DNA of 64,000 nt from Pseudoclavibacter sp. AY1F1. GTDB taxonomy: Bacteria; Actinomycetota; Actinomycetes; Actinomycetales; Microbacteriaceae. Positions within the stretch are counted from its first letter, which is position 1. Every line of letters begins with the position of its first letter. A program made the position numbers and the translations under genes. The stretch lies in NCBI RefSeq assembly GCF_002931075.1, contig NZ_PSTQ01000001.1, positions 434,001 to 498,000 on the forward strand, read 5' to 3'. Positions 1-64,000 of this stretch are shown piece by piece. The notes under the pieces were generated by a model that saw nothing but the letters and a program-made list of their open reading frames with translations, had not been told where the DNA came from and did not search any database.

Positions 1-1
1 C

Positions 2-1399
2 TCCGATGTCTTCCTCATCCCGAGTCGATCAGATGTGGGTTCGAGGCTCAACGTCTCGCTCGCCCCTGACGACGGCACAGGGATGACGATCCCGCTGGTG
101 GCCTCGAACATGAACGCGGTGACCGGGCCGCGCATGGCCGCAGCGATCGCGCGCCGTGGCGGGCTCGGCGTGCTCCCGCAGGACATGTCGCTCGAGGAGC
201 TGCAGACGGCGATCAACTGGGTGAAGTCGCAGGACGCGGTGCTGGACACCCCGTTCACCGCGTCTGGGGATTCCACCGTCGGTGCGGTGCTCGAATTGGT
301 TCCGCCCGTCGCGGGCTTCGGGGTCTCCGTGCTCGCCTCCAACGGGGATGTCCTGGGAGTCCTGCAGGCGTCGACGCTCGCGCGTGTCCCGGGCGATGCC
401 GTCCTCTCGGATCTGAGCCACCATTTCGTCGACGAGGTACCTGTTGCCCTCGCGCGGGATTCCCGCGCGGTCTTCAACTCGTTTGCCGCCGCGGGCGAGA
501 GCTTCGCACCCGTGCGCACCGAGGGCGGCTCGCTCGCCACGGTGACGGCGAGCGGCGCGCTGCGCAGCACGATCTACCAGCCTGCTCTGGATGCGCGTGG
601 CCGACTGCGAGTCGCAGTCGCGGTCGGGGTGTCACGCAACGCCCTCGAGCGGGCGCGGGCGCTTGTCGAGGCTGGCGCGGACGTGCTTGTCCTGGACACG
701 GCGCACGGGCACCAGGGCAGCATGCTCCGTGCCATCGAAGCGGTGCGCGGTGCCGAACTCGGCGTCCCGATCGTCGCGGGCAACGTGGTTAGCGGGAGCG
801 GTGTGCACGACCTCGTGTCCGCGGGTGCCAGCATCATCAAGGTCGGCGTCGGCCCCGGCGCGATGTGCACGACGCGCATGATGACTGCAGTTGGCCGCCC
901 CCAGTTCTCCGCGGTCCTGGAGACCTCGGAGACGGCGCATGCATTGGGCGCGCGGGTCTGGGCCGATGGGGGAGTGCGCTACCCGCGTGACGTGGCGCTC
1001 GCGCTCGCCGCTGGCGGCTCGGCCGTCATGATCGGATCCTGGTTCGCCGGGACGGTCGAGGCTCCCGGCACGGTGCGGACCGATGAGGCAGGGAACTGGT
1101 TCAAGGAGTCGTTCGGCATGGCGTCGACGAAGGCCGTGGAGGCGCGCTTCGGGGACCTCGAGCCGTACGAGCGCGCCCGCAAGCTGCTCTTCGCGGAGGG
1201 CATCTCCTCGTCGAAGATCATGCTCGATCCCAAGCGTCCGGGCCTCGACGACCTGATCGACATGATCACGACGGGCGTCCGTTCATCGTTCACCTACGCC
1301 GGTGCCGACTCGCTCCCCGAGTTTCGACAGCGCGCGAAGGTCGGCATCCAGTCGGCTGCCGGCTATGAAGAGGGCAAGGCCCTCCCTGTCTCCTGGTAG
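2..1399 (+). CDS. guaB1: GuaB1 family IMP dehydrogenase-related protein (5' end outside window)
   Basis: The reading frame is already open at base 2 (SDVFLIPSRSD...), so the first few codons lie outside the window; 465 residues are visible. It is a TIM-barrel member of the IMP dehydrogenase/GMP reductase family. The catalytic loop GPGAMCTTR, with the active-site Cys, lies near base 870, and the phosphate-binding part includes WADGGVRYPRDVALALAAG. A region of about 100 residues after VLPQDM looks like the inserted CBS pair. Mycobacterial GuaB1 has been shown to act as a GMP reductase, recycling GMP to IMP in the cytosol; that role is transferred here by homology. It could instead be annotated simply as an IMPDH-like oxidoreductase. 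Confidence 0.87.
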   Translation, partial: SDVFLIPSRSDVGSRLNVSLAPDDGTGMTIPLVASNMNAVTGPRMAAAIARRGGLGVLPQDMSLEELQTAINWVKSQDAVLDTPFTASGDSTVGAVLELVPPVAGFGVSVLASNGDVLGVLQASTLARVPGDAVLSDLSHHFVDEVPVALARDSRAVFNSFAAAGESFAPVRTEGGSLATVTASGALRSTIYQPALDARGRLRVAVAVGVSRNALERARALVEAGADVLVLDTAHGHQGSMLRAIEAVRGAELGVPIVAGNVVSGSGVHDLVSAGASIIKVGVGPGAMCTTRMMTAVGRPQFSAVLETSETAHALGARVWADGGVRYPRDVALALAAGGSAVMIGSWFAGTVEAPGTVRTDEAGNWFKESFGMASTKAVEARFGDLEPYERARKLLFAEGISSSKIMLDPKRPGLDDLIDMITTGVRSSFTYAGADSLPEFRQRAKVGIQSAAGYEEGKALPVSW

Positions 1400-1426
1400 A
1401 CGCGGCCCGCTGAGGGTGGTCTTCGA

Positions 1427-1432
1427 TATACT
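1427..1432 (+). promoter_or_regulatory. putative -10 element (TATACT) for the corC leader
   Basis: TATACT lies in the gap after guaB1. The ATG of a 46-codon leader ORF is 11 bases downstream, so the predicted transcript would have a leader of only 3-5 bases. I see no clear -35 element. Confidence 0.5.
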
Positions 1433-1443
1433 GCGTGGCAACT

Positions 1444-1584
1444 ATGGACGATGACCATCCTCCGCGATCCGCACCCTCAGCCCTTCTTTCTTCCGCCGGC
1501 GTGAGCACTCCGCGCCGCTTGAGCACTGCCCACTCTGGGCAGAGCGCCCGACTCGGTACCCGTCGTGGCGGTGACGACTCGTGA
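1444..1584 (+). CDS. putative 46-codon leader ORF upstream of corC-type gene
   Basis: This uninterrupted small frame begins ATG GAC GAT GAC CAT CCT CCG (MDDDHPP) and ends with a TGA that overlaps the GTG start of the downstream membrane transporter gene (GTGA at 1581-1584). It fills the whole intergenic gap, follows a TATACT element at short distance, and has no recognisable domain. The product would be rich in Ser, Pro, Arg and Gly and has no membrane segment. An acidic/proline amino terminus directly in front of a CorC-family gene resembles Mg2+-sensing leader peptides such as MgtL. It may also be a non-translated leader that is open by chance, since high GC makes stops rare. No usual-spacing Shine-Dalgarno motif precedes the ATG. 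Confidence 0.4.
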   Translation: MDDDHPPRSAPSALLSSAGVSTPRRLSTAHSGQSARLGTRRGGDDS

Positions 1585-2942
1585 ACGAGTGGGTCATGCT
1601 CGGCATCGGTGTCCTGCTGACGCTCGGTACCGGTGTCTTCGTCGGGTCTGAGTTCGCTCTGGTGAACCTCGACCGCAACGACCTCGAGAAGCGGCGCGAG
1701 CGGGGTGAGAAGCGGCTCACCCCGACGATCAACGCGCTCAAGCACACGTCGACGCACCTTTCGAGCGCGCAGCTCGGCATCACGCTCACCACGCTCCTCA
1801 CCGGCTACACGATGGAGCCCGCGATCTCGTCGCTCCTGGCGACCCCGCTTGGCGCGGTCGGGTTGCCAGCGGATGCCGTGCGGCCCGTCGGCGCCGTCCT
1901 CGCGATCGTCATCGCGACGGCACTCTCCATGGTCGTGGGGGAGCTCATCCCGAAGAACTTCGCGCTCGCCGTGCCCCGCACCACGGCCAAGTTCCTGATT
2001 CCGCTCCAGGTGGCGTTCACGACCGTCTTCCGACCGGCGGTCGCGGTGCTCAACGGCAGCGCGAACGGCATCATCCGGTCCTTCGGGATCGAGCCCAAGG
2101 AGGAGCTGTCCGGCGCTCGCACGGCAGAAGAGTTGTCGAGCCTCGTTCGGCGTTCCGCGCTGGTCGGGATCCTCGAGGGTGAGCGTGCCGTCCTGCTGAG
2201 CCGCACGCTGCGCTTCTCGGATCACATCGCGGCCGACGTCATGACGCCGAGGCCGCGTGTGCAGTCGATCGCGGTCGACGCCCCGGTGCAGGAGCTCATC
2301 GACCTCGCGAAGTCGACGGGACACTCGCGGTTCCCGGTGACCGGCGAGGACATCGATGAGATTGTCGGCGTCGCGCACTTGAAGAACGCCGTCTCCCTCC
2401 CGCTTGAACGTCGGCGCACTGTCCCTGTCGGCGCCATCAAGACCGATGCGCTGCTTGTCCCTGAGACGCTTGGCCTGGATGCGCTGCTCGCCGAGCTGCG
2501 CTCCGGCGGGTTCCAGCTCGCCGTCGTCCTCGACGAGTACGGCGGAACCAACGGCGTGGTGACCCTCGAGGACCTCGTCGAGGAGATCGTCGGCGAGCTC
2601 GTCGACGAGCACGACCGCGCCCACCTGGACGTGGTGATGGCCAAGGGGCGCACGACCTTCGACGGCATGCTCCGGCCAGACGAGGTGCGAGACCGGCTGA
2701 ACATCGAGCTCGACGACGACGGCCCGTTCGAGACCGTCGCGGGCTTCATGATGAACGCGCTCGAGCGCATCCCGTCCGTCGGCGACGAGGTGCAGGTTCC
2801 CGTCGGCACGTTCCGCGTCGAGCGGATGGAGGGACGCCGCGTGGACCGCGTCGCGTTCACCCCGAACGAGTCCTACGAGTCGAGGGAGGCACTCATGCAG
2901 CGCCTCGCCGACCAGCACGCCGAGAAGGAGCACCGTGGCTGA
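1581..2942 (+). CDS. CorC/HlyC (CNNM-type) membrane protein with CBS domains, copy 1
   Basis: 453 residues. The first ~190 form a DUF21/CNNM transmembrane domain, with a hydrophobic start (WVMLGIGVLLTLGTGVFVG) followed by FVGSEFALVNLDR and, further on, VVGELIPKNFALAVP. A CBS pair follows (about 205-335, including DVMTPRPRVQSIAVDAPVQ and AVVLDEYGGTNGVVTLEDLVEEIVGEL), then a C-terminal CorC_HlyC domain. Relatives are linked to Mg2+/Co2+ transport or efflux; older names call them hemolysins. The GTG start overlaps the TGA of a preceding leader ORF. The second paralogue begins 8 bases before this gene ends, so the two are almost certainly co-translated and may form a heterodimer, as CBS proteins often do. 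Confidence 0.9.
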   Translation: MNEWVMLGIGVLLTLGTGVFVGSEFALVNLDRNDLEKRRERGEKRLTPTINALKHTSTHLSSAQLGITLTTLLTGYTMEPAISSLLATPLGAVGLPADAVRPVGAVLAIVIATALSMVVGELIPKNFALAVPRTTAKFLIPLQVAFTTVFRPAVAVLNGSANGIIRSFGIEPKEELSGARTAEELSSLVRRSALVGILEGERAVLLSRTLRFSDHIAADVMTPRPRVQSIAVDAPVQELIDLAKSTGHSRFPVTGEDIDEIVGVAHLKNAVSLPLERRRTVPVGAIKTDALLVPETLGLDALLAELRSGGFQLAVVLDEYGGTNGVVTLEDLVEEIVGELVDEHDRAHLDVVMAKGRTTFDGMLRPDEVRDRLNIELDDDGPFETVAGFMMNALERIPSVGDEVQVPVGTFRVERMEGRRVDRVAFTPNESYESREALMQRLADQHAEKEHRG

Positions 2943-3978
2943 GTATTGGTCTGGACTTGCCTGGCTTGTGGTCCTCCTGGCGGCAAACGCCTTCTTCGTC
3001 GGGGCTGAGTTCGCCGTTATCTCGGCGAAGCGCTCGCAGATCGAGCCCCGTGCCGAGCGTGGCAGCAAGGCGGCGCAGCAGACGCTCTACGCGATGGAGC
3101 ATGCGACGGGAATGCTCGCGACCAGCCAGCTCGGCATCACGGTCTGCTCGTTGCTCATCCTGAACGTGTCGGAGCCAGCGCTGCACCACCTTCTCGAGAT
3201 CCCACTCTCGGCGACCGGTCTCGGCGAGGAGATGATCTCGACGATCGCGTTTGTCATCGCCCTCATCGTCGTCTCCTACCTGCACGTCGTGCTCGGCGAG
3301 ATGGTCCCGAAGAACATCTCATTCTCGGTGCCCGATCGCGCCGCGCTCCTCCTCGCGCCTCCGCTCGTGTTCTTCTCTCGGCTGTTCGCCCCGGTGATCT
3401 GGGCCCTCAACGGCATCGCGAACACCACCCTGCGCCTCTTCGGGGTCGAGCCCAAAGCAGAGACGACAAGCGCCTTCACCTTCGACGAGGTGGCGGGCAT
3501 CGTCGAGCAATCGAAGCGGGAGGGTGTGCTCATGGACCGCGCGGGCACGCTCTCGAACACCTTCGAGTTCACGGCGAAGAAGGTGGCCTCGGTGGCGATC
3601 GCCGGCGAGCAGCTGGTTGTGCTCCCGCCGGACGCGACCCCCGAGATGCTGCAGCGCGCGGTCTCCGAGCATGGCTACTCGCGCTACATCATCCTCGACG
3701 AGGAAGGCGGCTACGCAGGGTACGTGCACCTCAAGGACGTGCTCGACCTCGACGAGCCTGGCGAGTTCGACCAGCCGATCCCGGCGAAGCGCGTCCGCTC
3801 GCTCGACTCGATGCACGACGAGGCGGACCTCGAGGATGCCCTGGCGACGATGCGCCGCACGGGAAGTCACCTGGCTCGCGTGCTCGACCGCGAGGGCACG
3901 ACGCTCGGCGTGCTGTTCCTGGAGGACATCATCGAGGAACTCGTGGGAGAGATCCGGGACGCGACGGCCAGGCACTGA
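2935..3978 (+). CDS. CorC/HlyC (CNNM-type) membrane protein with CBS domains, copy 2
   Basis: 347 residues, starting with GTG inside the last codons of the upstream paralogue (8-base overlap). The architecture is the same for the DUF21 membrane part (about 1-185; FFVGAEFAVISAKR, VLGEMVPKNISFSVP) and the CBS pair (about 205-335, ending GVLFLEDIIEELVGEI). The protein stops at that point and lacks the C-terminal CorC_HlyC domain present in copy 1. This long-plus-short pair is common in actinobacteria. The likely role is divalent cation, probably Mg2+, handling at the cytoplasmic membrane; the substrate is not shown by the sequence. Confidence 0.88.
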   Translation: MAEYWSGLAWLVVLLAANAFFVGAEFAVISAKRSQIEPRAERGSKAAQQTLYAMEHATGMLATSQLGITVCSLLILNVSEPALHHLLEIPLSATGLGEEMISTIAFVIALIVVSYLHVVLGEMVPKNISFSVPDRAALLLAPPLVFFSRLFAPVIWALNGIANTTLRLFGVEPKAETTSAFTFDEVAGIVEQSKREGVLMDRAGTLSNTFEFTAKKVASVAIAGEQLVVLPPDATPEMLQRAVSEHGYSRYIILDEEGGYAGYVHLKDVLDLDEPGEFDQPIPAKRVRSLDSMHDEADLEDALATMRRTGSHLARVLDREGTTLGVLFLEDIIEELVGEIRDATARH

Positions 3979-4044
3979 GCTCCGACTCCTGCTCGGCCTG
4001 GGAGCCGACTTGGCGTGTCGTCCAAGAGGGACCAGGATGGCCGG

Positions 4045-4980
4045 GTGAGGGAATTCGATGCTCAAGACGCCGCTGCCAGTGTGTTCGCGCCGCGTGAGGA
4101 CGACCACAAGTACCGCAGGGGTGTCGCCGCCTTCGTTACCGGTTCGACGCACTACCCGGGGGCTGCCGTCCTCGGGACGAGGGCCGCACTCGCGACCGGC
4201 ATCGGGATGGTGCGCTACTCCGGCGGCGAGGCCGAGACCAAGGCTGTGCTGTGGCAGAGTCCCGAGGTCGTCGCCGACCTCGCATCCTTCGATGCGCTCG
4301 TTGTGGGGTCAGGCGTCGATCCGAAAGACGTCCGCCGGACCAGCGAGGCTCGCGAAGCCCTCGACCGCGCCCGCGAGCTGGACGCCACGGTCATCGCCGA
4401 CTCCGGCGCGCTCGGCCAGATCGCCAAGCGGGTGCTTGGCGGTCACCACGTTCGCCGCTGCATCCTCACGCCGCACGCGGCCGAGCTCGCAGCCCTCATC
4501 ACGAAGCTCGAGAACACCGAGGTGCACGCCACCGATGTCATCAAGGAGCCGGAGCAGGCCGTCCGGCTCGTGACCGATCGCCTCGGCTGCACGCTGGTGC
4601 TCAAGGGGCACCGCACCTACATCGCCGGCGACGGACCCACGATCATCGTGGATGCGCCGGGTGCCTGGCTGGCGACGGCGGGAACCGGCGACGTGCTCGC
4701 TGGGGCGATGGGCGCGCTGAGCGCCGTCGCCTCGAAGCGTGAGGTGGCCGAGCAGCCTGAGCCGCAGCAGCTCGCGGCGGCGGCCGTCTGGCTGCACGCC
4801 AGAGCCGGCTGGCTGGCGTCGCAGCTGAACGCCGGCAACACAGCCGCTTCCACCGACCTTCTGGCGCCGATCGACGAGCTCAGGGTGCATGGCCCAGGCG
4901 CCCCGATCAGGGCGAGCGACGCGACCGCGGTCCTTCCACGCCTCGTCGGCGCACTCGTGGCGTCCAAGCTCCACGCCTGA
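4045..4980 (+). CDS. nnrD: ADP-dependent NAD(P)H-hydrate dehydratase
   Basis: 311 residues from a GTG with an AGGA ribosome binding site 7 bases upstream; an in-frame GTG at 4015 has no good site and is less likely. The ribokinase-like fold of the CARKD/YjeF C-terminal family is shown by FVTGSTHYPGAAVLGTRAA near the amino end, LTPHAAELA, the conserved LATAGTGDVLAGAMGAL segment carrying the GTGD motif, and NAGNTAASTDLL near the end. The enzyme repairs hydrated NADH and NADPH (the S-epimer) using ADP. No epimerase (YjeF-N) domain is fused, so the epimerase must be encoded elsewhere. Confidence 0.87.
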   Translation: MREFDAQDAAASVFAPREDDHKYRRGVAAFVTGSTHYPGAAVLGTRAALATGIGMVRYSGGEAETKAVLWQSPEVVADLASFDALVVGSGVDPKDVRRTSEAREALDRARELDATVIADSGALGQIAKRVLGGHHVRRCILTPHAAELAALITKLENTEVHATDVIKEPEQAVRLVTDRLGCTLVLKGHRTYIAGDGPTIIVDAPGAWLATAGTGDVLAGAMGALSAVASKREVAEQPEPQQLAAAAVWLHARAGWLASQLNAGNTAASTDLLAPIDELRVHGPGAPIRASDATAVLPRLVGALVASKLHA

Positions 4981-4987
4981 GCTGGGG

Positions 4988-4993
4988 TAGCTT
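4988..4993 (+). promoter_or_regulatory. putative leaderless promoter -10 (TAGCTT)
   Basis: TAGCTT ends 7 bases before the ATG at 5001, the spacing expected if transcription begins at the start codon. No ribosome binding site is evident. Confidence 0.5.
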
Positions 4994-5000
4994 GTCCGGC

Positions 5001-6386
5001 ATGACTACGTCGTGGATCGCCCGTCATTGGCGAGGCCCTCTCTCGATCGTGACACTCTGGCTTGCCTTCGCGGGCGTCCATTACGTGCTGATCCTCGTGA
5101 ATCTCTACTCGCTCTCGAACCCCATGGGCGACGTCTTCCAGGTGTACCGCGGCTGGGTCGACCAGGCGCAGCTCGGGCAGGTGCCCGGCATCGACGCGAC
5201 CTTCGTGTATCCGCTGCCCTCGCTGCTGCCCATGCTGCTCGCCGACGTCGTTGGCGGACAGGCGAACTACGGCCTGGGCTGGCTGCTTGTCGTCGCCGCG
5301 GGCAACGCCGTAGCGTTTGCGGCCCTGACGCTCTGGCGACCGGCGGCTCCGAACGCCCGCCTGCGTCAGATCGCCGCCTGGTGGTGGCTTGCACTCATGG
5401 CGCTGCTCGGTCCGGTCGCCCTCGGCAGGATCGACGCCGTGAGCGTGCCCATCGCGATTCTCGCCCTGCTCGCTCTCCGCCGTCGGCCCGAGATCGCCGG
5501 TGCGCTGCTGACCTTCGGCGCCTGGCTCAAGATCTGGCCGGCCGCCGTGTTCGCGGCCGCGTTCATCGTCCTGCGTCACCGCCTCTGGCTGGCGGCTGGC
5601 GCGGTGGTGGTCTGCGCCGCTGTACTCATCCCCGCGTTGGCGCTGGGCGGTGGCTCGAACGTCTTCTCGTTCGTGACTGAGCAGACAGGCCGTGGGCTCC
5701 AGGTCGAGGCCGTCGCAGCAACCGTGCCGATGTGGCTCGCGTCGATGCAGATTCCCGGCTACGACGCCTACTACTCCATGGAGATCTTGACGTTCCAGGT
5801 CGACGGGCCCGGCACCGAGTTCGTGAGCGCGCTGCTCACTCCGGTGCTCGCGGTAGCAGTGCTCGGCGTCGTCCTGCTGGCGCTCGTCTCGAAGCGCCGC
5901 GGGATGCCATTCACGCGCCTCTTCCCGGCCCTCTCGCTCGCGCTTGTGCTCTCGTTCATCGTGTTCAACAAGGTCGGCTCGCCGCAGTTCATCACCTGGC
6001 TCGCCCCGGTCATCGTGTTCGGACTCATCGTCGACGTGCGGCGCTTCGCGCTGCCTGCCGGCATCGCCCTGTGCATCGCCTGGCTCACGCAGATCATCTA
6101 CCCGGGCAACTACAACTTCGTGACCGATGCCCACTCCGCTGGCGTGGCCCTGCTCGCGGGCCGAAACGGCCTGCTCGTGGTGCTGCTCGTCTGGTCGCTC
6201 TGGGCGATGTGGCCGCGGAGCAGGCGAGGCGTGGGGACGGCGTCTGCACGCGCCTCGCGCACCGCCGCCCCTGCGGTGTCAGCCGTTCGCGAGCATGGAG
6301 CGGATCGCGTCACCGACGTGGTGGATCTCGAGCAGGAATCCGTCGTGGCCGAAGTTCGATCTGATCGTGACGGCCCGGTCTCCTGA
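5001..6386 (+). CDS. GT87-family (DUF2029) polytopic membrane glycosyltransferase
   Basis: 461 residues, starting at ATG 5001 (MTTSWIARHWRG); an in-frame TTG three codons upstream falls within the putative -10. About ten hydrophobic segments are visible, with family features FVYPLPSLLP, LGRIDAVSVPIAI, FGAWLKIWPAAVF and FNKVGSPQFITWLAPV. GT87/GT-C enzymes use polyprenyl-phosphate sugars, typically mannose in actinobacteria, to build envelope glycans; the exact acceptor cannot be told. The last ~40 residues (RGVGTASARAS... onward) lose hydrophobicity. The final 108 bases lie opposite the 3' end of metX, so that part of the tail is encoded on DNA shared with a conserved gene. Confidence 0.8.
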   Translation: MTTSWIARHWRGPLSIVTLWLAFAGVHYVLILVNLYSLSNPMGDVFQVYRGWVDQAQLGQVPGIDATFVYPLPSLLPMLLADVVGGQANYGLGWLLVVAAGNAVAFAALTLWRPAAPNARLRQIAAWWWLALMALLGPVALGRIDAVSVPIAILALLALRRRPEIAGALLTFGAWLKIWPAAVFAAAFIVLRHRLWLAAGAVVVCAAVLIPALALGGGSNVFSFVTEQTGRGLQVEAVAATVPMWLASMQIPGYDAYYSMEILTFQVDGPGTEFVSALLTPVLAVAVLGVVLLALVSKRRGMPFTRLFPALSLALVLSFIVFNKVGSPQFITWLAPVIVFGLIVDVRRFALPAGIALCIAWLTQIIYPGNYNFVTDAHSAGVALLAGRNGLLVVLLVWSLWAMWPRSRRGVGTASARASRTAAPAVSAVREHGADRVTDVVDLEQESVVAEVRSDRDGPVS

Positions 6387-7487
6387 GTAGCTGTTCTGCA
6401 CGCCGGCCGCGATGCGGTGCTGCGTCTCTGGCGGGAAGAGCACGTCTGTTGAGATGCCGATGACCATCGTGGATGCGGTGACCCGCGCCAGCGCCGCGTC
6501 CACGCCTCCGCGGTCACGACCGACGTTGTGCGAGCTCATGGCCGTCAACAGCGTGATGTAGCTGTTCGCGTCGAAGCGGCGCGTGAACCGGTTCCCGTGG
6601 AAGTCGAGATAGGACTCGACGGCGTAGCGACCCTCGTCCTGCTCAGGACTCAGGTTCGACTGCCAGCTCCGGCCGAATCGGTCGTCGAGCTCCGTGCCCG
6701 ACCTGTAGTTGAGCATCGCGAGACGCCGAGCCAGAGCGAGGCCGCGGTGCGGGCCGAAGCCGGCTGGCTCGTCCGCATAGTCGCCGCCGTTGAAGTTCGG
6801 GTCGAGTCTGACCGCCTCGATCTGGAGCGTGTTCTGCGCGATGGTCTGCGCGTCCGACGCGGCGGGCGCGCTCATCACGACAAGGCGCCTCGTGCGATCG
6901 GGGAACATGATGCCCCACTCGAGCGCGTGCATCCCACCCATCGAGCCGCCGATGATGGCGGCGAAGGTCGAGATGCCGAGCTCGTCGGCGAGGAGTGATT
7001 GTGCGAGGACCTGGTCGCGGATCGTGAGCACCGGGAACGAGGACCCGTACGCGTTTCCGCGGGAGTCGAAGCTCGCGGGTCCGGTCGAGCCCTGGCAGCC
7101 GCCGAGCATGTTCGGCGCGATGACGAAGTAGCGGTCGGTGTCGAGGGGAGCGCCAGGCCCGATGATGCCAGGCCACCAGCCGGCGGTCGGATGCCCTGGG
7201 CCTAGGAGGCCTTCGACGTGCGAGTCGCCGGTGAGGGCGTGCAGCACGAGGATCGCGTTCGACCTGTCCGCGTTGAGCGTGCCCCACGTCTCGTAGGCGA
7301 GTCGGATGAGCGGGAGCTCGCCGCCGTGCTCGGGGCTGAAGGCACCGAGCCAGGCGAACTGCCGGTGTCCGACGTCGTCGCCGTCGCGCCAAGCACCCGA
7401 GGCGGGCGGCCTCAGTGAGACCGCCCGCAATTCGTCGTTCGGGATTCTGCCGCTTGGCGGCGAGATGCCGTGATCTGTCCAGTCCAT
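6279..7487 (-). CDS. metX: homoserine O-acetyltransferase
   Basis: 402 residues, alpha/beta hydrolase fold. The nucleophile elbow GGSMGG has Ser182; the charge-relay Asp348 is in STDVLFPP and His381 in GHDGFL. NMLGGCQGSTGP and SSFPVLTIRDQVLAQ are typical of MetX. It transfers acetyl from acetyl-CoA to homoserine, making O-acetylhomoserine for MetY next door, and so takes homoserine made by the hom gene in this window into methionine. The chosen ATG begins MDWTDHG and is 28 bases after metY. A TAGCCT element 7 bases before the ATG could give a separate leaderless transcript. The stop codon end overlaps the convergent GT87 gene by 108 bases. Confidence 0.93.
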   Translation of the reverse strand: MDWTDHGISPPSGRIPNDELRAVSLRPPASGAWRDGDDVGHRQFAWLGAFSPEHGGELPLIRLAYETWGTLNADRSNAILVLHALTGDSHVEGLLGPGHPTAGWWPGIIGPGAPLDTDRYFVIAPNMLGGCQGSTGPASFDSRGNAYGSSFPVLTIRDQVLAQSLLADELGISTFAAIIGGSMGGMHALEWGIMFPDRTRRLVVMSAPAASDAQTIAQNTLQIEAVRLDPNFNGGDYADEPAGFGPHRGLALARRLAMLNYRSGTELDDRFGRSWQSNLSPEQDEGRYAVESYLDFHGNRFTRRFDANSYITLLTAMSSHNVGRDRGGVDAALARVTASTMVIGISTDVLFPPETQHRIAAGVQNSYSGDRAVTIRSNFGHDGFLLEIHHVGDAIRSMLANG

Positions 7488-7494
7488 CAGCGCC

Positions 7495-7500
7495 AGGCTA
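7495..7500 (-). promoter_or_regulatory. putative internal leaderless promoter -10 (TAGCCT) for metX
   Basis: On the minus strand TAGCCT is followed by 7 bases and then the metX ATG. It sits in the 28-base gap between metY and metX, so metX may be expressed both with metY and alone. Confidence 0.35.
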
Positions 7501-7515
7501 GCGGCTACCCCGCGC

Positions 7516-8805
7516 TTACGCGCGAAGCGAGTCGAGGGCCTGCGAGAGGTCCGCGATGAGGTCGTCCACGTTCTCGAGGCCCACGGAGAGGCGCACGAGG
7601 CCCGGGTTGATGCCCGAGGCGAGGAGCTGCTCTGGCGTGAGCTGCGAGTGGGTCGTCGACGGCGGGTGCACGATGAGGCTTCGCACGTCGCCGATGTTCG
7701 CGAGGTGGCTGAAGAGCTTGACCCGCTCGACGAGCTTGCGGCCCGCTTCGACGCCGCCACGCAGTTCGAACGACAGGATGGCGCCGGCGCCGTTGGGGGC
7801 GTAGCGCTGCGCGAGTGCGTTCCACGGGCTCGACTCGAGGCCGGCGTAGTTCACGTTCTGCACCTCGGCGTGGCCCTGCAGCCAGCCAGCGATGGTGGTG
7901 GCGTTGGAGACGTGCCGCTCCATGCGCAGGCTGAGGGTCTCGACGCCCTGGAGGATCTGCCATGAGGATGCAGGCGCGATGGACGCGCCGATGTCGCGTA
8001 GCAGCTGGACGCGCGCCTTGGTGTGGAAGGCGTTGGCGTTGCCGAGCGCGCCCGTGTAGCTGAGGCCGTCGTAGCTCGGGTCGGGCTCGGAGAGGCCGGG
8101 GAAGCGGTCCTTGTGCTCGTCCCAGGCGAAGGTGCCGCCGTCGACGATGACGCCGCCGATGACGGCGCCGTGGCCGCCGAGGAACTTCGTCGCGGAGTGG
8201 ACGACGATGTCCGCTCCGTGCTCGAACGGACGGATGAGGAATGGGGTCGCGATGGTGTTGTCCACGATGAGCGGCACCCCGACCTCGTGGGCGACGTTCG
8301 CGACGGCCTCGATGTCGAGGATGTTGACGGCGGGGTTGCCGATCGTCTCGCCGAAGAAGAGCTTCGTGTTGTCCTTGGCCGCCGCCCGCCACGCGTCCGG
8401 GTTGTTCTGGTCCTCGACGAAGGTGACGTCGATGCCGAGCTTCGCGAACGTGTACTTGAAGAGGTTGAACGTGCCGCCGTAGATGGAGGTCGATGACACG
8501 ATGTGGTCGCCGGCACCCGCGATGTTGAGGATCGCGAAGGTCTCGGCCGCCTGACCGGAGGCGAGGGCGAGGGCTCCGCTGCCACCTTCGAGGTCAGCGA
8601 TGCGTGCTTCGAGCACTGCGGTCGTCGGGTTCGTGATGCGCGTGTAGATGTTGCCGGCGCGCGAGAGGGAGAAGAGGTCGGCCGCGTGCTGTGCGTCGTC
8701 GAACACGTACGAGGTCGTCTGGTAGATCGGGGTGACGACGGCGTTGGTCGTCGGGTCAGGGGCGGAACCGGCGTGGATCTGCCTGGTCTCGAAGCTCTGG
8801 GTCAT
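7516..8805 (-). CDS. metY: O-acetylhomoserine aminocarboxypropyltransferase (sulfhydrylase)
   Basis: 429 residues, Cys/Met metabolism PLP enzyme. It has the expected length, IYTRITNPTTAVLEARIADLE near the substrate/PLP site, and the PLP-binding Lys207 in HSATKFLGGHG. It condenses O-acetylhomoserine with sulfide to give homocysteine. The ATG has a strong GGAGG site upstream. The gene leads a metY-metX operon. The ~130-base leader holds two hairpins that share a strand just before the ribosome binding site, suggesting regulation at the leader. The name is more likely MetY than MetB or MetZ because of the length and the metX partnership. Confidence 0.92.
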   Translation of the reverse strand: MTQSFETRQIHAGSAPDPTTNAVVTPIYQTTSYVFDDAQHAADLFSLSRAGNIYTRITNPTTAVLEARIADLEGGSGALALASGQAAETFAILNIAGAGDHIVSSTSIYGGTFNLFKYTFAKLGIDVTFVEDQNNPDAWRAAAKDNTKLFFGETIGNPAVNILDIEAVANVAHEVGVPLIVDNTIATPFLIRPFEHGADIVVHSATKFLGGHGAVIGGVIVDGGTFAWDEHKDRFPGLSEPDPSYDGLSYTGALGNANAFHTKARVQLLRDIGASIAPASSWQILQGVETLSLRMERHVSNATTIAGWLQGHAEVQNVNYAGLESSPWNALAQRYAPNGAGAILSFELRGGVEAGRKLVERVKLFSHLANIGDVRSLIVHPPSTTHSQLTPEQLLASGINPGLVRLSVGLENVDDLIADLSQALDSLRA

Positions 8806-8816
8806 AGGTAGCCTCC

Positions 8817-8848
8817 GGGTCGGCTGCGACCCGACTGGACAGCCGGGT
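8817..8848 (-). promoter_or_regulatory. overlapping hairpins in metY leader (possible attenuator or riboswitch platform)
   Basis: On the minus strand one arm pair spans 8848-8829 (ACCCGGCTG / CAGTCGGGT, one G-U). A second spans 8832-8817 (GGGTCG-CAGC-CGACCC). They share GGGT and cannot form together; the second ends right before the GGAGG ribosome binding site of metY. I could not match a known SAM-class aptamer to the upstream bases. Confidence 0.45.
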
Positions 8849-8937
8849 GGCACCGAGTGTGGCAGTGGGCTCGCGAGTGGGCAACGGAGCGGGACACAAA
8901 TCGTCACGCGTGTCAGGCGGGGAGAGCGGCCGCATGC

Positions 8938-8943
8938 CACGAT
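8938..8943 (+). promoter_or_regulatory. putative leaderless promoter -10 (CACGAT)
   Basis: CACGAT lies 6 bases before the ATG at 8950. The hexamer is a weaker match than others in the window, but the spacing is the same. Confidence 0.3.
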
Positions 8944-8949
8944 GGACGC

Positions 8950-9771
8950 ATGCCTGAAGAACAGAGAACGCGTGTGGTTGTGGTCACGGGGGCAAGCAGC
9001 GGTATCGGCCGGTCGACGGTGAGGTCGCTGCGCGCCGAGGGGAGGACCGTGCTCGCGACGGCGCGTCGTGCCGACCGCCTCGAGGAGCTTGCCGCTGAGA
9101 CCGGCGCCGAGGTCCTTGCCGGTGACATCACCGATGACGCCTTCGTGGCCGAGCTGCGCGAGCACGCCGCTCGGCTCGGTGAGGTCGAGGCGCTCGTGAA
9201 CGTCGCGGGCGGGGCTTTCGGCACGGAGAGTGTCGAGGCGAGCAGCATCGACGACTGGCAGCGGATGTTCGAGCTCAACGTGCTCGGCACGAAGCGTGTC
9301 ATCACGGCGCTGCTGCCGCTTCTGCGTGCGTCGGCCGCGAGCAGCGAAGACGAGTTCCCGCACGCCGACATTGTGACCGTGACGTCGACGGCAGGGCGAG
9401 TCATCTACCAGGGCGGCGGCGGGTACGTTGCGACCAAGGCCGCGGAGGCGGCCATGATCGGCGTGCTGCGCCTCGAGCTGGGCGGCGAGCCGATCCGGGT
9501 CATCGACATCGCTCCGGGAATGGTGCACACCGACGAGTTCACGCTCAAGCGGATGCGCGGCGACAGCGAGTCCGCGGCGAAGCTCTACGAGGGGGTCGAT
9601 CACCCGCTGACGGCGGACGACATCGCGGCGACGATCCAGCTTGCGCTTCAGCTGCCCGGCCACGTGAACGTCGACGAGCTCATCGTAAGGCCGGTCGCGC
9701 AGCGCGAGCAGTTCCAGCTGCACAGGGGCCCCCTCGAGATGAAGACCACGACGAAGGAGTCCGGCGAATGA
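8950..9771 (+). CDS. SDR family NAD(P)-dependent oxidoreductase
   Basis: 273 residues, classical short-chain dehydrogenase. The cofactor motif TGASSGIG is near residue 14, the NVAGG segment follows, the catalytic Ser is in VTVTSTAG and YVATK carries the Tyr/Lys pair. APGMVHTDEF is also typical. Such proteins of the YdfG type oxidise 3-hydroxy acids or serine, but the substrate cannot be read from the sequence. The ATG at 8950 has a -10-like hexamer 6 bases away and no ribosome binding site. The stop overlaps the start of the next gene (ATGA), and a third gene, ung, is coupled the same way. Confidence 0.85.
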   Translation: MPEEQRTRVVVVTGASSGIGRSTVRSLRAEGRTVLATARRADRLEELAAETGAEVLAGDITDDAFVAELREHAARLGEVEALVNVAGGAFGTESVEASSIDDWQRMFELNVLGTKRVITALLPLLRASAASSEDEFPHADIVTVTSTAGRVIYQGGGGYVATKAAEAAMIGVLRLELGGEPIRVIDIAPGMVHTDEFTLKRMRGDSESAAKLYEGVDHPLTADDIAATIQLALQLPGHVNVDELIVRPVAQREQFQLHRGPLEMKTTTKESGE

Positions 9772-10499
9772 GCATTTTCCTGGTGGGCGGCGGAGACGGC
9801 CCAGGTGTCGAACTGGCGCTCTCCCAGCTGGCGAGCGAGGCACGGCTTCGGGCGGGTGGGGATACCCCGGTGGTCGCGGTCATCGCGGTCGGAGAAGCAC
9901 CGGCTCCCATCGCCGACTGGTTTGCCGACCGACTGAGATCGCTTGACCCAGGCGTCCTCGCGACGCCAGTGCTCGCCCGCAGCAATGAGGCAGGCGAGCC
10001 GCTCGACGAGATCGATCTCGCGAGCTTCTCGACGGTTCACGCGATCCTCGTGGCCGGCGGGCACACTCCTGCCTACCTCGCAGCCCTTGCCCCGCTCGCG
10101 ACCGACATCCGTCGCCTCGTGAGCGAGGGCGTCTCGTACCTGGGCTACTCGGCTGGCGCCGCGATCGCGGCGGACGAGGCCATCATCGGGGGCTGGCGTA
10201 TCGGCGGCGTTCCGGTCGCCCCCGAGGAATCCGGTGAAGGCCTCGACGAGGTCACCCTCGAGGCCGGGCTCGGGCTGGTCGACCTCACCATCGAGGCGCA
10301 CGCTGCGCAGTGGGGTCTCGTGGCCTTGTGTGCCGCGAGCATCGAGGCGGGTCTCGCCGAGCGGATCCTCGCCATAGACGAGGACACGGTGCTGAAGGTC
10401 GGCGAGGGTGCCCTCGAGATCCTCGGCTCCGGCAGCGTCTGGCAGCTCACGGCAGGAGAAGGCGGAGTCACGGTTTCGTCGAGCCGCGCACCCGAATGA
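9768..10499 (+). CDS. S51-like peptidase / class I glutamine amidotransferase-like protein
   Basis: 243 residues. Features of the dipeptidase E/cyanophycinase-like fold are the amino-terminal FLVGGG, the central [15 protein letters not shown] and the nucleophile elbow GYSAGAA with Ser128. A His follows in EAHAAQWGL. It probably hydrolyses a small peptide or amide in the cytosol; the substrate is unknown. The ATG overlaps the SDR stop by four bases and the TGA overlaps the ung ATG, so it is the middle gene of a three-gene coupled operon. There is no signal peptide. Confidence 0.72.
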
Positions 10500-11218
10500 C
10501 CGGGATGCGGGGATTCGGTGGGTTCGGGAGGCTCGATCCGGGCTGGGCTCGCGCCCTCGAGCCCGTGACGGGCGAGATCGCCCAGATCGAGGAGCGACTC
10601 GAGGTCGAGGCTGCGTCCGGAGCCGGGTTCATGCCCGCACGCGAGCAGGTGCTCCGGGCGTTCCAGCTCCCGCTCGACGACGTGCGGGTGCTCATCGTGG
10701 GGCAGGACCCATACCCGACCGTCGGGCACCCCATCGGGCTCTCCTTCGCCACTGATCGGCATGTGCGGCCGCTGCCGCGGAGTCTCGCCAACATCTACCG
10801 CGAGCTGCGGGACGACCTTGGCATCGAGCCGGCTGCCACCGGCGACCTCTCGCGGTGGAGCGAGCAGGGCGTGCTGCTCCTGAACCGGGTGCTGACGGTC
10901 CGTCCCGGTGCCGCTGGGTCCCATAGGGGGTTCGGGTGGCAGACGGTCACCGATGCGGCCATCGAAGCGCTGGTCGCCAGGAATCGCCCGCTGGTCGCGC
11001 TCCTCTGGGGCAAGGATGCCCAAGCGCTTGCGCCGCTGCTCGGCAGTACTCCGCGCGTCGAGAGTCCGCACCCGAGTCCGCTTTCCGCTTCCAGAGGCTT
11101 CTTCGGCTCGAGACCCTTCTCCAAGGTCAACGAGCTGCTGCGTCAACAGGGCGCGGACCCAATCGACTGGCGCGTCGAGACGGCTGACGCCCTCGGCTCG
11201 CAGCCCCACTTGTTCTAG
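10496..11218 (+). CDS. ung: uracil-DNA glycosylase, family 1
   Basis: 240 residues. Motif A GQDPYP (69-74) carries the catalytic Asp71. HPSPLS near 192-197 is the DNA-intercalation/His motif. The middle contains [14 protein letters not shown] and [10 protein letters not shown], both family 1 hallmarks. It removes uracil from DNA to start base excision repair. The ATG overlaps the previous stop (ATGA). The family normally has LLLN; here LLLN is followed by RVLTVR, within normal variation. Pairing with an S51-like peptidase and an SDR has no obvious pathway logic. Confidence 0.95.
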
Positions 11219-11267
11219 CCCAGCCCGAGTTGGGCGCATCCCGGAGCCGACAAACGAAAGGTCCACC

Positions 11268-12719
11268 ATGAGCGAGCACCTGCATGAACTCGGAGCCGTC
11301 AGGCTGCGGGAACTCCTCGCAAGCGGTGAGCTCACGCCCGTCGACCTCGCGAGCGCCTACCTCGCCCGCATCGAAGCCGACGCAAATGCGTCCGGTGCCT
11401 TCATCACCGTGACTCCTGAGCGGGCGCTCGCACGAGCGCGGCAGCTCCAGGACAACCCGGAGGCAGGATCGCGGCGTCGTGATCGACTCAGCGCGCCGCT
11501 GTGGGGCCTGCCCTTCGCAGACAAGGACCTCGAGCCACGCGAGGGAGTCCCGACGACGTTCGGCTCGCGCGCGTTCGTGGGGTATGTCCCTGAGCAGAGC
11601 TCGCCGCTCGTGGCGACCATGGACGCGGCTGGCGGCGTGAGCCTGGGAAAGACGAACACTCCGGAGTTCGGGCTCCCGGCCTACACCGAGAACGCCGTCG
11701 TAGCCCCGGCCCTCACGCCGTGGGGCACCGGTCGTGGCGCCGGTGGTTCCTCGGGAGGCGCGGCTGCCGCTGTCGCTGCGGGGCTCCTGCCGTTCGCGCC
11801 CGGCTCCGACGGGGGAGGGTCGATTCGCATTCCCGCTTCGGCATGTGGCCTTGTTGGGCTCAAGCCGAGCCGCGGCCGCGTGCCGGACGGTTCCGGTGTC
11901 GGCTCGCTCGCGGGGCTTCCCGTGTCCGGGCCGATCGCGAGGAGCACCGCGGATGCGGCGCTCCTGCTCGACGGCATGATCGCCAGAAGGGCTGACGGGC
12001 GCCAGGCGGACCGGAGCGCCCTCACCGCGCCCGCCGGTGAGCGCTCCCACCTTGACTCGTTGGAGACGCCGCTGCGGCGTCTCCGCATCGGGTTCAACAC
12101 GTGGTCGCCGTGGGCGACGCGCTACGAGATCGACCTCGACCGCGACGTCGCCGCCGTCTTCGAGGAGAGCAAGGAACACCTAGCGCGTCTGGGGCACCAG
12201 CTCGTCGCCTTCACGCCACCGGATGCGCCTGACTACTTCGACGCGTTCCGCACTGTCTGGCAGGCCGGTGCCGCCACGATCCCGCTCGAGGGCGAGGCTC
12301 TCGAAGTTCTCGAACCGCTGACCCGCTGGCTGGTCGGGGTGGGCCGGACGAAGCTGGCGTCAGAACTCGCGCAGTCGCTCGCGACGCTGGCCGACTTCGA
12401 GCGCAGCATCATCGAGCAGTACTCGCGGTTCGACGTGGTGCTTACGCCGACCCTCGCTCAGACACCGAGGCCGCTTGGCTGGTTCGACGCGGTCGACGGA
12501 GAACGCAACTTCGAGCAACAATGCCAGTTCACGCCGTACACGTCGTACGTGAACGTGACTGGGCTGCCGGCCATCACGATGCCGGCAGGCTCAGCGCTCG
12601 GACTGCCCGTCGGCGTGCAGGCGATCGGGCGCCCCGGAGACGAAGCGACGCTACTGCAGCTGTCGAACGAGCTCGAACGGGAGATCAACTGGTCGCATCA
12701 GTACCCGCCCACGTGGTGA
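11268..12719 (+). CDS. amidase (amidase signature family)
   Basis: 483 residues. The Ser-cisSer-Lys triad can be placed: Lys86 in PFADKDL, Ser161 in GAGGSSGGAAAAV and the nucleophile Ser185 in GSDGGGSIRIPASACGLVGLKPSRGR. The C-terminal half (NVTGLPAITMPAG, GLPVGVQAIGR) is typical of amidases rather than GatA. A GatA role is unlikely because no gatB or gatC is adjacent, and the substrate is unknown. The ATG follows an AAAGG site at 49 bases after ung. A 3x11-bp tandem repeat lies just after the stop. Confidence 0.88.
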   Translation: MSEHLHELGAVRLRELLASGELTPVDLASAYLARIEADANASGAFITVTPERALARARQLQDNPEAGSRRRDRLSAPLWGLPFADKDLEPREGVPTTFGSRAFVGYVPEQSSPLVATMDAAGGVSLGKTNTPEFGLPAYTENAVVAPALTPWGTGRGAGGSSGGAAAAVAAGLLPFAPGSDGGGSIRIPASACGLVGLKPSRGRVPDGSGVGSLAGLPVSGPIARSTADAALLLDGMIARRADGRQADRSALTAPAGERSHLDSLETPLRRLRIGFNTWSPWATRYEIDLDRDVAAVFEESKEHLARLGHQLVAFTPPDAPDYFDAFRTVWQAGAATIPLEGEALEVLEPLTRWLVGVGRTKLASELAQSLATLADFERSIIEQYSRFDVVLTPTLAQTPRPLGWFDAVDGERNFEQQCQFTPYTSYVNVTGLPAITMPAGSALGLPVGVQAIGRPGDEATLLQLSNELEREINWSHQYPPTW

Positions 12720-12764
12720 GACGCGCGTAGCGAAGCGCGATCATCCGCAAGCGGTCCGCGAGCA

Positions 12765-12797
12765 GTCCGTCAGTGGTCCGTCAGTGGTCCGTCGGTG
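12765..12797. repeat. three tandem copies of an 11-bp repeat
   Basis: GTCCGTCAGTG occurs at 12765-12775 and 12776-12786, and GTCCGTCGGTG at 12787-12797. The array sits between the amidase stop and the 3' end of the minus-strand HExxH gene and includes that gene's stop codon. Because 11 is not a multiple of 3, a copy-number change would shift where that protein ends. Confidence 0.85.
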
Positions 12798-13209
12798 GCC
12801 CCTCGGCTGCCCGCTGCTCGCGCGCCGCAGGCCGGCGCCTCGGCGGCAGGTAGTTGCCGTCTTCGAGCCCTGCCTCGATCTCGAAGCGGTTCTTGAGGGG
12901 GTCGAAGCCCGCGAGCCAATACAGCGGCGGGAAGAGGAAACCGTAGCGCTTCCACTGCTCCACATGCACGCGCTCGTGCCGGAACACGCGCTCGCCGACG
13001 ACGTCGCGGGTCAGGTAGACGCGGCCGACGCACGTGCCACCCCTCCGGAAGGCCCATTTGGGAAGGCCACGACACACGATGAGTCCGTCGTGCACTTCCA
13101 CCCGCCCGGTCGAGAGTGGGACACCAACGGCCAATCCGACGGCTGTCGCCGCGTGGTAACCGAGGCGTGAGATCGGGGAGTCGAGGAAGACCCGCTTGAG
13201 AGGGTTCAT
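12781..13209 (-). CDS. small protein with HExxH metal-binding motif
   Basis: 142 residues, with no family I can name with certainty. One hydrophobic stretch (YHAATAVGLAVGVPL, about 18-32) is followed by a compact domain containing FRHERVHVEQWKRYG. The HExxH motif is His78-Glu79-x-x-His82 with an extra Glu84, as in zincin-like or DUF4157-type proteins. The C-terminal tail is Arg/Pro-rich and ends inside an 11-bp tandem repeat. The ATG (MNPLKRV) has GAAGG about 8 bases upstream. It is transcribed convergently to the amidase. It could be a minimal metalloprotease or a metal-binding protein without catalysis. Confidence 0.65.
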   Translation of the reverse strand: MNPLKRVFLDSPISRLGYHAATAVGLAVGVPLSTGRVEVHDGLIVCRGLPKWAFRRGGTCVGRVYLTRDVVGERVFRHERVHVEQWKRYGFLFPPLYWLAGFDPLKNRFEIEAGLEDGNYLPPRRRPAAREQRAAEGPPTDH

Positions 13210-13241
13210 AGGTGGTGACCTTCGTTCGCTGTCGGCGGGAC

Positions 13242-13298
13242 CGCGGGGGAGGAGAACGCGGGGAGGAGCACGCGGGGAGGAGAGCGCGGCGAGAAGAA
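13242..13298. repeat. four imperfect tandem copies of a 14-15 bp purine-rich repeat
   Basis: Units CGCGGGGGAGGAGAA, CGCGGGGAGGAGCA, CGCGGGGAGGAGAG and CGCGGCGAGAAGAA are contiguous from 13242. They lie between pspA and the HExxH gene (both minus strand), so the transcript would carry CU-rich repeats. Shortly after, at 13308-13330, GACCCG and CGGGTC can form a 6-bp hairpin with an 11-base loop. Confidence 0.75.
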
Positions 13299-13372
13299 CG
13301 CCGCTGAGACCCGACCGTGTGCGACGGGTCCCAGCGGCGAACGCTAGCTGGCGCTCGGTATGAACCTGGGCC

Positions 13373-14128
13373 TTAGAAGCTCTGCTCTGGCGCGTCGATG
13401 GCTGCCGGTGCGCGCTGCCCCTGCTTGAGCGCAGCAAGGCGGGCCTCCACCTCGGTCAGCTTGCCGAGGTCCTCGAGCTGGTTGAACTGCGAGTCGAGGC
13501 TGGACGTCTGCAGCTCCTGCTGGCCGCGGACGAGGGCCTCCTGGCGGCGCACCTTCTCCTCGAAGCGGCCGAGGTCGCTTGTCGGGTCCATGACGTTGAT
13601 GCTGCCGAGGGCCTCGTTGACCTTCTGCTGAGCCTCAGCTGTCTTGGCGCGCGCGGCGAGCTGGTCGCGCTTGGCGCCGAGCTGGCGCAGCTTCTCGCGC
13701 ATCCCCTCGAGTCCGCCCTTGAGCTGGTCGACGACCTGCGTCTGGGCTCGGATCTGCGGCTCTGCCGTCCGTGCCTCGGTCTCAGCCTCGATCTGGCGCG
13801 AGAGAGCGACCTTTGCGAGGTTGTCGAACTTCTGCGCGTCGACCTCGTCGTTTGCGGCGCGGAGCTCGTCGGCCTTGCGGCTCGCGGCGAGCGCCTTGTT
13901 GCCCCACTCCGATGCGGCCTGGACGTCTTCGCGATAGTCGTCTTCAAGCATCCGCAGCTGGCCGATGGTCTGCGCGATGGCCGACTCAGCCTCCTTGATG
14001 TTCGAGGTGAAGTCGCGAATGAGCTGGTCGATCATGAGCTGCGGGTCTTCCGCGTTGTCGATGAGCGAATTGATGTTCGCGCGGACGAGCTGGCTGATTC
14101 GTCCGAAGATGGACTGCTTGTTGGACAT
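13373..14128 (-). CDS. pspA: PspA/IM30 family membrane-stress protein
   Basis: 251 residues, nearly all alpha-helical coiled coil, starting FGRISQLVRANINSLIDNAEDP as in other PspA/IM30 proteins and with no transmembrane segment. It is expected to bind the inner face of the stressed membrane as an ESCRT-III-like assembly and help keep it sealed. The ATG follows AAGGAAG with 7-base spacing. It lies 98 bases downstream of a TPM-domain membrane protein on the same strand, and the two are probably one operon. There is no PspB/PspC or PspF-type regulator nearby. Confidence 0.9.
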   Translation of the reverse strand: MSNKQSIFGRISQLVRANINSLIDNAEDPQLMIDQLIRDFTSNIKEAESAIAQTIGQLRMLEDDYREDVQAASEWGNKALAASRKADELRAANDEVDAQKFDNLAKVALSRQIEAETEARTAEPQIRAQTQVVDQLKGGLEGMREKLRQLGAKRDQLAARAKTAEAQQKVNEALGSINVMDPTSDLGRFEEKVRRQEALVRGQQELQTSSLDSQFNQLEDLGKLTEVEARLAALKQGQRAPAAIDAPEQSF

Positions 14129-14226
14129 CGATTGCTTCCTTTTTGCTGGTCGGGCCCTGTTGGTCCCTGGTGGATGGCCGTGCTGTGAGGTTGTGAGTTG
14201 GTGAGCGTCCGGCTGGACGCTGGTCG

Positions 14227-16377
14227 TCAGCGCCTTCTGCCGCCGCCCGACGAGCGGAAGCCGCCGCCTGATGAACGGAAACCGCCGGACGACCTGAACC
14301 CGGAGGAACCGCCGCTCGAGCGACGACCGGAGCTGCCGCCCCACGAGCTGCCGCCTCCCCAGGAACTGCGGCTTGACGAGCCGCTGTTGCTGATGAGGCC
14401 GCCGAGGATCCCGCCAAGGAGCCCTGAATCGAAGTTGCTGCGCGAGCTGGACCCGGACGACATGCCCCAACTCTGCTCGTAGCCGCTGCGCTGCGATTGC
14501 ACTTGATTCCTGGCCTGCTCGGTCGCCCGCTCGGCGAGGCTGATGGCGCTCTTGGCCCGCTGCATGGCCTCTTCCGGCTGCGTCGCCGCGAGCTGCTCGG
14601 CGGTCCGGAGCTCGGTCTCAGCCTGTTGGATGCGCGCGCGGGGTTCGCTTTCGACAGCCCCGCGGCGACCTTCGATGAACTGCAGGCCACCTGTGACCGC
14701 GGAACGTGCTTGTGCGAGTGCAACGTCGAGCTGCCTGCGGAGTCCCGCGAGGCGCTCGTGCTCCTGCAGGAGCGAGGCAATCGCGGTGTCGAGCGCCTCG
14801 TCTGCTTCGCGCAGTGCTCCCAGAGTCCGGAGCGGATCCGCCGCCGATGCGCCACCGGAGCGTGCCCGGCCGATCGCCTCGTGCGCTGCGGTCTGAGCTG
14901 CGGCTGCGGCCGCGGCGACGTCCGGCTGCAGGGACGCCTGCTGGACGAGCTGCGCACTGCGTGCCAGCCCGGATTCCAGCTCGCCGATCTCCTGCCGGAT
15001 GAGCTGCTCCGCGTTCTCCAGGTCGCTCGCCGCGGCACCGATCGAACCGAGCACGGAGCTGACCTGAGCAAGCGCAAGCTGTGCGTCGCTGATGTCGACG
15101 GCGGCGGGACCCGTGCGTCCCTCGCGGAGTCCGCCGTCGGCGTTCTGGGTCTCGGTGCGCGCGAGGGCCAGCAGCTCCCGTGCGTGGTGGGTCGAGTCGT
15201 CGACGGTGGACAGGGCTTGTGCGCTGTAGCGCGCGCGCAGCGCGGTCAGCTGGGACTCTGCTCCCTGCATCTGTCCTTCCAGGCGGTCGAGTTCGCCCCG
15301 GACCTGCCTGAGGAGCTCGGGAGCGTTGCGCTCCATGTCGCGGAGCTTCTCGAAGCGGGCCGCCTGCTCGGCGACCCGCTGTTCAGCCTGGCCGACGAAT
15401 CCGAGGATCGCCTCGTTCATCTGCACCTTGGCGGGCTCTGGCTCGGGGTGAGCGTCGAGGTACTGGCCCTGGACGTCGAAGGCGCGACGCAGCTGCTCAC
15501 GCGCATCCGCAACCGCTGCGCGATACTCGGCCACCGGTTCTGCGCCGAACTGGGCCTCTGCGAAGCTCACTTCCTGGTCGGCGGCAGTGACGAGGTTGTC
15601 GACGCGGACGAGTTCGCCAGCCGCACGCTGGGCGAGCTCCGCGAGCTGTGCCTTGCGCTGCGCTTCTGTCGCCTGCTGTCCCTGCTTCTTCTTGCGTCGT
15701 GCGCGAAGAACAACAAAGAGGATGATGAGCGCCACGACAACGATGAAACCGCCGACGAACAGGAAGATCGAGCCGACTGCCGCCCCGGTCGCCTGTGCGA
15801 ACTCCCCGCCTCCCGTGCCTCCGGAAGCCGTCCCGGAGCCGGTGAGCTCCTGTCGCAGGGAATCAGCGGCTGAGATCGCGGCCTGACCGTACTCACCCGC
15901 GTCGAGATTCGGGGCTATCGACTGCGTCTCGATGTCTCGGAGTGCGCCGTCGCCGATGGGGAAGCTGCTGGAGGAGTTGAGCCCGAAGTCGAGCTGGTCG
16001 ACGCCGACGTAGAGGATCACGGCGTCTGAGCCGAGGTTGTTGACCTCGGCGAACTCGCTTGCCCAGTCGAACCCGGCGCTCGGGCTCGAGAAGCGGTCGA
16101 CGATCGCGAAATACATCGTGTAGTCGGTCTCCGACTCGAGGGTCGAGATCGCCTGCTCGATGTCGGACGCGTCCTGTGTGACGAGCCCACCCGGGTCGAA
16201 GATGTGCCCGTCAGGCGAGCCGGGGCTCACGGCGGGGGCGATGCCAGGGGAAGATGGGGAAGAAGTGATCGGAGAGACCTCGGCGGATGCTGGCGCACTT
16301 GTTCCGAGGAATGCTGCGGCAACGATGCCGAGCAGTGAGAGCGCACGACGCACGGAGACCCCTTTCTGGCCTGTCAT
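14227..16377 (-). CDS. TPM-domain (Psb32/MOLO-1-like) secreted-membrane protein with long coiled coil
   Basis: 716 residues. A signal peptide (RRALSLLGIVAAAFLGTSAPASA) is followed by an extracytoplasmic TPM domain (about 60-190; DPGGLVTQDASDIEQAI, DYTMYFAIVDRF). One transmembrane helix (IFLFVGGFIVVVALIILFVVL, ~215-240) leads to a basic stretch (RARRKKK) and about 370 residues of cytoplasmic helix rich in Ala, Gln and Glu. The tail is Ser/Gly-rich with repeated FRSSGGG units. TPM proteins are linked to membrane and photosystem repair; actinobacterial versions commonly sit with PspA, as here. The ATG has GAGGAA 5 bases upstream; a GTG nine codons later with AAAGGGG is an alternative. Confidence 0.8.
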   Translation of the reverse strand: MTGQKGVSVRRALSLLGIVAAAFLGTSAPASAEVSPITSSPSSPGIAPAVSPGSPDGHIFDPGGLVTQDASDIEQAISTLESETDYTMYFAIVDRFSSPSAGFDWASEFAEVNNLGSDAVILYVGVDQLDFGLNSSSSFPIGDGALRDIETQSIAPNLDAGEYGQAAISAADSLRQELTGSGTASGGTGGGEFAQATGAAVGSIFLFVGGFIVVVALIILFVVLRARRKKKQGQQATEAQRKAQLAELAQRAAGELVRVDNLVTAADQEVSFAEAQFGAEPVAEYRAAVADAREQLRRAFDVQGQYLDAHPEPEPAKVQMNEAILGFVGQAEQRVAEQAARFEKLRDMERNAPELLRQVRGELDRLEGQMQGAESQLTALRARYSAQALSTVDDSTHHARELLALARTETQNADGGLREGRTGPAAVDISDAQLALAQVSSVLGSIGAAASDLENAEQLIRQEIGELESGLARSAQLVQQASLQPDVAAAAAAAQTAAHEAIGRARSGGASAADPLRTLGALREADEALDTAIASLLQEHERLAGLRRQLDVALAQARSAVTGGLQFIEGRRGAVESEPRARIQQAETELRTAEQLAATQPEEAMQRAKSAISLAERATEQARNQVQSQRSGYEQSWGMSSGSSSRSNFDSGLLGGILGGLISNSGSSSRSSWGGGSSWGGSSGRRSSGGSSGFRSSGGFRSSGGGFRSSGGGRRR

Positions 16378-16533
16378 CGGCCTTCCTCGTAACGCTAGCG
16401 GGGTCAAGCCGTGAAGAACGTGATTGTTCTGCGCGTGGTGACGCCACGAGTGAACATGCGGCGAACAGCTGCTTTCGCAGGTGAGCACTGCGTGACATTC
16501 TGGCGTCGATGTGTGATTCCGCATGGAGTTCCG

Positions 16534-16539
16534 TAGAAT
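16534..16539 (+). promoter_or_regulatory. putative -10 element (TAGAAT) for the DivIVA-like gene
   Basis: TAGAAT is followed 9 bases later by a 10-bp hairpin, so transcription starting about 7 bases downstream would begin almost at the hairpin. No convincing -35 is visible. Confidence 0.4.
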
Positions 16540-16547
16540 TGTCGTGC

Positions 16548-16572
16548 ACCGGACAAGCACTCCTTGTCCGGT
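16548..16572 (+). terminator. terminator-like hairpin in the leader of the DivIVA-like gene
   Basis: ACCGGACAAG and CTTGTCCGGT pair perfectly (10 bp, loop CACTC) and are followed by TTT. On the plus strand this looks like an intrinsic terminator, yet it lies between a putative promoter and the ribosome binding site of the next gene. The upstream gene on this side is on the other strand, so it is not simply an operon-end terminator. It could be an attenuator or a 5' stabilising stem. Confidence 0.65.
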
Positions 16573-16599
16573 TTTCACATGAGACACAGGAGATTCAAC

Positions 16600-16902
16600 G
16601 TGCGAAGTGAAGATGTACGCACCAAGCGGTTCAATGCACTGAAGTTCGATGGCTGTTACGACGTCAGGGAGGTCGACCAGTTCCTGGACCAGGCAGCCGC
16701 CGCCCTCGAGGGGCACGAGAACGGCGAGCCGGATCAGGCTCAGATCGTCACGGCCCACGAGGTCGAGGCGGTCAAGTTCACCTCTCGCGTCTACGAGCGT
16801 GGCTATTCCGCCCAGGAGGTCGACGTGTTCCTCGAGGAACTCGCTACGGCACTCGGGAGCTACGAGAGCGAGACCGGCGCAGAGGGTGTCGCTGACGCCT
16901 AG
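16600..16902 (+). CDS. small DivIVA-domain protein
   Basis: 100 residues from a GTG with AGGAGA 7 bases upstream; longer in-frame starts at 16564 and 16579 lie across the leader hairpin and are unlikely. Two related DivIVA-like half motifs are visible: TKRFNALKFDGCYDVREVDQFLDQAAAAL and VKFTSRVYERGYSAQEVDVFLEELATAL. Each has the (F/Y)...(G)Y...EVD.FL pattern of the DivIVA membrane-binding amino end. There is no long coiled coil, so it is not a full Wag31/DivIVA. It may bind curved membrane or act as a partner of the true DivIVA; function unknown. Confidence 0.68.
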   Translation: MRSEDVRTKRFNALKFDGCYDVREVDQFLDQAAAALEGHENGEPDQAQIVTAHEVEAVKFTSRVYERGYSAQEVDVFLEELATALGSYESETGAEGVADA

Positions 16903-16927
16903 GCACCGGAGCTGACTCCCATCGTGG

Positions 16928-16946
16928 TTTGTTAGGCTGACCTAAC
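16928..16946 (+). promoter_or_regulatory. IdeR/DtxR iron box upstream of siderophore-interacting protein gene
   Basis: The bases GTTAGG-CTGA-CCTAAC (16931-16946) form a perfect inverted repeat that matches the core of the DtxR/IdeR 19-bp consensus built around TTAGGCTAACCTAA. It lies 30 bases before the GTG start, where a bound repressor would block the promoter in iron-replete cells. Confidence 0.85.
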
Positions 16947-16975
16947 CCCCGACCCCGATCCAGGAGTTCAGCACA

Positions 16976-17806
16976 GTGACAGACGCCGTCGCCCAGAAGC
17001 CACGCAAGCGTGGACCGAACGTCCGCCTGACCGTCGAACGCACCGAGCGCCTCAGTCGCTCCCTGGTCCGCGTTCACCTGTCGGGGGCTGACCTGGACGA
17101 CTTCGACATCGAGCACGCCGACGCCTACCTCAAGCTGCACTTCGGAGGAGGCGTCGGCGAGCTCGAGCTCCCCTTCGACCTGCAAGAGCTGCGCGCGACG
17201 CTGCCGATCGATCAGGTCCCCGTTCGCCGCACCTACACGGTGCGTGGCATTGACCGTGCGACGGGAACGGTCTCTATCGACTTCGTCGTGCACGGCGACT
17301 CCGGAGTTGCTGGCCCCTGGGCTCGTGACGCCCGGCCAGGCGACGTCATCGTCGGGACCACACCACACGGTGCATACTCTCCGCTGCCCGAGAGCGACTG
17401 GCATCTCATCTGCGGCGACGAGTCCGCGCTGCCTGCCATAGCTCGCACGCTCGAGGCGATGCCGGTGGATGCGAAGGGCGCGGTGCTCGTGGAGGTGGCG
17501 GGAGACGAAGACCACATCGAGCTCTCTGCTCCGGAGGGCGTCACCCTCACGTGGCTCCACCGGGGCGAGCACGGCGGATACGACCGTCAGCTGCTGGCGG
17601 CGGCCGTCGAGGAGCTCGAATTCCCCCATGGCGTGGTCCAAGTCTTCGCTCACGGCGAGCGCGAGCAGATGAAGCGGCTCAGGAAGAACTTCTCGGCGCG
17701 TGGCGTCGACCGTGCGCAGCTGTCCCTCTCCGGATACTGGGCCGCCGGACGCACCGAGGATGCCTTCCAGAGCGAGAAGCGTGAGCCGGTCGGCCAGATC
17801 TTCTGA
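16976..17806 (+). CDS. siderophore-interacting protein (FAD-dependent ferric-siderophore reductase)
   Basis: 276 residues of the SIP/ViuB family. The FAD-binding part contains RRTYTVRGID (the RxYT(V/I)R motif) and is followed by DFVVHGDSGVAGPWARDARPGD. The C-terminal reductase part has LICGDESALPAIARTLE, VQVFAHGER and the final LSGYWAAGRTEDAFQSEK. It is expected to reduce ferric siderophores in the cytosol and release Fe2+. The GTG has AGGAG 9 bases upstream. An iron box immediately upstream predicts repression by DtxR/IdeR with iron. No transporter or siderophore synthesis gene is adjacent. The gene is convergent with the SDR ending 34 bases away. Confidence 0.93.
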   Translation: MTDAVAQKPRKRGPNVRLTVERTERLSRSLVRVHLSGADLDDFDIEHADAYLKLHFGGGVGELELPFDLQELRATLPIDQVPVRRTYTVRGIDRATGTVSIDFVVHGDSGVAGPWARDARPGDVIVGTTPHGAYSPLPESDWHLICGDESALPAIARTLEAMPVDAKGAVLVEVAGDEDHIELSAPEGVTLTWLHRGEHGGYDRQLLAAAVEELEFPHGVVQVFAHGEREQMKRLRKNFSARGVDRAQLSLSGYWAAGRTEDAFQSEKREPVGQIF

Positions 17807-17840
17807 CCTGGGAGCGCTGCCGACCCGGGTGCGCGGTTGC

Positions 17841-19358
17841 CTACCAGGAGCCCGGCGCGTAGTCCTTGAGGAAGACACCGAAGAGATCCTCGCCAGCCTC
17901 GCCGCGCACGATCGGGTCGTACACTCGCGCGGCACCGTCAACCAGGTCGAGGGGGGCGTGGAAGCCTTCCTCGGCGAGGCGGATCTTGGTGAAGTGGGGG
18001 CGCTCGTCCGTGATCCAGCCGGTGTCGACGGCGGTCATGAGGATGCGGTCGCTCTCGAACATCTCCCGTGCGCTCGTTCGAGTGAGCATGTTGAGGGCGG
18101 CCTTCGCCATGTTCGTGTGCGGGTGTCCAGGTCCCTTGTACCCGCGGCCGAAGACGCCCTCCATGGCGGAGACGTTGACGATGTAGGTGCGGCGAGACGG
18201 TGACGACTTGAGGGCGCCGCGCAGTCTGCTCACGAGGAGGAACGGCGCCGTCATGTTGGCCAGCTGCACTTCGAGCATCTCGAGGGGCTCGACCTCGTCG
18301 ACGTGCTGCGTCCACGAGTTGATGTGCAGCTCGTCTGGCAGAAGGCCACCGGCGTCGATGGCGGTGCCGGCAGCGAGGCGCTCGAGCGACGACGAGCCTG
18401 CTGCCATCGCATCCGCTGTCAACTCTTCCGCGGTTCGACCGGCGGCCGACGACAGGATCGGGTGCGCCGCGACCGACTCGGCGAGGGCAAGCGGATGCGC
18501 GTCGTTCGTGTGCCCGAACGTCACCAGCTCGGGCAGCGGGCCGTCCGGCAGCGGGGCGAGCTCAGCCTCCACGAGCGGAGCGTACGCGCCGGGGGAGCGA
18601 CGCACCGTCTGCGCGGCGTTGTTGATGAGGATGTCGAGGGGCCCCGCGGCGGTGACGGAATCGGCGAGCCCCATCACCTGAGCGGGGTCGCGGAGATCGA
18701 TGCCGACGATCTTCAGGCGGTCGATCCACTCGGCCGAGTCCGGCAGGGCAGAGAAACGTCGCACGGCATCCTTCGGGAAGCGTGTCGTGATGGTCGTGTG
18801 CGCGCCATCGCGGAGCAGGCGAAGCGCGATGTACATGCCGATCTTCGCCCGGCCGCCCGTGAGCAGCGCGCGCTTGCCGGTCAGGTCGGCTCGCGCATCT
18901 CGTTTCGCGTGGCTGAAGGCCGCGCAGTCCGGGCAGAGCTGGTGGTAGAAAGCGTCGACGGTCGTGTACGGCTGCTTGCAGATGTAGCAGGCACGCGCCT
19001 TGAGCAGCTCTCCGGCCGTCGGGGCCGTCGTCGAAGTGGAGATCGGGATGCCGCGAGTCTCGTCGTCGATGCGGTCGGGCGCTCCGGTCGCGGTGGCGGC
19101 GACAACGGCCTTGTCGGCGTCGGCGATGCGCTGGCGCTTGGCCGCACGCCCGACTCGCTTCACGTCCTTGAAGAACTGCGCCGTCGCGCGGCGCACGGTG
19201 ATGAAGTCGGGGTCTTCTCTGTCGTACTCCGACAGCTGCTCGAGCACCCGCAGGGTCGTCGCGAGGTCGGCTTCATCGATGCGGGTCGGCGCAGCGTTCG
19301 CGTCGGTCGCATCGTCCGGCGTCACCGTGGGCGTCTCGTCTGGAGTCTCGGAAGGCAC
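17841..19358 (-). CDS. SDR-fold oxidoreductase with amino-terminal zinc ribbon
   Basis: 505 residues. After an acidic, Thr/Pro-rich beginning and a helical region comes a zinc-ribbon-like CYIC...CPDC motif (Cys124, 127, 142, 145). The Rossmann domain follows with TGGRAKIG (167-174) and DILINNAAQTVRR. At the catalytic site the usual Tyr of YxxxK is Thr (TNMAK in GHPHTNMAKAALNM), while Ser in VNVSAMEG and Lys are kept. The full-length layout is one I recognise from actinobacteria and some eukaryotes, but its substrate is unknown to me. The GTG start has no ribosome binding site and follows TACAAT by 5 bases, suggesting a leaderless mRNA. Confidence 0.78.
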   Translation of the reverse strand: MPSETPDETPTVTPDDATDANAAPTRIDEADLATTLRVLEQLSEYDREDPDFITVRRATAQFFKDVKRVGRAAKRQRIADADKAVVAATATGAPDRIDDETRGIPISTSTTAPTAGELLKARACYICKQPYTTVDAFYHQLCPDCAAFSHAKRDARADLTGKRALLTGGRAKIGMYIALRLLRDGAHTTITTRFPKDAVRRFSALPDSAEWIDRLKIVGIDLRDPAQVMGLADSVTAAGPLDILINNAAQTVRRSPGAYAPLVEAELAPLPDGPLPELVTFGHTNDAHPLALAESVAAHPILSSAAGRTAEELTADAMAAGSSSLERLAAGTAIDAGGLLPDELHINSWTQHVDEVEPLEMLEVQLANMTAPFLLVSRLRGALKSSPSRRTYIVNVSAMEGVFGRGYKGPGHPHTNMAKAALNMLTRTSAREMFESDRILMTAVDTGWITDERPHFTKIRLAEEGFHAPLDLVDGAARVYDPIVRGEAGEDLFGVFLKDYAPGSW

Positions 19359-19363
19359 ACGAG

Positions 19364-19369
19364 ATTGTA
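19364..19369 (-). promoter_or_regulatory. putative leaderless promoter -10 (TACAAT)
   Basis: TACAAT on the minus strand is followed by CTCGT and then the GTG start at 19358. This near-consensus hexamer is one of the clearest leaderless-type promoters in the window. Confidence 0.6.
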
Positions 19370-19378
19370 GAGGCCAGC

Positions 19379-19405
19379 GGGCAGGCGCGCCATACGCGCC
19401 TGCCC
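19379..19405 (-). terminator. hairpin terminator after fmdA
   Basis: An 11-bp perfect stem (GGGCAGGCGCG / CGCGCCTGCCC) with a 5-base loop lies 28 bases beyond the fmdA stop. There is no T run; such G+C-rich stems commonly end operons in actinobacteria. It insulates fmdBA from the SDR promoter. Confidence 0.6.
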
Positions 19406-19433
19406 CTGACCGCCCTTGGTTTCGGACCTGCCT

Positions 19434-20687
19434 CTAGGACGCGACGGCTCGGGGAGCCCCCATGCCAGGGTCGATCTGGTACGGACCGCTTGCAGAGGGC
19501 CGCACGTCGAAGTCGAAGATCGCGGTCGGCAGGTACACCGTGGAACAGGAGTTGGGAATGTCCACGACACCCGACAGGCGGCCCTCGATGGGCGCCGAGC
19601 CGAGCAGCAGGTAGGCCTGCTCCGGCGCGTAGCCGAACTTCGTGAGGTAGTCGATCGCGTGCAGGCAGGCGCGCTGGTAGGACAGGTGCGAGTCGAGATA
19701 GCGCTGCTCGCCGTCCAGCGTCACGGAGGTGCCGCTGAACGCGATCCACTCGCTGTAGTTCGGCTCGACATTGCCTGGCATGAAGATCGCGTTCTCCGAG
19801 ACGCCGTACGTGTCCATGCCGCCCTTGATGACGTCGACCCGCACATCCATGAACCCGCCCATCTCGATGGCGCCGCAGAACGTGATCTCGCCGTCGCCCT
19901 GCGAGAAGTGCAGGTCGCCCATCGAGAGATTCGCTCCGTCCACGAAGACGGGGTAGAAGATGCGGGTGCCCTTGGAAAGATTCTTGATGTCCTGGTTTCC
20001 GCCGTTCTCTCGCGGAGGCGCGGTCCGAGCTGCCTCGCCGGCGACTCGGTCGAACTCCGAATCAGGCAGCGAGCCGAGCACCGCGAACTGCGGCTCTGGC
20101 GGGAGGGCGAGCGGGGGCACACGTCCCGGGTCGGTTGCGATGAGCTTGCCCTCCCGGGCGTTCCACTTCGAGAGCAGTTCTGCCGACGGTGCCGTGCCCA
20201 TCAGCCCCGGGTGGATGAGGCCCGTGAAGGACACCCCCGGCACGTGGCGGGAAGTCGCGGTCTGTCCGCTGAAGTCCCAGATCGCCTTGTACGCATCCGG
20301 GAACTGATCGGTGAGGAAGCCGCCGCCGTTCTTCTTCGCGAAGATCCCCGTGTAGCCCCACCCCTGGCCAGCGAGCGGGCCCTTCTCCTGCGGGATGGGC
20401 CCGACGTCGAGGATGTCGACGATGAGGAGGTCCCCGGGCTTAGCGCCCTCCACGCGGAACGGACCGCTGAGCTTGTGCACCGTGAGGAGCGGCGCGTTCA
20501 GGATGTCCTCGGCCGAGTCGTCGTTGACGATCGCGCCATCGAACCACTCCCGGCAGTCGACGCGGAATTCGTCTCCTGGCTTCACGGTGGCGACTGGCGG
20601 GATCTCCGGGTGCCACCTGTTGTGGCCGACCTTCTCCTGGTCCTCGAACTTCTTCGACGAGTCGAGAGGAAACAGCACGTCTGGCAT
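19434..20687 (-). CDS. fmdA: acetamidase/formamidase family protein (formamidase)
   Basis: 417 residues, full length for FmdA/AmdA. Features include HNRWHPEIPPVATVKPGDEFRVDCREWFDG near the amino end, VPGVSFTGLIHPGLMGTAPS in the middle and GDLHFSQGDGEITFCGAIEMGG, which carries family metal or active-site residues. It hydrolyses formamide to formate and ammonia. The gene is preceded by fmdB on the same strand (79-base gap), which fits the classical fmdAB pairing and supports formamidase over acetamidase. It probably serves nitrogen scavenging. A hairpin terminator follows. Confidence 0.9.
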   Translation of the reverse strand: MPDVLFPLDSSKKFEDQEKVGHNRWHPEIPPVATVKPGDEFRVDCREWFDGAIVNDDSAEDILNAPLLTVHKLSGPFRVEGAKPGDLLIVDILDVGPIPQEKGPLAGQGWGYTGIFAKKNGGGFLTDQFPDAYKAIWDFSGQTATSRHVPGVSFTGLIHPGLMGTAPSAELLSKWNAREGKLIATDPGRVPPLALPPEPQFAVLGSLPDSEFDRVAGEAARTAPPRENGGNQDIKNLSKGTRIFYPVFVDGANLSMGDLHFSQGDGEITFCGAIEMGGFMDVRVDVIKGGMDTYGVSENAIFMPGNVEPNYSEWIAFSGTSVTLDGEQRYLDSHLSYQRACLHAIDYLTKFGYAPEQAYLLLGSAPIEGRLSGVVDIPNSCSTVYLPTAIFDFDVRPSASGPYQIDPGMGAPRAVAS

Positions 20688-20766
20688 GGGGCGGTCCTTT
20701 CATCGGTGACCCGAGCCGTCTCCTGGTTGGCGGCAGCCTGAGTCGGTTGGTGCCAGCCCCACGACG

Positions 20767-21054
20767 TCAGTGTCGTGGCAGCTTGGCGTGGAGAGGGTTG
20801 CGGGTGATCCCAGTGCCGGCTCGACGGGCGGCACCGGGGAGGGAATTCACGACGCTGGGTTCGTGCGCGGACCTCGCCGCGGCGTCGATGAGACCGTAGG
20901 CGGAGGAGGCAACGGCGGAGAGGTGCGGGGCGGCGGGCCGGCGCCGCGCGTCGCCACCGCACTCAGGGCAGGTAGAAGCATCCGGGACTGAGGTCATCGG
21001 GTGCACCTCGTCGAAGCCGTGCGAGTCAGAGCATCGGTACGTGTAGGTGGGCAT
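20767..21054 (-). CDS. fmdB: FmdB family zinc-ribbon protein
   Basis: 95 residues. The FmdB beginning MPTYTYRC has Cys8, then STCPEC gives Cys29 and Cys32. The usual second Cys of the first CxxC is absent (CSDSH), so His12 may supply the fourth ligand. The rest is Ala/Arg-rich and low in structure. FmdB proteins are thought to regulate or assist the adjacent formamidase, though the mechanism is not settled. It is the first gene of fmdBA. The ATG codon is at 21054-21052. Confidence 0.82.
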   Translation of the reverse strand: MPTYTYRCSDSHGFDEVHPMTSVPDASTCPECGGDARRRPAAPHLSAVASSAYGLIDAAARSAHEPSVVNSLPGAARRAGTGITRNPLHAKLPRH

Positions 21055-21421
21055 CGTTGCCTCCCCTCGTCGAGGTACTGCTGACCGTAGCGGTGAGCCT
21101 CCTCGCCTGTCAACGGCGCCCTGTCGCGCCTTGCTTGGTGCGGTGTCGAGGTGGTGATCGCAGCCAGGTGGAGCATCGCGGAAGCGCGTGCCGCGAGATC
21201 GACACCGACTCTTCGAGGGTGAATCGACGCGGGACACCTGGACAAGGCACCTCGGAAACTGCAGAACTCGGCGTCCAGTACAGGGCGGCTGTGAGGAGTC
21301 CGCCCGCAAAACGACTACCTGCCGCGCAGACCTTCGCACGTTCGGAGGCGACCCCACGCAGAAACGGCCCGGCGCTGCGATGCAGAGCCGGGCCGTCGTG
21401 ACGTCTCGCGACATCAGAATG
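21055..21421. other. 367-base gap between fmdB and tRNA-Arg
   Basis: No convincing gene is present: the open frames lack ribosome binding sites and have no recognisable motif. It holds the tRNA terminator hairpin at its right end and must contain the fmdB promoter, which I could not place. Confidence 0.6.
21364..21396 (-). terminator. intrinsic terminator of tRNA-Arg
   Basis: A 10-bp perfect stem (ACGGCCCGGC / GCCGGGCCGT) with a 13-base loop is followed on the minus strand by TTTCT. It lies 25 bases beyond the tRNA 3' end. Confidence 0.75.
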
Positions 21422-21494
21422 TGCCCCCGACAGGAGTCGAACCTGCGACCTTCGGTACCGGAAACCGGTGCTCTATCCACTGAGCTACGGAGGC
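21422..21494 (-). tRNA. tRNA-Arg, anticodon CCG
   Basis: 73 bases read on the minus strand. The acceptor stem GCCTCCG pairs with CGGGGGC (one G-U), D stem GCTC/GAGC, anticodon stem CCGGT with loop TTCCGGT, giving anticodon CCG (reads CGG, Arg), and T arm GCAGG-TTCGAGT-CCTGT. The discriminator is A and CCA is not encoded. The base pair 27-43 appears to be a C-A mismatch. A TAGTAT element upstream and a hairpin terminator downstream make it a single-gene unit. Confidence 0.95.
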
Positions 21495-21526
21495 GAAGCG
21501 CCGCAGATGTTCGCAGCGCGGAGCCA

Positions 21527-21532
21527 ATACTA
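21527..21532 (-). promoter_or_regulatory. putative -10 element (TAGTAT) for tRNA-Arg
   Basis: TAGTAT on the minus strand ends 32 bases before the mature 5' end of the tRNA, allowing a short precursor leader for RNase P. Confidence 0.45.
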
Positions 21533-21584
21533 ACAGGGCTTCAGGGGGCTCCGACACGCGTCCTCGCGGTGCATCCGGGCATGA

Positions 21585-21590
21585 CACAAT
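21585..21590 (+). promoter_or_regulatory. putative leaderless promoter -10 (CACAAT)
   Basis: CACAAT is followed by six bases and then GTG at 21597, with ATG immediately after at 21600. There is no ribosome binding site. Confidence 0.5.
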
Positions 21591-21596
21591 CCGCTG

Positions 21597-22391
21597 GTGA
21601 TGCGAAAGATCGAATCTGCCATTGACCTCGAACTCGACGGGGAAGCCGACCTCGTGTTCTCGATTGCCGCCCACACCTTGGCGAACCTCGAGAGCGAGAC
21701 GTTCACGATCACGGGGGACGGGCAGCCGCTGGACGTGATCGAGTCGATCGACCGCTCAGAGTGCCGCCTGCACCGCGTGACGACGTCCGCGAAGCACATC
21801 GAGATGCGGTACAGCGCGACCGTGCTCGACCGCGCGCAGCCGAACGAGCCGGAAGAGCTCGACCTCATCCAGTTCCGCCGCCCGTCTCGCTACGCGGAAT
21901 CGGATCTTCTCGGCCCGACGGCGCGTTCGATGTTCCGCGGCAAGCAGGGTTTCGAGCTCGTCGACGCGGTTGTCGATTGGGTCTCGCGGAACATCAGCTA
22001 CGTGCCCGGGTCGAGTGCCCCCACCGACGGAGCCCGCGACACGTTCCTCAAGCGCCAGGGCGTCTGCCGTGACTTCGCCCACCTCACGATCGCGTTCCTG
22101 CGCGCCAACGACCTGCCGGCCAGACTCGTGTCCGTGTACGCGCCCGGCCTCGTGCCCATGGACTTCCACGCCGTCGTCGAGGTGCTCGTCGACGGGGCAT
22201 GGTACGTCGTCGATGCGACGCACCTGGCACCCCGCCGTCTCATGCAGCGCATCGCGAGCGGACGGGACGCGGCCGACACCGCCTTCCTCAGCAACACCAT
22301 CGCGAACCTCCGCCTCTCGAAACTCCACGTGAACGCGACGTCGAGCGAGGTCATCCTCGAGGACTGGACCGAGCGGGTCCAGCTGGGCTGA
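21597..22391 (+). CDS. transglutaminase-like family protein
   Basis: 264 residues. The C-terminal half is a transglutaminase-core cysteine-peptidase fold: Cys in RQGVCRDFAHLTIAFLRA, His in MDFHAVVEVLVDG and Asp in WYVVDATH. The first 130 residues form a beta-rich domain typical of bacterial transglutaminase-like proteins. It is probably a cytosolic peptidase or amidase; substrate unknown. Start: GTG 21597 fits a leaderless transcript from CACAAT, and ATG 21600 is the alternative. A hairpin terminator separates it from argS. Confidence 0.8.
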   Translation: MMRKIESAIDLELDGEADLVFSIAAHTLANLESETFTITGDGQPLDVIESIDRSECRLHRVTTSAKHIEMRYSATVLDRAQPNEPEELDLIQFRRPSRYAESDLLGPTARSMFRGKQGFELVDAVVDWVSRNISYVPGSSAPTDGARDTFLKRQGVCRDFAHLTIAFLRANDLPARLVSVYAPGLVPMDFHAVVEVLVDGAWYVVDATHLAPRRLMQRIASGRDAADTAFLSNTIANLRLSKLHVNATSSEVILEDWTERVQLG

Positions 22392-22395
22392 CCCC

Positions 22396-22422
22396 GGCGC
22401 TCCTTCGCGCCGCCGGAGCGCC
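22396..22422 (+). terminator. hairpin terminator before argS
   Basis: GGCGCTCC and GGAGCGCC form an 8-bp stem with an 11-base loop, 4 bases after the transglutaminase-like gene and just upstream of the argS promoter element. No T run follows. Confidence 0.5.
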
Positions 22423-22433
22423 CGTCTCGGCTC

Positions 22434-22439
22434 TAAGAT
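22434..22439 (+). promoter_or_regulatory. putative -10 element (TAAGAT) for argS
   Basis: TAAGAT ends 9 bases before the argS ATG, giving a leader of zero to three bases. No Shine-Dalgarno match is present. Confidence 0.45.
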
Positions 22440-22448
22440 GGGTGGTCT

Positions 22449-24113
22449 ATGACTTCTCCAGCTCTCGTCACGGCTCTCACCACCGCTGTCAACGCCGCGC
22501 TCGCCCCCATCGAGGGCGCGCAGGGCATCACCGTCCCCGAGACGGACATCGTGCTCGAGCGGCCGCGAAACCGCGACCACGGCGACTGGGCCTCGAACAT
22601 CGCCATGCGCCTCGCGAAGCGTGTCGGCACGAACCCGCGAGAGCTGGCAACAAGCATCGTCGAGCAGCTTGTGCTCGACCCCCAGGTGGCGAGCGCCGAG
22701 GTCGCCGGTCCCGGCTTCATCAACATCACGCTCGACGCGGCGACCGCCGGTTCGCTCGCCAAGGTCATCGTCGAGGCTGGCTCGGCGTACGGCAACGGAG
22801 ACTCGCTCGCGGGCGTGAAGGTCAACCTCGAGTTCGTCTCGGCGAACCCGACCGGCCCCATCCACATGGGTGGCGTGCGCTGGGCGGCGGTCGGCGACTC
22901 GCTGGCGCGCGTGCTCATCGCGGCCGGCGCGGATGTGACCCGCGAGTACTACTTCAACGACCACGGCGCGCAGATCGACCGCTTCGCCCGCTCGCTCCTC
23001 GCCGCGTACCTGGGAGAGAGCACCCCTGAGGACGGCTACGGGGGTGCGTACATCTCCGACATCGCCGGCCAGGTGGCCGCAGCATACGGCGACGGTCTCG
23101 CTGGCCTCGACCGGGATGCGCAGCAGGAGGTGTTCCGCTCGAAGGGCGTCGAGCAGATGTTCGGCGAGATCAAACAGAAGCTTCACGACTTCGGCGTCGA
23201 CTTCGACGTCTTCTTCCACGAGGACTCCGTCCACGAGTCCGGCGCGGTGGCCCGTGCCATCGAACGCCTGCGAGAGCAGGGCCAGATCTTCGAGCAGGAC
23301 GGTGCGCAGTGGCTGCGCACCACCGAGTACGGCGACGACAAGGACCGCGTGGTCGTGCGCTCCAACGGCAGCCCCACCTACATGGCTGGCGACATCGGCT
23401 ACTACCTCGACAAGCGCGAGCGCGGCTTCGACCAGTGCATCATCATGCTCGGCGCCGACCACCACGGCTACGTCGCGCGCATGATGGCCATGGTCGCCGC
23501 GTTCGGTGACCAGCCTGGCGTGAACCTGCAGATCCTCATCGGCCAGATGGTCAACCTCGTGAAGGACGGCGAGCCGGTTCGCATGTCGAAGCGTGCCGGC
23601 ACGATCGTGACGCTCGACGATCTCGTCGATGCCGTGGGTGTTGACGCGGGTCGCTACGCCCTCGTGCGCTCGTCCGCAAACTCCACGCTCGACATCGACC
23701 TCGATGTCCTCGCGCAGCGCACCAACGACAACCCCGTCTTCTACGTCCAGTACGCGCACGCCCGCACCTGCGCTGTCGGCCGCAACGCCACCGAGTCGGG
23801 CGTGGACCGCTCGGTCTTCGAGCCGTCGCTGCTCGACCACGAGTCGGAGTCCGCGCTGCTCGGCGCGCTGCAGGACTTCCCGCGAGTCGTCGCGGCGGCG
23901 GCCGAGCTGCGCGAACCGCACCGTGTCGCCCGCTACGCGGAGGAGCTCGCCGGCCTGTACCACCGCTGGTACGACAACTGCCGCGTCATCCCTCGCGGCG
24001 ATGACGAGATCACCGACCTGCACCGCACCCGGCTCTGGCTGAACGACGCTACGAGTACGGTCCTGCGTTCAGCGCTCACGATGCTCGGCGTCTCGGCTCC
24101 AGAGCGGATGTAG
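22449..24113 (+). CDS. argS: arginine--tRNA ligase
   Basis: 554 residues, class I synthetase. The amino-terminal Add-1 domain includes [13 protein letters not shown], the HIGH signature appears as [11 protein letters not shown] (HMGG at 139-142) and the KMSKS-like RMSKRAGT is near 378. The C-terminal DALR anticodon-binding helices contain [11 protein letters not shown] and [12 protein letters not shown], with the end at [12 protein letters not shown]. It charges tRNA-Arg; one such tRNA is encoded less than 1 kb upstream. In many actinobacteria argS leads an operon with lysA, hom, thrB, rho and prfA, the order seen here with two DUF2993 genes inserted. Confidence 0.97.
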
Positions 24114-24119
24114 CTCGGC

Positions 24120-24905
24120 GTGACCCCGGTCGTCGAGTCGGAGCGGCTGATCCTGCCAGGGCCGAAGCGCGGCATGCGAACGTGGGTCAAAATGACCCTC
24201 TGGCTGCTTGGTGCGCTGCTCCTTCTCGTCGGACTCGACGTGGGCGTGCGACTCGTCGCGCAGGATCGGATCGCCCACCACGTGCAGGAGACGCTGCCGC
24301 CCGGAGTGAGCGGTGACGTGCAGGCGCGTGTTTATGGCTTCTCGACGCTCTGGCAGCTGGCCACTGGGCGCGCGAGCCACGTGACGGTGTCGGCCGATGA
24401 GCTCACGGCCTACGGCCTGAAGCTGGCGGCGAGCGTCGACGCGTACGGAGTTCACATCTTCGACGGGATGCGGACGGAGATGCTGACGGGCACCCTCAAC
24501 GTGCCGGAGGCGACGCTCGAGGGCGTCGCCGCGCTGCCGGGAACCGACGCGTCGCTGACGCTCGGAGACGACGAACTGTCGTACGCATCCACGGTCTCCT
24601 TCCTCGGTCTCACGGGCACGCTCACCGTCGATGCGCAGCTCCGTCTGATCGACGGGGAAGTGGTCATCGACCCGACAAACGTCGAGGTGTCTGGCACCGC
24701 CTTCGGGCAGGCGCTCACTCAGGCGCTCCCGGATATCGACGAGTTCGCGGTGCCCATCTGCACGGCCGACTACCTGCCGGCAGGACTGCACGTGTCCGAG
24801 CTGCGCATCGCCGAGGGGATGCTGACGGTCGGCGTGGAAGCCAGGAACATCGCCCTCTCCGCCGAAATCCCGGATTCCGGGGAGTTCTCCACCTGTCGCG
24901 ACTAG
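24120..24905 (+). CDS. LmeA/DUF2993 family lipid-binding protein, copy 1
   Basis: 261 residues from GTG 24120, 6 bases after argS. One signal-anchor helix (TLWLLGALLLLVGLDVGVRL, ~30-50) is followed by an extracytoplasmic beta-rich DUF2993 domain with repeated amphipathic strands such as SHVTVSADELTAYGLKL and VPEATLEGVAALPG. Mycobacterial LmeA in this family binds phospholipid and supports lipomannan elongation, so an envelope lipid or glycolipid role is plausible. It is followed by a second DUF2993-type protein with a similar plan, so the two probably arose by duplication. Confidence 0.72.
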   Translation: MTPVVESERLILPGPKRGMRTWVKMTLWLLGALLLLVGLDVGVRLVAQDRIAHHVQETLPPGVSGDVQARVYGFSTLWQLATGRASHVTVSADELTAYGLKLAASVDAYGVHIFDGMRTEMLTGTLNVPEATLEGVAALPGTDASLTLGDDELSYASTVSFLGLTGTLTVDAQLRLIDGEVVIDPTNVEVSGTAFGQALTQALPDIDEFAVPICTADYLPAGLHVSELRIAEGMLTVGVEARNIALSAEIPDSGEFSTCRD

Positions 24906-25010
24906 TTTCGAGCTGAGACGATGGGGTCTGTGCCGACGAGGCCGCACGGGCTCGCCGGCTCGCGCTCCGCGTATCGCCGGCCCGCGCCGCCGAGGAACTG
25001 GAGAACTGTG

Positions 25011-26210
25011 ATGAGCATGCCGCCGAACGGACAGGGCTCCGGACAGCAGCCGGGGCACGGGCAACAGCGTCCTGGCTACGGGCAGCAGCCCGGTTACGGC
25101 CAGCCCCAGTCGATTCAGGGCCAGCCGAGTCAGTATGGCCAGCCGAGTCAGTATGGCCAGCCAGGTCAGCAGAGCCAGCCAGGTTTCGGTCAGCAGCCGC
25201 AGCCCGGGCAACCGCAGCACCCCGGCTACGGCCAGCAGCCTCGGCAGCCCGGGTACGGCCAGCCGGCGCCGGGGCAAGGCTATGGCCACCCGCAGCGGCC
25301 GCCGTTCGGGCAGCCACAGGGACAGCCACAGGGACAACCAGGGGTTCAGCCCCAGGGGCAGCCCCAGGGTGGTAGCCATGGCCAGCAGATTGCCTTCGTT
25401 GGCGGTCAGCCCCCGCACGGCCAGCAGCCCGGGGCCTGGCAGGGCGGCCAGCCGCAGGGGAAGAAGGCGCGGCCCTGGTACGCGCAGTGGTGGCTTTGGA
25501 CCGGAGTCGGCGTCGTGGTCGTCGTGGGTGGCCTGGTCATCGGCGAGTTCGTAGCCCGCGCCAACGTCACCAGTGCGCTCGAGGAGCAGGCGAGCAAGAT
25601 CGTCATCGACAACTACGGGGAGGACGAGACCCCGGGGGAGTTCGCCGTCACGGTGGATGGCTTCAGCGTGCTCGCCCAGGTTCTCGCCGGGAAGATCGAC
25701 CACGCCACGATGACCTCCCAGGGCGACGGCGGCATCACGGTCGGCATCGATCTGACCGGCATCGACGCGTCCCTCGAGGGGCCAGTGGACTCGACGACGG
25801 TCGATCTCTCCGTCGCGACGGACGTGCTTGACGGCGTCCCGGCCGCATTGCAGGGCGAGGACAGCGAGATCAACACCGACTCCTATGAGACGACCATCAG
25901 CTACGGCGACGACGTCATCAACATCGAGGCGGTCAGCGGCACGGGCGAGTGGCAGGTCAAGGTGCAGTCGGAACTCGGCTACGAGACGGCCGACGGCAAG
26001 CTCTTCGTGACGAGCGACAGCAGCATGACGCTCTTCGGCACGAGCATTCCGTTCGGGTCGAACGAGAAGGTCGAGGTGCCGACGTGCGAGGGTTCGGAGC
26101 TCGAGGCCAAGGTCACGGACGCGAGCGTCTCGAGTGACGCGCTGACCTTCTCCTGGCAGGTCGACGGTGCGCAGCTCACCGAACTCCCGGCGGTCGCCGA
26201 CTGCCTGTAG
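25011..26210 (+). CDS. DUF2993-like protein with long Gln/Pro/Gly-rich cytoplasmic repeats, copy 2
   Basis: 399 residues. The ATG has GGAGA 6 bases upstream. The first ~150 residues are low-complexity repeats ([24 protein letters not shown]). One transmembrane helix follows ([21 protein letters not shown], ~158-182) after a basic KKARPWYAQ, then an extracytoplasmic beta-rich domain (about 190-399) comparable to the DUF2993 domain of the preceding gene ([28 protein letters not shown]). Topology therefore puts the repeats in the cytoplasm. The repeats resemble those that recruit SH3-type or other partners, but none is identified. Function unknown. Confidence 0.68.
25122..25157. repeat. two exact tandem 18-bp repeats in a Q/P/G-rich coding tract
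   Basis: CAGCCGAGTCAGTATGGC occurs twice in tandem within the low-complexity 5' part of the copy 2 DUF2993-like gene, encoding repeated QPSQYG. Looser repeats cover about 25030-25480. Confidence 0.85.
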
Positions 26211-26264
26211 CCGTGGCGCCTGCGTGTCGGCGCTGCTGACCTGTCCCGGTTCGAGGCCAGCGGC

Positions 26265-26270
26265 TAGCAT
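26265..26270 (+). promoter_or_regulatory. putative leaderless promoter -10 (TAGCAT) for lysA
   Basis: TAGCAT, six bases, then the GTG start of lysA at 26277. There is no Shine-Dalgarno sequence. Confidence 0.55.
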
Positions 26271-26276
26271 GCTCTG

Positions 26277-27737
26277 GTGCCTGAAGCTCTCCGCGAACCC
26301 CAAGCCGCCCACTCGACCGGTGCCAATCCGCTTGCGCCGATCGACCTCGAAGTCCCAAGCGACCTGAATTCGCTCGACGCCCACGTCTGGTCGAAGAACG
26401 CTCAGCGCGGCGCGGATGGTGCCCTGAAGATCGCGGGTCTGGATGCTCGGGCGCTGACGGAGCAGTTCGGCACCCCGTTGTACGTCGTCGACGAGGACGA
26501 CGCTCGCTCCCGCGCTGCCGCGACGGTCGGGGCCTTCACCGATGCCTTCGAGCCGCTCGGAGCTACCGCGAAGGTCTATTACGCGGGCAAGGCGTTCCTG
26601 AGCGCCGATGTCGTCAGGTGGATGCTCGAGGAGGGATGCGCGATCGACGTGTGCAGCGAGGGCGAACTCGCGCTTGCCCTCGCGGCCGGTGCGCCGCCTG
26701 CCCTGATCGGCTTCCACGGCAACAACAAGTCGACCCGCGAGATCGGCCTCGCGGTGTCCGCGGGCATCGGCGCGATTGTGCTCGACAGCGCCCAGGAGCT
26801 CGAGCGCGTGGCGGCGGCAGCCGCCGACGCGGGAGTCCGCCAGTCAGTACGTCTGCGCGTCAACTCAGGGGTACACGCGTCGACACACGAGTTCCTCGCG
26901 ACGAGCCGCGAAGACCAGAAGTTCGGCATCCCGCTCGACGAGGTGGATGCGTTTGTCGCGCGCATTCGGGAAAACGACTCCCTCGAATTCCTCGGCCTGC
27001 ACTCACACATCGGCTCGCAGATCTTCGACGCCGACGGTTTCGGCGAGGCGGCGGACCGCCTCGTCGAGGTGCACGCCCGCCTCCTTGCCGATGGCCCGGT
27101 GCCCGAGCTCAACCTCGGCGGCGGCTACGGGATCGCTTACCTGCCACGCGAGACGCCGACAGACATCCGCACGATGGCCTCGCACATCGCCTCCCACGTC
27201 GCCGACGCGTGTGCGCGTCTTGGTGTCGCCGTTCCGAACATGGCGTTCGAGCCGGGCCGCACCATCATCGGCCCCGCTGGCACAGCCCTGTACGAGGTCG
27301 GTACGACCAAGACCGTCAGGGTGCCCCTCGACGAGGGCGGAAGCGCTGAGCGCCTCTATGTCTCGGTGGACGGGGGCATGAGCGACAACGTGAGGGCCGC
27401 GCTCTACGAGGCCGAGTACTGCGTCCGCCTCGCATCTCGAGCATCCGCCGCGGGTCCCGCGCTCGTTCGTGTCGTTGGAAAACACTGTGAGTCCGGCGAC
27501 ATCGTCGTTCTGGCAGACTATCTCCCGAGCGATGTCGCCCCCGGCGACCTCGTCGCCGTGCCAGCGACCGGCGCTTACTGCTGGTCGCTCTCGAGCAACT
27601 ACAACATGATCGGCCGACCGGCCGTCGTCGCGGTTCGCGGCGGCGAGGCGCGCACGCTGATCCGTGCGGAGTCCGTGGCCGATCTGCTTGCCAGAGACGC
27701 GGGACTCACAGCTGCCGTGACCGATGAGCGCCCGTAA
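26277..27737 (+). CDS. lysA: diaminopimelate decarboxylase
   Basis: 486 residues, fold type III PLP enzyme. PLP-binding Lys105 is in KVYYAGKAFL, HSHIGSQI follows, the glycine loop is LNLGGGYGIAY, and the second-domain motifs are EPGRTIIGPAG, GKHCESGD and FxxNYN-like SSNYNMIGRP. It converts meso-diaminopimelate to lysine in the last step of lysine synthesis. The first ~40 residues extend beyond the family core. The GTG start fits a leaderless transcript. The hom ATG lies 13 bases downstream, so lysA, hom and thrB form an aspartate-family operon. Confidence 0.96.
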   Translation: MPEALREPQAAHSTGANPLAPIDLEVPSDLNSLDAHVWSKNAQRGADGALKIAGLDARALTEQFGTPLYVVDEDDARSRAAATVGAFTDAFEPLGATAKVYYAGKAFLSADVVRWMLEEGCAIDVCSEGELALALAAGAPPALIGFHGNNKSTREIGLAVSAGIGAIVLDSAQELERVAAAAADAGVRQSVRLRVNSGVHASTHEFLATSREDQKFGIPLDEVDAFVARIRENDSLEFLGLHSHIGSQIFDADGFGEAADRLVEVHARLLADGPVPELNLGGGYGIAYLPRETPTDIRTMASHIASHVADACARLGVAVPNMAFEPGRTIIGPAGTALYEVGTTKTVRVPLDEGGSAERLYVSVDGGMSDNVRAALYEAEYCVRLASRASAAGPALVRVVGKHCESGDIVVLADYLPSDVAPGDLVAVPATGAYCWSLSSNYNMIGRPAVVAVRGGEARTLIRAESVADLLARDAGLTAAVTDERP

Positions 27738-27750
27738 CCGAGGAGAATTG

Positions 27751-29100
27751 ATGAACCAGAACCGACCCATCCGTGTCGCCCTGCTTGGCGCAGGATCCGT
27801 CGGGTCGCAGGTCGCCCGCATCCTGCTCGAGAACGCCGACGAGCTCGCCGCCCGCGTGGGCGCACCGCTGCTGCTCACCGGGATCGCAGTGCGAAACGTC
27901 GACGCGAAGCGCGACGTCGACCTGCCCAAGGAACTCTTCACCGACGACGCCGAGCGCCTCATCTTGGGGTCCGACATCGTCATCGAGCTCATGGGCGGCA
28001 TCGACCCCGCCAAGGGACTCATCTCCCTCGCTCTCTCCACGGGTGCCGACGTCGTGACCGCCAACAAGGCGCTCATCGCGGCTCACGGCCCCGAGCTGTT
28101 CGACCAGGCGAGGCGCGTCGGGGCGCAGCTCACCTACGAGGCCGCCGTCGCAGGGGCCATCCCGATCATCCGCCCGCTGCGAGACAGCCTCGCCGGCGAC
28201 CGCGTCGAGCGCATCCTCGGCATCGTCAACGGCACCACCAACTTCATCCTCGACCGCATGCACACGCGCGGCGACTCTCTCGAGGAAGCCCTGCGCATCG
28301 CCACGGACCTCGGCTACGCCGAGGCGGACCCGACGGCCGACATCGGCGGCTACGACGCGCAGCAGAAGGCCGCGATCCTCGCCTCCATCGCGTTCCACAC
28401 CGAGGTCCCGGTCGAGCTGGTCCATCGCGAGGGCATCACCGAGATCACGATCGAGCAGATCGAGCGCGCGAAGGCGGCGGGCTTCGTCGTCAAGCTGCTC
28501 GCGATCTGCGAGCGCGTGACGACTTCAGACGGCGTCGAGGGAATCTCGGCAAGGGTCTATCCCGCGCTCGTCGACACACAGCATCCACTCGCCTCCGTGC
28601 ACGGCGGCAACAACGCCGTGTTCGTGCAGGCCCAGGCGGCCGGCGACCTCATGTTCTACGGTGCAGGCGCCGGGGGAGTCGAGACCGCGTCCGCCGTGCT
28701 CGGCGACCTCGTCTCGTCGGCCCGACGCCGCGTCAACGGCGGCCCGGGACTCGGTGAATCGACCCACGCGGACCTGCCGGTCCTCGAGGTCGGCGAGATC
28801 ACGACCCGCTACCAGATCATCCTCGAAGTGCACGACCGTCCCGGTGTGCTCGCCGAGATCGCGAAGGTGTTCAGCGACTTCGGGGTCTCGGTCTCGACGC
28901 TCGAGCAGCGCAGCACCGGATCGGCGGATGGCGCGGCCACCCCCGGTCACGCCGACGGCGGCTCGGAGGGTGGCGCCACTCTCGTCATCGGCACGCACGC
29001 CGCCACCGAGCGCGCCCTCTCGGCGCTTGCCGAAGCGCTGGCCGCGCATGAAGCCTCGCGGCGCGTCACCGGCGTCCTCCGCGTCGAGGGTGCGCTCTAG
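27751..29100 (+). CDS. hom: homoserine dehydrogenase
   Basis: 449 residues with AGGAG ahead of the ATG; an upstream in-frame ATG inside lysA is less likely. The amino-terminal Rossmann motif is LLGAGSVGSQVA. The catalytic core has TANKALIAAHG, YEAAVAGAIPII, NGTTNFIL and the Lys/Asp-bearing ADPTADIGGYDAQQKAAILASIAF. A C-terminal ACT domain (about 360-449, YQIILEVHDRPGVLAEIAKVF) is consistent with threonine feedback. An extra Gly/Ala/Asp-rich linker (SADGAATPGHADGGSEGG) interrupts the ACT domain. It reduces aspartate semialdehyde to homoserine, which feeds ThrB and MetX. Confidence 0.96.
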   Translation: MNQNRPIRVALLGAGSVGSQVARILLENADELAARVGAPLLLTGIAVRNVDAKRDVDLPKELFTDDAERLILGSDIVIELMGGIDPAKGLISLALSTGADVVTANKALIAAHGPELFDQARRVGAQLTYEAAVAGAIPIIRPLRDSLAGDRVERILGIVNGTTNFILDRMHTRGDSLEEALRIATDLGYAEADPTADIGGYDAQQKAAILASIAFHTEVPVELVHREGITEITIEQIERAKAAGFVVKLLAICERVTTSDGVEGISARVYPALVDTQHPLASVHGGNNAVFVQAQAAGDLMFYGAGAGGVETASAVLGDLVSSARRRVNGGPGLGESTHADLPVLEVGEITTRYQIILEVHDRPGVLAEIAKVFSDFGVSVSTLEQRSTGSADGAATPGHADGGSEGGATLVIGTHAATERALSALAEALAAHEASRRVTGVLRVEGAL

Positions 29101-29113
29101 CGCAGGGCACCTC

Positions 29114-29139
29114 GCCGATGCCCGTCCCCGTGCATCGGC
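29114..29139 (+). promoter_or_regulatory. intercistronic hairpin between hom and thrB
   Basis: GCCGATGC and GCATCGGC form an 8-bp stem with a 10-base loop, 14 bases after the hom stop. It is within an operon, so it may attenuate or process the message rather than end it. Confidence 0.45.
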
Positions 29140-29196
29140 AGTCGTGCCCGTCGATACCAGTCCAATCGCATCAGTCCTCTGCCTAGGAGTCGCAGC

Positions 29197-30147
29197 ATGA
29201 AGCAGGTCGAACAGGCGCGTCGCGTCGAAGTCAAGGTCCCCGCGACGAGCGCAAATCTCGGCCCGGGCTTCGACACGCTCGGACTGGCACTTGCCGTCTA
29301 CGACACGCTCGTCGTAGAAAGCGCGCCCGCTGGCGTGCTCGAGATCGATGTCGAGGGCGTCGGTGCCGAGAGCGTCCCGCGCGACGCCTCGCACCTCGTC
29401 GTGCAGTCGATCGAGCACACCCTGAAGGGACTCGGCTACGAGATGCCGGGTCTGCGCGTTCGCGCTGTCAACACGATCCCGCACGGCCGCGGCATGGGCT
29501 CGTCGGGCGCAGCAATCGTCTCAGGCGTCATGGCTGCAGCCGCGCTCGTGTCCAACGACGTCGAGCTCAACGCCGACACCCTGCTGCGATTCGCCACCGA
29601 GCTTGAGGGCCACCCTGACAACGTGGCGCCCTGCCTCTTCGGCGGGCTCACGATCGCCTGGGTCGGAGAGAACGGCCCGCGGTCGAAGCAACTGCTCGTG
29701 CACCGCGGGGTCTCGCCGATCGTCCTCATCCCAACCGAGACGATGTCGACCAAGCTCGCTCGAAGCCTCCAGCCGGAGAGCGTCCCGCACGCCGACGCGA
29801 TCTTCAACCTCTCGCGGTCGGCGCTGCTCGTCGCGGCTCTTGTCCAGAGCCCGGAGCTGCTCTTCGAGGCGACCGAGGACCGTCTCCACCAGAGCTACCG
29901 CGCCTCGGCCATGCCGTTCACGAGCGGCCTCGTGGCCGAGCTGCGTGCGGCCGGGCTGCCTGCAGTCGTCTCGGGCGCAGGCCCAAGCGTGCTTGTGCTC
30001 TGCGACAGCCCCGAGCAGCGCCTGCAGGCCGCCGCGGTTGCGGAGGCCAACACGCAGACGCAGTGGAACGCGATCATGCCGGCCGTTGATTTCCTCGGTG
30101 CTACAGTTGAGGTGCTGTCGGGCGACGCGGCCACACTTTCGGTGTAG
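29197..30147 (+). CDS. thrB: homoserine kinase
   Basis: 316 residues, GHMP kinase. VPATSANLGPGFDTLGLAL opens the protein, the ATP-binding loop is PHGRGMGSSGAAIVSG, and GAGPSVLVL near the C-terminus is motif 3. It phosphorylates homoserine using ATP for threonine synthesis; threonine synthase is not in this window. The ATG has TAGGAG 7 bases upstream. The end is followed by a 143-base gap before rho. Confidence 0.96.
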   Translation: MKQVEQARRVEVKVPATSANLGPGFDTLGLALAVYDTLVVESAPAGVLEIDVEGVGAESVPRDASHLVVQSIEHTLKGLGYEMPGLRVRAVNTIPHGRGMGSSGAAIVSGVMAAAALVSNDVELNADTLLRFATELEGHPDNVAPCLFGGLTIAWVGENGPRSKQLLVHRGVSPIVLIPTETMSTKLARSLQPESVPHADAIFNLSRSALLVAALVQSPELLFEATEDRLHQSYRASAMPFTSGLVAELRAAGLPAVVSGAGPSVLVLCDSPEQRLQAAAVAEANTQTQWNAIMPAVDFLGATVEVLSGDAATLSV

Positions 30148-30290
30148 GCACAGCGCGACAGCTTCAACTCTCCGAGCAGCGGAGTACGCACCCCCCTCGA
30201 TTTCTGTCGATGTGGTTCCGAGTGTGTGAGAAGTCCCGCTCGCTCGATCTGAACACCGCAGAACGCGGTAGAGGTAAGGATTCACAGCAG

Positions 30291-32225
30291 ATGACTGACA
30301 CAACACCAACTGCGGAGCAGGAAGCTCCGCTCACTTCCATGAAGGTCGCTGACCTCCAGGCTCTCGCCGCAGGGCTGCAGATCCGTGGGGCTCGCAGCCT
30401 CCGCAAGGGAGCGCTCATCGAGGCCATCGAGGCCGCGCGCGCCACCGCCGAGCCGGAGGTGCCCGTGGTTGAGTCGGCAGGCGCAGACGTGCAGGCCGCC
30501 CCGGCCGAGGCACCTGCAGCGCCAGAGGCAGAAGCCGCGGACACGAACGTCGCCGCGGACACGCAGGCCGTCGCAGTCGAGGAGGCGCCCGTCGCCGTCG
30601 AGGACAAGCGCGAAGAGGCGGCCGAGCCGGCTGCACCCTCCGTGCCTGAGCTGTCGCTTGACGACCTCGTCCTCCCGCCGGCACGCGGCGAGGCATCCGA
30701 GCAGGACGAGGCGCGTGACGAGGATCAGGGCCGCGCGGGCCAGCGCAAGCGGGGCCGTGGACGCGGTCGCCGTGGTCGCGGCGCCGAGAACGAGCAGAAC
30801 AGCGAGACCGTGGAGCCCGCGACCAAGCAGGAAGAAACTCCTGCCGAGACCAACGGCGACGCCCAGGACGACGAGCAGCAGGGCGGACGACGCCAGCGTG
30901 GCCGCTCGCGCGGACGCGGCGGCGACCAAGCCCAGGGACGCAGCGACGCTCAGCAGGCACAGGATGTTCCGGCGGACGACGAGACCGACGAGCAGCGTCG
31001 CGGTCGCGGCGGCCGCTACCGCGACCGCAAGCGCGGGCGTGGGGGAGCCGAGGACACCGAGCCCGAGATCGCGGCGGACGACGTCCTCCTGCCGATCGCC
31101 GGCATCCTGGACGTGCTCGACAATTACGCGTTTGTGCGGACCAGCGGGTATCTCCCCGGCCCGAACGATGTCTACGTGTCGCTCGCCCAGGTCAAGAAGT
31201 ACCAGCTCCGCAAGGGCGACGCAGTTGTCGGAGCGATCCGCCAGCCGCGCGAGGGCGAGAACCAGCACGGACGCCAGAAGTTCAACGCCATCGTGCGCTT
31301 CGACGCCATCAACGGCCAGTCGCCCGAGGAGCCGCGCCAGCGCCCGGACTTCGACTCTCTGACCGCGCTCTACCCGCAGGAGCGCCTGCGTCTCGAGACG
31401 AGCGAGGACCGCGTCGCCACGCGCCTCATGGACCTCTTCGCGCCGATCGGCAAGGGAACTCGCGGACTCATCGTGGCCCCGCCGAAGTCTGGCAAGTCGA
31501 TCGTCCTCGAACAGGTCGCCGCCGCCGTCGCGAAGAACAGCCCGGACGTGCACCTCATGGTTGTCCTCATCGACGAGCGTCCTGAAGAAGTGACGCACAT
31601 GCAGCGCACCATCCAGGGCGAGGTCGTCGCGGCCACGTTCGACCTGCCCGCAGACGACCAGACCACAGTCGCGGAGCTCGCCATCGAGCGCGCCAAGCGC
31701 CTCGTCGAACTCGGCCACGACGTGGTTGTGCTGCTCGATGGCGTCACCCAGCTGTGCCGGGCCTACAACCTCGCCGCTCCCGCATCCGGGCGCATCCTGC
31801 CAGGTGGCGTCGACGCGTCCGCGCTGACTCCAGTTCGCCGCTTCTTCGGGTCCGCCAAGAACGTGGAGAACGGTGGCTCGCTCACGATCCTCGCCACAGC
31901 GATGATCGGCACCGGCTCGAAGACCGAGGACACGATCCTCGAGTCCTTCGCGGGCACGGGCAACATGGAGCTTCGCCTCTCGCGCGACATCGCCGACAAG
32001 CGCGTGTTCCCCGCCATCGACATCTCGCACTCCCAGACGCTCCGCGAGGAGCAGCTGCTGACGCAGCAGGAGGTCGAGGCGACCTGGAGCATCCGCCGCG
32101 CCCTGACCGGCGGCGACCCGCTCCTCCTCCTCGAGGCAGTGCTCGCTCGCGTCGCCGGCACCAGCACAAACGCTGAGTTCCTCGCTTCCGTTGCGAAGCA
32201 GCCCATCCGCGCAGCCAAGGCATAG
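30291..32225 (+). CDS. rho: transcription termination factor Rho
   Basis: 644 residues, far longer than E. coli Rho (419). An amino-terminal Rho_N/SAP-like helix pair ([20 protein letters not shown], ~15-50) is separated from the RNA-binding domain by about 200 residues rich in Glu, Ala, Arg and Gly ([21 protein letters not shown]). Then come the cold-shock-like domain ([20 protein letters not shown]), Walker A PPKSGKS near 396-402, [10 protein letters not shown], the Walker B strand [17 protein letters not shown] and the R-loop. Long inserts of this kind are typical of high-GC actinobacteria and add RNA affinity. The ATG follows TAAGGA by 10 bases. Confidence 0.97.
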
Positions 32226-32227
32226 CC

Positions 32228-33325
32228 ATGGCCAGACACGAGATGGCCGACTCCGTTCGGCAGCTTCGCGCCGAACACGAGGACCTGCAGGAGCAGCTTG
32301 CCGACCCCGAGCTGCACGCCAACCCGGCGCGCGCGAAGAAGGTCAACAGGCGCTACGCGCAGCTGGCTCAGATCCTGGCAGCCGATGCGTCCCGCGCGGA
32401 GCTCGAGGATGACCTTGAGGCCGCCCGCGAGCTCGCGAAGGACGACGAGTCGTTTGCCGAAGAGGTGCCTGTGCTCGAGGAGAACCTGCGCGTCGCGCAG
32501 GAGAAGCTTCGTCGCCTCCTCATCCCGCGCGACCCCGACGACGGGCGCGACGTCATCATGGAGATCAAGGGCGGCGAGGGCGGAGAGGAATCCGCGCTGT
32601 TCGCTGCCGACCTCCTCCGCATGTACTCGCACTACGCCGAGCAGCGCGGTTGGAAGACCGAGATGATCTCGTCCACGGAGAGCGACCTCGGCGGGTTCAA
32701 GGACGTCCAGGTCGCCATCAAGGGCAATGCCAACGACCCCGCGCTCGGAGTCTGGGCCAGCCTCAAGTACGAGGGTGGCGTGCATCGCGTGCAGCGGGTG
32801 CCAGCGACCGAGTCGCAGGGGCGCATCCACACCTCCACGACCGGCGTGCTGGTGTTCCCTGAGGTGGATGAGCCGGAGGAGATCGAGGTCAGCCCGAACG
32901 ACCTCAAGATCGATGTCTTCCGCTCGTCGGGCCCAGGTGGACAATCGGTGAACACGACCGACTCGGCGGTGCGCATCACGCACATCCCGACCGGCATCGT
33001 CGTGTCCATGCAGAACGAGAAGAGCCAGATCCAGAACCGTGCCGCGGGTATGCGCGTGCTGCTCGCCAGACTGCTCGCGCATCAGCAGGAGCAGATCGCC
33101 GCGGCGGAGTCGGAGGCGCGTTCCGGGCAGATTCGCACGATGGATCGATCCGAGCGCATCCGCACGTACAACTTCCCGGAGAACCGCATCGCGGATCACC
33201 GGACCGGGTACAAGGCGTACAACCTCGACCATGTCATGAACGGTGCTCTCGGGCCCGTCATCCAGTCGGCGATCGCTGCCGACGAGGAGGCGCGGCTCGC
33301 GGCTCTCTCCGGCAGCGACGACTAA
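32228..33325 (+). CDS. prfA: peptide chain release factor 1
   Basis: 365 residues. The stop-codon-reading PAT tripeptide is in [14 protein letters not shown], and the GGQ motif (Gly237-Gly238-Gln239) in [20 protein letters not shown]. The presence of PxT rather than SPF marks RF1 (UAA/UAG). The gene begins 2 bases after rho. It is the methylation substrate of PrmC, which is encoded 1.7 kb downstream, here separated from prfA by the inserted minus-strand cysK-cysE pair. A second ATG five codons in (MADSVRQL) is a possible start. Confidence 0.97.
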
Positions 33326-33346
33326 TCCACGACGGAGTCAGACGCG

Positions 33347-33379
33347 AGAACGGCGGCCAGCAATGCTGGCCGCCGTTCT
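33347..33379. terminator. bidirectional hairpin terminator between prfA and cysE
   Basis: A 15-bp perfect stem (AGAACGGCGGCCAGC / GCTGGCCGCCGTTCT) with a 3-base loop lies between the convergent 3' ends of prfA and cysE. Confidence 0.8.
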
Positions 33380-33412
33380 GCTGTCCTGCCAACCCTCGGA
33401 CGTTGAGATCCT

Positions 33413-34015
33413 TTAGATCTCGTAGTAGCCGATGAGGTCCTGCTCTGCCGCCGTGCGCTGCCGGATGCGGGCGGGTACACCGGTGAGGACAGAGTTCGCG
33501 GGAGCGTCACGGGTGACAACCGCGTTTGCCCCGACCCTGGAGTCGTCGCCGACAGTGATGTTCCCGAGGAGCTTCGCCCCGGCCCCGATGAGCACGCGGC
33601 TGCCGACGGTCGGGTGTCGTTTCACCCGGTCGCCCGACGTGCCACCGAGCGTGACGCCGTGGTAGATGAGCACATCATCCCCGACGATGGCAGTTTCGCC
33701 GATGACGATCCCCATGCCGTGGTCGATGACAACCCTGCGACCGATCTCGGCACCGGGGTGGATCTCCACGCCGGTCGCGAAGCGATTGAACTGGGACAGC
33801 GTGCGTGCAAGGAGTTTCGTGCCGGGGCGCTGCCAGAGGCGATGCGCGATGCGGTGCAGCCACAGGGCGTGGAGTCCCGAGTAGTTGATGACGATCTCTG
33901 CCTTGGAGCGCGCGGCCGGGTCGTTCTTCCGCGTCGCCGCGATGTCTTCCCTGACGCGACGCCAAACGCCGACACCTTGAGGTGCCGGCGTTCGACGTGG
34001 TGTTGCAGTCGTCAC
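33413..34015 (-). CDS. cysE: serine O-acetyltransferase
   Basis: 200 residues. The left-handed beta-helix hexapeptide repeats run through [41 protein letters not shown], with the catalytic His in IDHGMG. The short form (EpsC type) lacks most of the E. coli amino-terminal domain. It makes O-acetylserine from serine and acetyl-CoA for CysK. The GTG start is 3 bases after the cysK stop, so translation is coupled. The cytosolic pair may form the cysteine synthase complex; the C-terminal ending GYYEI has the terminal Ile that docks into CysK. Confidence 0.94.
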
Positions 34016-34018
34016 TCG

Positions 34019-34954
34019 CTAGTCGCGCAGATCGTCGAAGAGCACGGTGGACAGGTAGCGCTCGCCGGTGTCGCAGATGATGACGACGATGTTCTTGCCA
34101 GCGTTCTCGGGGCGCTTCGCGACCTCGAGGGCTGCCCAGAGGTTCGCGCCGCTCGAGATGCCGCTGAAGATGCCCTCGGTCGAGGTGAGGGCGCGCGAGA
34201 CCCGAATGCTGTCTTCGAGGGTCGCGTCCAGGACCTCGTCGATGACGTCGCGGTCAAGCACATCAGGGACGAAGTTGGCGCCGAGACCCTGGATCTTGTG
34301 CGGGCCAGCCTTGCCTTCGGTCAGGAGGGGGGAGTCTTTGGGCTCGACCGCGACGATCTTCACGCCGGGCTTGCGCTCCTTGAGCACCTGCCCGACTCCG
34401 GAGATGGTGCCGCCCGTGCCGATGCCGGCAACGAAGATGTCGATATCGCCGTCGGTGTCGGCCCAGATTTCCTCGGCCGTCGTCTCGCGGTGGATCTGAA
34501 CGTTCGCTTCGTTCTCGAACTGCCTCGCGAGAATCGATCCAGGCGTCTCCGCGACGATCTCCTTCGCGCGGGCAACCGCACCGCGCATGCCCTCGGGGCC
34601 AGGCGTCAGGACGAGCTCCGCGCCGAACGCCTTCAGTAGCTGGCGGCGCTCAACGGACATCGTCTCCGGCATCGCGAGGATGACGCGGTAGCCGCGCGAT
34701 GCGCCGAGCATCGCGAGAGCGATGCCGGTGTTGCCCGACGTGCCCTCGACGATCGTGCCACCTGGCTGCAGCTCGCCACTCTGCTCTGCAGCACGGATGA
34801 TGCCGAGGCCGAGTCGGTCCTTGACCGAGGAGCCAGGACCGAAGTACTCGAGCTTCGCGAAGATGTTTGCGCCTGTGTCGTTGATGCGACCGAGCTTGAC
34901 GAGCGGGGTGCGGCCGACGACTTCGGTGATGTCGTTGTAGATCTTTCCAGTCAC
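34019..34954 (-). CDS. cysK: cysteine synthase A (O-acetylserine sulfhydrylase)
   Basis: 311 residues, fold type II PLP enzyme. PLP-binding Lys45 is in PGSSVKDRLG, the substrate loop is EGTSGNTGIALAM and the phosphate-binding loop is GIGTGGTISGVG. It makes cysteine from O-acetylserine and sulfide. The GTG start has GAAGGG 7 bases upstream. It leads cysK-cysE and is divergent from prmC, with 134 bases between. I see no recognisable operator in that gap. Confidence 0.95.
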   Translation of the reverse strand: MTGKIYNDITEVVGRTPLVKLGRINDTGANIFAKLEYFGPGSSVKDRLGLGIIRAAEQSGELQPGGTIVEGTSGNTGIALAMLGASRGYRVILAMPETMSVERRQLLKAFGAELVLTPGPEGMRGAVARAKEIVAETPGSILARQFENEANVQIHRETTAEEIWADTDGDIDIFVAGIGTGGTISGVGQVLKERKPGVKIVAVEPKDSPLLTEGKAGPHKIQGLGANFVPDVLDRDVIDEVLDATLEDSIRVSRALTSTEGIFSGISSGANLWAALEVAKRPENAGKNIVVIICDTGERYLSTVLFDDLRD

Positions 34955-35088
34955 TTCGTGCCCTTCTGGGATGCTGTGTGAACTTCGTGGGTGTCGCTGG
35001 CAGCGTTCGCCCGCGTCAATCGTCCCAATGATCTCGCACGCGAATGCTGTGCATGACGCCGCGAGTCAATGTGCGGGAGACTCTATCC

Positions 35089-36924
35089 ATGATCTTGCAC
35101 GTAGAAGCGCAGAGAAAGCTGGTTCGCGAACAGCTGAAGGCAGCTGGCATCCCCGCCGACGCAGTAGAGGCCGACCTGTTGCTCGCCGGAGTGCTCGGCA
35201 TCTCAAGAGGAGAGGTGCAGATGCGTTCGCTTCTCGGCCGCGAGATGACCGAGCGCGAGGCGATCGACGTCGCCGCCGCGTCCACAAGGCGGGCTCGTAG
35301 GGAGCCACTGCAGCACGTGCTCGGTGCTGCGCCGTTCCTGGACATGGAGCTCGCCGTGGGTCCGGGAGTATTCGTCCCGAGACCAGAGACGGAATCGCTG
35401 GTCACGTCCGCCCTCGAACTGATCAAGGATCGGGCGCCACGGGGAGAGCTGGCTGGCGTCGACGTGGGCTCCGGAAGCGGCGCAGTTGCACTTGGCGTTG
35501 CCCGAGGGAACGGGCGCATCCGGATGACAGCGATCGAAGCATCCAGCGCGGCGTGGCCCTGGCTGCGCGCCAACGTCGAGACCTACGGGGACGGGACCGT
35601 CGCCACGTTCTTCGGGGAGGCATCCCGCGCCTTCTCCGGCATTGCCGCCGAGTCGCTCGATCTGGTCATCTCCAACCCGCCATACGTGCCGGCCGAGAAT
35701 CGACCGGAAAGCCGGGAAGTCTGGCGGCACGACCCGGCCGAGGCACTGTATTCGGGCGCCGATGGACTCGACTTCATTCGGGAACTCGCGATCTGGTCCT
35801 CGGCCTCGCTGCGCCCCGGGGGTGTGCTGATCATCGAGCACGAGGACACGCAGGGGGCGGAGATCCGCCAGATCTTCACAGCTGCAGGCTTCACGGAGGC
35901 GGCGACAGCGGAGGACCTCACGGGGAGGGACCGGATCACTTCGGCGGTGCTCCCCGCGTCTGGCCGGGGCGGCGACGGCCAGCCGACTATCATGGAGCAA
36001 AGAATGGGACAGATCTACGCCACCACAGACTCACTCGACCTCCTGGCAGCGGTCCGTGCGGCACGCACGGCCATCGCGAGCGGCGAGGTCATCGTCATGC
36101 CGACCGACACGGTCTACGGCATCGCAGCTGACGCTTTCTCGGCTACCGCGGTCCAGCGTCTGCTCGACGCGAAGGGCCGCACGCGGGCAACCCCGCCGCC
36201 TGTCCTCGTCGCGAACCACGAGACCCTCGACGCTCTCGCCGAGAACGTTCACCCGCTTGCCCGTGAGCTGTTCCAGCGCTTCGCACCTGGGCCACTCACT
36301 GTCATCCTGCAGGCCAGGGGATCACTGCAATGGGACCTCGGCGAGACGAACGGCACCGTTGCGCTGCGAATCCCCGACAGCCGTCTCGCTCGCGAGCTGC
36401 TGAAGGAGACGGGGCCCCTCGCGGTCTCGAGCGCCAACAAGCACGGTCAGCCGGCAGCAACAACCGCAGAGGAGGCCCTCGAGGCCCTCGGCGAGGTCGT
36501 CGGTGTCTTCCTCGACGGAGGTCCGGCCGGGGGAGAGCCGTCGACGATCGTCGACGCTACTCCACTGACTCGCGGCGAGCCCGCCCGCATCGTTCGCCAG
36601 GGTGCGCTCTCGCGGGACCTGATCGAGGAGGTCCTCGGGGACAAGCTCGCCGCGTTCGAAGCGCCAGAGCCTGGGCCGGAAGCCGCGTCAGCGGTTGAGG
36701 CGGACTCGGCGGGGACTGACTCGGTGGAGACTGGCTCAGTAGAGACTGATTCAGTTGAGGCCGATTCAGTTGAGGCCGAGTTATCAGTTGAGGCCGAGGC
36801 ATCCATCGAGACCGGTGCCGGGACCGCGTCCACAGCGACCGACACCGCCCCTGACACCGAGCCCGAGGCAGACGGTGGCACGTCGCCTGCCAAGCCCTCG
36901 TCACTGACGGAGCGCGAGTCGTAG
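35089..36924 (+). CDS. prmC: PrmC-TsaC/Sua5 fusion: release factor glutamine methyltransferase plus tRNA threonylcarbamoyl-AMP synthase
   Basis: One continuous frame of 611 residues holds two normally separate proteins. Residues 1-~290 are PrmC: a helical amino domain (LLAGVLGISRGEV), SAM motif VDVGSGSGAVALGVA and catalytic NPPYVP (~194-199), which methylates the GGQ Gln of release factors. Residues ~306-520 are a YrdC/Sua5 domain (GEVIVMPTDTVYGIAADAF, PGPLTVILQA, NGTVALRIPDS, GPLAVSSANKHG) that makes threonylcarbamoyl-AMP for tRNA t6A. The last ~90 residues are acidic repeats. The start ATG 35089 has GGGAG 9 bases upstream; ATGs at 35044 and 35053 are alternatives. A good internal ribosome binding site precedes Met306, so TsaC may also be made alone. 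wecA starts 1 base after the stop. Confidence 0.88.
   Translation: MILHVEAQRKLVREQLKAAGIPADAVEADLLLAGVLGISRGEVQMRSLLGREMTEREAIDVAAASTRRARREPLQHVLGAAPFLDMELAVGPGVFVPRPETESLVTSALELIKDRAPRGELAGVDVGSGSGAVALGVARGNGRIRMTAIEASSAAWPWLRANVETYGDGTVATFFGEASRAFSGIAAESLDLVISNPPYVPAENRPESREVWRHDPAEALYSGADGLDFIRELAIWSSASLRPGGVLIIEHEDTQGAEIRQIFTAAGFTEAATAEDLTGRDRITSAVLPASGRGGDGQPTIMEQRMGQIYATTDSLDLLAAVRAARTAIASGEVIVMPTDTVYGIAADAFSATAVQRLLDAKGRTRATPPPVLVANHETLDALAENVHPLARELFQRFAPGPLTVILQARGSLQWDLGETNGTVALRIPDSRLARELLKETGPLAVSSANKHGQPAATTAEEALEALGEVVGVFLDGGPAGGEPSTIVDATPLTRGEPARIVRQGALSRDLIEEVLGDKLAAFEAPEPGPEAASAVEADSAGTDSVETGSVETDSVEADSVEAELSVEAEASIETGAGTASTATDTAPDTEPEADGGTSPAKPSSLTERES
35988..36006 (+). promoter_or_regulatory. 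internal start region for a separate TsaC/Sua5 product
   Basis: Within the fused frame, GGAG (35994-35997) is 6 bases before an ATG at 36004 whose product would begin MGQIYATTDS, the usual beginning of Sua5-type proteins. A TATCAT hexamer at 35988-35993 could also act as a -10. Both would give a free 306-residue TsaC. Confidence 0.55.
36718..36795. repeat. 15-bp tandem coding repeats in the fusion protein tail
   Basis: Five degenerate units (four of 15 bp, the last 18 bp) encode DSVET, GSVET, DSVEA, DSVEA and ELSVEA. Units three and four (GATTCAGTTGAGGCC) are identical. The stretch has more A/T than its surroundings. Confidence 0.85.
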
Positions 36925-36925
36925 C

Positions 36926-38137
36926 GTGCGGATCTACCTCGCCCTTGTAGTCGGCACGGCGCTTGTCACGCTCCTGCTCGTCTACGGGGTCTGGCGACTC
37001 GCGATGCGGTACAAGTGGTACCCGCCCGTCCGCGATCGAGACGTCCATACGACCCCCAAGCCGAGGCTCGGGGGCGTCGCCATGTTCGTCGGGATGCTGC
37101 TGGCTCTTGCCGCCGCATCCCAGATTCCGTTCTTCTCTCTTGTCTTCGAGCAGCCCGGTCGTATCTGGGCCCTTGTCGGCGCAGCCTCCCTGATCGTCCT
37201 GATCGGGGTCATCGACGACTTCATCGATCTCGACTGGATGACGAAGCTCGCGGGTCAGATCCTCGCCGCCATCCTCCTCGCCTGGCAAGGCGTCGCCATC
37301 ACGTCACTCCCGATCGGCGGCATCACAGTCGGCTCCCAGTGGATGTCGATCGCCATCACGGTGCTCGCAGTTGTCCTCGTCATGAACGCCGTCAACTTCA
37401 TCGACGGCCTCGACGGGCTTGTTGCCGGAGTCGCGATCATCGCCAATGGCGTCTTCCTCGTCTACAGCTACGTGCTCAGTGAGTTCGCGGGTCAGACGGG
37501 GCGCTTCACGATGGGGGCCCTGCTCTCCGCGATCGTGATCGGCATCTGCCTCGGCTTCTTGGTGCTCAACTGGTACCCGTCGAAGATGTTCATGGGAGAC
37601 GGGGGAGCACTGCTCGTCGGGCTCCTGATGGCGGCGAGTGCTGTGGCGGTCACGGGCGAGGTCGACCCGCAGACCATCAGCCGTACGGAGCTGTGGCCTG
37701 CGTTCCTGCCGATGATCATCCCGTTCGCCGTGCTCATCGTCCCGCTGCTCGATTTCTCTCTTGCCGTGTTCCGTCGAATGCGGGCAGGCAAGTCGCCGTT
37801 CACGGCGGACAGGAAGCACCTGCATCACCGCCTGCTCGACATGGGACACTCGCAGCGCTGGGCCGTCGTGGTCTTCTACTCCTGGACAGCCGTCGTGTCG
37901 GTCGGGGCCCTGCTGGCCTTCGCGGCCGACCTGATCTCCATCCCCATCGGCCTCGTCATCGGATTCGTCGTTGTCGGATTCGTCGTCTGCACGCTCGTGA
38001 CGATGGCCCCGCTCAGCCGCCGCAAGTCGCGCGAACGCCGCGCGCAGAAGGCACCGGGGGAGAACGCCCACGACGAGCTCGCCGACGCAAACGCCTCGCT
38101 GCTGAAAGCAGCACCCGAATCCGGAATGGACGCATGA
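36926..38137 (+). CDS. wecA: WecA/TagO-type undecaprenyl-phosphate sugar-1-phosphate transferase
   Basis: 403 residues with about eleven membrane helices. Family motifs are KPRLGGVAMF, the catalytic aspartates in LIGVIDDFIDLDWMTKLAGQ, VNFIDGLDGLVAG, YPSKMFMGDGGALLVG and the carbohydrate-recognition loop ADRKHLHHRLLDMGHS. It probably loads GlcNAc-1-P onto undecaprenyl phosphate to start a cell wall glycopolymer such as teichoic acid, teichuronic acid or arabinogalactan-like material. The GTG start is 1 base after the fused prmC-tsaC frame, and the end overlaps atpI (ATGA). This gene order is common in actinobacteria. Confidence 0.92.
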   Translation: MRIYLALVVGTALVTLLLVYGVWRLAMRYKWYPPVRDRDVHTTPKPRLGGVAMFVGMLLALAAASQIPFFSLVFEQPGRIWALVGAASLIVLIGVIDDFIDLDWMTKLAGQILAAILLAWQGVAITSLPIGGITVGSQWMSIAITVLAVVLVMNAVNFIDGLDGLVAGVAIIANGVFLVYSYVLSEFAGQTGRFTMGALLSAIVIGICLGFLVLNWYPSKMFMGDGGALLVGLLMAASAVAVTGEVDPQTISRTELWPAFLPMIIPFAVLIVPLLDFSLAVFRRMRAGKSPFTADRKHLHHRLLDMGHSQRWAVVVFYSWTAVVSVGALLAFAADLISIPIGLVIGFVVVGFVVCTLVTMAPLSRRKSRERRAQKAPGENAHDELADANASLLKAAPESGMDA

Positions 38138-38574
38138 ACTCCTCTACGACCCCCACCTCCGTGCCGATCTTCAAGAGCATCCTGAAGTGGTCCGTCGTCG
38201 TCGCGATCGCGGTCGCCGTGCTCGGCGGCGGCATCGGCTTCCTCGCGGTCGGCATCAACGGGCTCTGGAGCGCGCTCTTCGCCGCTGCCATCACGCTCCT
38301 CTTCACGGGAATCACGGTCGTCTCGGTGATCCTCGCATCGCACCTCGACCAGATCTTCTTCATGGCGACGATCCTTGGAGCCTGGATCCTCAAATTCATC
38401 GTGTTCCTGGGCGCTCTCTTCTTGATCAGGGACCTCCCGATCGTCCACCTCTTTACGCTCTGGCTCTGCCTTGTCGTCGCCGTCATCGCGACGGTCATCG
38501 TCGACGTGGTGTGCGTCGTACGCGGCCGAATGGGCAACGTCAGCGACGTTCGCCTCCCCGGCGACGACAAATAG
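38134..38574 (+). CDS. atpI: AtpI-like membrane protein (ATP synthase subunit I)
   Basis: 146 residues with four hydrophobic helices (VVVAIAVAVLGGGIGFLAV, ALFAAAITLLFTGITVVSVIL, TILGAWILKFIVFLGALFLI, LWLCLVVAVIATVIVDVVCV). The position directly ahead of the atp operon and the small four-helix plan identify it as AtpI, a helper for c-ring assembly or Mg2+ supply. Sequence conservation in the family is low. The ATG overlaps the wecA stop by four bases; a 180-base gap follows before atpB. Confidence 0.7.
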   Translation: MNSSTTPTSVPIFKSILKWSVVVAIAVAVLGGGIGFLAVGINGLWSALFAAAITLLFTGITVVSVILASHLDQIFFMATILGAWILKFIVFLGALFLIRDLPIVHLFTLWLCLVVAVIATVIVDVVCVVRGRMGNVSDVRLPGDDK

Positions 38575-38628
38575 TAGAAAAGTTCGCTTCCGAGGCCCGA
38601 AGTGCACTCCTGCCTGGGGATTTCTTGA

Positions 38629-38634
38629 TAGGCT
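38629..38634 (+). promoter_or_regulatory. putative -10 element (TAGGCT) of the atp operon
   Basis: TAGGCT lies in the atpI-atpB gap, 7 bases before a GTG that opens a 36-codon frame ending 2 bases before the atpB TTG. The same -10-to-start spacing is seen at leaderless genes elsewhere in the window. Confidence 0.45.
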
Positions 38635-38641
38635 GATCCAG

Positions 38642-38752
38642 GTGCGCCGAGAAGGGGTCCTTCTTGTCTGCTCACCCGTCCGAACTCATCGAAGCGCAGC
38701 AACGACAGCTGCGCCCCGAGACAGGAGAGTGCTCTGTTCGCCTCAGCCCTGA
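38642..38752 (+). CDS. putative leaderless 36-codon leader ORF upstream of atpB
   Basis: The frame begins GTG (MRREGVLLVC...) 7 bases after TAGGCT and ends with TGA at 38750-38752, two bases before the TTG assigned to atpB. The product would be Arg-, Ser- and Ala-rich with no recognised domain. The placement suggests translational coupling to atpB. It may be chance: the gap is G+C-rich and stops are rare. Codon preference does not settle it at this length. Confidence 0.3.
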   Translation: MRREGVLLVCSPVRTHRSAATTAAPRDRRVLCSPQP

Positions 38753-38754
38753 AC

Positions 38755-39865
<1,111 letters not shown>

Positions 39866-39877
39866 GCGGGTCCGCAC

Positions 39878-40447
39878 ATGAGCACTTTCGCACTGTCGGC
39901 GGCTACGTCGACTCTCGCAGCGGAAGAAGGCGGCAACGTCCTTCTCCCCGCTACGTATGACATCGTCTGGTCGGCGGTCGTCTTCGTTGTGCTCGGATTC
40001 TTCTTCTGGAAGTTCGCCATCCCGGCCCTGCGCAAGGTACTCGACGAGCGCGAATCGCAGATCGAGGGCGGTATCCGCAAGGCGGAGATCGCCCAGGCCG
40101 AGGCCGCTGCCAAGCGCGACGAGAACGAAAAGCTTCTTGCCGCCGCGCGAACCGAAGCTGCGGAGATCCGCGAACAGGCTCGCGTCGACGCAGATCAGAT
40201 CAAGGTCCAGAAGAAGGCCGAGACGCAGGCTGAGCTCGACCGCATGACCGCTTCCGCGAAGGCACAGATCGAGGCGGAGCGTCAGACGGCGATCGTCTCG
40301 CTCCGCGCCGAGGTGGGCACGCTTGCACTCGACCTCGCTTCCGGCGTGGTCGGGGAGAGCCTGCGCGAGGACAGCCGCTCGACGGCTTACGTCGACCGGT
40401 TCCTGAGCGAGCTCGACAACGACCAGAAGGCAGGAACGCACAGCTGA
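39878..40447 (+). CDS. atpF: F1Fo ATP synthase subunit b
   Basis: 189 residues. One membrane helix (VWSAVVFVVLGFFFWKFAIPAL, ~30-51) is followed by a long charged helix (KVLDERESQIEGGIRKAEIAQAE onward), the peripheral stalk. A short Ala/Ser-rich leader of ~25 residues precedes the helix and may be processed. It is 12 bases after atpE, and the stop shares one base with the atpH ATG. Confidence 0.95.
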   Translation: MSTFALSAATSTLAAEEGGNVLLPATYDIVWSAVVFVVLGFFFWKFAIPALRKVLDERESQIEGGIRKAEIAQAEAAAKRDENEKLLAAARTEAAEIREQARVDADQIKVQKKAETQAELDRMTASAKAQIEAERQTAIVSLRAEVGTLALDLASGVVGESLREDSRSTAYVDRFLSELDNDQKAGTHS

Positions 40448-41238
40448 TGGGAAGCGCGACCAGACACGCACTGGCAGCCCTCAAGAACAGCGTCGACGGC
40501 TGGGGCCAGGCAGAGCTTCGGGATGCTGAGCAGGTGTTCGCCGCTGTCAACGCAGCGGGCGCCAACCAGCACCTTCTTGTTGCACTGTCGAACCCTGCCG
40601 CCGACGTCAGCGCCAGGCGCGAGCTCGCGGGGAGAGTCTTCGGCGCTCACCTGAGCCCGCGTGCGCTGCAGCTCCTTCAGGAAGCTGTCAGCCAGACCTG
40701 GTCGAGCAACCATGAGTTCGCACTCGGCCTGCAGGAACTCGCAGTCCGTGCCACCGCCCAGACTGCGGGAGAACAATCGGCTATCGCCGCGGAGCTCACC
40801 ACGGTCGCGGACACGGTCAGCGCCAACCCGGAGCTCGAGCTCACGCTCGGGTCGCGCCTCGGAGACTCGGCTGTCAAGTCGCAGCTCGTCGAGCGTCTCT
40901 TCGCGGGCAAGATCAGCGCGCCCAGCCTGCTGATTCTGCGCGAGCTCGTCGGCAACCCGCTCGGTCGTCGCACTCGTCGCCTCCTGACCTGGGCGGGCGA
41001 AGTGGTTGCTGATCAGGCCGGCCGTTCAGTCGCAACGGTCACGGTCGCGAGCCCGCTCGCTCCCGAGCAGCTTGCGAAGCTCGAGGCGGGACTGACGCGT
41101 CGCTTCAACCGACGCGTCTCCGTCACGACGGTCATCGACCCGAAGATCATCGGCGGCCTGCGCGTGCAGCTTGGCGATGACGTTATCGACGACAGTGTCG
41201 CCGCTCGACTCAACAACCTCCGCCTGCAGCTCGCCTGA
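40447..41238 (+). CDS. atpH: F1Fo ATP synthase subunit delta
   Basis: 263 residues, of the longer actinobacterial kind (E. coli delta is 177). The amino-terminal helical domain is extended. The C-terminal conserved region includes [53 protein letters not shown]. It links the b stalk to the top of F1. The ATG overlaps the atpF stop (TGATG). Confidence 0.94.
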
Positions 41239-41290
41239 GCCTCACGCACTGAAACTCTCGGGGCGAGGCCCCGGACGACAAGGGAAGAAC

Positions 41291-42916
41291 ATGTCAGAAC
41301 TCACAATCAATCCGGATGAGATCCGCGACGCGCTTCAGCAGTTCGCTTCCTCATACCGTCCGGAAGGCGCCACGGCGACCGAGGTCGGCACCGTGGTTGA
41401 CGCCTCGGACGGCATCGCGCACGTCGAGGGTCTCCCTGGCGTCATGGCCAACGAGCTCATCACCTTCGCGGATGGCACACTCGGCCTCGCGCAGAACCTC
41501 GACGAGAGCAGCATCGGCGTCATCGTCCTGGGCGAGTTCCAGGGCATCGTCGAGGGCATGGAAGTCCGCCGCACCGGCGAGGTCCTGTCCGTTCCCGTCG
41601 GCGAGGGCTACCTCGGCCGCGTCGTCGACCCGCTCGGCAACGCAATCGACGGACTCGGCGAGATCGCCACGTCCGGCCGTCGCGCTCTTGAGCTCCAGGC
41701 GCCCGGCGTCATGGACCGCAAGTCGGTGCACGAGCCGCTCGAGACCGGCATCAAGGCGATCGACGCGATGATCCCCGTTGGCCGTGGCCAGCGCCAGCTC
41801 ATCATCGGCGACCGCCAGACCGGCAAGACGGCGATCGCGATCGATGCGATCATCAACCAGAAGGCCAACTGGGAGTCCGGAGACGTCAACAAGCAGGTGC
41901 GCTGCATCTACGTTGCCGTCGGCCAGAAGGGCTCGACCATCGCCTCCGTCAAGGGCGCGCTGGAAGACGCCGGAGCCATGGAGTACACGACCATCGTCGC
42001 GTCCCCCGCCTCCGACCCCGCCGGCTTCAAGTACCTCGCTCCATACACGGGCTCGGCCATCGGCCAGCAGTGGATGTACGAGGGCAAGCACGTCCTCATC
42101 GTCTTCGATGACCTGTCGAAGCAGGCTGAGGCCTACCGTGCCGTTTCGCTCCTCCTGCGCCGCCCGCCGGGCCGCGAGGCCTACCCGGGCGACGTGTTCT
42201 ACCTGCACTCCCGCCTCCTCGAGCGTTGCGCGAAGCTGTCCGACGCGATGGGAGCAGGTTCGATGACCGGTCTTCCGATCATCGAGACCAAGGCCAACGA
42301 CGTCTCGGCGTACATCCCGACCAACGTGATCTCGATCACCGACGGCCAGATCTTCCTGCAGTCCGACCTCTTCAACGCCAACCAGCGTCCAGCGGTCGAC
42401 GTCGGTATCTCCGTCTCGCGAGTCGGTGGCGACGCGCAGCAGAAGCACATCAAGAAGGTCTCTGGAACGCTCAAGCTCGAGCTGGCCCAGTACCGCTCGC
42501 AGCAGGCATTCGCGATGTTCGCGTCCGACCTCGACGCGACGACGCGCAAGCAGCTCGAACGTGGCGCACGCCTCACCGAGCTCCTCAAGCAGCCGCAGTA
42601 CTCGCCGTACCCCGTCGAGCAGCAGGTCGTCGCGATCTGGGCTGGCACGAACGGCAAGCTGGACCTGGTCCCGGTTGACGAGATCCTGCGCTTCGAGCGC
42701 GAGCTCCTCGAGTACCTCGAACGCAACACCGACGTCCTCGGCCTCCTCCGCGACAGCGGAAAGCTCGAAGACGACACGCTGAAGGCCATGGCCGACGGTG
42801 TCGACGCCTTCTCGAAGACGTACCTCAAGAACGACGGAACTCCGCTCGTCGCTAGCGCCGAACAGGTCGCCGCTGACGAGATCGAGCAGGAGAAGATCGT
42901 CAAGAAGCGCCGCTAG
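41291..42916 (+). CDS. atpA: F1Fo ATP synthase subunit alpha
   Basis: 541 residues. The start ATG ([11 protein letters not shown]) has AGGGAAG upstream. The Walker A is [10 protein letters not shown] near 172-180, [12 protein letters not shown] follows and the ATP synthase signature is [14 protein letters not shown]. It is a non-catalytic nucleotide-binding subunit of F1. It lies 52 bases after atpH. Confidence 0.98.
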
Positions 42917-42954
42917 GCGCCCTCGACGACTTCGACGACGAGCACAGGAGAAGC

Positions 42955-43851
42955 ATGGGAGCACAACTTCGGGTCTACCGGCAGAAGATCAAGTCTGCCC
43001 AGACGATGAAGAAGGTCACCCGCGCCATGGAGCTGATCGCCACTTCGCGCATCACCAAGGCGCGGAAACGCATGGCCGAGTCGAACCCGTACGCGCAGGC
43101 GATCACCGAGGCAGTCTCGGCTGTCGCCAGCTACACGGACATCGATCACATCCTCGTCACCGAGCGTGAAGAGGTCCGCCGTGTCGCGGTCGTCGTCTTC
43201 ACGAGCGACCGAGGCCTCAACGGAGCCTTCTCCTCGAGCGTTCTGCGCGAGGCCGAGGGCCTGACGAACGCGCTCGAGGCTGAGGGCAAGGAAGTTGTCC
43301 ACTACCTCATCGGTCGCAAGGCAGTGGGCTACTTCGCCTTCCGCAAGCGTGCGAGCGAGAAGCAGTGGACGGGTTCCACCGACCTCCCGGTCTTCCAGAC
43401 CGCGAAGGAGCTCGGCGAGGCACTGGTAGAGCGGTTCACGATTCCGTTCGAAGAAGGCGGCGTGGAGGAGATCCACTACGTCTACAACCGGTTCCAGTCG
43501 ATGGTCACGCAGACACCGACCGTCGTGCGGCTCCTGCCGCTCGAGGTCGTCGAAAGCGACGATGTCGCCGAAGAGGCCCCGCTGCTCCCGCTGTACGAGT
43601 TCGAGCCGGATGCGGAGACGGTGCTCCACGCACTGCTCCCCGACTACATTCAGGCGCGACTCTTCAACGCCATGCTGCACTCCGCCGCATCCGAGCACGC
43701 TGCCCGCCAGCGCGCCATGAGCGCGGCTTCCGACAACGCAGACACCCTGGTGCGCGACTACACCAGGCTCGCGAACAACGCGCGCCAGGCAGAGATCACG
43801 CAGCAGATTTCCGAGATCGTGGGCGGCGCGGACGCGCTCGCAACCGCATAA
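42955..43851 (+). CDS. atpG: F1Fo ATP synthase subunit gamma
   Basis: 298 residues. It begins [33 protein letters not shown], the rotor helix, and ends with the second rotor helix ([46 protein letters not shown]). It is the central rotating shaft of F1. It sits 38 bases after atpA, with AGGAG ahead of the ATG. Confidence 0.98.
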
Positions 43852-45348
<1,497 letters not shown>

Positions 45349-45350
45349 TC

Positions 45351-45629
45351 ATGGCAGGCAAGGGCGAACTGACCGTCAAGGTCGTTGAAGCAACCAAGCT
45401 CGTCTGGGAAGGCAGCGCGACCATGGTCGTCGCTCGCACTTCTGAGGGCGAGATCGGAATCCTCTCCGGCCACGAGCCTGTGCTCGCTGCCCTGGGTGCC
45501 GGCCAGGTTCGCATCACGGCCTCCGACGGATCGAAGATCGTCGCCAACGCTGAGGGTGGCTTCCTCTCGGTGAACAGCGACGTCGTCACTGTCGTCGCTG
45601 GCGAGGCTGAACTCGTCTCCGGGGAGTGA
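45351..45629 (+). CDS. atpC: F1Fo ATP synthase subunit epsilon (short form)
   Basis: 92 residues from ATG 45351, 2 bases after atpD. Only the amino-terminal beta-sandwich is present (ELTVKVVEATKLVWEGSATMVVARTSEGEIGILSGHEPVLAAL). The C-terminal helical pair of ~40 residues that inhibits ATPase activity in E. coli is missing. Short epsilon subunits are usual in this group, so this is not a truncation by mutation. The TGA overlaps the yaaA GTG. Confidence 0.95.
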   Translation: MAGKGELTVKVVEATKLVWEGSATMVVARTSEGEIGILSGHEPVLAALGAGQVRITASDGSKIVANAEGGFLSVNSDVVTVVAGEAELVSGE

Positions 45630-46441
45630 CCGAAGGTCTCCTGCTGCTGTTGCCGCCGTCCGAAACCAAACGGGACGGCGGCAACGCTGCGTTTACGGGT
45701 GAATTGGTCGAGAGCCCCGAGGCAGGCGGGCTCAGCTGGGCGAAGACGTTCACCGAGACTCGAGAACTCATCGCGAGCGAACTGCACCATCTCTCGCACG
45801 ATCAGGACACGGCCCGCAAGGTGCTCAAGATCTCGGAGAAGCAGGCTGAGCTCGAGCTCAGCAGGAACCGCAACCTCCGCTCGGCGCCGCGTATGCCGGC
45901 ACTGTTGCGCTACACGGGTGTGCTTTATGACGCACTCGACGCGCCGACCCTCACGGCTCAGCAACTCAGCTGGGCGGCACACCATGTCGCCGTCCACTCC
46001 GCCCTGTTCGGGCTGGTCGGCGGGGGAGAGGGCATCCCCGCCTATCGACTGTCTGCCGCTTCGAGACTCGGCGGCAGACCAGCGACAAGCCGGTGGACGC
46101 CGATCACGCGAGCAGCTCTTGCCGCTCACCAGGGACTTGTCGTTGATCTTCGCTCGAAGGCCTACGCGGCACTGGGCCCAGTGGACGCCGCAGACCGGCA
46201 CGTGACCATCGACGTGGCCTCACGATCGCCAGATGGGACCGTGCGCTCGCTCAACCACTTCAACAAGCGAGGCAAGGGCCTCTTCACTCGAGGGCTCATC
46301 GCTCTTGCCGTGGCGGAGCCCGAGCGCGCTGACGCGCTCCAGGACGCCGCTGATCTCGTCGAGTTCTGCCTCGATGCCGGCTGGGAACTCGAATCAACGG
46401 GTGTCGGGACAGCCAGGCTCATCGTTCCAGAAGGGGCATGA
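45626..46441 (+). CDS. yaaA: YaaA family peroxide-stress protein
   Basis: 271 residues of the YaaA/DUF328 family. It has LLLLLPPSETKRDGG near the start, the central ALFGLVGGGEGIPAYRLS, VVDLRSKAYAALGP and SLNHFNKRGKGLFTRGL near the end. E. coli YaaA lowers intracellular free iron and protects against hydrogen peroxide. The GTG overlaps the atpC stop (GTGA), placing it at the end of the ATP synthase operon; a similar linkage is seen in relatives. Confidence 0.88.
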   Translation: MTEGLLLLLPPSETKRDGGNAAFTGELVESPEAGGLSWAKTFTETRELIASELHHLSHDQDTARKVLKISEKQAELELSRNRNLRSAPRMPALLRYTGVLYDALDAPTLTAQQLSWAAHHVAVHSALFGLVGGGEGIPAYRLSAASRLGGRPATSRWTPITRAALAAHQGLVVDLRSKAYAALGPVDAADRHVTIDVASRSPDGTVRSLNHFNKRGKGLFTRGLIALAVAEPERADALQDAADLVEFCLDAGWELESTGVGTARLIVPEGA

Positions 46442-46612
46442 GCAACACGCCTTTCCGGAGCTCCGGATATCGGGCCTCAGATGCCGGGCAGGTCTCCCCA
46501 TCGACAAAGTCGGCAAAACGCCGCTAATTTATACAGTGTCTGCGATTTCTCACTCAAGCGCACTCCCTGCGCGTTGTGCAGACCCCATTGAATATCAGAA
46601 AGTGACTCCTCC

Positions 46613-47308
46613 ATGGAATTCATCTCTTACGGCGATCAGGCCGCGGCAGGGATCGGCGCCCTAGGGATCCTCCTGTGGCTTGTCCTTGTCCTCGGTGCAT
46701 ACGCCCTTTCATCATGGCTCATGTCGAAGGTGTTCACGAAGATGGGCATCGAGGCGTGGAAGGCCTGGGTACCGGTCTACAACTCCTGGACCTTTGTCGA
46801 GGCTGCTGGCTTCCCGGGATGGTGGGTGCTCGTCGGCTTCATCCCCGGTGTCAACATCGCCCTCGTTGTGCTCCTGGCAATCGCCGCGTACCGCATCGGG
46901 CTCGGCTTCGGCAAGAGCGGCGTCTGGGTACTGCTCTACATCTTCCTTCCCATCGTATGGTTCGCGATCGTCGGGTTCGACAGCTCACGCTGGAACCCTG
47001 CGCTCATGAACCTCGGTGGTCAGCAGTACGGTCAGCCTCAGGGCGCTGTCGGCTACCAGCAGGGCGCTCCGGTGCAGGCCTACGGCCAGTCTCCCGCGCA
47101 GCAGCCATACGGCCAGGCTCCGGCGCAGCAGGGCTACGGTCAGCCTCCGGCGCAGCAGCCATACGGCCAGGCTCCAGCGCAGCAGCCCTATGGGCAGCAG
47201 CCTCCGGCCCAGCAGCCGTACGGCCAGGCTCCCGTGCAGCAGCCGCCGCTCGGCCAGGCCCCTGAGAACCAGCAGCCATACGGCCAGCAGGCGCCTCCCC
47301 AGCAGTAG
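46613..47308 (+). CDS. DUF5684 family membrane protein with C-terminal Gln/Pro/Tyr/Gly repeats
   Basis: 231 residues. Four hydrophobic segments occupy the first ~120 residues. KVFTKMGIEAWKAWVPVYNSWTFVEAAGFPGWW is the conserved loop of DUF5684-type proteins, and FDSSRW closes the membrane part. The last ~100 residues are tandem repeats of AQQPYGQAP type. Function unknown. The 171 bases upstream are less G+C-rich than the surroundings and contain TATACA-like bases, probably the promoter, but I could not fix its position. Similar Q/P/Y/G repeats occur in the DUF2993-like protein at 25 kb. Confidence 0.72.
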   Translation: MEFISYGDQAAAGIGALGILLWLVLVLGAYALSSWLMSKVFTKMGIEAWKAWVPVYNSWTFVEAAGFPGWWVLVGFIPGVNIALVVLLAIAAYRIGLGFGKSGVWVLLYIFLPIVWFAIVGFDSSRWNPALMNLGGQQYGQPQGAVGYQQGAPVQAYGQSPAQQPYGQAPAQQGYGQPPAQQPYGQAPAQQPYGQQPPAQQPYGQAPVQQPPLGQAPENQQPYGQQAPPQQ

Positions 47309-47323
47309 CGCTTCAGCACTGAA

Positions 47324-47383
47324 ACCCGAGAAGTCGGGTCACGAACACGGCCCGCGGATGTCAATCCGCGGGCCGTGTTCGTG
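47324..47383 (+). terminator. tandem hairpins: strong terminator
   Basis: A 6-bp hairpin (ACCCGA-GAAG-TCGGGT, 47324-47339) is followed at once by a 20-bp perfect stem (47340-47359 with 47364-47383, loop GTCA). The second is the longest perfect inverted repeat seen in the window. It ends the DUF5684 gene and separates it from the DUF4192 operon. Confidence 0.8.
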
Positions 47384-47467
47384 TGTCCACTCCGTTGTCA
47401 CAGGCGGGGTTGTGAGGTGTTCTCCACAGGGGCAGATCTGGTGCAGAAGATCGATTCTCTCCAGGCC

Positions 47468-47473
47468 TAGCTT
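47468..47473 (+). promoter_or_regulatory. putative leaderless promoter -10 (TAGCTT)
   Basis: TAGCTT is followed by six bases and then the ATG at 47480, with no Shine-Dalgarno sequence. Confidence 0.5.
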
Positions 47474-47479
47474 CTCGGC

Positions 47480-48565
47480 ATGGAACAGATTCGTCTCAGC
47501 ACACCAAAACAGATCCTCGACGCAGTCCCGCGCCTTCTTGGCTATTCGCCCGTCGGCTCGCTAGTCGCCATCCCCCTCAGTGGGAAACGGGGAGGGGTGG
47601 TCCTGCGATTCGACCTTCCCAGCGCCTCGGGAAAACCGACAGTTCGCGCCACCTCCTATGCCAACTCCGTTGTCGGACATCTGGCACATCTGAAGAGCAT
47701 CGAGCGTGTGGTCTTCGTGCTGAGCCCCGATCAGCCGTTTGGCGCCGGGCCGAGGCCCCCATTTTCCTGGCTCACCGAGGAACTCGTGGCGGCGGCGGAG
47801 AGAGCAGGAATCGAAGTTGTACTCTGCATCTGCCGAGCCACGGACGCCTGGGGTGTCTACGGCTGCGACGACCCCGACTGCTGTGACATCGGCCCGCGTG
47901 CTCTCGGAACGCAGCGGAGCTGGGTCGAGGCCGCAGCCAGGCCAATCGATGACTCGGTCGTCGCACCCGCATCGAGAAGGAGGCGGCTCGCCTTCGCTGA
48001 AGCCGACGAGCGCCATTGGCAGCTGCATGATGGCGAGGACGACCTGCCGTCGATGCGTCGAGGCTGGCTCACGATATTCGCTCCGGCGAGCCTCGCCGCA
48101 AGCCCGGATGACGCGAGACTCGCACGGCTCCTGTGCATGCTCAGGGGGCGTCATACTTCTGAGCTCCTGCTGGTGACCATCGCCTTCGGCGTCAGTCATG
48201 ACCTGCTCTCGCTCGCCAGGGTCTGGGGTCCGGTCATGTCCGATGACGAAGAGCCGCAATTGCCGGAGTTTTCGCGCAAGCGCGTCCGTCGGGCGGTTGC
48301 TGTGCTGCGGGAATTGGCTGCGCTTGTTGATCTCGAGGACGAAGCCGGGCTCCTCTCTGGCCTCAGCTGGCTCGAGTGGGCCTCCGGCCGTTCGAGCGCC
48401 GCTGCAGCTTTTGCGAGGCGCGCGATTGCGGTCAGACCGGATGATTCCCTCGCCTCGAGCGTCGTCTGGCTCGTCGAACGGTGTGTGGTCCCGCCTTGGC
48501 TCTCGGTTGTCGAGGAGTGGAGCGAAGAACCCGAATCCACGTCGGCTGTCAGGCGTGAAGGCTGA
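47480..48565 (+). CDS. DUF4192 family protein
   Basis: 361 residues matching the actinobacterial DUF4192 pattern: IRLSTPKQILDAVPRLLGYSPVGSLVAIPL at the amino end, RFDLPS, and a C-terminal helical region with LSWLEWASGRSSAAAAFARRAIAVRPDDSLA that resembles a TPR. No catalytic motif is evident; a CxxDCCDIG cysteine cluster near 130-138 (YGCDDPDCCDIG) could bind metal. Function unknown. Its end overlaps the start of the large FtsK-like gene, so the two are likely coupled. Confidence 0.82.
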   Translation: MEQIRLSTPKQILDAVPRLLGYSPVGSLVAIPLSGKRGGVVLRFDLPSASGKPTVRATSYANSVVGHLAHLKSIERVVFVLSPDQPFGAGPRPPFSWLTEELVAAAERAGIEVVLCICRATDAWGVYGCDDPDCCDIGPRALGTQRSWVEAAARPIDDSVVAPASRRRRLAFAEADERHWQLHDGEDDLPSMRRGWLTIFAPASLAASPDDARLARLLCMLRGRHTSELLLVTIAFGVSHDLLSLARVWGPVMSDDEEPQLPEFSRKRVRRAVAVLRELAALVDLEDEAGLLSGLSWLEWASGRSSAAAAFARRAIAVRPDDSLASSVVWLVERCVVPPWLSVVEEWSEEPESTSAVRREG

Positions 48566-51482
48566 GGCCTCCGGCGGGGCGCAAGCTCCGACGTCTCTGG
48601 CGGAGCCCGACGGTGGAGTGCTGCGCATCCCCGCCCCCGTCGCGGAGCGGCGAACCGTGCCATTCCCGCTTGTCATGGCCTTGGCGCCCGTTGTCGTGGC
48701 CGTGGTGCTCTGGCTCTTGCTCGGGTCACCCGCGATGCTCGCGTTTGCTGTACTCGGACCTGTCTTGGCCGTTGCCAGCTACTTGGAGGCGCGCCGTCAA
48801 ACGCGGGCCGAGCACGCGAAGGCGGAGGCTTCGTTCGATCGTGAGTTGCAGGCCTGTATCCGTCAGGCGGGCCGGCGAGCCAGGGATGAACTCATTGCCC
48901 TCCAACGCTCGGCACCGGGAGCCAGGGCGGTCGTGGCCGGGACGCGCGTTCTGAGAGTCGAAGCGGTCAGCCTCGGCAACGGCCCGGTGAAGGCGCGCGT
49001 CCAGTTTCAGGGAGAGCTCGGGGAGCTGTCGAGATCAGCCCGTGCAGAACTGGATCAGCAGACAACGCACCAAGACGCGCCAGTGCTGGTGGACGCGGCG
49101 ACGGTCGCCGTCACTGGCCCGCGTCAGCTCGTCTTGGCGGCAGGACGCGCGTTGGTCGTGCAGACTTTTGGTTCTCCTGCAGAGCTGGGTATCGCAGGCG
49201 GAGAGGTGGCGTCGTCGCTCGCCGACGAGCTCGACGCCGCTGGAGTGCCTTGGTTTTGGATTCGTGACGCGGCGGCTGCCGCCTCGGGCGCGCGTGGCCT
49301 ACTTCTGGAGCTTGGCGGCCGCCACGTCCTGGGTCGCCAGGCGTTGAGCTCGACGTTGCCCTCGCCAGTGGTGCGCCTGCACGTCGAAGACACGTCGACA
49401 GCACGCGTCGAGCTCAGCCGCGGCGACCGGCTTTCGCTGCGGCCGGCTCTTGTCACCGCGGAGGAGTTGCGCAACTGTAGCCTCGGTGACCTGACCGCCG
49501 CAGGTGCAGGCAGGCCCTCAGGCGTACAGCTCAGCCGGGAGGTGCGGAACGAAACCAACGCGCGAGCGATGTCCGCCGCGGCTCAAGGGGATCGCGGTCG
49601 ATCCTCGCTCTACGCCGTGGTCGGTACCCAGGGTGAAGCACCGTTCGGTATCGATCTTGTTGGCGCCGGGCCGCACGCCGTGATCGGTGGGACGACCGGG
49701 TCCGGCAAGAGCGAGTTGCTCATGACCTGGGTGCTTGCCATGACCGAGGCAAGGTCGAGCAGGGAGGTGCAGGTGCTCTGCTTCGATTTCAAGGGTGGGG
49801 CGACGTTCGATCCCATTGCCACGCTTCCGCACTGCGTCGGGATCGTCACGGACCTGGATGCGGAGGAGGCTCGCCGAGCGGCTATCAGCCTTGGCAGCGA
49901 AGTGCGCGAACGGGAGCTGTCACTTCGGCGTGCTGGAGTGCCGGACATCAGCCGACTGCCTGGTCTCGCTCGGCTTGTCATCGTCGTGGATGAGTACCAG
50001 GCGCTTGTCGACGCCGGTGCGGACCTGCAGGAGGTCTTCGCGGATATCTCGGCGAGGGGCAGAAGCCTCGGCATGCATCTCGTGCTCTGCGCTCAGCAGC
50101 CTGCGGTCGCCGTGCGGGGCGCAACGCTCGCGAACTGCGGTGTCCGCGTCTGCCTGCGAGTGATCTCGGACGCCGACAGCACCGCACTGATCGGCAATGC
50201 ATCCGCCGCCCGCCTGCCCTCTTCCTCCCCGGGGCGCGCTCTGGTCGCGGCTGGTGATCGGATCACGGAGATCCAGGTCCAGCAGCGCGAGCGTCGCACC
50301 ATCGCGCGGCTCACCGAGGCGGCTATCGAACGGGAAGCGCACCTCCGCCACGCCGCTCCCGGGCGCCCCTGGCTCCCGGCCTTGCCCCAGCACGTTGATC
50401 TGGCGGGGCTCTCGATGAAGGGGAGTGGCATCCCGTTCGGCCTACTCGACGACACCGTGGAACGACGGCAGTCGTCGGCGACCCTCGACACCGCCTTGGG
50501 CGCGTTGATCGTGATCGGTGGCCCGCGCACGGGAAAGTCGGCCTGCCTGGCCGTGCTCGTCGAGGCTGCCCGCGCCGCTGGTGGGCCTGAGGTCGGACGT
50601 GCAACCGTGCTCGATTCGAACGTTGAGCGGGCCTGGGATCAGCTCTTCGCGGAGGACCTCCAGGCGCGGCGGGGGCTCCTGGTCATCGACGACGTCGACG
50701 CGCTCCTCGCAGGCATCGACGAGCCGCACAGAACCGCAGTGACCGATCAGCTGGTGCGTCTCATCAGGAAGTCGGCGTCCGCGTCGCCGGCGCTGGTGCT
50801 CTCCCTGACGAGGGTGAGCGGCGCCACCGCCCCACTTGTCGCGGCTGTGGCGCAGACGCTGCGTCTTGTCGGAGGTGACCGGGCCAGTTTCGTGATGGCA
50901 GGCGGTGAGGGCAGTGAACACCGTGCCGATGCTCCGCCAGGACGCGCAGTCTGGCGGGGCCTCTCGTGTCAGGTAGCCCGAGCGCGCCAGGAGCTTCCGG
51001 CACTGAGTTCGGCAGTGCACGCATCCTCGAGCGTCCCAGCGCCAGCGCCTCAACCGGTCGAGGGCCTGAACGAGAAGGCGAGTGGGATGGGTCGCGAGCT
51101 GCTGGTCGTCGCGCGCGGGCGAGCATCAATTCGCCACCTCCTGGAGGCGCGGAGCTTCCAGTGCGTCGATCTCGCACACTGGCGCACAGGGATCGCGAGC
51201 GCAACGTCGGAGGAGGCGGGCGAGCAACGAGACCCGGCCGGGCGGCGAGCGGTTGTCGGTGACCTCGAGAGTTGGCAGTCGCAGTTCGGGGCGCTCTCGA
51301 GGCTTTCCACCGATCACCGCGTCCTGCTGTCAGGGGTGACCCCAGGGGAGCACCGTGCGATCTTCAGAGGCGACCCGCTGCCTCCGCTCACGACCGATCC
51401 ATCGCGCAGCGCCATCCTGCGTGACTGCGAAGGCGGCATGACGCGCGTCCGCTGGGCTGACTCGTGGCCAGCCGACGTCTGA
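48555..51482 (+). CDS. FtsK/SpoIIIE-like ATPase resembling EccC/EssC of type VII secretion
   Basis: 975 residues from GTG 48555, overlapping the DUF4192 stop by 11 bases; later GTG and ATG codons are possible. Two membrane helices (FPLVMALAPVVVAVVLWLLL and AMLAFAVLGPVLAVASYL) lie at ~40-85. The first ATPase domain has Walker A GGTTGSGKSE (378-387), LCFDFKGGATF, and Walker B LVIVVDEYQAL near 474. A second domain has Walker A GGPRTGKS (655-662) and LLVIDDVDALL near 709. The rest may be a third, degenerate ATPase lacking Walker A. This plan is that of EccC/EssC rather than FtsK (no gamma domain). No WXG100, EccB/D/E or mycosin gene is nearby. Confidence 0.8.
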   Translation: MKAEASGGAQAPTSLAEPDGGVLRIPAPVAERRTVPFPLVMALAPVVVAVVLWLLLGSPAMLAFAVLGPVLAVASYLEARRQTRAEHAKAEASFDRELQACIRQAGRRARDELIALQRSAPGARAVVAGTRVLRVEAVSLGNGPVKARVQFQGELGELSRSARAELDQQTTHQDAPVLVDAATVAVTGPRQLVLAAGRALVVQTFGSPAELGIAGGEVASSLADELDAAGVPWFWIRDAAAAASGARGLLLELGGRHVLGRQALSSTLPSPVVRLHVEDTSTARVELSRGDRLSLRPALVTAEELRNCSLGDLTAAGAGRPSGVQLSREVRNETNARAMSAAAQGDRGRSSLYAVVGTQGEAPFGIDLVGAGPHAVIGGTTGSGKSELLMTWVLAMTEARSSREVQVLCFDFKGGATFDPIATLPHCVGIVTDLDAEEARRAAISLGSEVRERELSLRRAGVPDISRLPGLARLVIVVDEYQALVDAGADLQEVFADISARGRSLGMHLVLCAQQPAVAVRGATLANCGVRVCLRVISDADSTALIGNASAARLPSSSPGRALVAAGDRITEIQVQQRERRTIARLTEAAIEREAHLRHAAPGRPWLPALPQHVDLAGLSMKGSGIPFGLLDDTVERRQSSATLDTALGALIVIGGPRTGKSACLAVLVEAARAAGGPEVGRATVLDSNVERAWDQLFAEDLQARRGLLVIDDVDALLAGIDEPHRTAVTDQLVRLIRKSASASPALVLSLTRVSGATAPLVAAVAQTLRLVGGDRASFVMAGGEGSEHRADAPPGRAVWRGLSCQVARARQELPALSSAVHASSSVPAPAPQPVEGLNEKASGMGRELLVVARGRASIRHLLEARSFQCVDLAHWRTGIASATSEEAGEQRDPAGRRAVVGDLESWQSQFGALSRLSTDHRVLLSGVTPGEHRAIFRGDPLPPLTTDPSRSAILRDCEGGMTRVRWADSWPADV

Positions 51483-51498
51483 GGCGGTGGTCGGAGAT

Positions 51499-52512
51499 CT
51501 ACAAGCTGGTGGGCACGCCAGCGCCGACCATGATCTCGCCGACGAGGACCCCACCGCCGAGCACTTCGAGCCCGAGACGAGGCAGCAGCTGCTGGACTCG
51601 ACCGACGTCCACCGCCCCCGCAGCGACAAGCAGTTGCAAGCCGACGAGAGTCGTCCCGCGGTTGGACCCGTCGAGCATCTTCAGCGCCACGGCCGTGCCG
51701 TCCGGCGCCGCCAACAGCAGCACACCTTCTGCACCTGACTTCGCCAGGACGCCGAGCTCGGAGATGACGAGCGAGTTCGGCCGGCCGTGCCCTTCGATGA
51801 GCCACCCGTTCGAGAGCACCGAGCGCCAGACGGCCGCGGCTGCCTTGAACAAGGGGAAGGGTGAGGACCCGCTCGCCGTGGCGAGTCGGCTGGCTGCCGC
51901 GGCCAGCCCGACGAGGCTCACCGCGAAGACGGGCGCGCCGCAGCCGTCGATGCCAACCGCGCTCGGGCGCTCCCGTGTCATACGCTCGACCGTGTCCCTG
52001 ATGGCAACTTGGAGCGGATGCTCCACGGCCAGGTATCCGTCGGTCGGCCAGCCCTGCGCGACGCATGCCGCAAGCATCGCAGCGTGCTTTCCACTGCACT
52101 CCATGTACACGGCTGAGGAAGCTTCGCCGGCGCGAACCAGCGCGTCACGGGAAGCGCGATCCTTCGGCCAGGCCGCGGGGCACGCCAGTGCTCTGTCGTC
52201 GAGTCCGCTCGCGTGCAGGATCTCCCGCACGTGCGCGACGTGCGCGGGGGAGCCCGAGTGGCTGCCGCAGGCGATCGCGGTCTGCTCGTCGGTCAGTCGT
52301 GCGCCGAGCGCCAGCGCGGTCTGCGCCTGGAACAGTTTGAGCGTCGACCTCGGAAAGACGGGCTGATGTCCGTCGCCGAGTTCGGCGCGGACTGTGGCGT
52401 CCGGGCTGGTCAGCACCGCAGCACCCACGTGCCTGGACTCGACGAATCCCGAGCGGACGACAACTGCGAGTTCGACGGCGGCTGCGGCCTGCAGCGTTGA
52501 TGCTTCGCTCAT
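51499..52512 (-). CDS. asparaginase (PF06089-type, AnsA-like)
   Basis: 337 residues. RSTLKLFQAQTALALGA resembles a beta-lactamase-like SxxK site. CGSHSGSPAHVAHVREIL, MECSGKHAAMLAAC and IDGCGAPVFAVSLVGLA are conserved in the Asparaginase_II family of actinobacteria and rhizobia, which differs from E. coli AnsA/B. It would release ammonia from asparagine in the cytosol. The 3' end is 16 bases from that of the FtsK-like gene. Divergent from rseP. Biochemical support for this family is limited, so the substrate is likely but not certain. Confidence 0.82.
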   Translation of the reverse strand: MSEASTLQAAAAVELAVVVRSGFVESRHVGAAVLTSPDATVRAELGDGHQPVFPRSTLKLFQAQTALALGARLTDEQTAIACGSHSGSPAHVAHVREILHASGLDDRALACPAAWPKDRASRDALVRAGEASSAVYMECSGKHAAMLAACVAQGWPTDGYLAVEHPLQVAIRDTVERMTRERPSAVGIDGCGAPVFAVSLVGLAAAASRLATASGSSPFPLFKAAAAVWRSVLSNGWLIEGHGRPNSLVISELGVLAKSGAEGVLLLAAPDGTAVALKMLDGSNRGTTLVGLQLLVAAGAVDVGRVQQLLPRLGLEVLGGGVLVGEIMVGAGVPTSL

Positions 52513-52609
52513 GATCGGGCAAGCCTACGCGGTGGCCGGCGTGCGCCTCTCGCACGCACTCGGCACGGCGGGAAGGCGGATCGACAGCAAGTGCCTGGCT
52601 CAGCAGGTC

Positions 52610-52615
52610 TACGCT
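52610..52615 (+). promoter_or_regulatory. putative leaderless promoter -10 (TACGCT)
   Basis: TACGCT ends 8 bases before the GTG chosen for the site-2 protease. Confidence 0.4.
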
Positions 52616-52623
52616 TGACCCCC

Positions 52624-53961
52624 GTGGAATCTGTCTTGCTCTTCATCGTCGGCGTGCTGGCCGCAGTCATCGGCCTCGCGGCGTCAATCGCGCTGCACGA
52701 AGTGGGTCACCTGGTCCCAGCCAAGCGATTCGGGGTGCGCGTCACGCAGTACATGATCGGCTTCGGACCGACGCTATTCTCGCGCAGGCGAGGAGAGACG
52801 GAGTACGGGGTCAAGGCCATCCCTCTCGGCGGCTACGTAGCCATGATCGGCATGTACCCGCCCGCCAAGGCCGGGGAAGCGGCCCGGACCGGTGGCACAG
52901 GGTTCATGTCGAGCATGATCGACGACGCGAGGCTCGCCTCCGCCGAGGGGGTGGCGCCGGGTGAGGAGGCCCGCACATACTCGTCGCTCCCGGTCTGGAA
53001 ACGGATCGTCATCATGGCGGGAGGCCCCGCCATGAATTTTGTCATCGCCATTCTCGGGTTCATGATCGTTTGCTCGGGCTTCGGTCTCTACCAGCCCAGC
53101 ACGACGGTCGGCACCGTCTACGAGTGCGTCGTACCGGCTGGGGCGGCCGCTCCGACCGAGGGGGAAGCCTGTGAGACCCCTGCACCCGCGTTCGAAGCCG
53201 GGCTGCGGCCCGGTGACAGGATCACGAGCGTCGATGGCGTCGCGGCCAGCACCTGGGATGTGCTCCAGGATGCGATTCGCGTGAGCCCAGGAGAGCCGAT
53301 CTCGCTTGGCGTCGACCGCGCTGGGGAGCAGTTGCAGCTCGAGCTCACTCCGCGCGTCAACACGGTCTACCAGCTCGACGACCTGACGGGAGCTCGAGTT
53401 GAGTCCGCCGACGGCTCCTACGTGACCGAGGAGGTCGGGTTCGTCGGCATCACGCCAACGCAGGAACGTATGAGGCAGTCGCCGCTGTACGCCTTCACGA
53501 TGGCCGACGCGAACGTACGCGCGGTTGGGAACTTCCTCGTCACTATCCCGGAGCGCATCGTGGAGATGTGGAACGCGGGCTTCGGAGGCGCCGAGCGCGA
53601 CCCGAACGGCCCCATGAGCGTCGTGGGGGTCGGGCGGATCACGGGCGAGGTGGCGGCTGAGACCAGCATTCCGGTCATCGACAGGGTCGCGACGATCGTC
53701 CAGCTGGTCGCGTCGGTCAACATCGCCCTCGGCGTCATCAACCTCGTCCCGCTCCCGCCGCTCGACGGAGGGCATATCCTCGCTGCGCTCATCGACGGCA
53801 TCCGTCGCAGGCTGGCGAAGCTCCTCGGTAGGCCAGACCCGGGACCTTTCGATACAGCGAAGCTCTTGCCCGTGACGCTGCTGATCGCCGGGTGCCTTAT
53901 GGCGATGAGTGCGCTGTTCATCTACGTGGATATCGTGAACCCCATTCGCCTGTTCGAGTAG
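52624..53961 (+). CDS. rseP: RseP/Rip1-type site-2 metalloprotease
   Basis: 445 residues. The zinc site HEVGH (25-29) lies in the first membrane helix. A single PDZ domain follows (AFEAGLRPGDRITSVDGVAASTWD), and the second metal motif is NLVPLPPLDGGHIL in a later helix. There are four membrane helices in all. It cleaves membrane-embedded substrates such as anti-sigma factors; mycobacterial Rip1 is the closest characterised model. Start GTG 52624 fits a leaderless transcript; a GTG 11 codons upstream (52591) is an alternative. The dxr and ispG genes that often flank it are not here. Confidence 0.92.
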   Translation: MESVLLFIVGVLAAVIGLAASIALHEVGHLVPAKRFGVRVTQYMIGFGPTLFSRRRGETEYGVKAIPLGGYVAMIGMYPPAKAGEAARTGGTGFMSSMIDDARLASAEGVAPGEEARTYSSLPVWKRIVIMAGGPAMNFVIAILGFMIVCSGFGLYQPSTTVGTVYECVVPAGAAAPTEGEACETPAPAFEAGLRPGDRITSVDGVAASTWDVLQDAIRVSPGEPISLGVDRAGEQLQLELTPRVNTVYQLDDLTGARVESADGSYVTEEVGFVGITPTQERMRQSPLYAFTMADANVRAVGNFLVTIPERIVEMWNAGFGGAERDPNGPMSVVGVGRITGEVAAETSIPVIDRVATIVQLVASVNIALGVINLVPLPPLDGGHILAALIDGIRRRLAKLLGRPDPGPFDTAKLLPVTLLIAGCLMAMSALFIYVDIVNPIRLFE

Positions 53962-54097
53962 CGCCTCGACGGGCACACCAGCAGCCTGAAAGCAGCGGTC
54001 GAGCGGGATCACTACGCTTTCCCTTGGCATTCATCGAAGTGCACGAGACGAGACCAGAAGAGTCGGCAGGCGAGTCCAGCCGCAGGAAGAGGGATCC

Positions 54098-55102
54098 GTG
54101 ACGATTGTCGGCGGTCAGCAGCTCAAGCTCAGCCAGCAGGAGCTCCAGGAAGCGGGTCGGTCAATTGGGGCCGTCTCGCAGGCCTTCGCGCACAAGGTCG
54201 TCGGGCAGACACAGCTCCGCGAGACCCTGCTCGTCGGGCTCATGTCCGGGGGACACGTCCTGCTCGAGTCCGTGCCAGGGCTCGCCAAGACCACCGCCGC
54301 TCAGACCCTCGCGCAGTCCGTGCGCGGCTCGTTCAGCCGCATCCAGTGCACGCCAGACCTCCTGCCCTCGGACATCGTGGGCACGCAGATCTATGACGCA
54401 GCGGAGCATCGGTTCTCGACGCAGCTCGGGCCCGTGCACGCCAACTTCGTGCTGCTCGATGAGATCAATCGCTCGAGTGCCAAGACCCAGTCGGCGATGC
54501 TCGAGGCGATGCAGGAGCGGCAGACCACCATCGGCGGCACGCTCTACCCGCTGCCTGACCCGTTCCTCGTGATCGCGACGCAGAACCCGATCGAGCAGGA
54601 GGGCACGTACGTGCTGCCAGAGGCGCAGCTCGACCGCTTCATGCTCAAGGACGTGTTGGAGTACCCGAATCCCGCCGAGGAGGCCGAGATCCTTCGCCGT
54701 ATCGACGAGGGCGTGTTCGAGCACGGGGAGCCGGCGGCCGTCGGGCTGCAAGACGTCACGCGTCTGCAGGAGCTGACCTCCCGTGTCTACGTGGACAAGG
54801 CGATCACCGAGTACATCGTCGGGCTTGTCTACGTCACGCGGCACGCTGGCGAGTACATCGCGCCGGAGCTCGCGAGGCTGGTGGAGGTCGGTGCGTCGCC
54901 GCGCGCCTCGATCAACTTCGCGAAGGGCGCGAGGGCAGTGGCGCTCCTGCAGGGCCGCGACCACGTTGTACCAGAAGACGTCCGCAGGCTCGCCCACCGC
55001 ATCCTCCGTCACCGCATCATCCTCGGCTTCGAAGCGGATGCAACCGGCGTGCGCGTCGAGCAGATCATCGATGCCGTGCTCGGGGCAGTTCGCACTCCGT
55101 GA
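54098..55102 (+). CDS. MoxR family AAA+ ATPase
   Basis: 334 residues. Walker A is ESVPGLAKTTAA, Walker B VLLDEINRSSAKTQSAMLEAMQE, with ATQNPIEQEGTYVLPEAQLDRF and a sensor 2 region. MoxR ATPases act as chaperones that fit metal or other cofactors to VWA-domain partners; two such partners are encoded downstream. The GTG has GAGGGA 5 bases upstream. A TACGCT element at 54013-54018 may be the operon promoter. The next gene starts inside the last codons (GTGA overlap). Confidence 0.93.
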   Translation: MTIVGGQQLKLSQQELQEAGRSIGAVSQAFAHKVVGQTQLRETLLVGLMSGGHVLLESVPGLAKTTAAQTLAQSVRGSFSRIQCTPDLLPSDIVGTQIYDAAEHRFSTQLGPVHANFVLLDEINRSSAKTQSAMLEAMQERQTTIGGTLYPLPDPFLVIATQNPIEQEGTYVLPEAQLDRFMLKDVLEYPNPAEEAEILRRIDEGVFEHGEPAAVGLQDVTRLQELTSRVYVDKAITEYIVGLVYVTRHAGEYIAPELARLVEVGASPRASINFAKGARAVALLQGRDHVVPEDVRRLAHRILRHRIILGFEADATGVRVEQIIDAVLGAVRTP

Positions 55103-56001
55103 CGATGTCAAACGAACGCCCCCTTCTCTCGAAGGTCAAGTCCAAGATGTTCCTGCACGCGCGAAGGCGCGTGCTGCATCTGCTTGATGGTCAGTACGCG
55201 TCCCACCTGCGCGGACGCAGCATGGACTTCGACGACCTCCGCGAGTATGTCGCTGGCGACGAGATCAAGGACATCGACTGGAAGGCGAGCGCTCGGACCG
55301 GGCAGCCCCTCGTGAAGCGCTACGTTGCGGAGCGGCGCCACCGTGTGCTGTTCGCCGTCGACGGAGGTCGGAACATGGCGGCTCTCTCTGCGAGCGGCGA
55401 GCCGAAACGGGAGGTGCTCGTCGCAGCCCTCGGGATCCTCGGCTACCTGGCTATCCGGCACGGCGACGACGTCGGCCTCGTCACGGGGACATCAGACGGG
55501 GTCCGGCAGCTGCCCTTCCGAAGCACGACCTCGGCGCTCGAGCGGATGCTCCACGCCGTCTACGACACGGTCGGCCTCGAAGCTGCGACGAGCGACATGA
55601 ACGCGATCCTCGAACGCGTTCGTCTCACCGTCAGGCACCGTGCGCTGCTCGTTGTCATCGCGGACGAGTTCGACTGGGACGACGAGCGAGCGGCACTCGT
55701 GCGGCGGCTCGCGGCGCAGCATGAGATCGTGTGGCTGCAGATCACCGACGCGGAGCCGCACCAACGAGGCAGACGCGGCGAGCTGGCGTTCGACGTTGAG
55801 GGCAGCTGGGCGATGCCGAGCCTTTTCGGCGGCGACCGTCTGCTCGAGCGCGAGTTCGAGTATGCCGAGCAGAAGCGCACCATCGAGATGGAGCAGACCT
55901 TCGAGGCGAATGCCGTGTCGTACGCGGAGGTCGCGAGCGAGGCGGACGTCGCACCGGTCCTGCTCGGGCTCTTGAAAGCGAGGGCGAATGTACGCCGCTG
56001 A
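55099..56001 (+). CDS. DUF58 domain protein
   Basis: 300 residues. The diagnostic DUF58 segment is GRSMDFDDLREYVAGDEIKDIDWKASARTGQPLVKRY, followed by a degenerate VWA-like fold (VLFAVDGGRNMAAL has Asp and Asn where MIDAS has Asp-x-Ser). It has no membrane helix. Such proteins always accompany MoxR. GTG 55099 overlaps the MoxR stop; ATG 55105 is an alternative. Confidence 0.88.
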   Translation: MTMSNERPLLSKVKSKMFLHARRRVLHLLDGQYASHLRGRSMDFDDLREYVAGDEIKDIDWKASARTGQPLVKRYVAERRHRVLFAVDGGRNMAALSASGEPKREVLVAALGILGYLAIRHGDDVGLVTGTSDGVRQLPFRSTTSALERMLHAVYDTVGLEAATSDMNAILERVRLTVRHRALLVVIADEFDWDDERAALVRRLAAQHEIVWLQITDAEPHQRGRRGELAFDVEGSWAMPSLFGGDRLLEREFEYAEQKRTIEMEQTFEANAVSYAEVASEADVAPVLLGLLKARANVRR

Positions 56002-56476
56002 CGTCCAGCCCCCGGAGGGCACCGTCATCCCAGTCATCGACTACGCGCAGTTCTGGTTGGTGCTGGGTTTCCTGATCTTGGCCGCCATAGTGGCCTACTA
56101 CTTCCTCGTGGTCTTCCTGACTCGTCCCCGCCCTCCGAAGGCGGCCCCGGTGCTGCCGCCAGCGCGCCCGCCCGTCTACGCCCTGCAGCAGGAGTACCTG
56201 GAGCGGGTTGACGACGTTGCGCGCCGCGCTTCGGCTGGTGAGCTCACGCCACGCAGGGCGCACGCTGAACTGAGCGTGCTTGTTCGCGGCTTCGTGGCAG
56301 CAGTGTCGACCGTTCCGGCGGACAAGATGACGCTGACCGATCTCAGGCGCACCGAGCTCCGTGGCGTCTCGCACACGGTGGGCCAGTACTACCCGATGGT
56401 CTTCGGGGCGCACGACCCTAGCGGTGCCGAGGCCGGCGTCGCGGCGGCACGGGAGGTGATCTCGACATGGCGATAG
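55988..56476 (+). CDS. small membrane protein of the MoxR-VWA operon
   Basis: 162 residues. One membrane helix (FWLVLGFLILAAIVAYYFLVVFLT, ~23-46) after a short outside part, a Pro-rich linker (RPRPPKAAPVLPPARPP) and a cytoplasmic helical domain. The position and shape match DUF4381-like proteins in bat-type operons, but I cannot confirm the family. It overlaps both neighbours (14 and 10 bases), so translation is tightly coupled. Confidence 0.65.
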   Translation: MYAADVQPPEGTVIPVIDYAQFWLVLGFLILAAIVAYYFLVVFLTRPRPPKAAPVLPPARPPVYALQQEYLERVDDVARRASAGELTPRRAHAELSVLVRGFVAAVSTVPADKMTLTDLRRTELRGVSHTVGQYYPMVFGAHDPSGAEAGVAAAREVISTWR

Positions 56477-57462
56477 CGATGTGGTGGATCAGCGTCTCGT
56501 TGATCGCCGTGGCGGTCACCGTGGCAGCCGTGGCCTGGTGGCGCGCGCGCAAGCGCGGGCGCTCTGGCGCGATTCCGGTGGCCAACTCGAGGCGTCTCAC
56601 GAAGCTCCCGGCGTACCGCCGCGCGCTCCTGCGCTATTCGAGCCTCATGACGGCGGTCGGCGTTGTGCTCGCGATCCTGCTCGCGGTGACGAGCGTTGCG
56701 GCCGGGCGCTGGGTCTACCAGCGCGTCGAGTCGCCTGAGAAGTTCAACCGCGACATCGTGCTGTGCCTCGATATCTCAGGGTCCATGGTCGACTACGACG
56801 TCGAGGTGCTCGACAGGTACCTGGAGATGCTCCCCGGCTTCGACGGCGAGCGCATGTCGCTCATGCTCTGGGATGCGACAGCCGTGCAGCTCTTCCCGCT
56901 CACGGACGACTATGCGTTTGTCGAGACTCAACTGCAGCAGGTGAGGGACGAGATGGAGTCCGCGTCGGGTGGGTCCAACATCGAGTACTCGTTCGCCCAG
57001 GGCACGCAGAGTGCTGCGGGTGCCTCGCTCGTCGGTGACGGGCTGGCCTCGTGCGCCATGACCTTCGGAGACTACGACCCGGCGGCCGACGACGGCCGGT
57101 CACGCTCGATCATCTTCGCGACCGACAACGCGGTGAACGGCGATCCCCTTGTCTCGTTCCCCGAGGCCGCCGAGTACACGGAGCAGCGCGGTATCAAGAT
57201 CTATGCGCTCGATGCGAACCAGTTCGAGGACGCATTTGCCGACCAGTTCCGCACGACGATCCTGCAGGCGGACGGGAGCTACTTCAAGCTCACCGACCCC
57301 GCAAGCGTCTCCGGCATCGTCGACCAGATCACGAGCGAGCAGACCTCGCTCATGGTCGGCCAGCCCCAACTGCTCATCACCGATCGGCCGAACGTGTGGC
57401 TCATGCTCATGCTCGTGTTCGCGTCGATCTACGTCGTGCTGGCATGGAGGCTCCGACTATGA
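56467..57462 (+). CDS. VWA-domain membrane protein (BatA/BatB-like), copy 1
   Basis: 331 residues. Helices lie near the amino end (WWISVSLIAVAVTVAAVAWW and SSLMTAVGVVLAILLAVTSVAA) and at the C-terminus (VWLMLMLVFASIYVVLAW). Between them is an extracytoplasmic VWA domain whose metal-ion-dependent adhesion site is complete in its first motif: DISGSM (Asp102, Ser104, Ser106). The presumed partner is the MoxR ATPase. Substrate unknown. Confidence 0.85.
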   Translation: MAIAMWWISVSLIAVAVTVAAVAWWRARKRGRSGAIPVANSRRLTKLPAYRRALLRYSSLMTAVGVVLAILLAVTSVAAGRWVYQRVESPEKFNRDIVLCLDISGSMVDYDVEVLDRYLEMLPGFDGERMSLMLWDATAVQLFPLTDDYAFVETQLQQVRDEMESASGGSNIEYSFAQGTQSAAGASLVGDGLASCAMTFGDYDPAADDGRSRSIIFATDNAVNGDPLVSFPEAAEYTEQRGIKIYALDANQFEDAFADQFRTTILQADGSYFKLTDPASVSGIVDQITSEQTSLMVGQPQLLITDRPNVWLMLMLVFASIYVVLAWRLRL

Positions 57463-58445
57463 CCTGGAATCCGATCCTGCCGGCGTTTGCTCTGGTGATC
57501 CTCGCCATCCTGCTGCTGGGTTTCTGCGTCTTCGCGCTTGTCAGGGCGACCGATCGACGTCGGCGCATCAACTGGGTGCTGCGTCTCGCGGCCTGCGGGC
57601 TCATCGTGCTCGCGGCGTTCCGCCCAGGAATCGGCAGCGCCCCGGCGCCGAACCTGCAGAGCGAGGTCGACGTGCTCTTCGTCGTCGACACGACGGCCAG
57701 CATGGTCGCGGAGGACTGGGGCGGGGCGCCCCGACTCGACGGCGTCAAGGCCGACATCTCGGCGCTCGCTTCCGCGCACGAGGGAGCTCGCTTCGGCCTG
57801 GTCACGTTCGACGCGGCGGCAGTGCAGCGGCTTCCCTTCACCGCCGACACGACGGCGCTCGACGCGCTCCTGCAGACGTTGCGTCCGGAGGTCACGCAGT
57901 ACTCACGAGGGAGTTCGATCTCGATCGCCGAACCACTCGTGAAGGACCTCCTCGAGGCCGCCTCGGAGGCCGAGCCCGAGCGGGCACGCGTCGTCTACTA
58001 CCTGGGCGACGGCGAGCAGACGGCTGACACCGAGCCCGACTCGTTCAGTGATCTCGCGGGCTACCTCGCAGGCGGTGCTGTACTCGGATACGGTACGGAA
58101 GCCGGCGGCCCCATGAAGGAGACGGCGGGGACGCTGGAGACCGGCGAGCCGACCTACATTGTGGATGCGCAGGGCCAGCAGGCGCTGTCCGTCATCGACA
58201 CGGCGGCCTTGCAGCAGATCGCCGACGAACTGGGTGTGGCCCTCGAGACCAGGGCGCCTGGCACGGAGGTCGTCGCCGCGGAAGTCGACAGCACGAGAGT
58301 GACACAGACCAAGGGAAGCACGGAGACAGCATTCGAGGTGTACTGGATCCTCGCGGCGGCGGCGTTCCTCTTACTGCTCCGTGACGTCTGGGAATCGGTG
58401 AAGCACTTCATCGAGCTCAGCAGAGCCAGGGGAGGGACAGCATGA
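57459..58445 (+). CDS. VWA-domain membrane protein (BatA/BatB-like), copy 2
   Basis: 328 residues. Membrane helices FALVILAILLLGFCVFALV and LAACGLIVLAAF near the start, and VYWILAAAAFLLLL at the end. The VWA domain has DTTASM (Asp77, Thr79, Ser81): Thr replaces the usual first Ser of the MIDAS, which may still bind metal. ATG 57459 overlaps the previous stop (ATGA), as does the next gene's start. Confidence 0.83.
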   Translation: MTWNPILPAFALVILAILLLGFCVFALVRATDRRRRINWVLRLAACGLIVLAAFRPGIGSAPAPNLQSEVDVLFVVDTTASMVAEDWGGAPRLDGVKADISALASAHEGARFGLVTFDAAAVQRLPFTADTTALDALLQTLRPEVTQYSRGSSISIAEPLVKDLLEAASEAEPERARVVYYLGDGEQTADTEPDSFSDLAGYLAGGAVLGYGTEAGGPMKETAGTLETGEPTYIVDAQGQQALSVIDTAALQQIADELGVALETRAPGTEVVAAEVDSTRVTQTKGSTETAFEVYWILAAAAFLLLLRDVWESVKHFIELSRARGGTA

Positions 58446-59164
58446 GTCCTCGCGAGAAGAAGCCGAAAGGCGCACTCCCATCCGCTGCGGCTGCCGCGAA
58501 GCGCAGGAGGAGGTTCATCCTCTTCAGCATTCCGTTTGCGCTCATCGCTGCGGCCTTCGCGGCAAAGCTGATCAGCATGTCCGTCATCGCTGACCGCACA
58601 GTCGCGCTCTACTCCGAGCCCGACTACGAGGGCAGCATGAACTCGGCGCAGCAGCAGAAGTTCGTGAACATCCTCGAGAGCTGGAAGGCGCCGTACAACA
58701 CGGGTACGTCCATGCTTCAGCTGGGGCTGCTCGATGAAGCACGCAGTGAGCTCGAGACAGCCCTGCCGTTGGCAGAACCCCCGCAGCAGTGTCCTATCCG
58801 CGCCAACCTCGCCATCACGATCGAGCGCCAGGGGGACGCAAGGCTCGCGGCGGACGACACCGCAGGCGCGGTGGCGCTCTGGCAGGAGGCGCTCGCCGTG
58901 TTGGATGCGCGCGACCCGAGCTGCGCATCCACCGAGTTCGAGCCGCCCGCGGTCGAATCGACCGAGCGCATCCAGCAGAAGCTGCAGCAGCAATCCGAAA
59001 CGCAGGAGCCGAACGAGGGGGAGGAGCCCCCTGAATCGACCCAGTCGCCCGAGATGACCGAACTCGAGGAGAAGTTGCAGCAGAATCAGCAGGAACGGCA
59101 GGACGAGCTCGATCAAGAGCGCGGCGAGACAGAAGGTGACGCGTCCCACGACAAGCCGTGGTGA
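58442..59164 (+). CDS. TPR-like membrane-anchored protein ending the MoxR-VWA operon
   Basis: 240 residues. A basic amino end and one signal-anchor helix (FILFSIPFALIAAAFAAKLI, ~25-45) precede a helical domain with TPR-like repeats (NTGTSMLQLGLLDEARSELETALPLAE, AGAVALWQEALAVLDARDP). The acidic, Gln/Glu-rich C-terminal tail is predicted to be coil. It resembles BatC/BatE-type TPR proteins of MoxR operons in position and layout only. A hairpin terminator follows directly. Confidence 0.68.
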   Translation: MSPREKKPKGALPSAAAAAKRRRRFILFSIPFALIAAAFAAKLISMSVIADRTVALYSEPDYEGSMNSAQQQKFVNILESWKAPYNTGTSMLQLGLLDEARSELETALPLAEPPQQCPIRANLAITIERQGDARLAADDTAGAVALWQEALAVLDARDPSCASTEFEPPAVESTERIQQKLQQQSETQEPNEGEEPPESTQSPEMTELEEKLQQNQQERQDELDQERGETEGDASHDKPW

Positions 59165-59168
59165 GAAG

Positions 59169-59194
59169 TGGCCGCACCGACATCGGTGCGGCCA
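59169..59194 (+). terminator. hairpin terminator of the MoxR-VWA operon
   Basis: TGGCCGCACCGA and TCGGTGCGGCCA are perfectly complementary (12 bp in sequence; about 11 bp with a 4-base loop when folded), 4 bases after the last gene. No T run. Confidence 0.7.
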
Positions 59195-59235
59195 TAGGTC
59201 TGCTCAGCGGGACAGCACACGCGCCCTGGCACGAC

Positions 59236-59241
59236 TAGCAT
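59236..59241 (+). promoter_or_regulatory. putative leaderless promoter -10 (TAGCAT) for proS
   Basis: TAGCAT, seven bases, then the proS GTG at 59249. Confidence 0.5.
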
Positions 59242-59248
59242 TGGCGGG

Positions 59249-61027
59249 GTGACTACTCGCCTCTCCAAGCTCTTTGTCCGCACCCTCCGCGAAGATCCAG
59301 TCGACGCGGAGGTGGCAAGCCACAGGCTCCTCGTGCGCGCCGGCTACATCCGCCGTCAGGCGCCCGGCGTTTTCGCCTGGCTGCCGCTCGGCCTCAAGGT
59401 GAAGCGCCGCATCGAGCAGATCGTGCGCGAGGAGATGGAGGCGGCCGGCGCTCAGGAAGTCCACTTCCCCGGTATCCTCCCTGCTGACTTCTACGAGGCC
59501 ACGGGCCGCCTCAACGACTTCGGAGATGGAATCTTCCGGCTCGAGGACCGCAAGGGTGCGCCTCTTGTCCTGGCTCCCACGCATGAGGAGGCCTTCACGC
59601 TCGCCGTCAAGGACCTCTATTCGTCCTATAAGGACCTGCCGCTCGCGATCTACCAGATCCAGGACAAGTACCGCGACGAGGCGCGCCCCCGCGCGGGACT
59701 GCTGCGCGGACGCGAGTTCACGATGAAGGACGCCTACTCGTTCGACATCGACGACGCGGGGCTCGACGCGAGCTATCAGGCGCAGCGCGACGCCTACGAG
59801 CGCATCTTCGACCGCCTCGGCCTCGAGTACGTCATCGTCGCCGCCAACGCGGGGGCTATGGGTGGCTCACGTAGCGAGGAGTTCCTGCACCCGACGCCCG
59901 TCGGCGAGGACACCTTTGTGAGTTCGCCGGGCGGATACGCGGCGAACGTCGAGGCGTACGCTGCTCCGGCACCCGCCGCCGTTGACGCGAGCTCGACCGG
60001 TCCCGCAACCGTCTTTGACTCGCCGGACACGCCGACGATCGCAACGCTCGTCGCTCACGCGAACGCGGTCGTAGAAAAGCCTGCAGGTCGCGAATGGACG
60101 GCCGCCGACACGCTCAAGAACGTTGTTGTCGCTCGTCTCCACACGGATGGAACCCGAGACCTGGTCGTCATCGGCATCCCGGGGGACCGCGAGGTCGACA
60201 TGAAGCGCCTCGAGACGGCGCTTCAGCCTGCAGAGGTCGAAGCGGCCACCGCGGAGGACTTCGCCAAGCACCCCGGACTCGTCCGGGGCTACATCGGCCC
60301 CTGGTCTGTCGAGGGCCAGGTGCTGGGTGAGGAGTCGACCACGGGCGTCGCCTACTTCCTGGACGAGACCGTTGCCGAGGGGTCGAGCTGGATCACCGGC
60401 GCGAACGTCGAAGGCAAGCACGTGCACTCCCTGGTCGCGGGCCGCGACTTCACTGCGGATGCGCGCATCGGCGCCGCTGAGGTCCGCGACGGCGATCCTG
60501 CTCCAGACGGCAGCGGCGCCATCACCACCGCTCGCGGCACGGAGATCGGACACGTCTTCCAGTTGGGGCGCAAGTACGCGGAGGCGCTCGGGCTCAAGGT
60601 GCTCAACGAGCAGGGCAAGCTCACAACCGTGACGATGGGCTCGTACGGCATCGGCGTCACCCGGAACCTCGCGCTTATCGCCGAGGCCAACCACGACGAC
60701 CGCGGCCTCATCTGGCCAGAACAGGTGGCGCCGTTCGACGTGCAGATCGTCGCGACCGGGCGCAACGAGGAGCCGTTCGCTGTGGCGGAAGAACTCTCTG
60801 CGGCGTTCGACGCTGCAGGGCTCGACGTGCTCTACGACGACCGCAAGAAGGTCTCGCCCGGCGTGAAGTTCGGCGACGCCGAGCTCCTCGGGGTTCCGTG
60901 GATCGTCATCGCAGGCAAGGGGGCAGCCGACGGCCAGGTCGAGCTGTGGAACCGACGCACGAACGAGCGCGACGCGGTCTCCAAGGACGAGGTTCTCGAG
61001 CTGCTGCAGTCCAAGCGCAGCCACTGA
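59249..61027 (+). CDS. proS: proline--tRNA ligase
   Basis: 592 residues, class II synthetase. Motif 1 surrounds [24 protein letters not shown], motif 2 is [27 protein letters not shown] and motif 3 [16 protein letters not shown]. The INS (YbaK-like) editing domain is present between motifs 2 and 3 (about 225-410), making it the long prokaryote-type enzyme that can clear Ala-tRNA-Pro. The C-terminal anticodon-binding domain includes [25 protein letters not shown]. Start GTG fits a leaderless mRNA. Followed by a terminator, then nusA. Confidence 0.97.
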
Positions 61028-61035
61028 GCGCCGTG

Positions 61036-61065
61036 CGGGATGGGGCTAGGCCAGGCCCCATCCTG
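61036..61065 (+). terminator. hairpin terminator between proS and nusA
   Basis: CGGGATGGGGC and GCCCCATCCTG pair (11 bp with one G-U) around an 8-base loop, 8 bases after proS. No T run. Confidence 0.65.
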
Positions 61066-61121
61066 CAGGCAAGCTGCACGGAAGTGTGCGCCGGAGGGCG
61101 CCTTCGTCCGACATCCTGGGG

Positions 61122-61127
61122 TAAACT
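61122..61127 (+). promoter_or_regulatory. putative -10 element (TAAACT) for nusA
   Basis: TAAACT lies 29 bases before the nusA ATG, which unlike most operon-leading genes here has a regular ribosome binding site (GAGGG) and therefore a real leader. Confidence 0.5.
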
Positions 61128-61156
61128 CGTTCTTTCATCTGAATAGAGGGAGCGCC

Positions 61157-62176
61157 ATGAAGATCGACCTTGCTGTCCTGAGGATTCTCGAGCGAGAGCG
61201 TGAGATCCCGTTTGAGGAACTTGCCAGCATTCTCGAGCAGGCGATCCTGACCGCGTACGAGAAGCACGTATCGCAGGAGCTTGGCCAGGACGTGCCACCA
61301 GCATCGACGCGAGTGCACCTCGACCGCAAGAGCGGCGAAGTCAACGTGTTCGTCCCGGAAATGGACGAAGACGGAGAGATCATCGGCGAGGCGCAGCTCC
61401 CGGCTGACGACTTCGGACGAGTCGCCGCGTTCGCCGCCAAGCAGGTTATCAACCAGCGCATCCGCGACATCGGCGATGACAAGGTGCTTGGCGAGTTCCG
61501 TGGACGAGAGGGCGACATCGTCGCCGGCGTCATCCAGCAGGGGCCGAACCCCCGCATGATCCACGTCGACCTCGGAACCGTCGAGGCGATCCTGCCTCCG
61601 GAGGAGCAGGTTCCAGGTGAGGACTACTCGCATGGGAGGCGCCTGCGCGTCTTCGTGACCAAGGTCGAGCGGGGCAACAAGGGGCCGCAGATCACGGTCT
61701 CCCGCACCCATCCGTCACTTGTTCGCAAGCTGTTCGCGCTCGAGGTTCCCGAGATCGCCAGCGGCGTCGTCGAGATCGTGTCGCTGGCCCGCGAAGCAGG
61801 CCACCGATCGAAGATCGCGGTCCGCGCGACTCAGGAGGGCATCAACCCCAAGGGTGCATGCATCGGCGAGCTCGGTGCGCGCGTGCGGGCCGTGACCAAC
61901 GAGCTCGGCGACGAGAAGATCGACATCGTCGACTACTCCGACGACCTGCCGACCTTCGTGGCCAGTGCGCTGAGCCCCGCGAAGGTCTCGAGCGCGTTTG
62001 TCATCGACCGTGCCACGAAGGCCGTCCGAGCACTCGTGCCCGACTTCCAGCTGTCGCTCGCGATCGGCAAGGAAGGCCAGAACGCGCGCCTCGCGGCCAA
62101 GCTCACGGGGGCGAGAATCGACATCCAGCCAGACTCGATCCTCGAAGACGGAGACGAAGCGCGCTCAGAGGGGTAG
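61157..62176 (+). CDS. nusA: transcription termination/antitermination protein NusA
   Basis: 339 residues, short compared with E. coli (495) because the C-terminal acidic repeats are absent, as usual in actinobacteria. The amino-terminal RNA polymerase-binding domain (IDLAVLRILEREREIPFEELASILEQAILTAYEK) is followed by S1 (GDIVAGVIQQGPNPRMIHVDLG) and two KH domains (GINPKGACIGELGARVRAV; LAIGKEGQNARLAAKLTGARIDI). It binds RNA polymerase and modulates pausing and termination. It leads nusA-ylxR-infB. Confidence 0.96.
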   Translation: MKIDLAVLRILEREREIPFEELASILEQAILTAYEKHVSQELGQDVPPASTRVHLDRKSGEVNVFVPEMDEDGEIIGEAQLPADDFGRVAAFAAKQVINQRIRDIGDDKVLGEFRGREGDIVAGVIQQGPNPRMIHVDLGTVEAILPPEEQVPGEDYSHGRRLRVFVTKVERGNKGPQITVSRTHPSLVRKLFALEVPEIASGVVEIVSLAREAGHRSKIAVRATQEGINPKGACIGELGARVRAVTNELGDEKIDIVDYSDDLPTFVASALSPAKVSSAFVIDRATKAVRALVPDFQLSLAIGKEGQNARLAAKLTGARIDIQPDSILEDGDEARSEG

Positions 62177-62177
62177 T

Positions 62178-62477
62178 ATGTCGTCTGTACGAACGTGCGT
62201 TGGATGCCGTTTGCGCTCCGCACGGAGTCAACTCCTCAGAGTTGTCCTCCGTCAGGGAAGCCTCGAAGTCGATATCTCGGCGAGTCTTCCAGGGCGTGGA
62301 GCCTGGATCCATCCGACCGCGGAGTGCACCAGGCTAGCGATTGAGCGGCGCGCATTCTTGCGGGCCTTCAAGACCGGCAAGGTGGACACCGAGGCGCTCA
62401 GCAGGCACGCGAGCACACTGGAACAGGGCGAGCGCCCTGCTCTACTACGAGAAAAGGCTGATCGGACCATGGACTAA
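62178..62477 (+). CDS. ylxR: YlxR (DUF448) family RNA-binding protein
   Basis: 99 residues from ATG 62178, one base after nusA. VRTCVGCRLRSARSQLLRVV carries the YlxR signature, with GRGAWIHPTAECTRLAIERRAFLRAF as the conserved second half. The family is a small nucleic-acid-binding fold; some members affect RNase P or transcription. The nusA-ylxR-infB order is conserved in Gram-positive bacteria. Confidence 0.9.
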   Translation: MSSVRTCVGCRLRSARSQLLRVVLRQGSLEVDISASLPGRGAWIHPTAECTRLAIERRAFLRAFKTGKVDTEALSRHASTLEQGERPALLREKADRTMD

Positions 62478-62555
62478 TCATGAGTGACTCACGATGAGGC
62501 ACATCCGACTTTAATGGTCCGCTCCTGTTCTGGGCGGGCCCCAGACAGGAGAAAA

Positions 62556-64000
62556 GTGGCAAAACCACGCGTACACGAAATCGCCAGCGAGATGGGCGTC
62601 GATTCCAAGACGGCCCTCAAGACTCTGCAGGACATGGGCGAGTTCGTTAAGAGCGCATCGTCGAGCGTCGAGCCCCCAGTGGCTCGTCGCCTCCGCGAGG
62701 CGCTGAAGACCAACGCCGCCGGTAGCGCGCAGCCTCAAGCGGCGGCCCCCTCGGCGTCGAAGCCCGGCGCGCCGCGTCCAGGTGGCGCGACGCCATCGAG
62801 CGTCCGTCCCGGCACGAAGCCAGGACCGGCCGCACCATCGGCCCCCGCGGCACCAGCTGCTCCGGCACCCAAGGCCGCCCCTTCAGGCGGATCTGGACCG
62901 ACCCCAGGACCCAAGCGCAAGCCTGAGCCAGCTCCGGCAGCCGAGGCCCAGGCGGCAGCAGCACCGGCAGCTCCCGCTGCACCCGCAGCAGACGCAGGTG
63001 CACCGAAGCCGAACACGCAGCGTCCAGCTGCTCCCGGCGATGCGAAGCCCGCGCAGGCTGAGGGTGGCGCAAGCCCCTCCATCCCGCGTCCGCGTGGACC
63101 CCGTCCCGGCCCGCGTCCCGGAAACAACCCGTTCGCGTCCAGCCAGGGCATGGGCCGTTCGCGCCCGGGCAACAACCCGTTCTCCTCGAACCAGGGCATG
63201 CGCCCAGGTGGCGGAGCCGGCGGTGGCCCCCGTCCAGGTGGAGCAGGCGGCCCTCGTCCGCAGAGCCCAGGCGGTCCCCGCCCGGCAGCTCCGCGTCCAG
63301 GACAGCCCCGCGTGCTTCCCGGAGCTCGTCCCGCAGGTGCGGGTCGTCCGGGCGGTCGTCCCGGCGCCGGCGGTGCCGGTGGCGGACGTCCAGGCGGCGC
63401 TCCAGGTGCAGGTGGCGGCTTCGCCCCGCGCCCAGGTGGCGGTGGCGGTCGTCCAGGTGGCGGCGGTCGCGGTCGCGGCTCGACGGCCGGTGCATTCGGT
63501 CGCGGTGGCGGCAAGTCGAAGGCGCGCAAGTCCAAGCGGACGAAGCGGGCAGAATTCGAGATGCGGGAAGCCCCGAGCGTAGGCGGCGTCAAGGTCCGTC
63601 GCGGAGATGGCACGACGCCGATCCGTCTGCGTCGCGGCGCCTCGATCTCTGACTTCGCAGAGAAGATCGACGCGAGCCCCGGTGACCTCGTGACCGTGCT
63701 GTTCCACCTCGGTGAGATGGCGACGGCAACGGAGTCGCTCGACGAGGCGACGTTCGAGGTGCTCGGCGAAGAGCTGGGCTACCGCATCCAGATCGTCAGC
63801 CCGGAAGACGAAGACCGCGAGCTCCTCGAGGGCTTCTCGATCGACCTCGACCAGGAAGCAGAGGACGAAGGCGACGACGTTCTCGAGATCCGCCCGCCCG
63901 TTGTCACCGTCATGGGTCACGTCGACCACGGTAAGACGCGACTCCTCGACGCGATTCGCAACGCGAACGTCGTCGACGGCGAAGCCGGTGGCATCACGCA
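62556..64000 (+). CDS. infB: translation initiation factor IF-2 (3' end outside window)
   Basis: 481 codons are visible from GTG 62556, which has AGGAG 5 bases upstream; the frame runs off the window. It begins with an IF2_N helix pair ([37 protein letters not shown]), then about 270 residues of Ala/Pro- and later Gly/Arg-rich linker ([18 protein letters not shown]), a second IF2_N domain ([32 protein letters not shown]), and the start of the GTPase domain with G1 GHVDHGKT at 454-461. IF-2 places initiator tRNA on the 30S subunit. Leaderless mRNAs, apparently common here, depend strongly on this step. Confidence 0.97.

Follow-up and report, generated by a model that had tools for sequence, protein, structure and literature searches.

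The genes for release factor glutamine methyltransferase (prmC) and L-threonylcarbamoyladenylate synthase (tsaC) form one stop-free reading frame in a Pseudoclavibacter relative of the Microbacteriaceae (genome of 4.1 Mb in 29 contigs, 100% complete). Comparison with related genomes makes it likely, in our judgement, that this is a young fusion created by loss of a stop codon, and that a PrmC-TsaC fusion protein would be made from the prmC transcript and free TsaC from an internal promoter. The frame occupies positions 35089-36924 of the plus strand of the stretch of DNA analyzed here (64,000 nucleotides, hereafter the window), runs through PrmC and then TsaC, and is also open from an ATG at 35044. 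A preliminary description had placed both enzymes in one 611-residue frame, and this was borne out: the frame is free of stops, both halves exceed the NCBIfam cut-offs of their families, and Met306 lies at 36004.

The prmC part (35089-35994, plus strand) scores 207.3 bits with TIGR03534, a narrow margin over the curated equivalog cut-off of 199.1 (NCBIfam), and 48.8 bits with the N-terminal family PF17827 (PrmC_N). Its NPPY methyltransferase motif, at residue 196, and its DVGSGSG and PRPET motifs are intact. The Met codon at 35992-35994 (plus strand) is the final prmC codon in sister species, in which the next codon is a stop. The tsaC part (36004-36924, plus strand), with a free start at the ATG at 36004, scores 162.9 bits with TIGR00057 (curated equivalog cut-off 123.2, NCBIfam) and 162.7 bits with PF01300, and its key motifs are likewise intact. 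It includes a variable acidic C-terminal tail, in which 15-nt tandem repeats (36703-36797) encode SVETD-like sequence whose length and composition differ greatly between species. By family match, the PrmC part is predicted to methylate the GGQ glutamine of release factors and the TsaC part to synthesize threonylcarbamoyl-AMP for t6A. Relative to P. helvolus, both parts are under purifying selection, with pN/pS of 0.19 for prmC and, once the first 37 codons are set aside, 0.04 for tsaC. Since the frame is the sole PrmC above cut-off and the sole strong TsaC match in a 100% complete genome, the organism depends on it for both activities. A second, weaker Sua5/YrdC-family protein is encoded elsewhere (L002, G000:C23:405269-405757); with a PF01300 score of just 53.7 bits and a divergent, paralogue-like sequence, it was rejected as a second TsaC and probably has another role. 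The interval from prfA, a release factor gene, to prmC contains a serine acetyltransferase-like and a cysteine synthase-like gene (33413-34954, both on the minus strand). An Rfam search of the window for an RNA family at the locus matched solely a tRNA elsewhere in the window.

An AlphaFold2 model of the fusion, built from 35 sequences (mean pLDDT 83.3, pTM 0.57), shows two mostly confident domains joined by a disordered linker with pLDDT below 50 (residues 292-306; 35962-36006, plus strand). A second low-confidence stretch, residues 200-222, directly follows the NPPY motif. The sequences of the two halves match those of solved HemK and threonylcarbamoyl-AMP synthase structures. A disordered linker could invite cleavage, such that the fusion is made and then cut into PrmC and TsaC, leaving the cell contents as in the sister species; this is improbable in our estimation, as the idea has no positive support and no cleavage signal was recognised.

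The origin of the fusion can be read from related genomes. The search covered nine other genomes of the genus, of which four close ones give a gap-free alignment across the junction: G063 (P. helvolus), G065 (sp. RFBB5), G067 (P. terrae) and G064. All four share the locus, the gene order, and the tsaC promoter and start with the window, and their TsaC proteins are 92-95% identical to that of the window. As the preliminary description had said of relatives, prmC and tsaC are adjacent, separate genes in these four sisters, and an in-frame prmC stop lies six bases before the tsaC ATG. At the aligned codon (35995-35997, plus strand), P. helvolus has TAA and the remaining three sisters have TGA; the window has no stop there. 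The junction reads TATCATGTGACGAAGAATG or TATCATGTAACGAAGAATG in the sisters and TATCATGGAGCAAAGAATG in the window, a difference of three substitutions from P. helvolus and four from the other sisters, all within five bases. On this alignment, the fusion is a case of stop-codon loss through at least three clustered substitutions, not through an indel. Across 396 genomes of the order, among the matches listed, every place spanning both domains contains at least one stop, the window excepted.

These data also bear on the reliability of the frame. An assembly indel at the junction, which the preliminary description had named as a possible artifact, is an unlikely source of the difference, since the alignment is gap-free and the species differ by three to four substitutions within five bases. 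Base errors concealing a sister-like stop, so that the strain has no fusion, appear very improbable: a stop occupies the aligned codon in all four closest species, and just one genome of the species has been seen, but such an artifact would require several independent errors clustered within five bases and no indel. The assembly is complete and little contaminated, and it contains the locus as a single copy, matched exactly once. The fusion is thus very likely real at the DNA level. A second genome of the species was not found in the collections searched; the fusion is known from one genome and may be a strain variant.

The second element of our interpretation concerns the hexamer TATCAT (35988-35993, plus strand), which the preliminary description had correctly reported as kept. 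It is identical in all five species and conforms to a family-wide TANNNT pattern, which we interpret as the -10 box of a near-leaderless tsaC promoter. Of 45 distinct tsaC genes from the Microbacteriaceae, 43 have a TANNNT motif 5-11 nt before the start; 2000 shuffles gave 1.7 on average and never more than 7. A TANNNT motif near the start codon has been described as marking leaderless genes in Actinobacteria (PMC3160421), and the main -10 motif of Mycobacterium tuberculosis is likewise TANNNT (PMC3898074). Gaps of 9 and 10 nt between motif and start are the commonest in the family, and the predicted 5' leader is therefore just a few bases long. The same follows for the window, where the gap is 10 nt and the distance from the first T to the start is 16 bp, compared with the published leaderless peak at ~12 bp (PMC3160421). 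A search at tsaC for a sigma-70 consensus promoter, -35 box included, found none; M. tuberculosis promoters also lack a conserved -35 motif (PMC3898074). The conserved signal is thus likely to be an internal promoter yielding a near-leaderless tsaC mRNA, and not an old ribosome binding site. In two other members of the genus (L037 and L038), the prmC stop TAG itself falls within TAGACT, the predicted -10 box of tsaC, and the one hexamer may serve both functions. A plausible path, reconstructed by inference alone, would start with drift from a TAG-type to a TATCAT-type -10 box; this would have shifted the prmC stop downstream, to the position at which the window lineage then lost it.

Further indications of a tsaC start came from an invariant block at the 5' end of the gene (36000-36113, plus strand), in which the five species, window included, agree at 113 of 114 positions. 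Silent divergence is 0-0.07 in the first 37 tsaC codons and 0.23-0.54 downstream of them, and 23 of 25 four-fold sites are invariant in these codons compared with 24 of 114 elsewhere in tsaC (Fisher p ~3e-11). The predicted transcription start lies close to the beginning of the block. Conserved RNA structure within it gave no fold signal (z -0.30 and -0.22), and an overlapping gene was provisionally rejected as the cause: in an alignment read by eye, the window's stop in the other frame is not kept in one sister. Nor is the block unique. Strong silent-site conservation across the five species is also seen at the 5' ends of genes at 7760 and 16758 (minus strand) and at 21597, 27724, 30210 and 57051 (plus strand), and in the ATP synthase genes (41282-45629, plus strand), which are frozen for longer; the longest invariant run in the window is 268 nt (42854-43121). 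Many window genes that look operon-internal have 5' ends free of silent-site constraint. As a sequence signature, the frozen block supports the view that the tsaC start is genuine and in use within the clade. It does not by itself prove that free TsaC is made in the window strain, because the loss of the stop may be too recent for decay to have occurred.

That consideration leads to a rather unlikely alternative, in which PrmC-TsaC is the only product of the frame and the internal promoter and start survive as undecayed relics. The conserved tsaC 5' sequence could indeed be inherited and not yet decayed, and two fusions outside the genus fit a single product. MPN362 of Mycoplasma pneumoniae, which like the window frame combines both enzymes in the same order in one stop-free frame, is a HemK-YrdC/Sua5 fusion of which a C-terminal FLAG tag revealed full-length protein only on a blot, and a distant actinobacterial family has a tight fusion with no Met at the junction. 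However, the window shows the same constraint on the -10 box and the first 37 tsaC codons as the species with separate genes. Conservation of the promoter and start makes dual output the preferred interpretation: free TsaC probably continues to come from the internal promoter, and the PrmC-TsaC fusion from the prmC transcript. We infer that both proteins are produced and active, whereas the open frame, the sister stops, the conservation of the -10 box and the silent-site constraint are direct observations.

Under the dual-output reading, the ancestor would have had prmC followed, six bases past its stop, by an in-frame tsaC with its own promoter, the -10 box lying inside the last prmC codons. 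In the window lineage, clustered substitutions would have erased the prmC stop, so that the prmC transcript would be read via the flexible linker of ~15 residues into TsaC; separate PrmC is therefore not expected. With TATCAT and the tsaC ATG kept, a near-leaderless mRNA would still yield free TsaC. The preliminary description had also envisaged both a fusion and free TsaC from one frame. Its dual-product idea is supported by the comparison; the mechanism it proposed, a preserved ribosome binding site, gives way to a predicted internal promoter. The sequence in question, a Shine-Dalgarno-like GGAG (35994-35997, plus strand), is present six bases before the ATG as described, but it is absent from the four sisters and was thus wrongly called preserved. 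As judged from the alignment, it is new in the window lineage, having arisen through the very substitutions by which the stop was lost. The predicted anti-Shine-Dalgarno duplex is -5.6 kcal/mol in the window vs -1.8 to -4.2 kcal/mol in the sisters. Since GGAG lies upstream of the predicted tsaC transcription start, it could act solely on the long prmC transcript, where it would perhaps aid a free TsaC start. We tentatively suggest, as a possibility short of an even chance, that the locus captures a fusion soon after its birth, with an embedded promoter giving both fusion and free TsaC and with the stop-erasing substitutions having also created a ribosome site for the downstream start.

The PrmC-TsaC architecture is already known, with what appear to be at least three origins. 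In M. pneumoniae the Sua5 part of MPN362 is reported as the essential part; unlike the window frame, MPN362 is an established fusion of which only the full-length product was detected, and the part of the source consulted does not report a conserved tsaC promoter of the window kind (PMC12494982). A sample of the phylum Actinomycetota contained two further stop-free PrmC-TsaC fusions, and in the distant family to which these two belong, that of G502, 12 of 18 genomes carry one (L136-L147). Of three fusions from this family scored against NCBIfam, all are well over the PrmC cut-off and have TsaC scores of 112.7-125.2 bits, around the cut-off of 123.2. They have the same domains as the window in the same order in one stop-free frame; their junction is tight, their TsaC part lacks a starting Met, and the arrangement is common to many genera, whereas the fusion in the window is confined to its lineage and retains its linker, start and promoter. 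The bifunctional PrmC/TrmB protein (NF002421) also joins PrmC to another translation-related enzyme, but the partner is a different one, and the window protein scores 56.5 bits against its cut-off of 567. The window fusion is a young, separate case that keeps a nested promoter and start.

The fusion would bring release-factor methylation and t6A synthesis together in one polypeptide, convergently with Mycoplasma. It also suggests a natural series for the fusion of adjacent bacterial genes, from separate genes in which the promoter of the downstream gene extends into the end of the upstream one, through stop loss with the downstream start kept, to the tight, fixed fusion with no internal start of the distant actinobacterial family. 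Such a series makes the steps of gene fusion testable.
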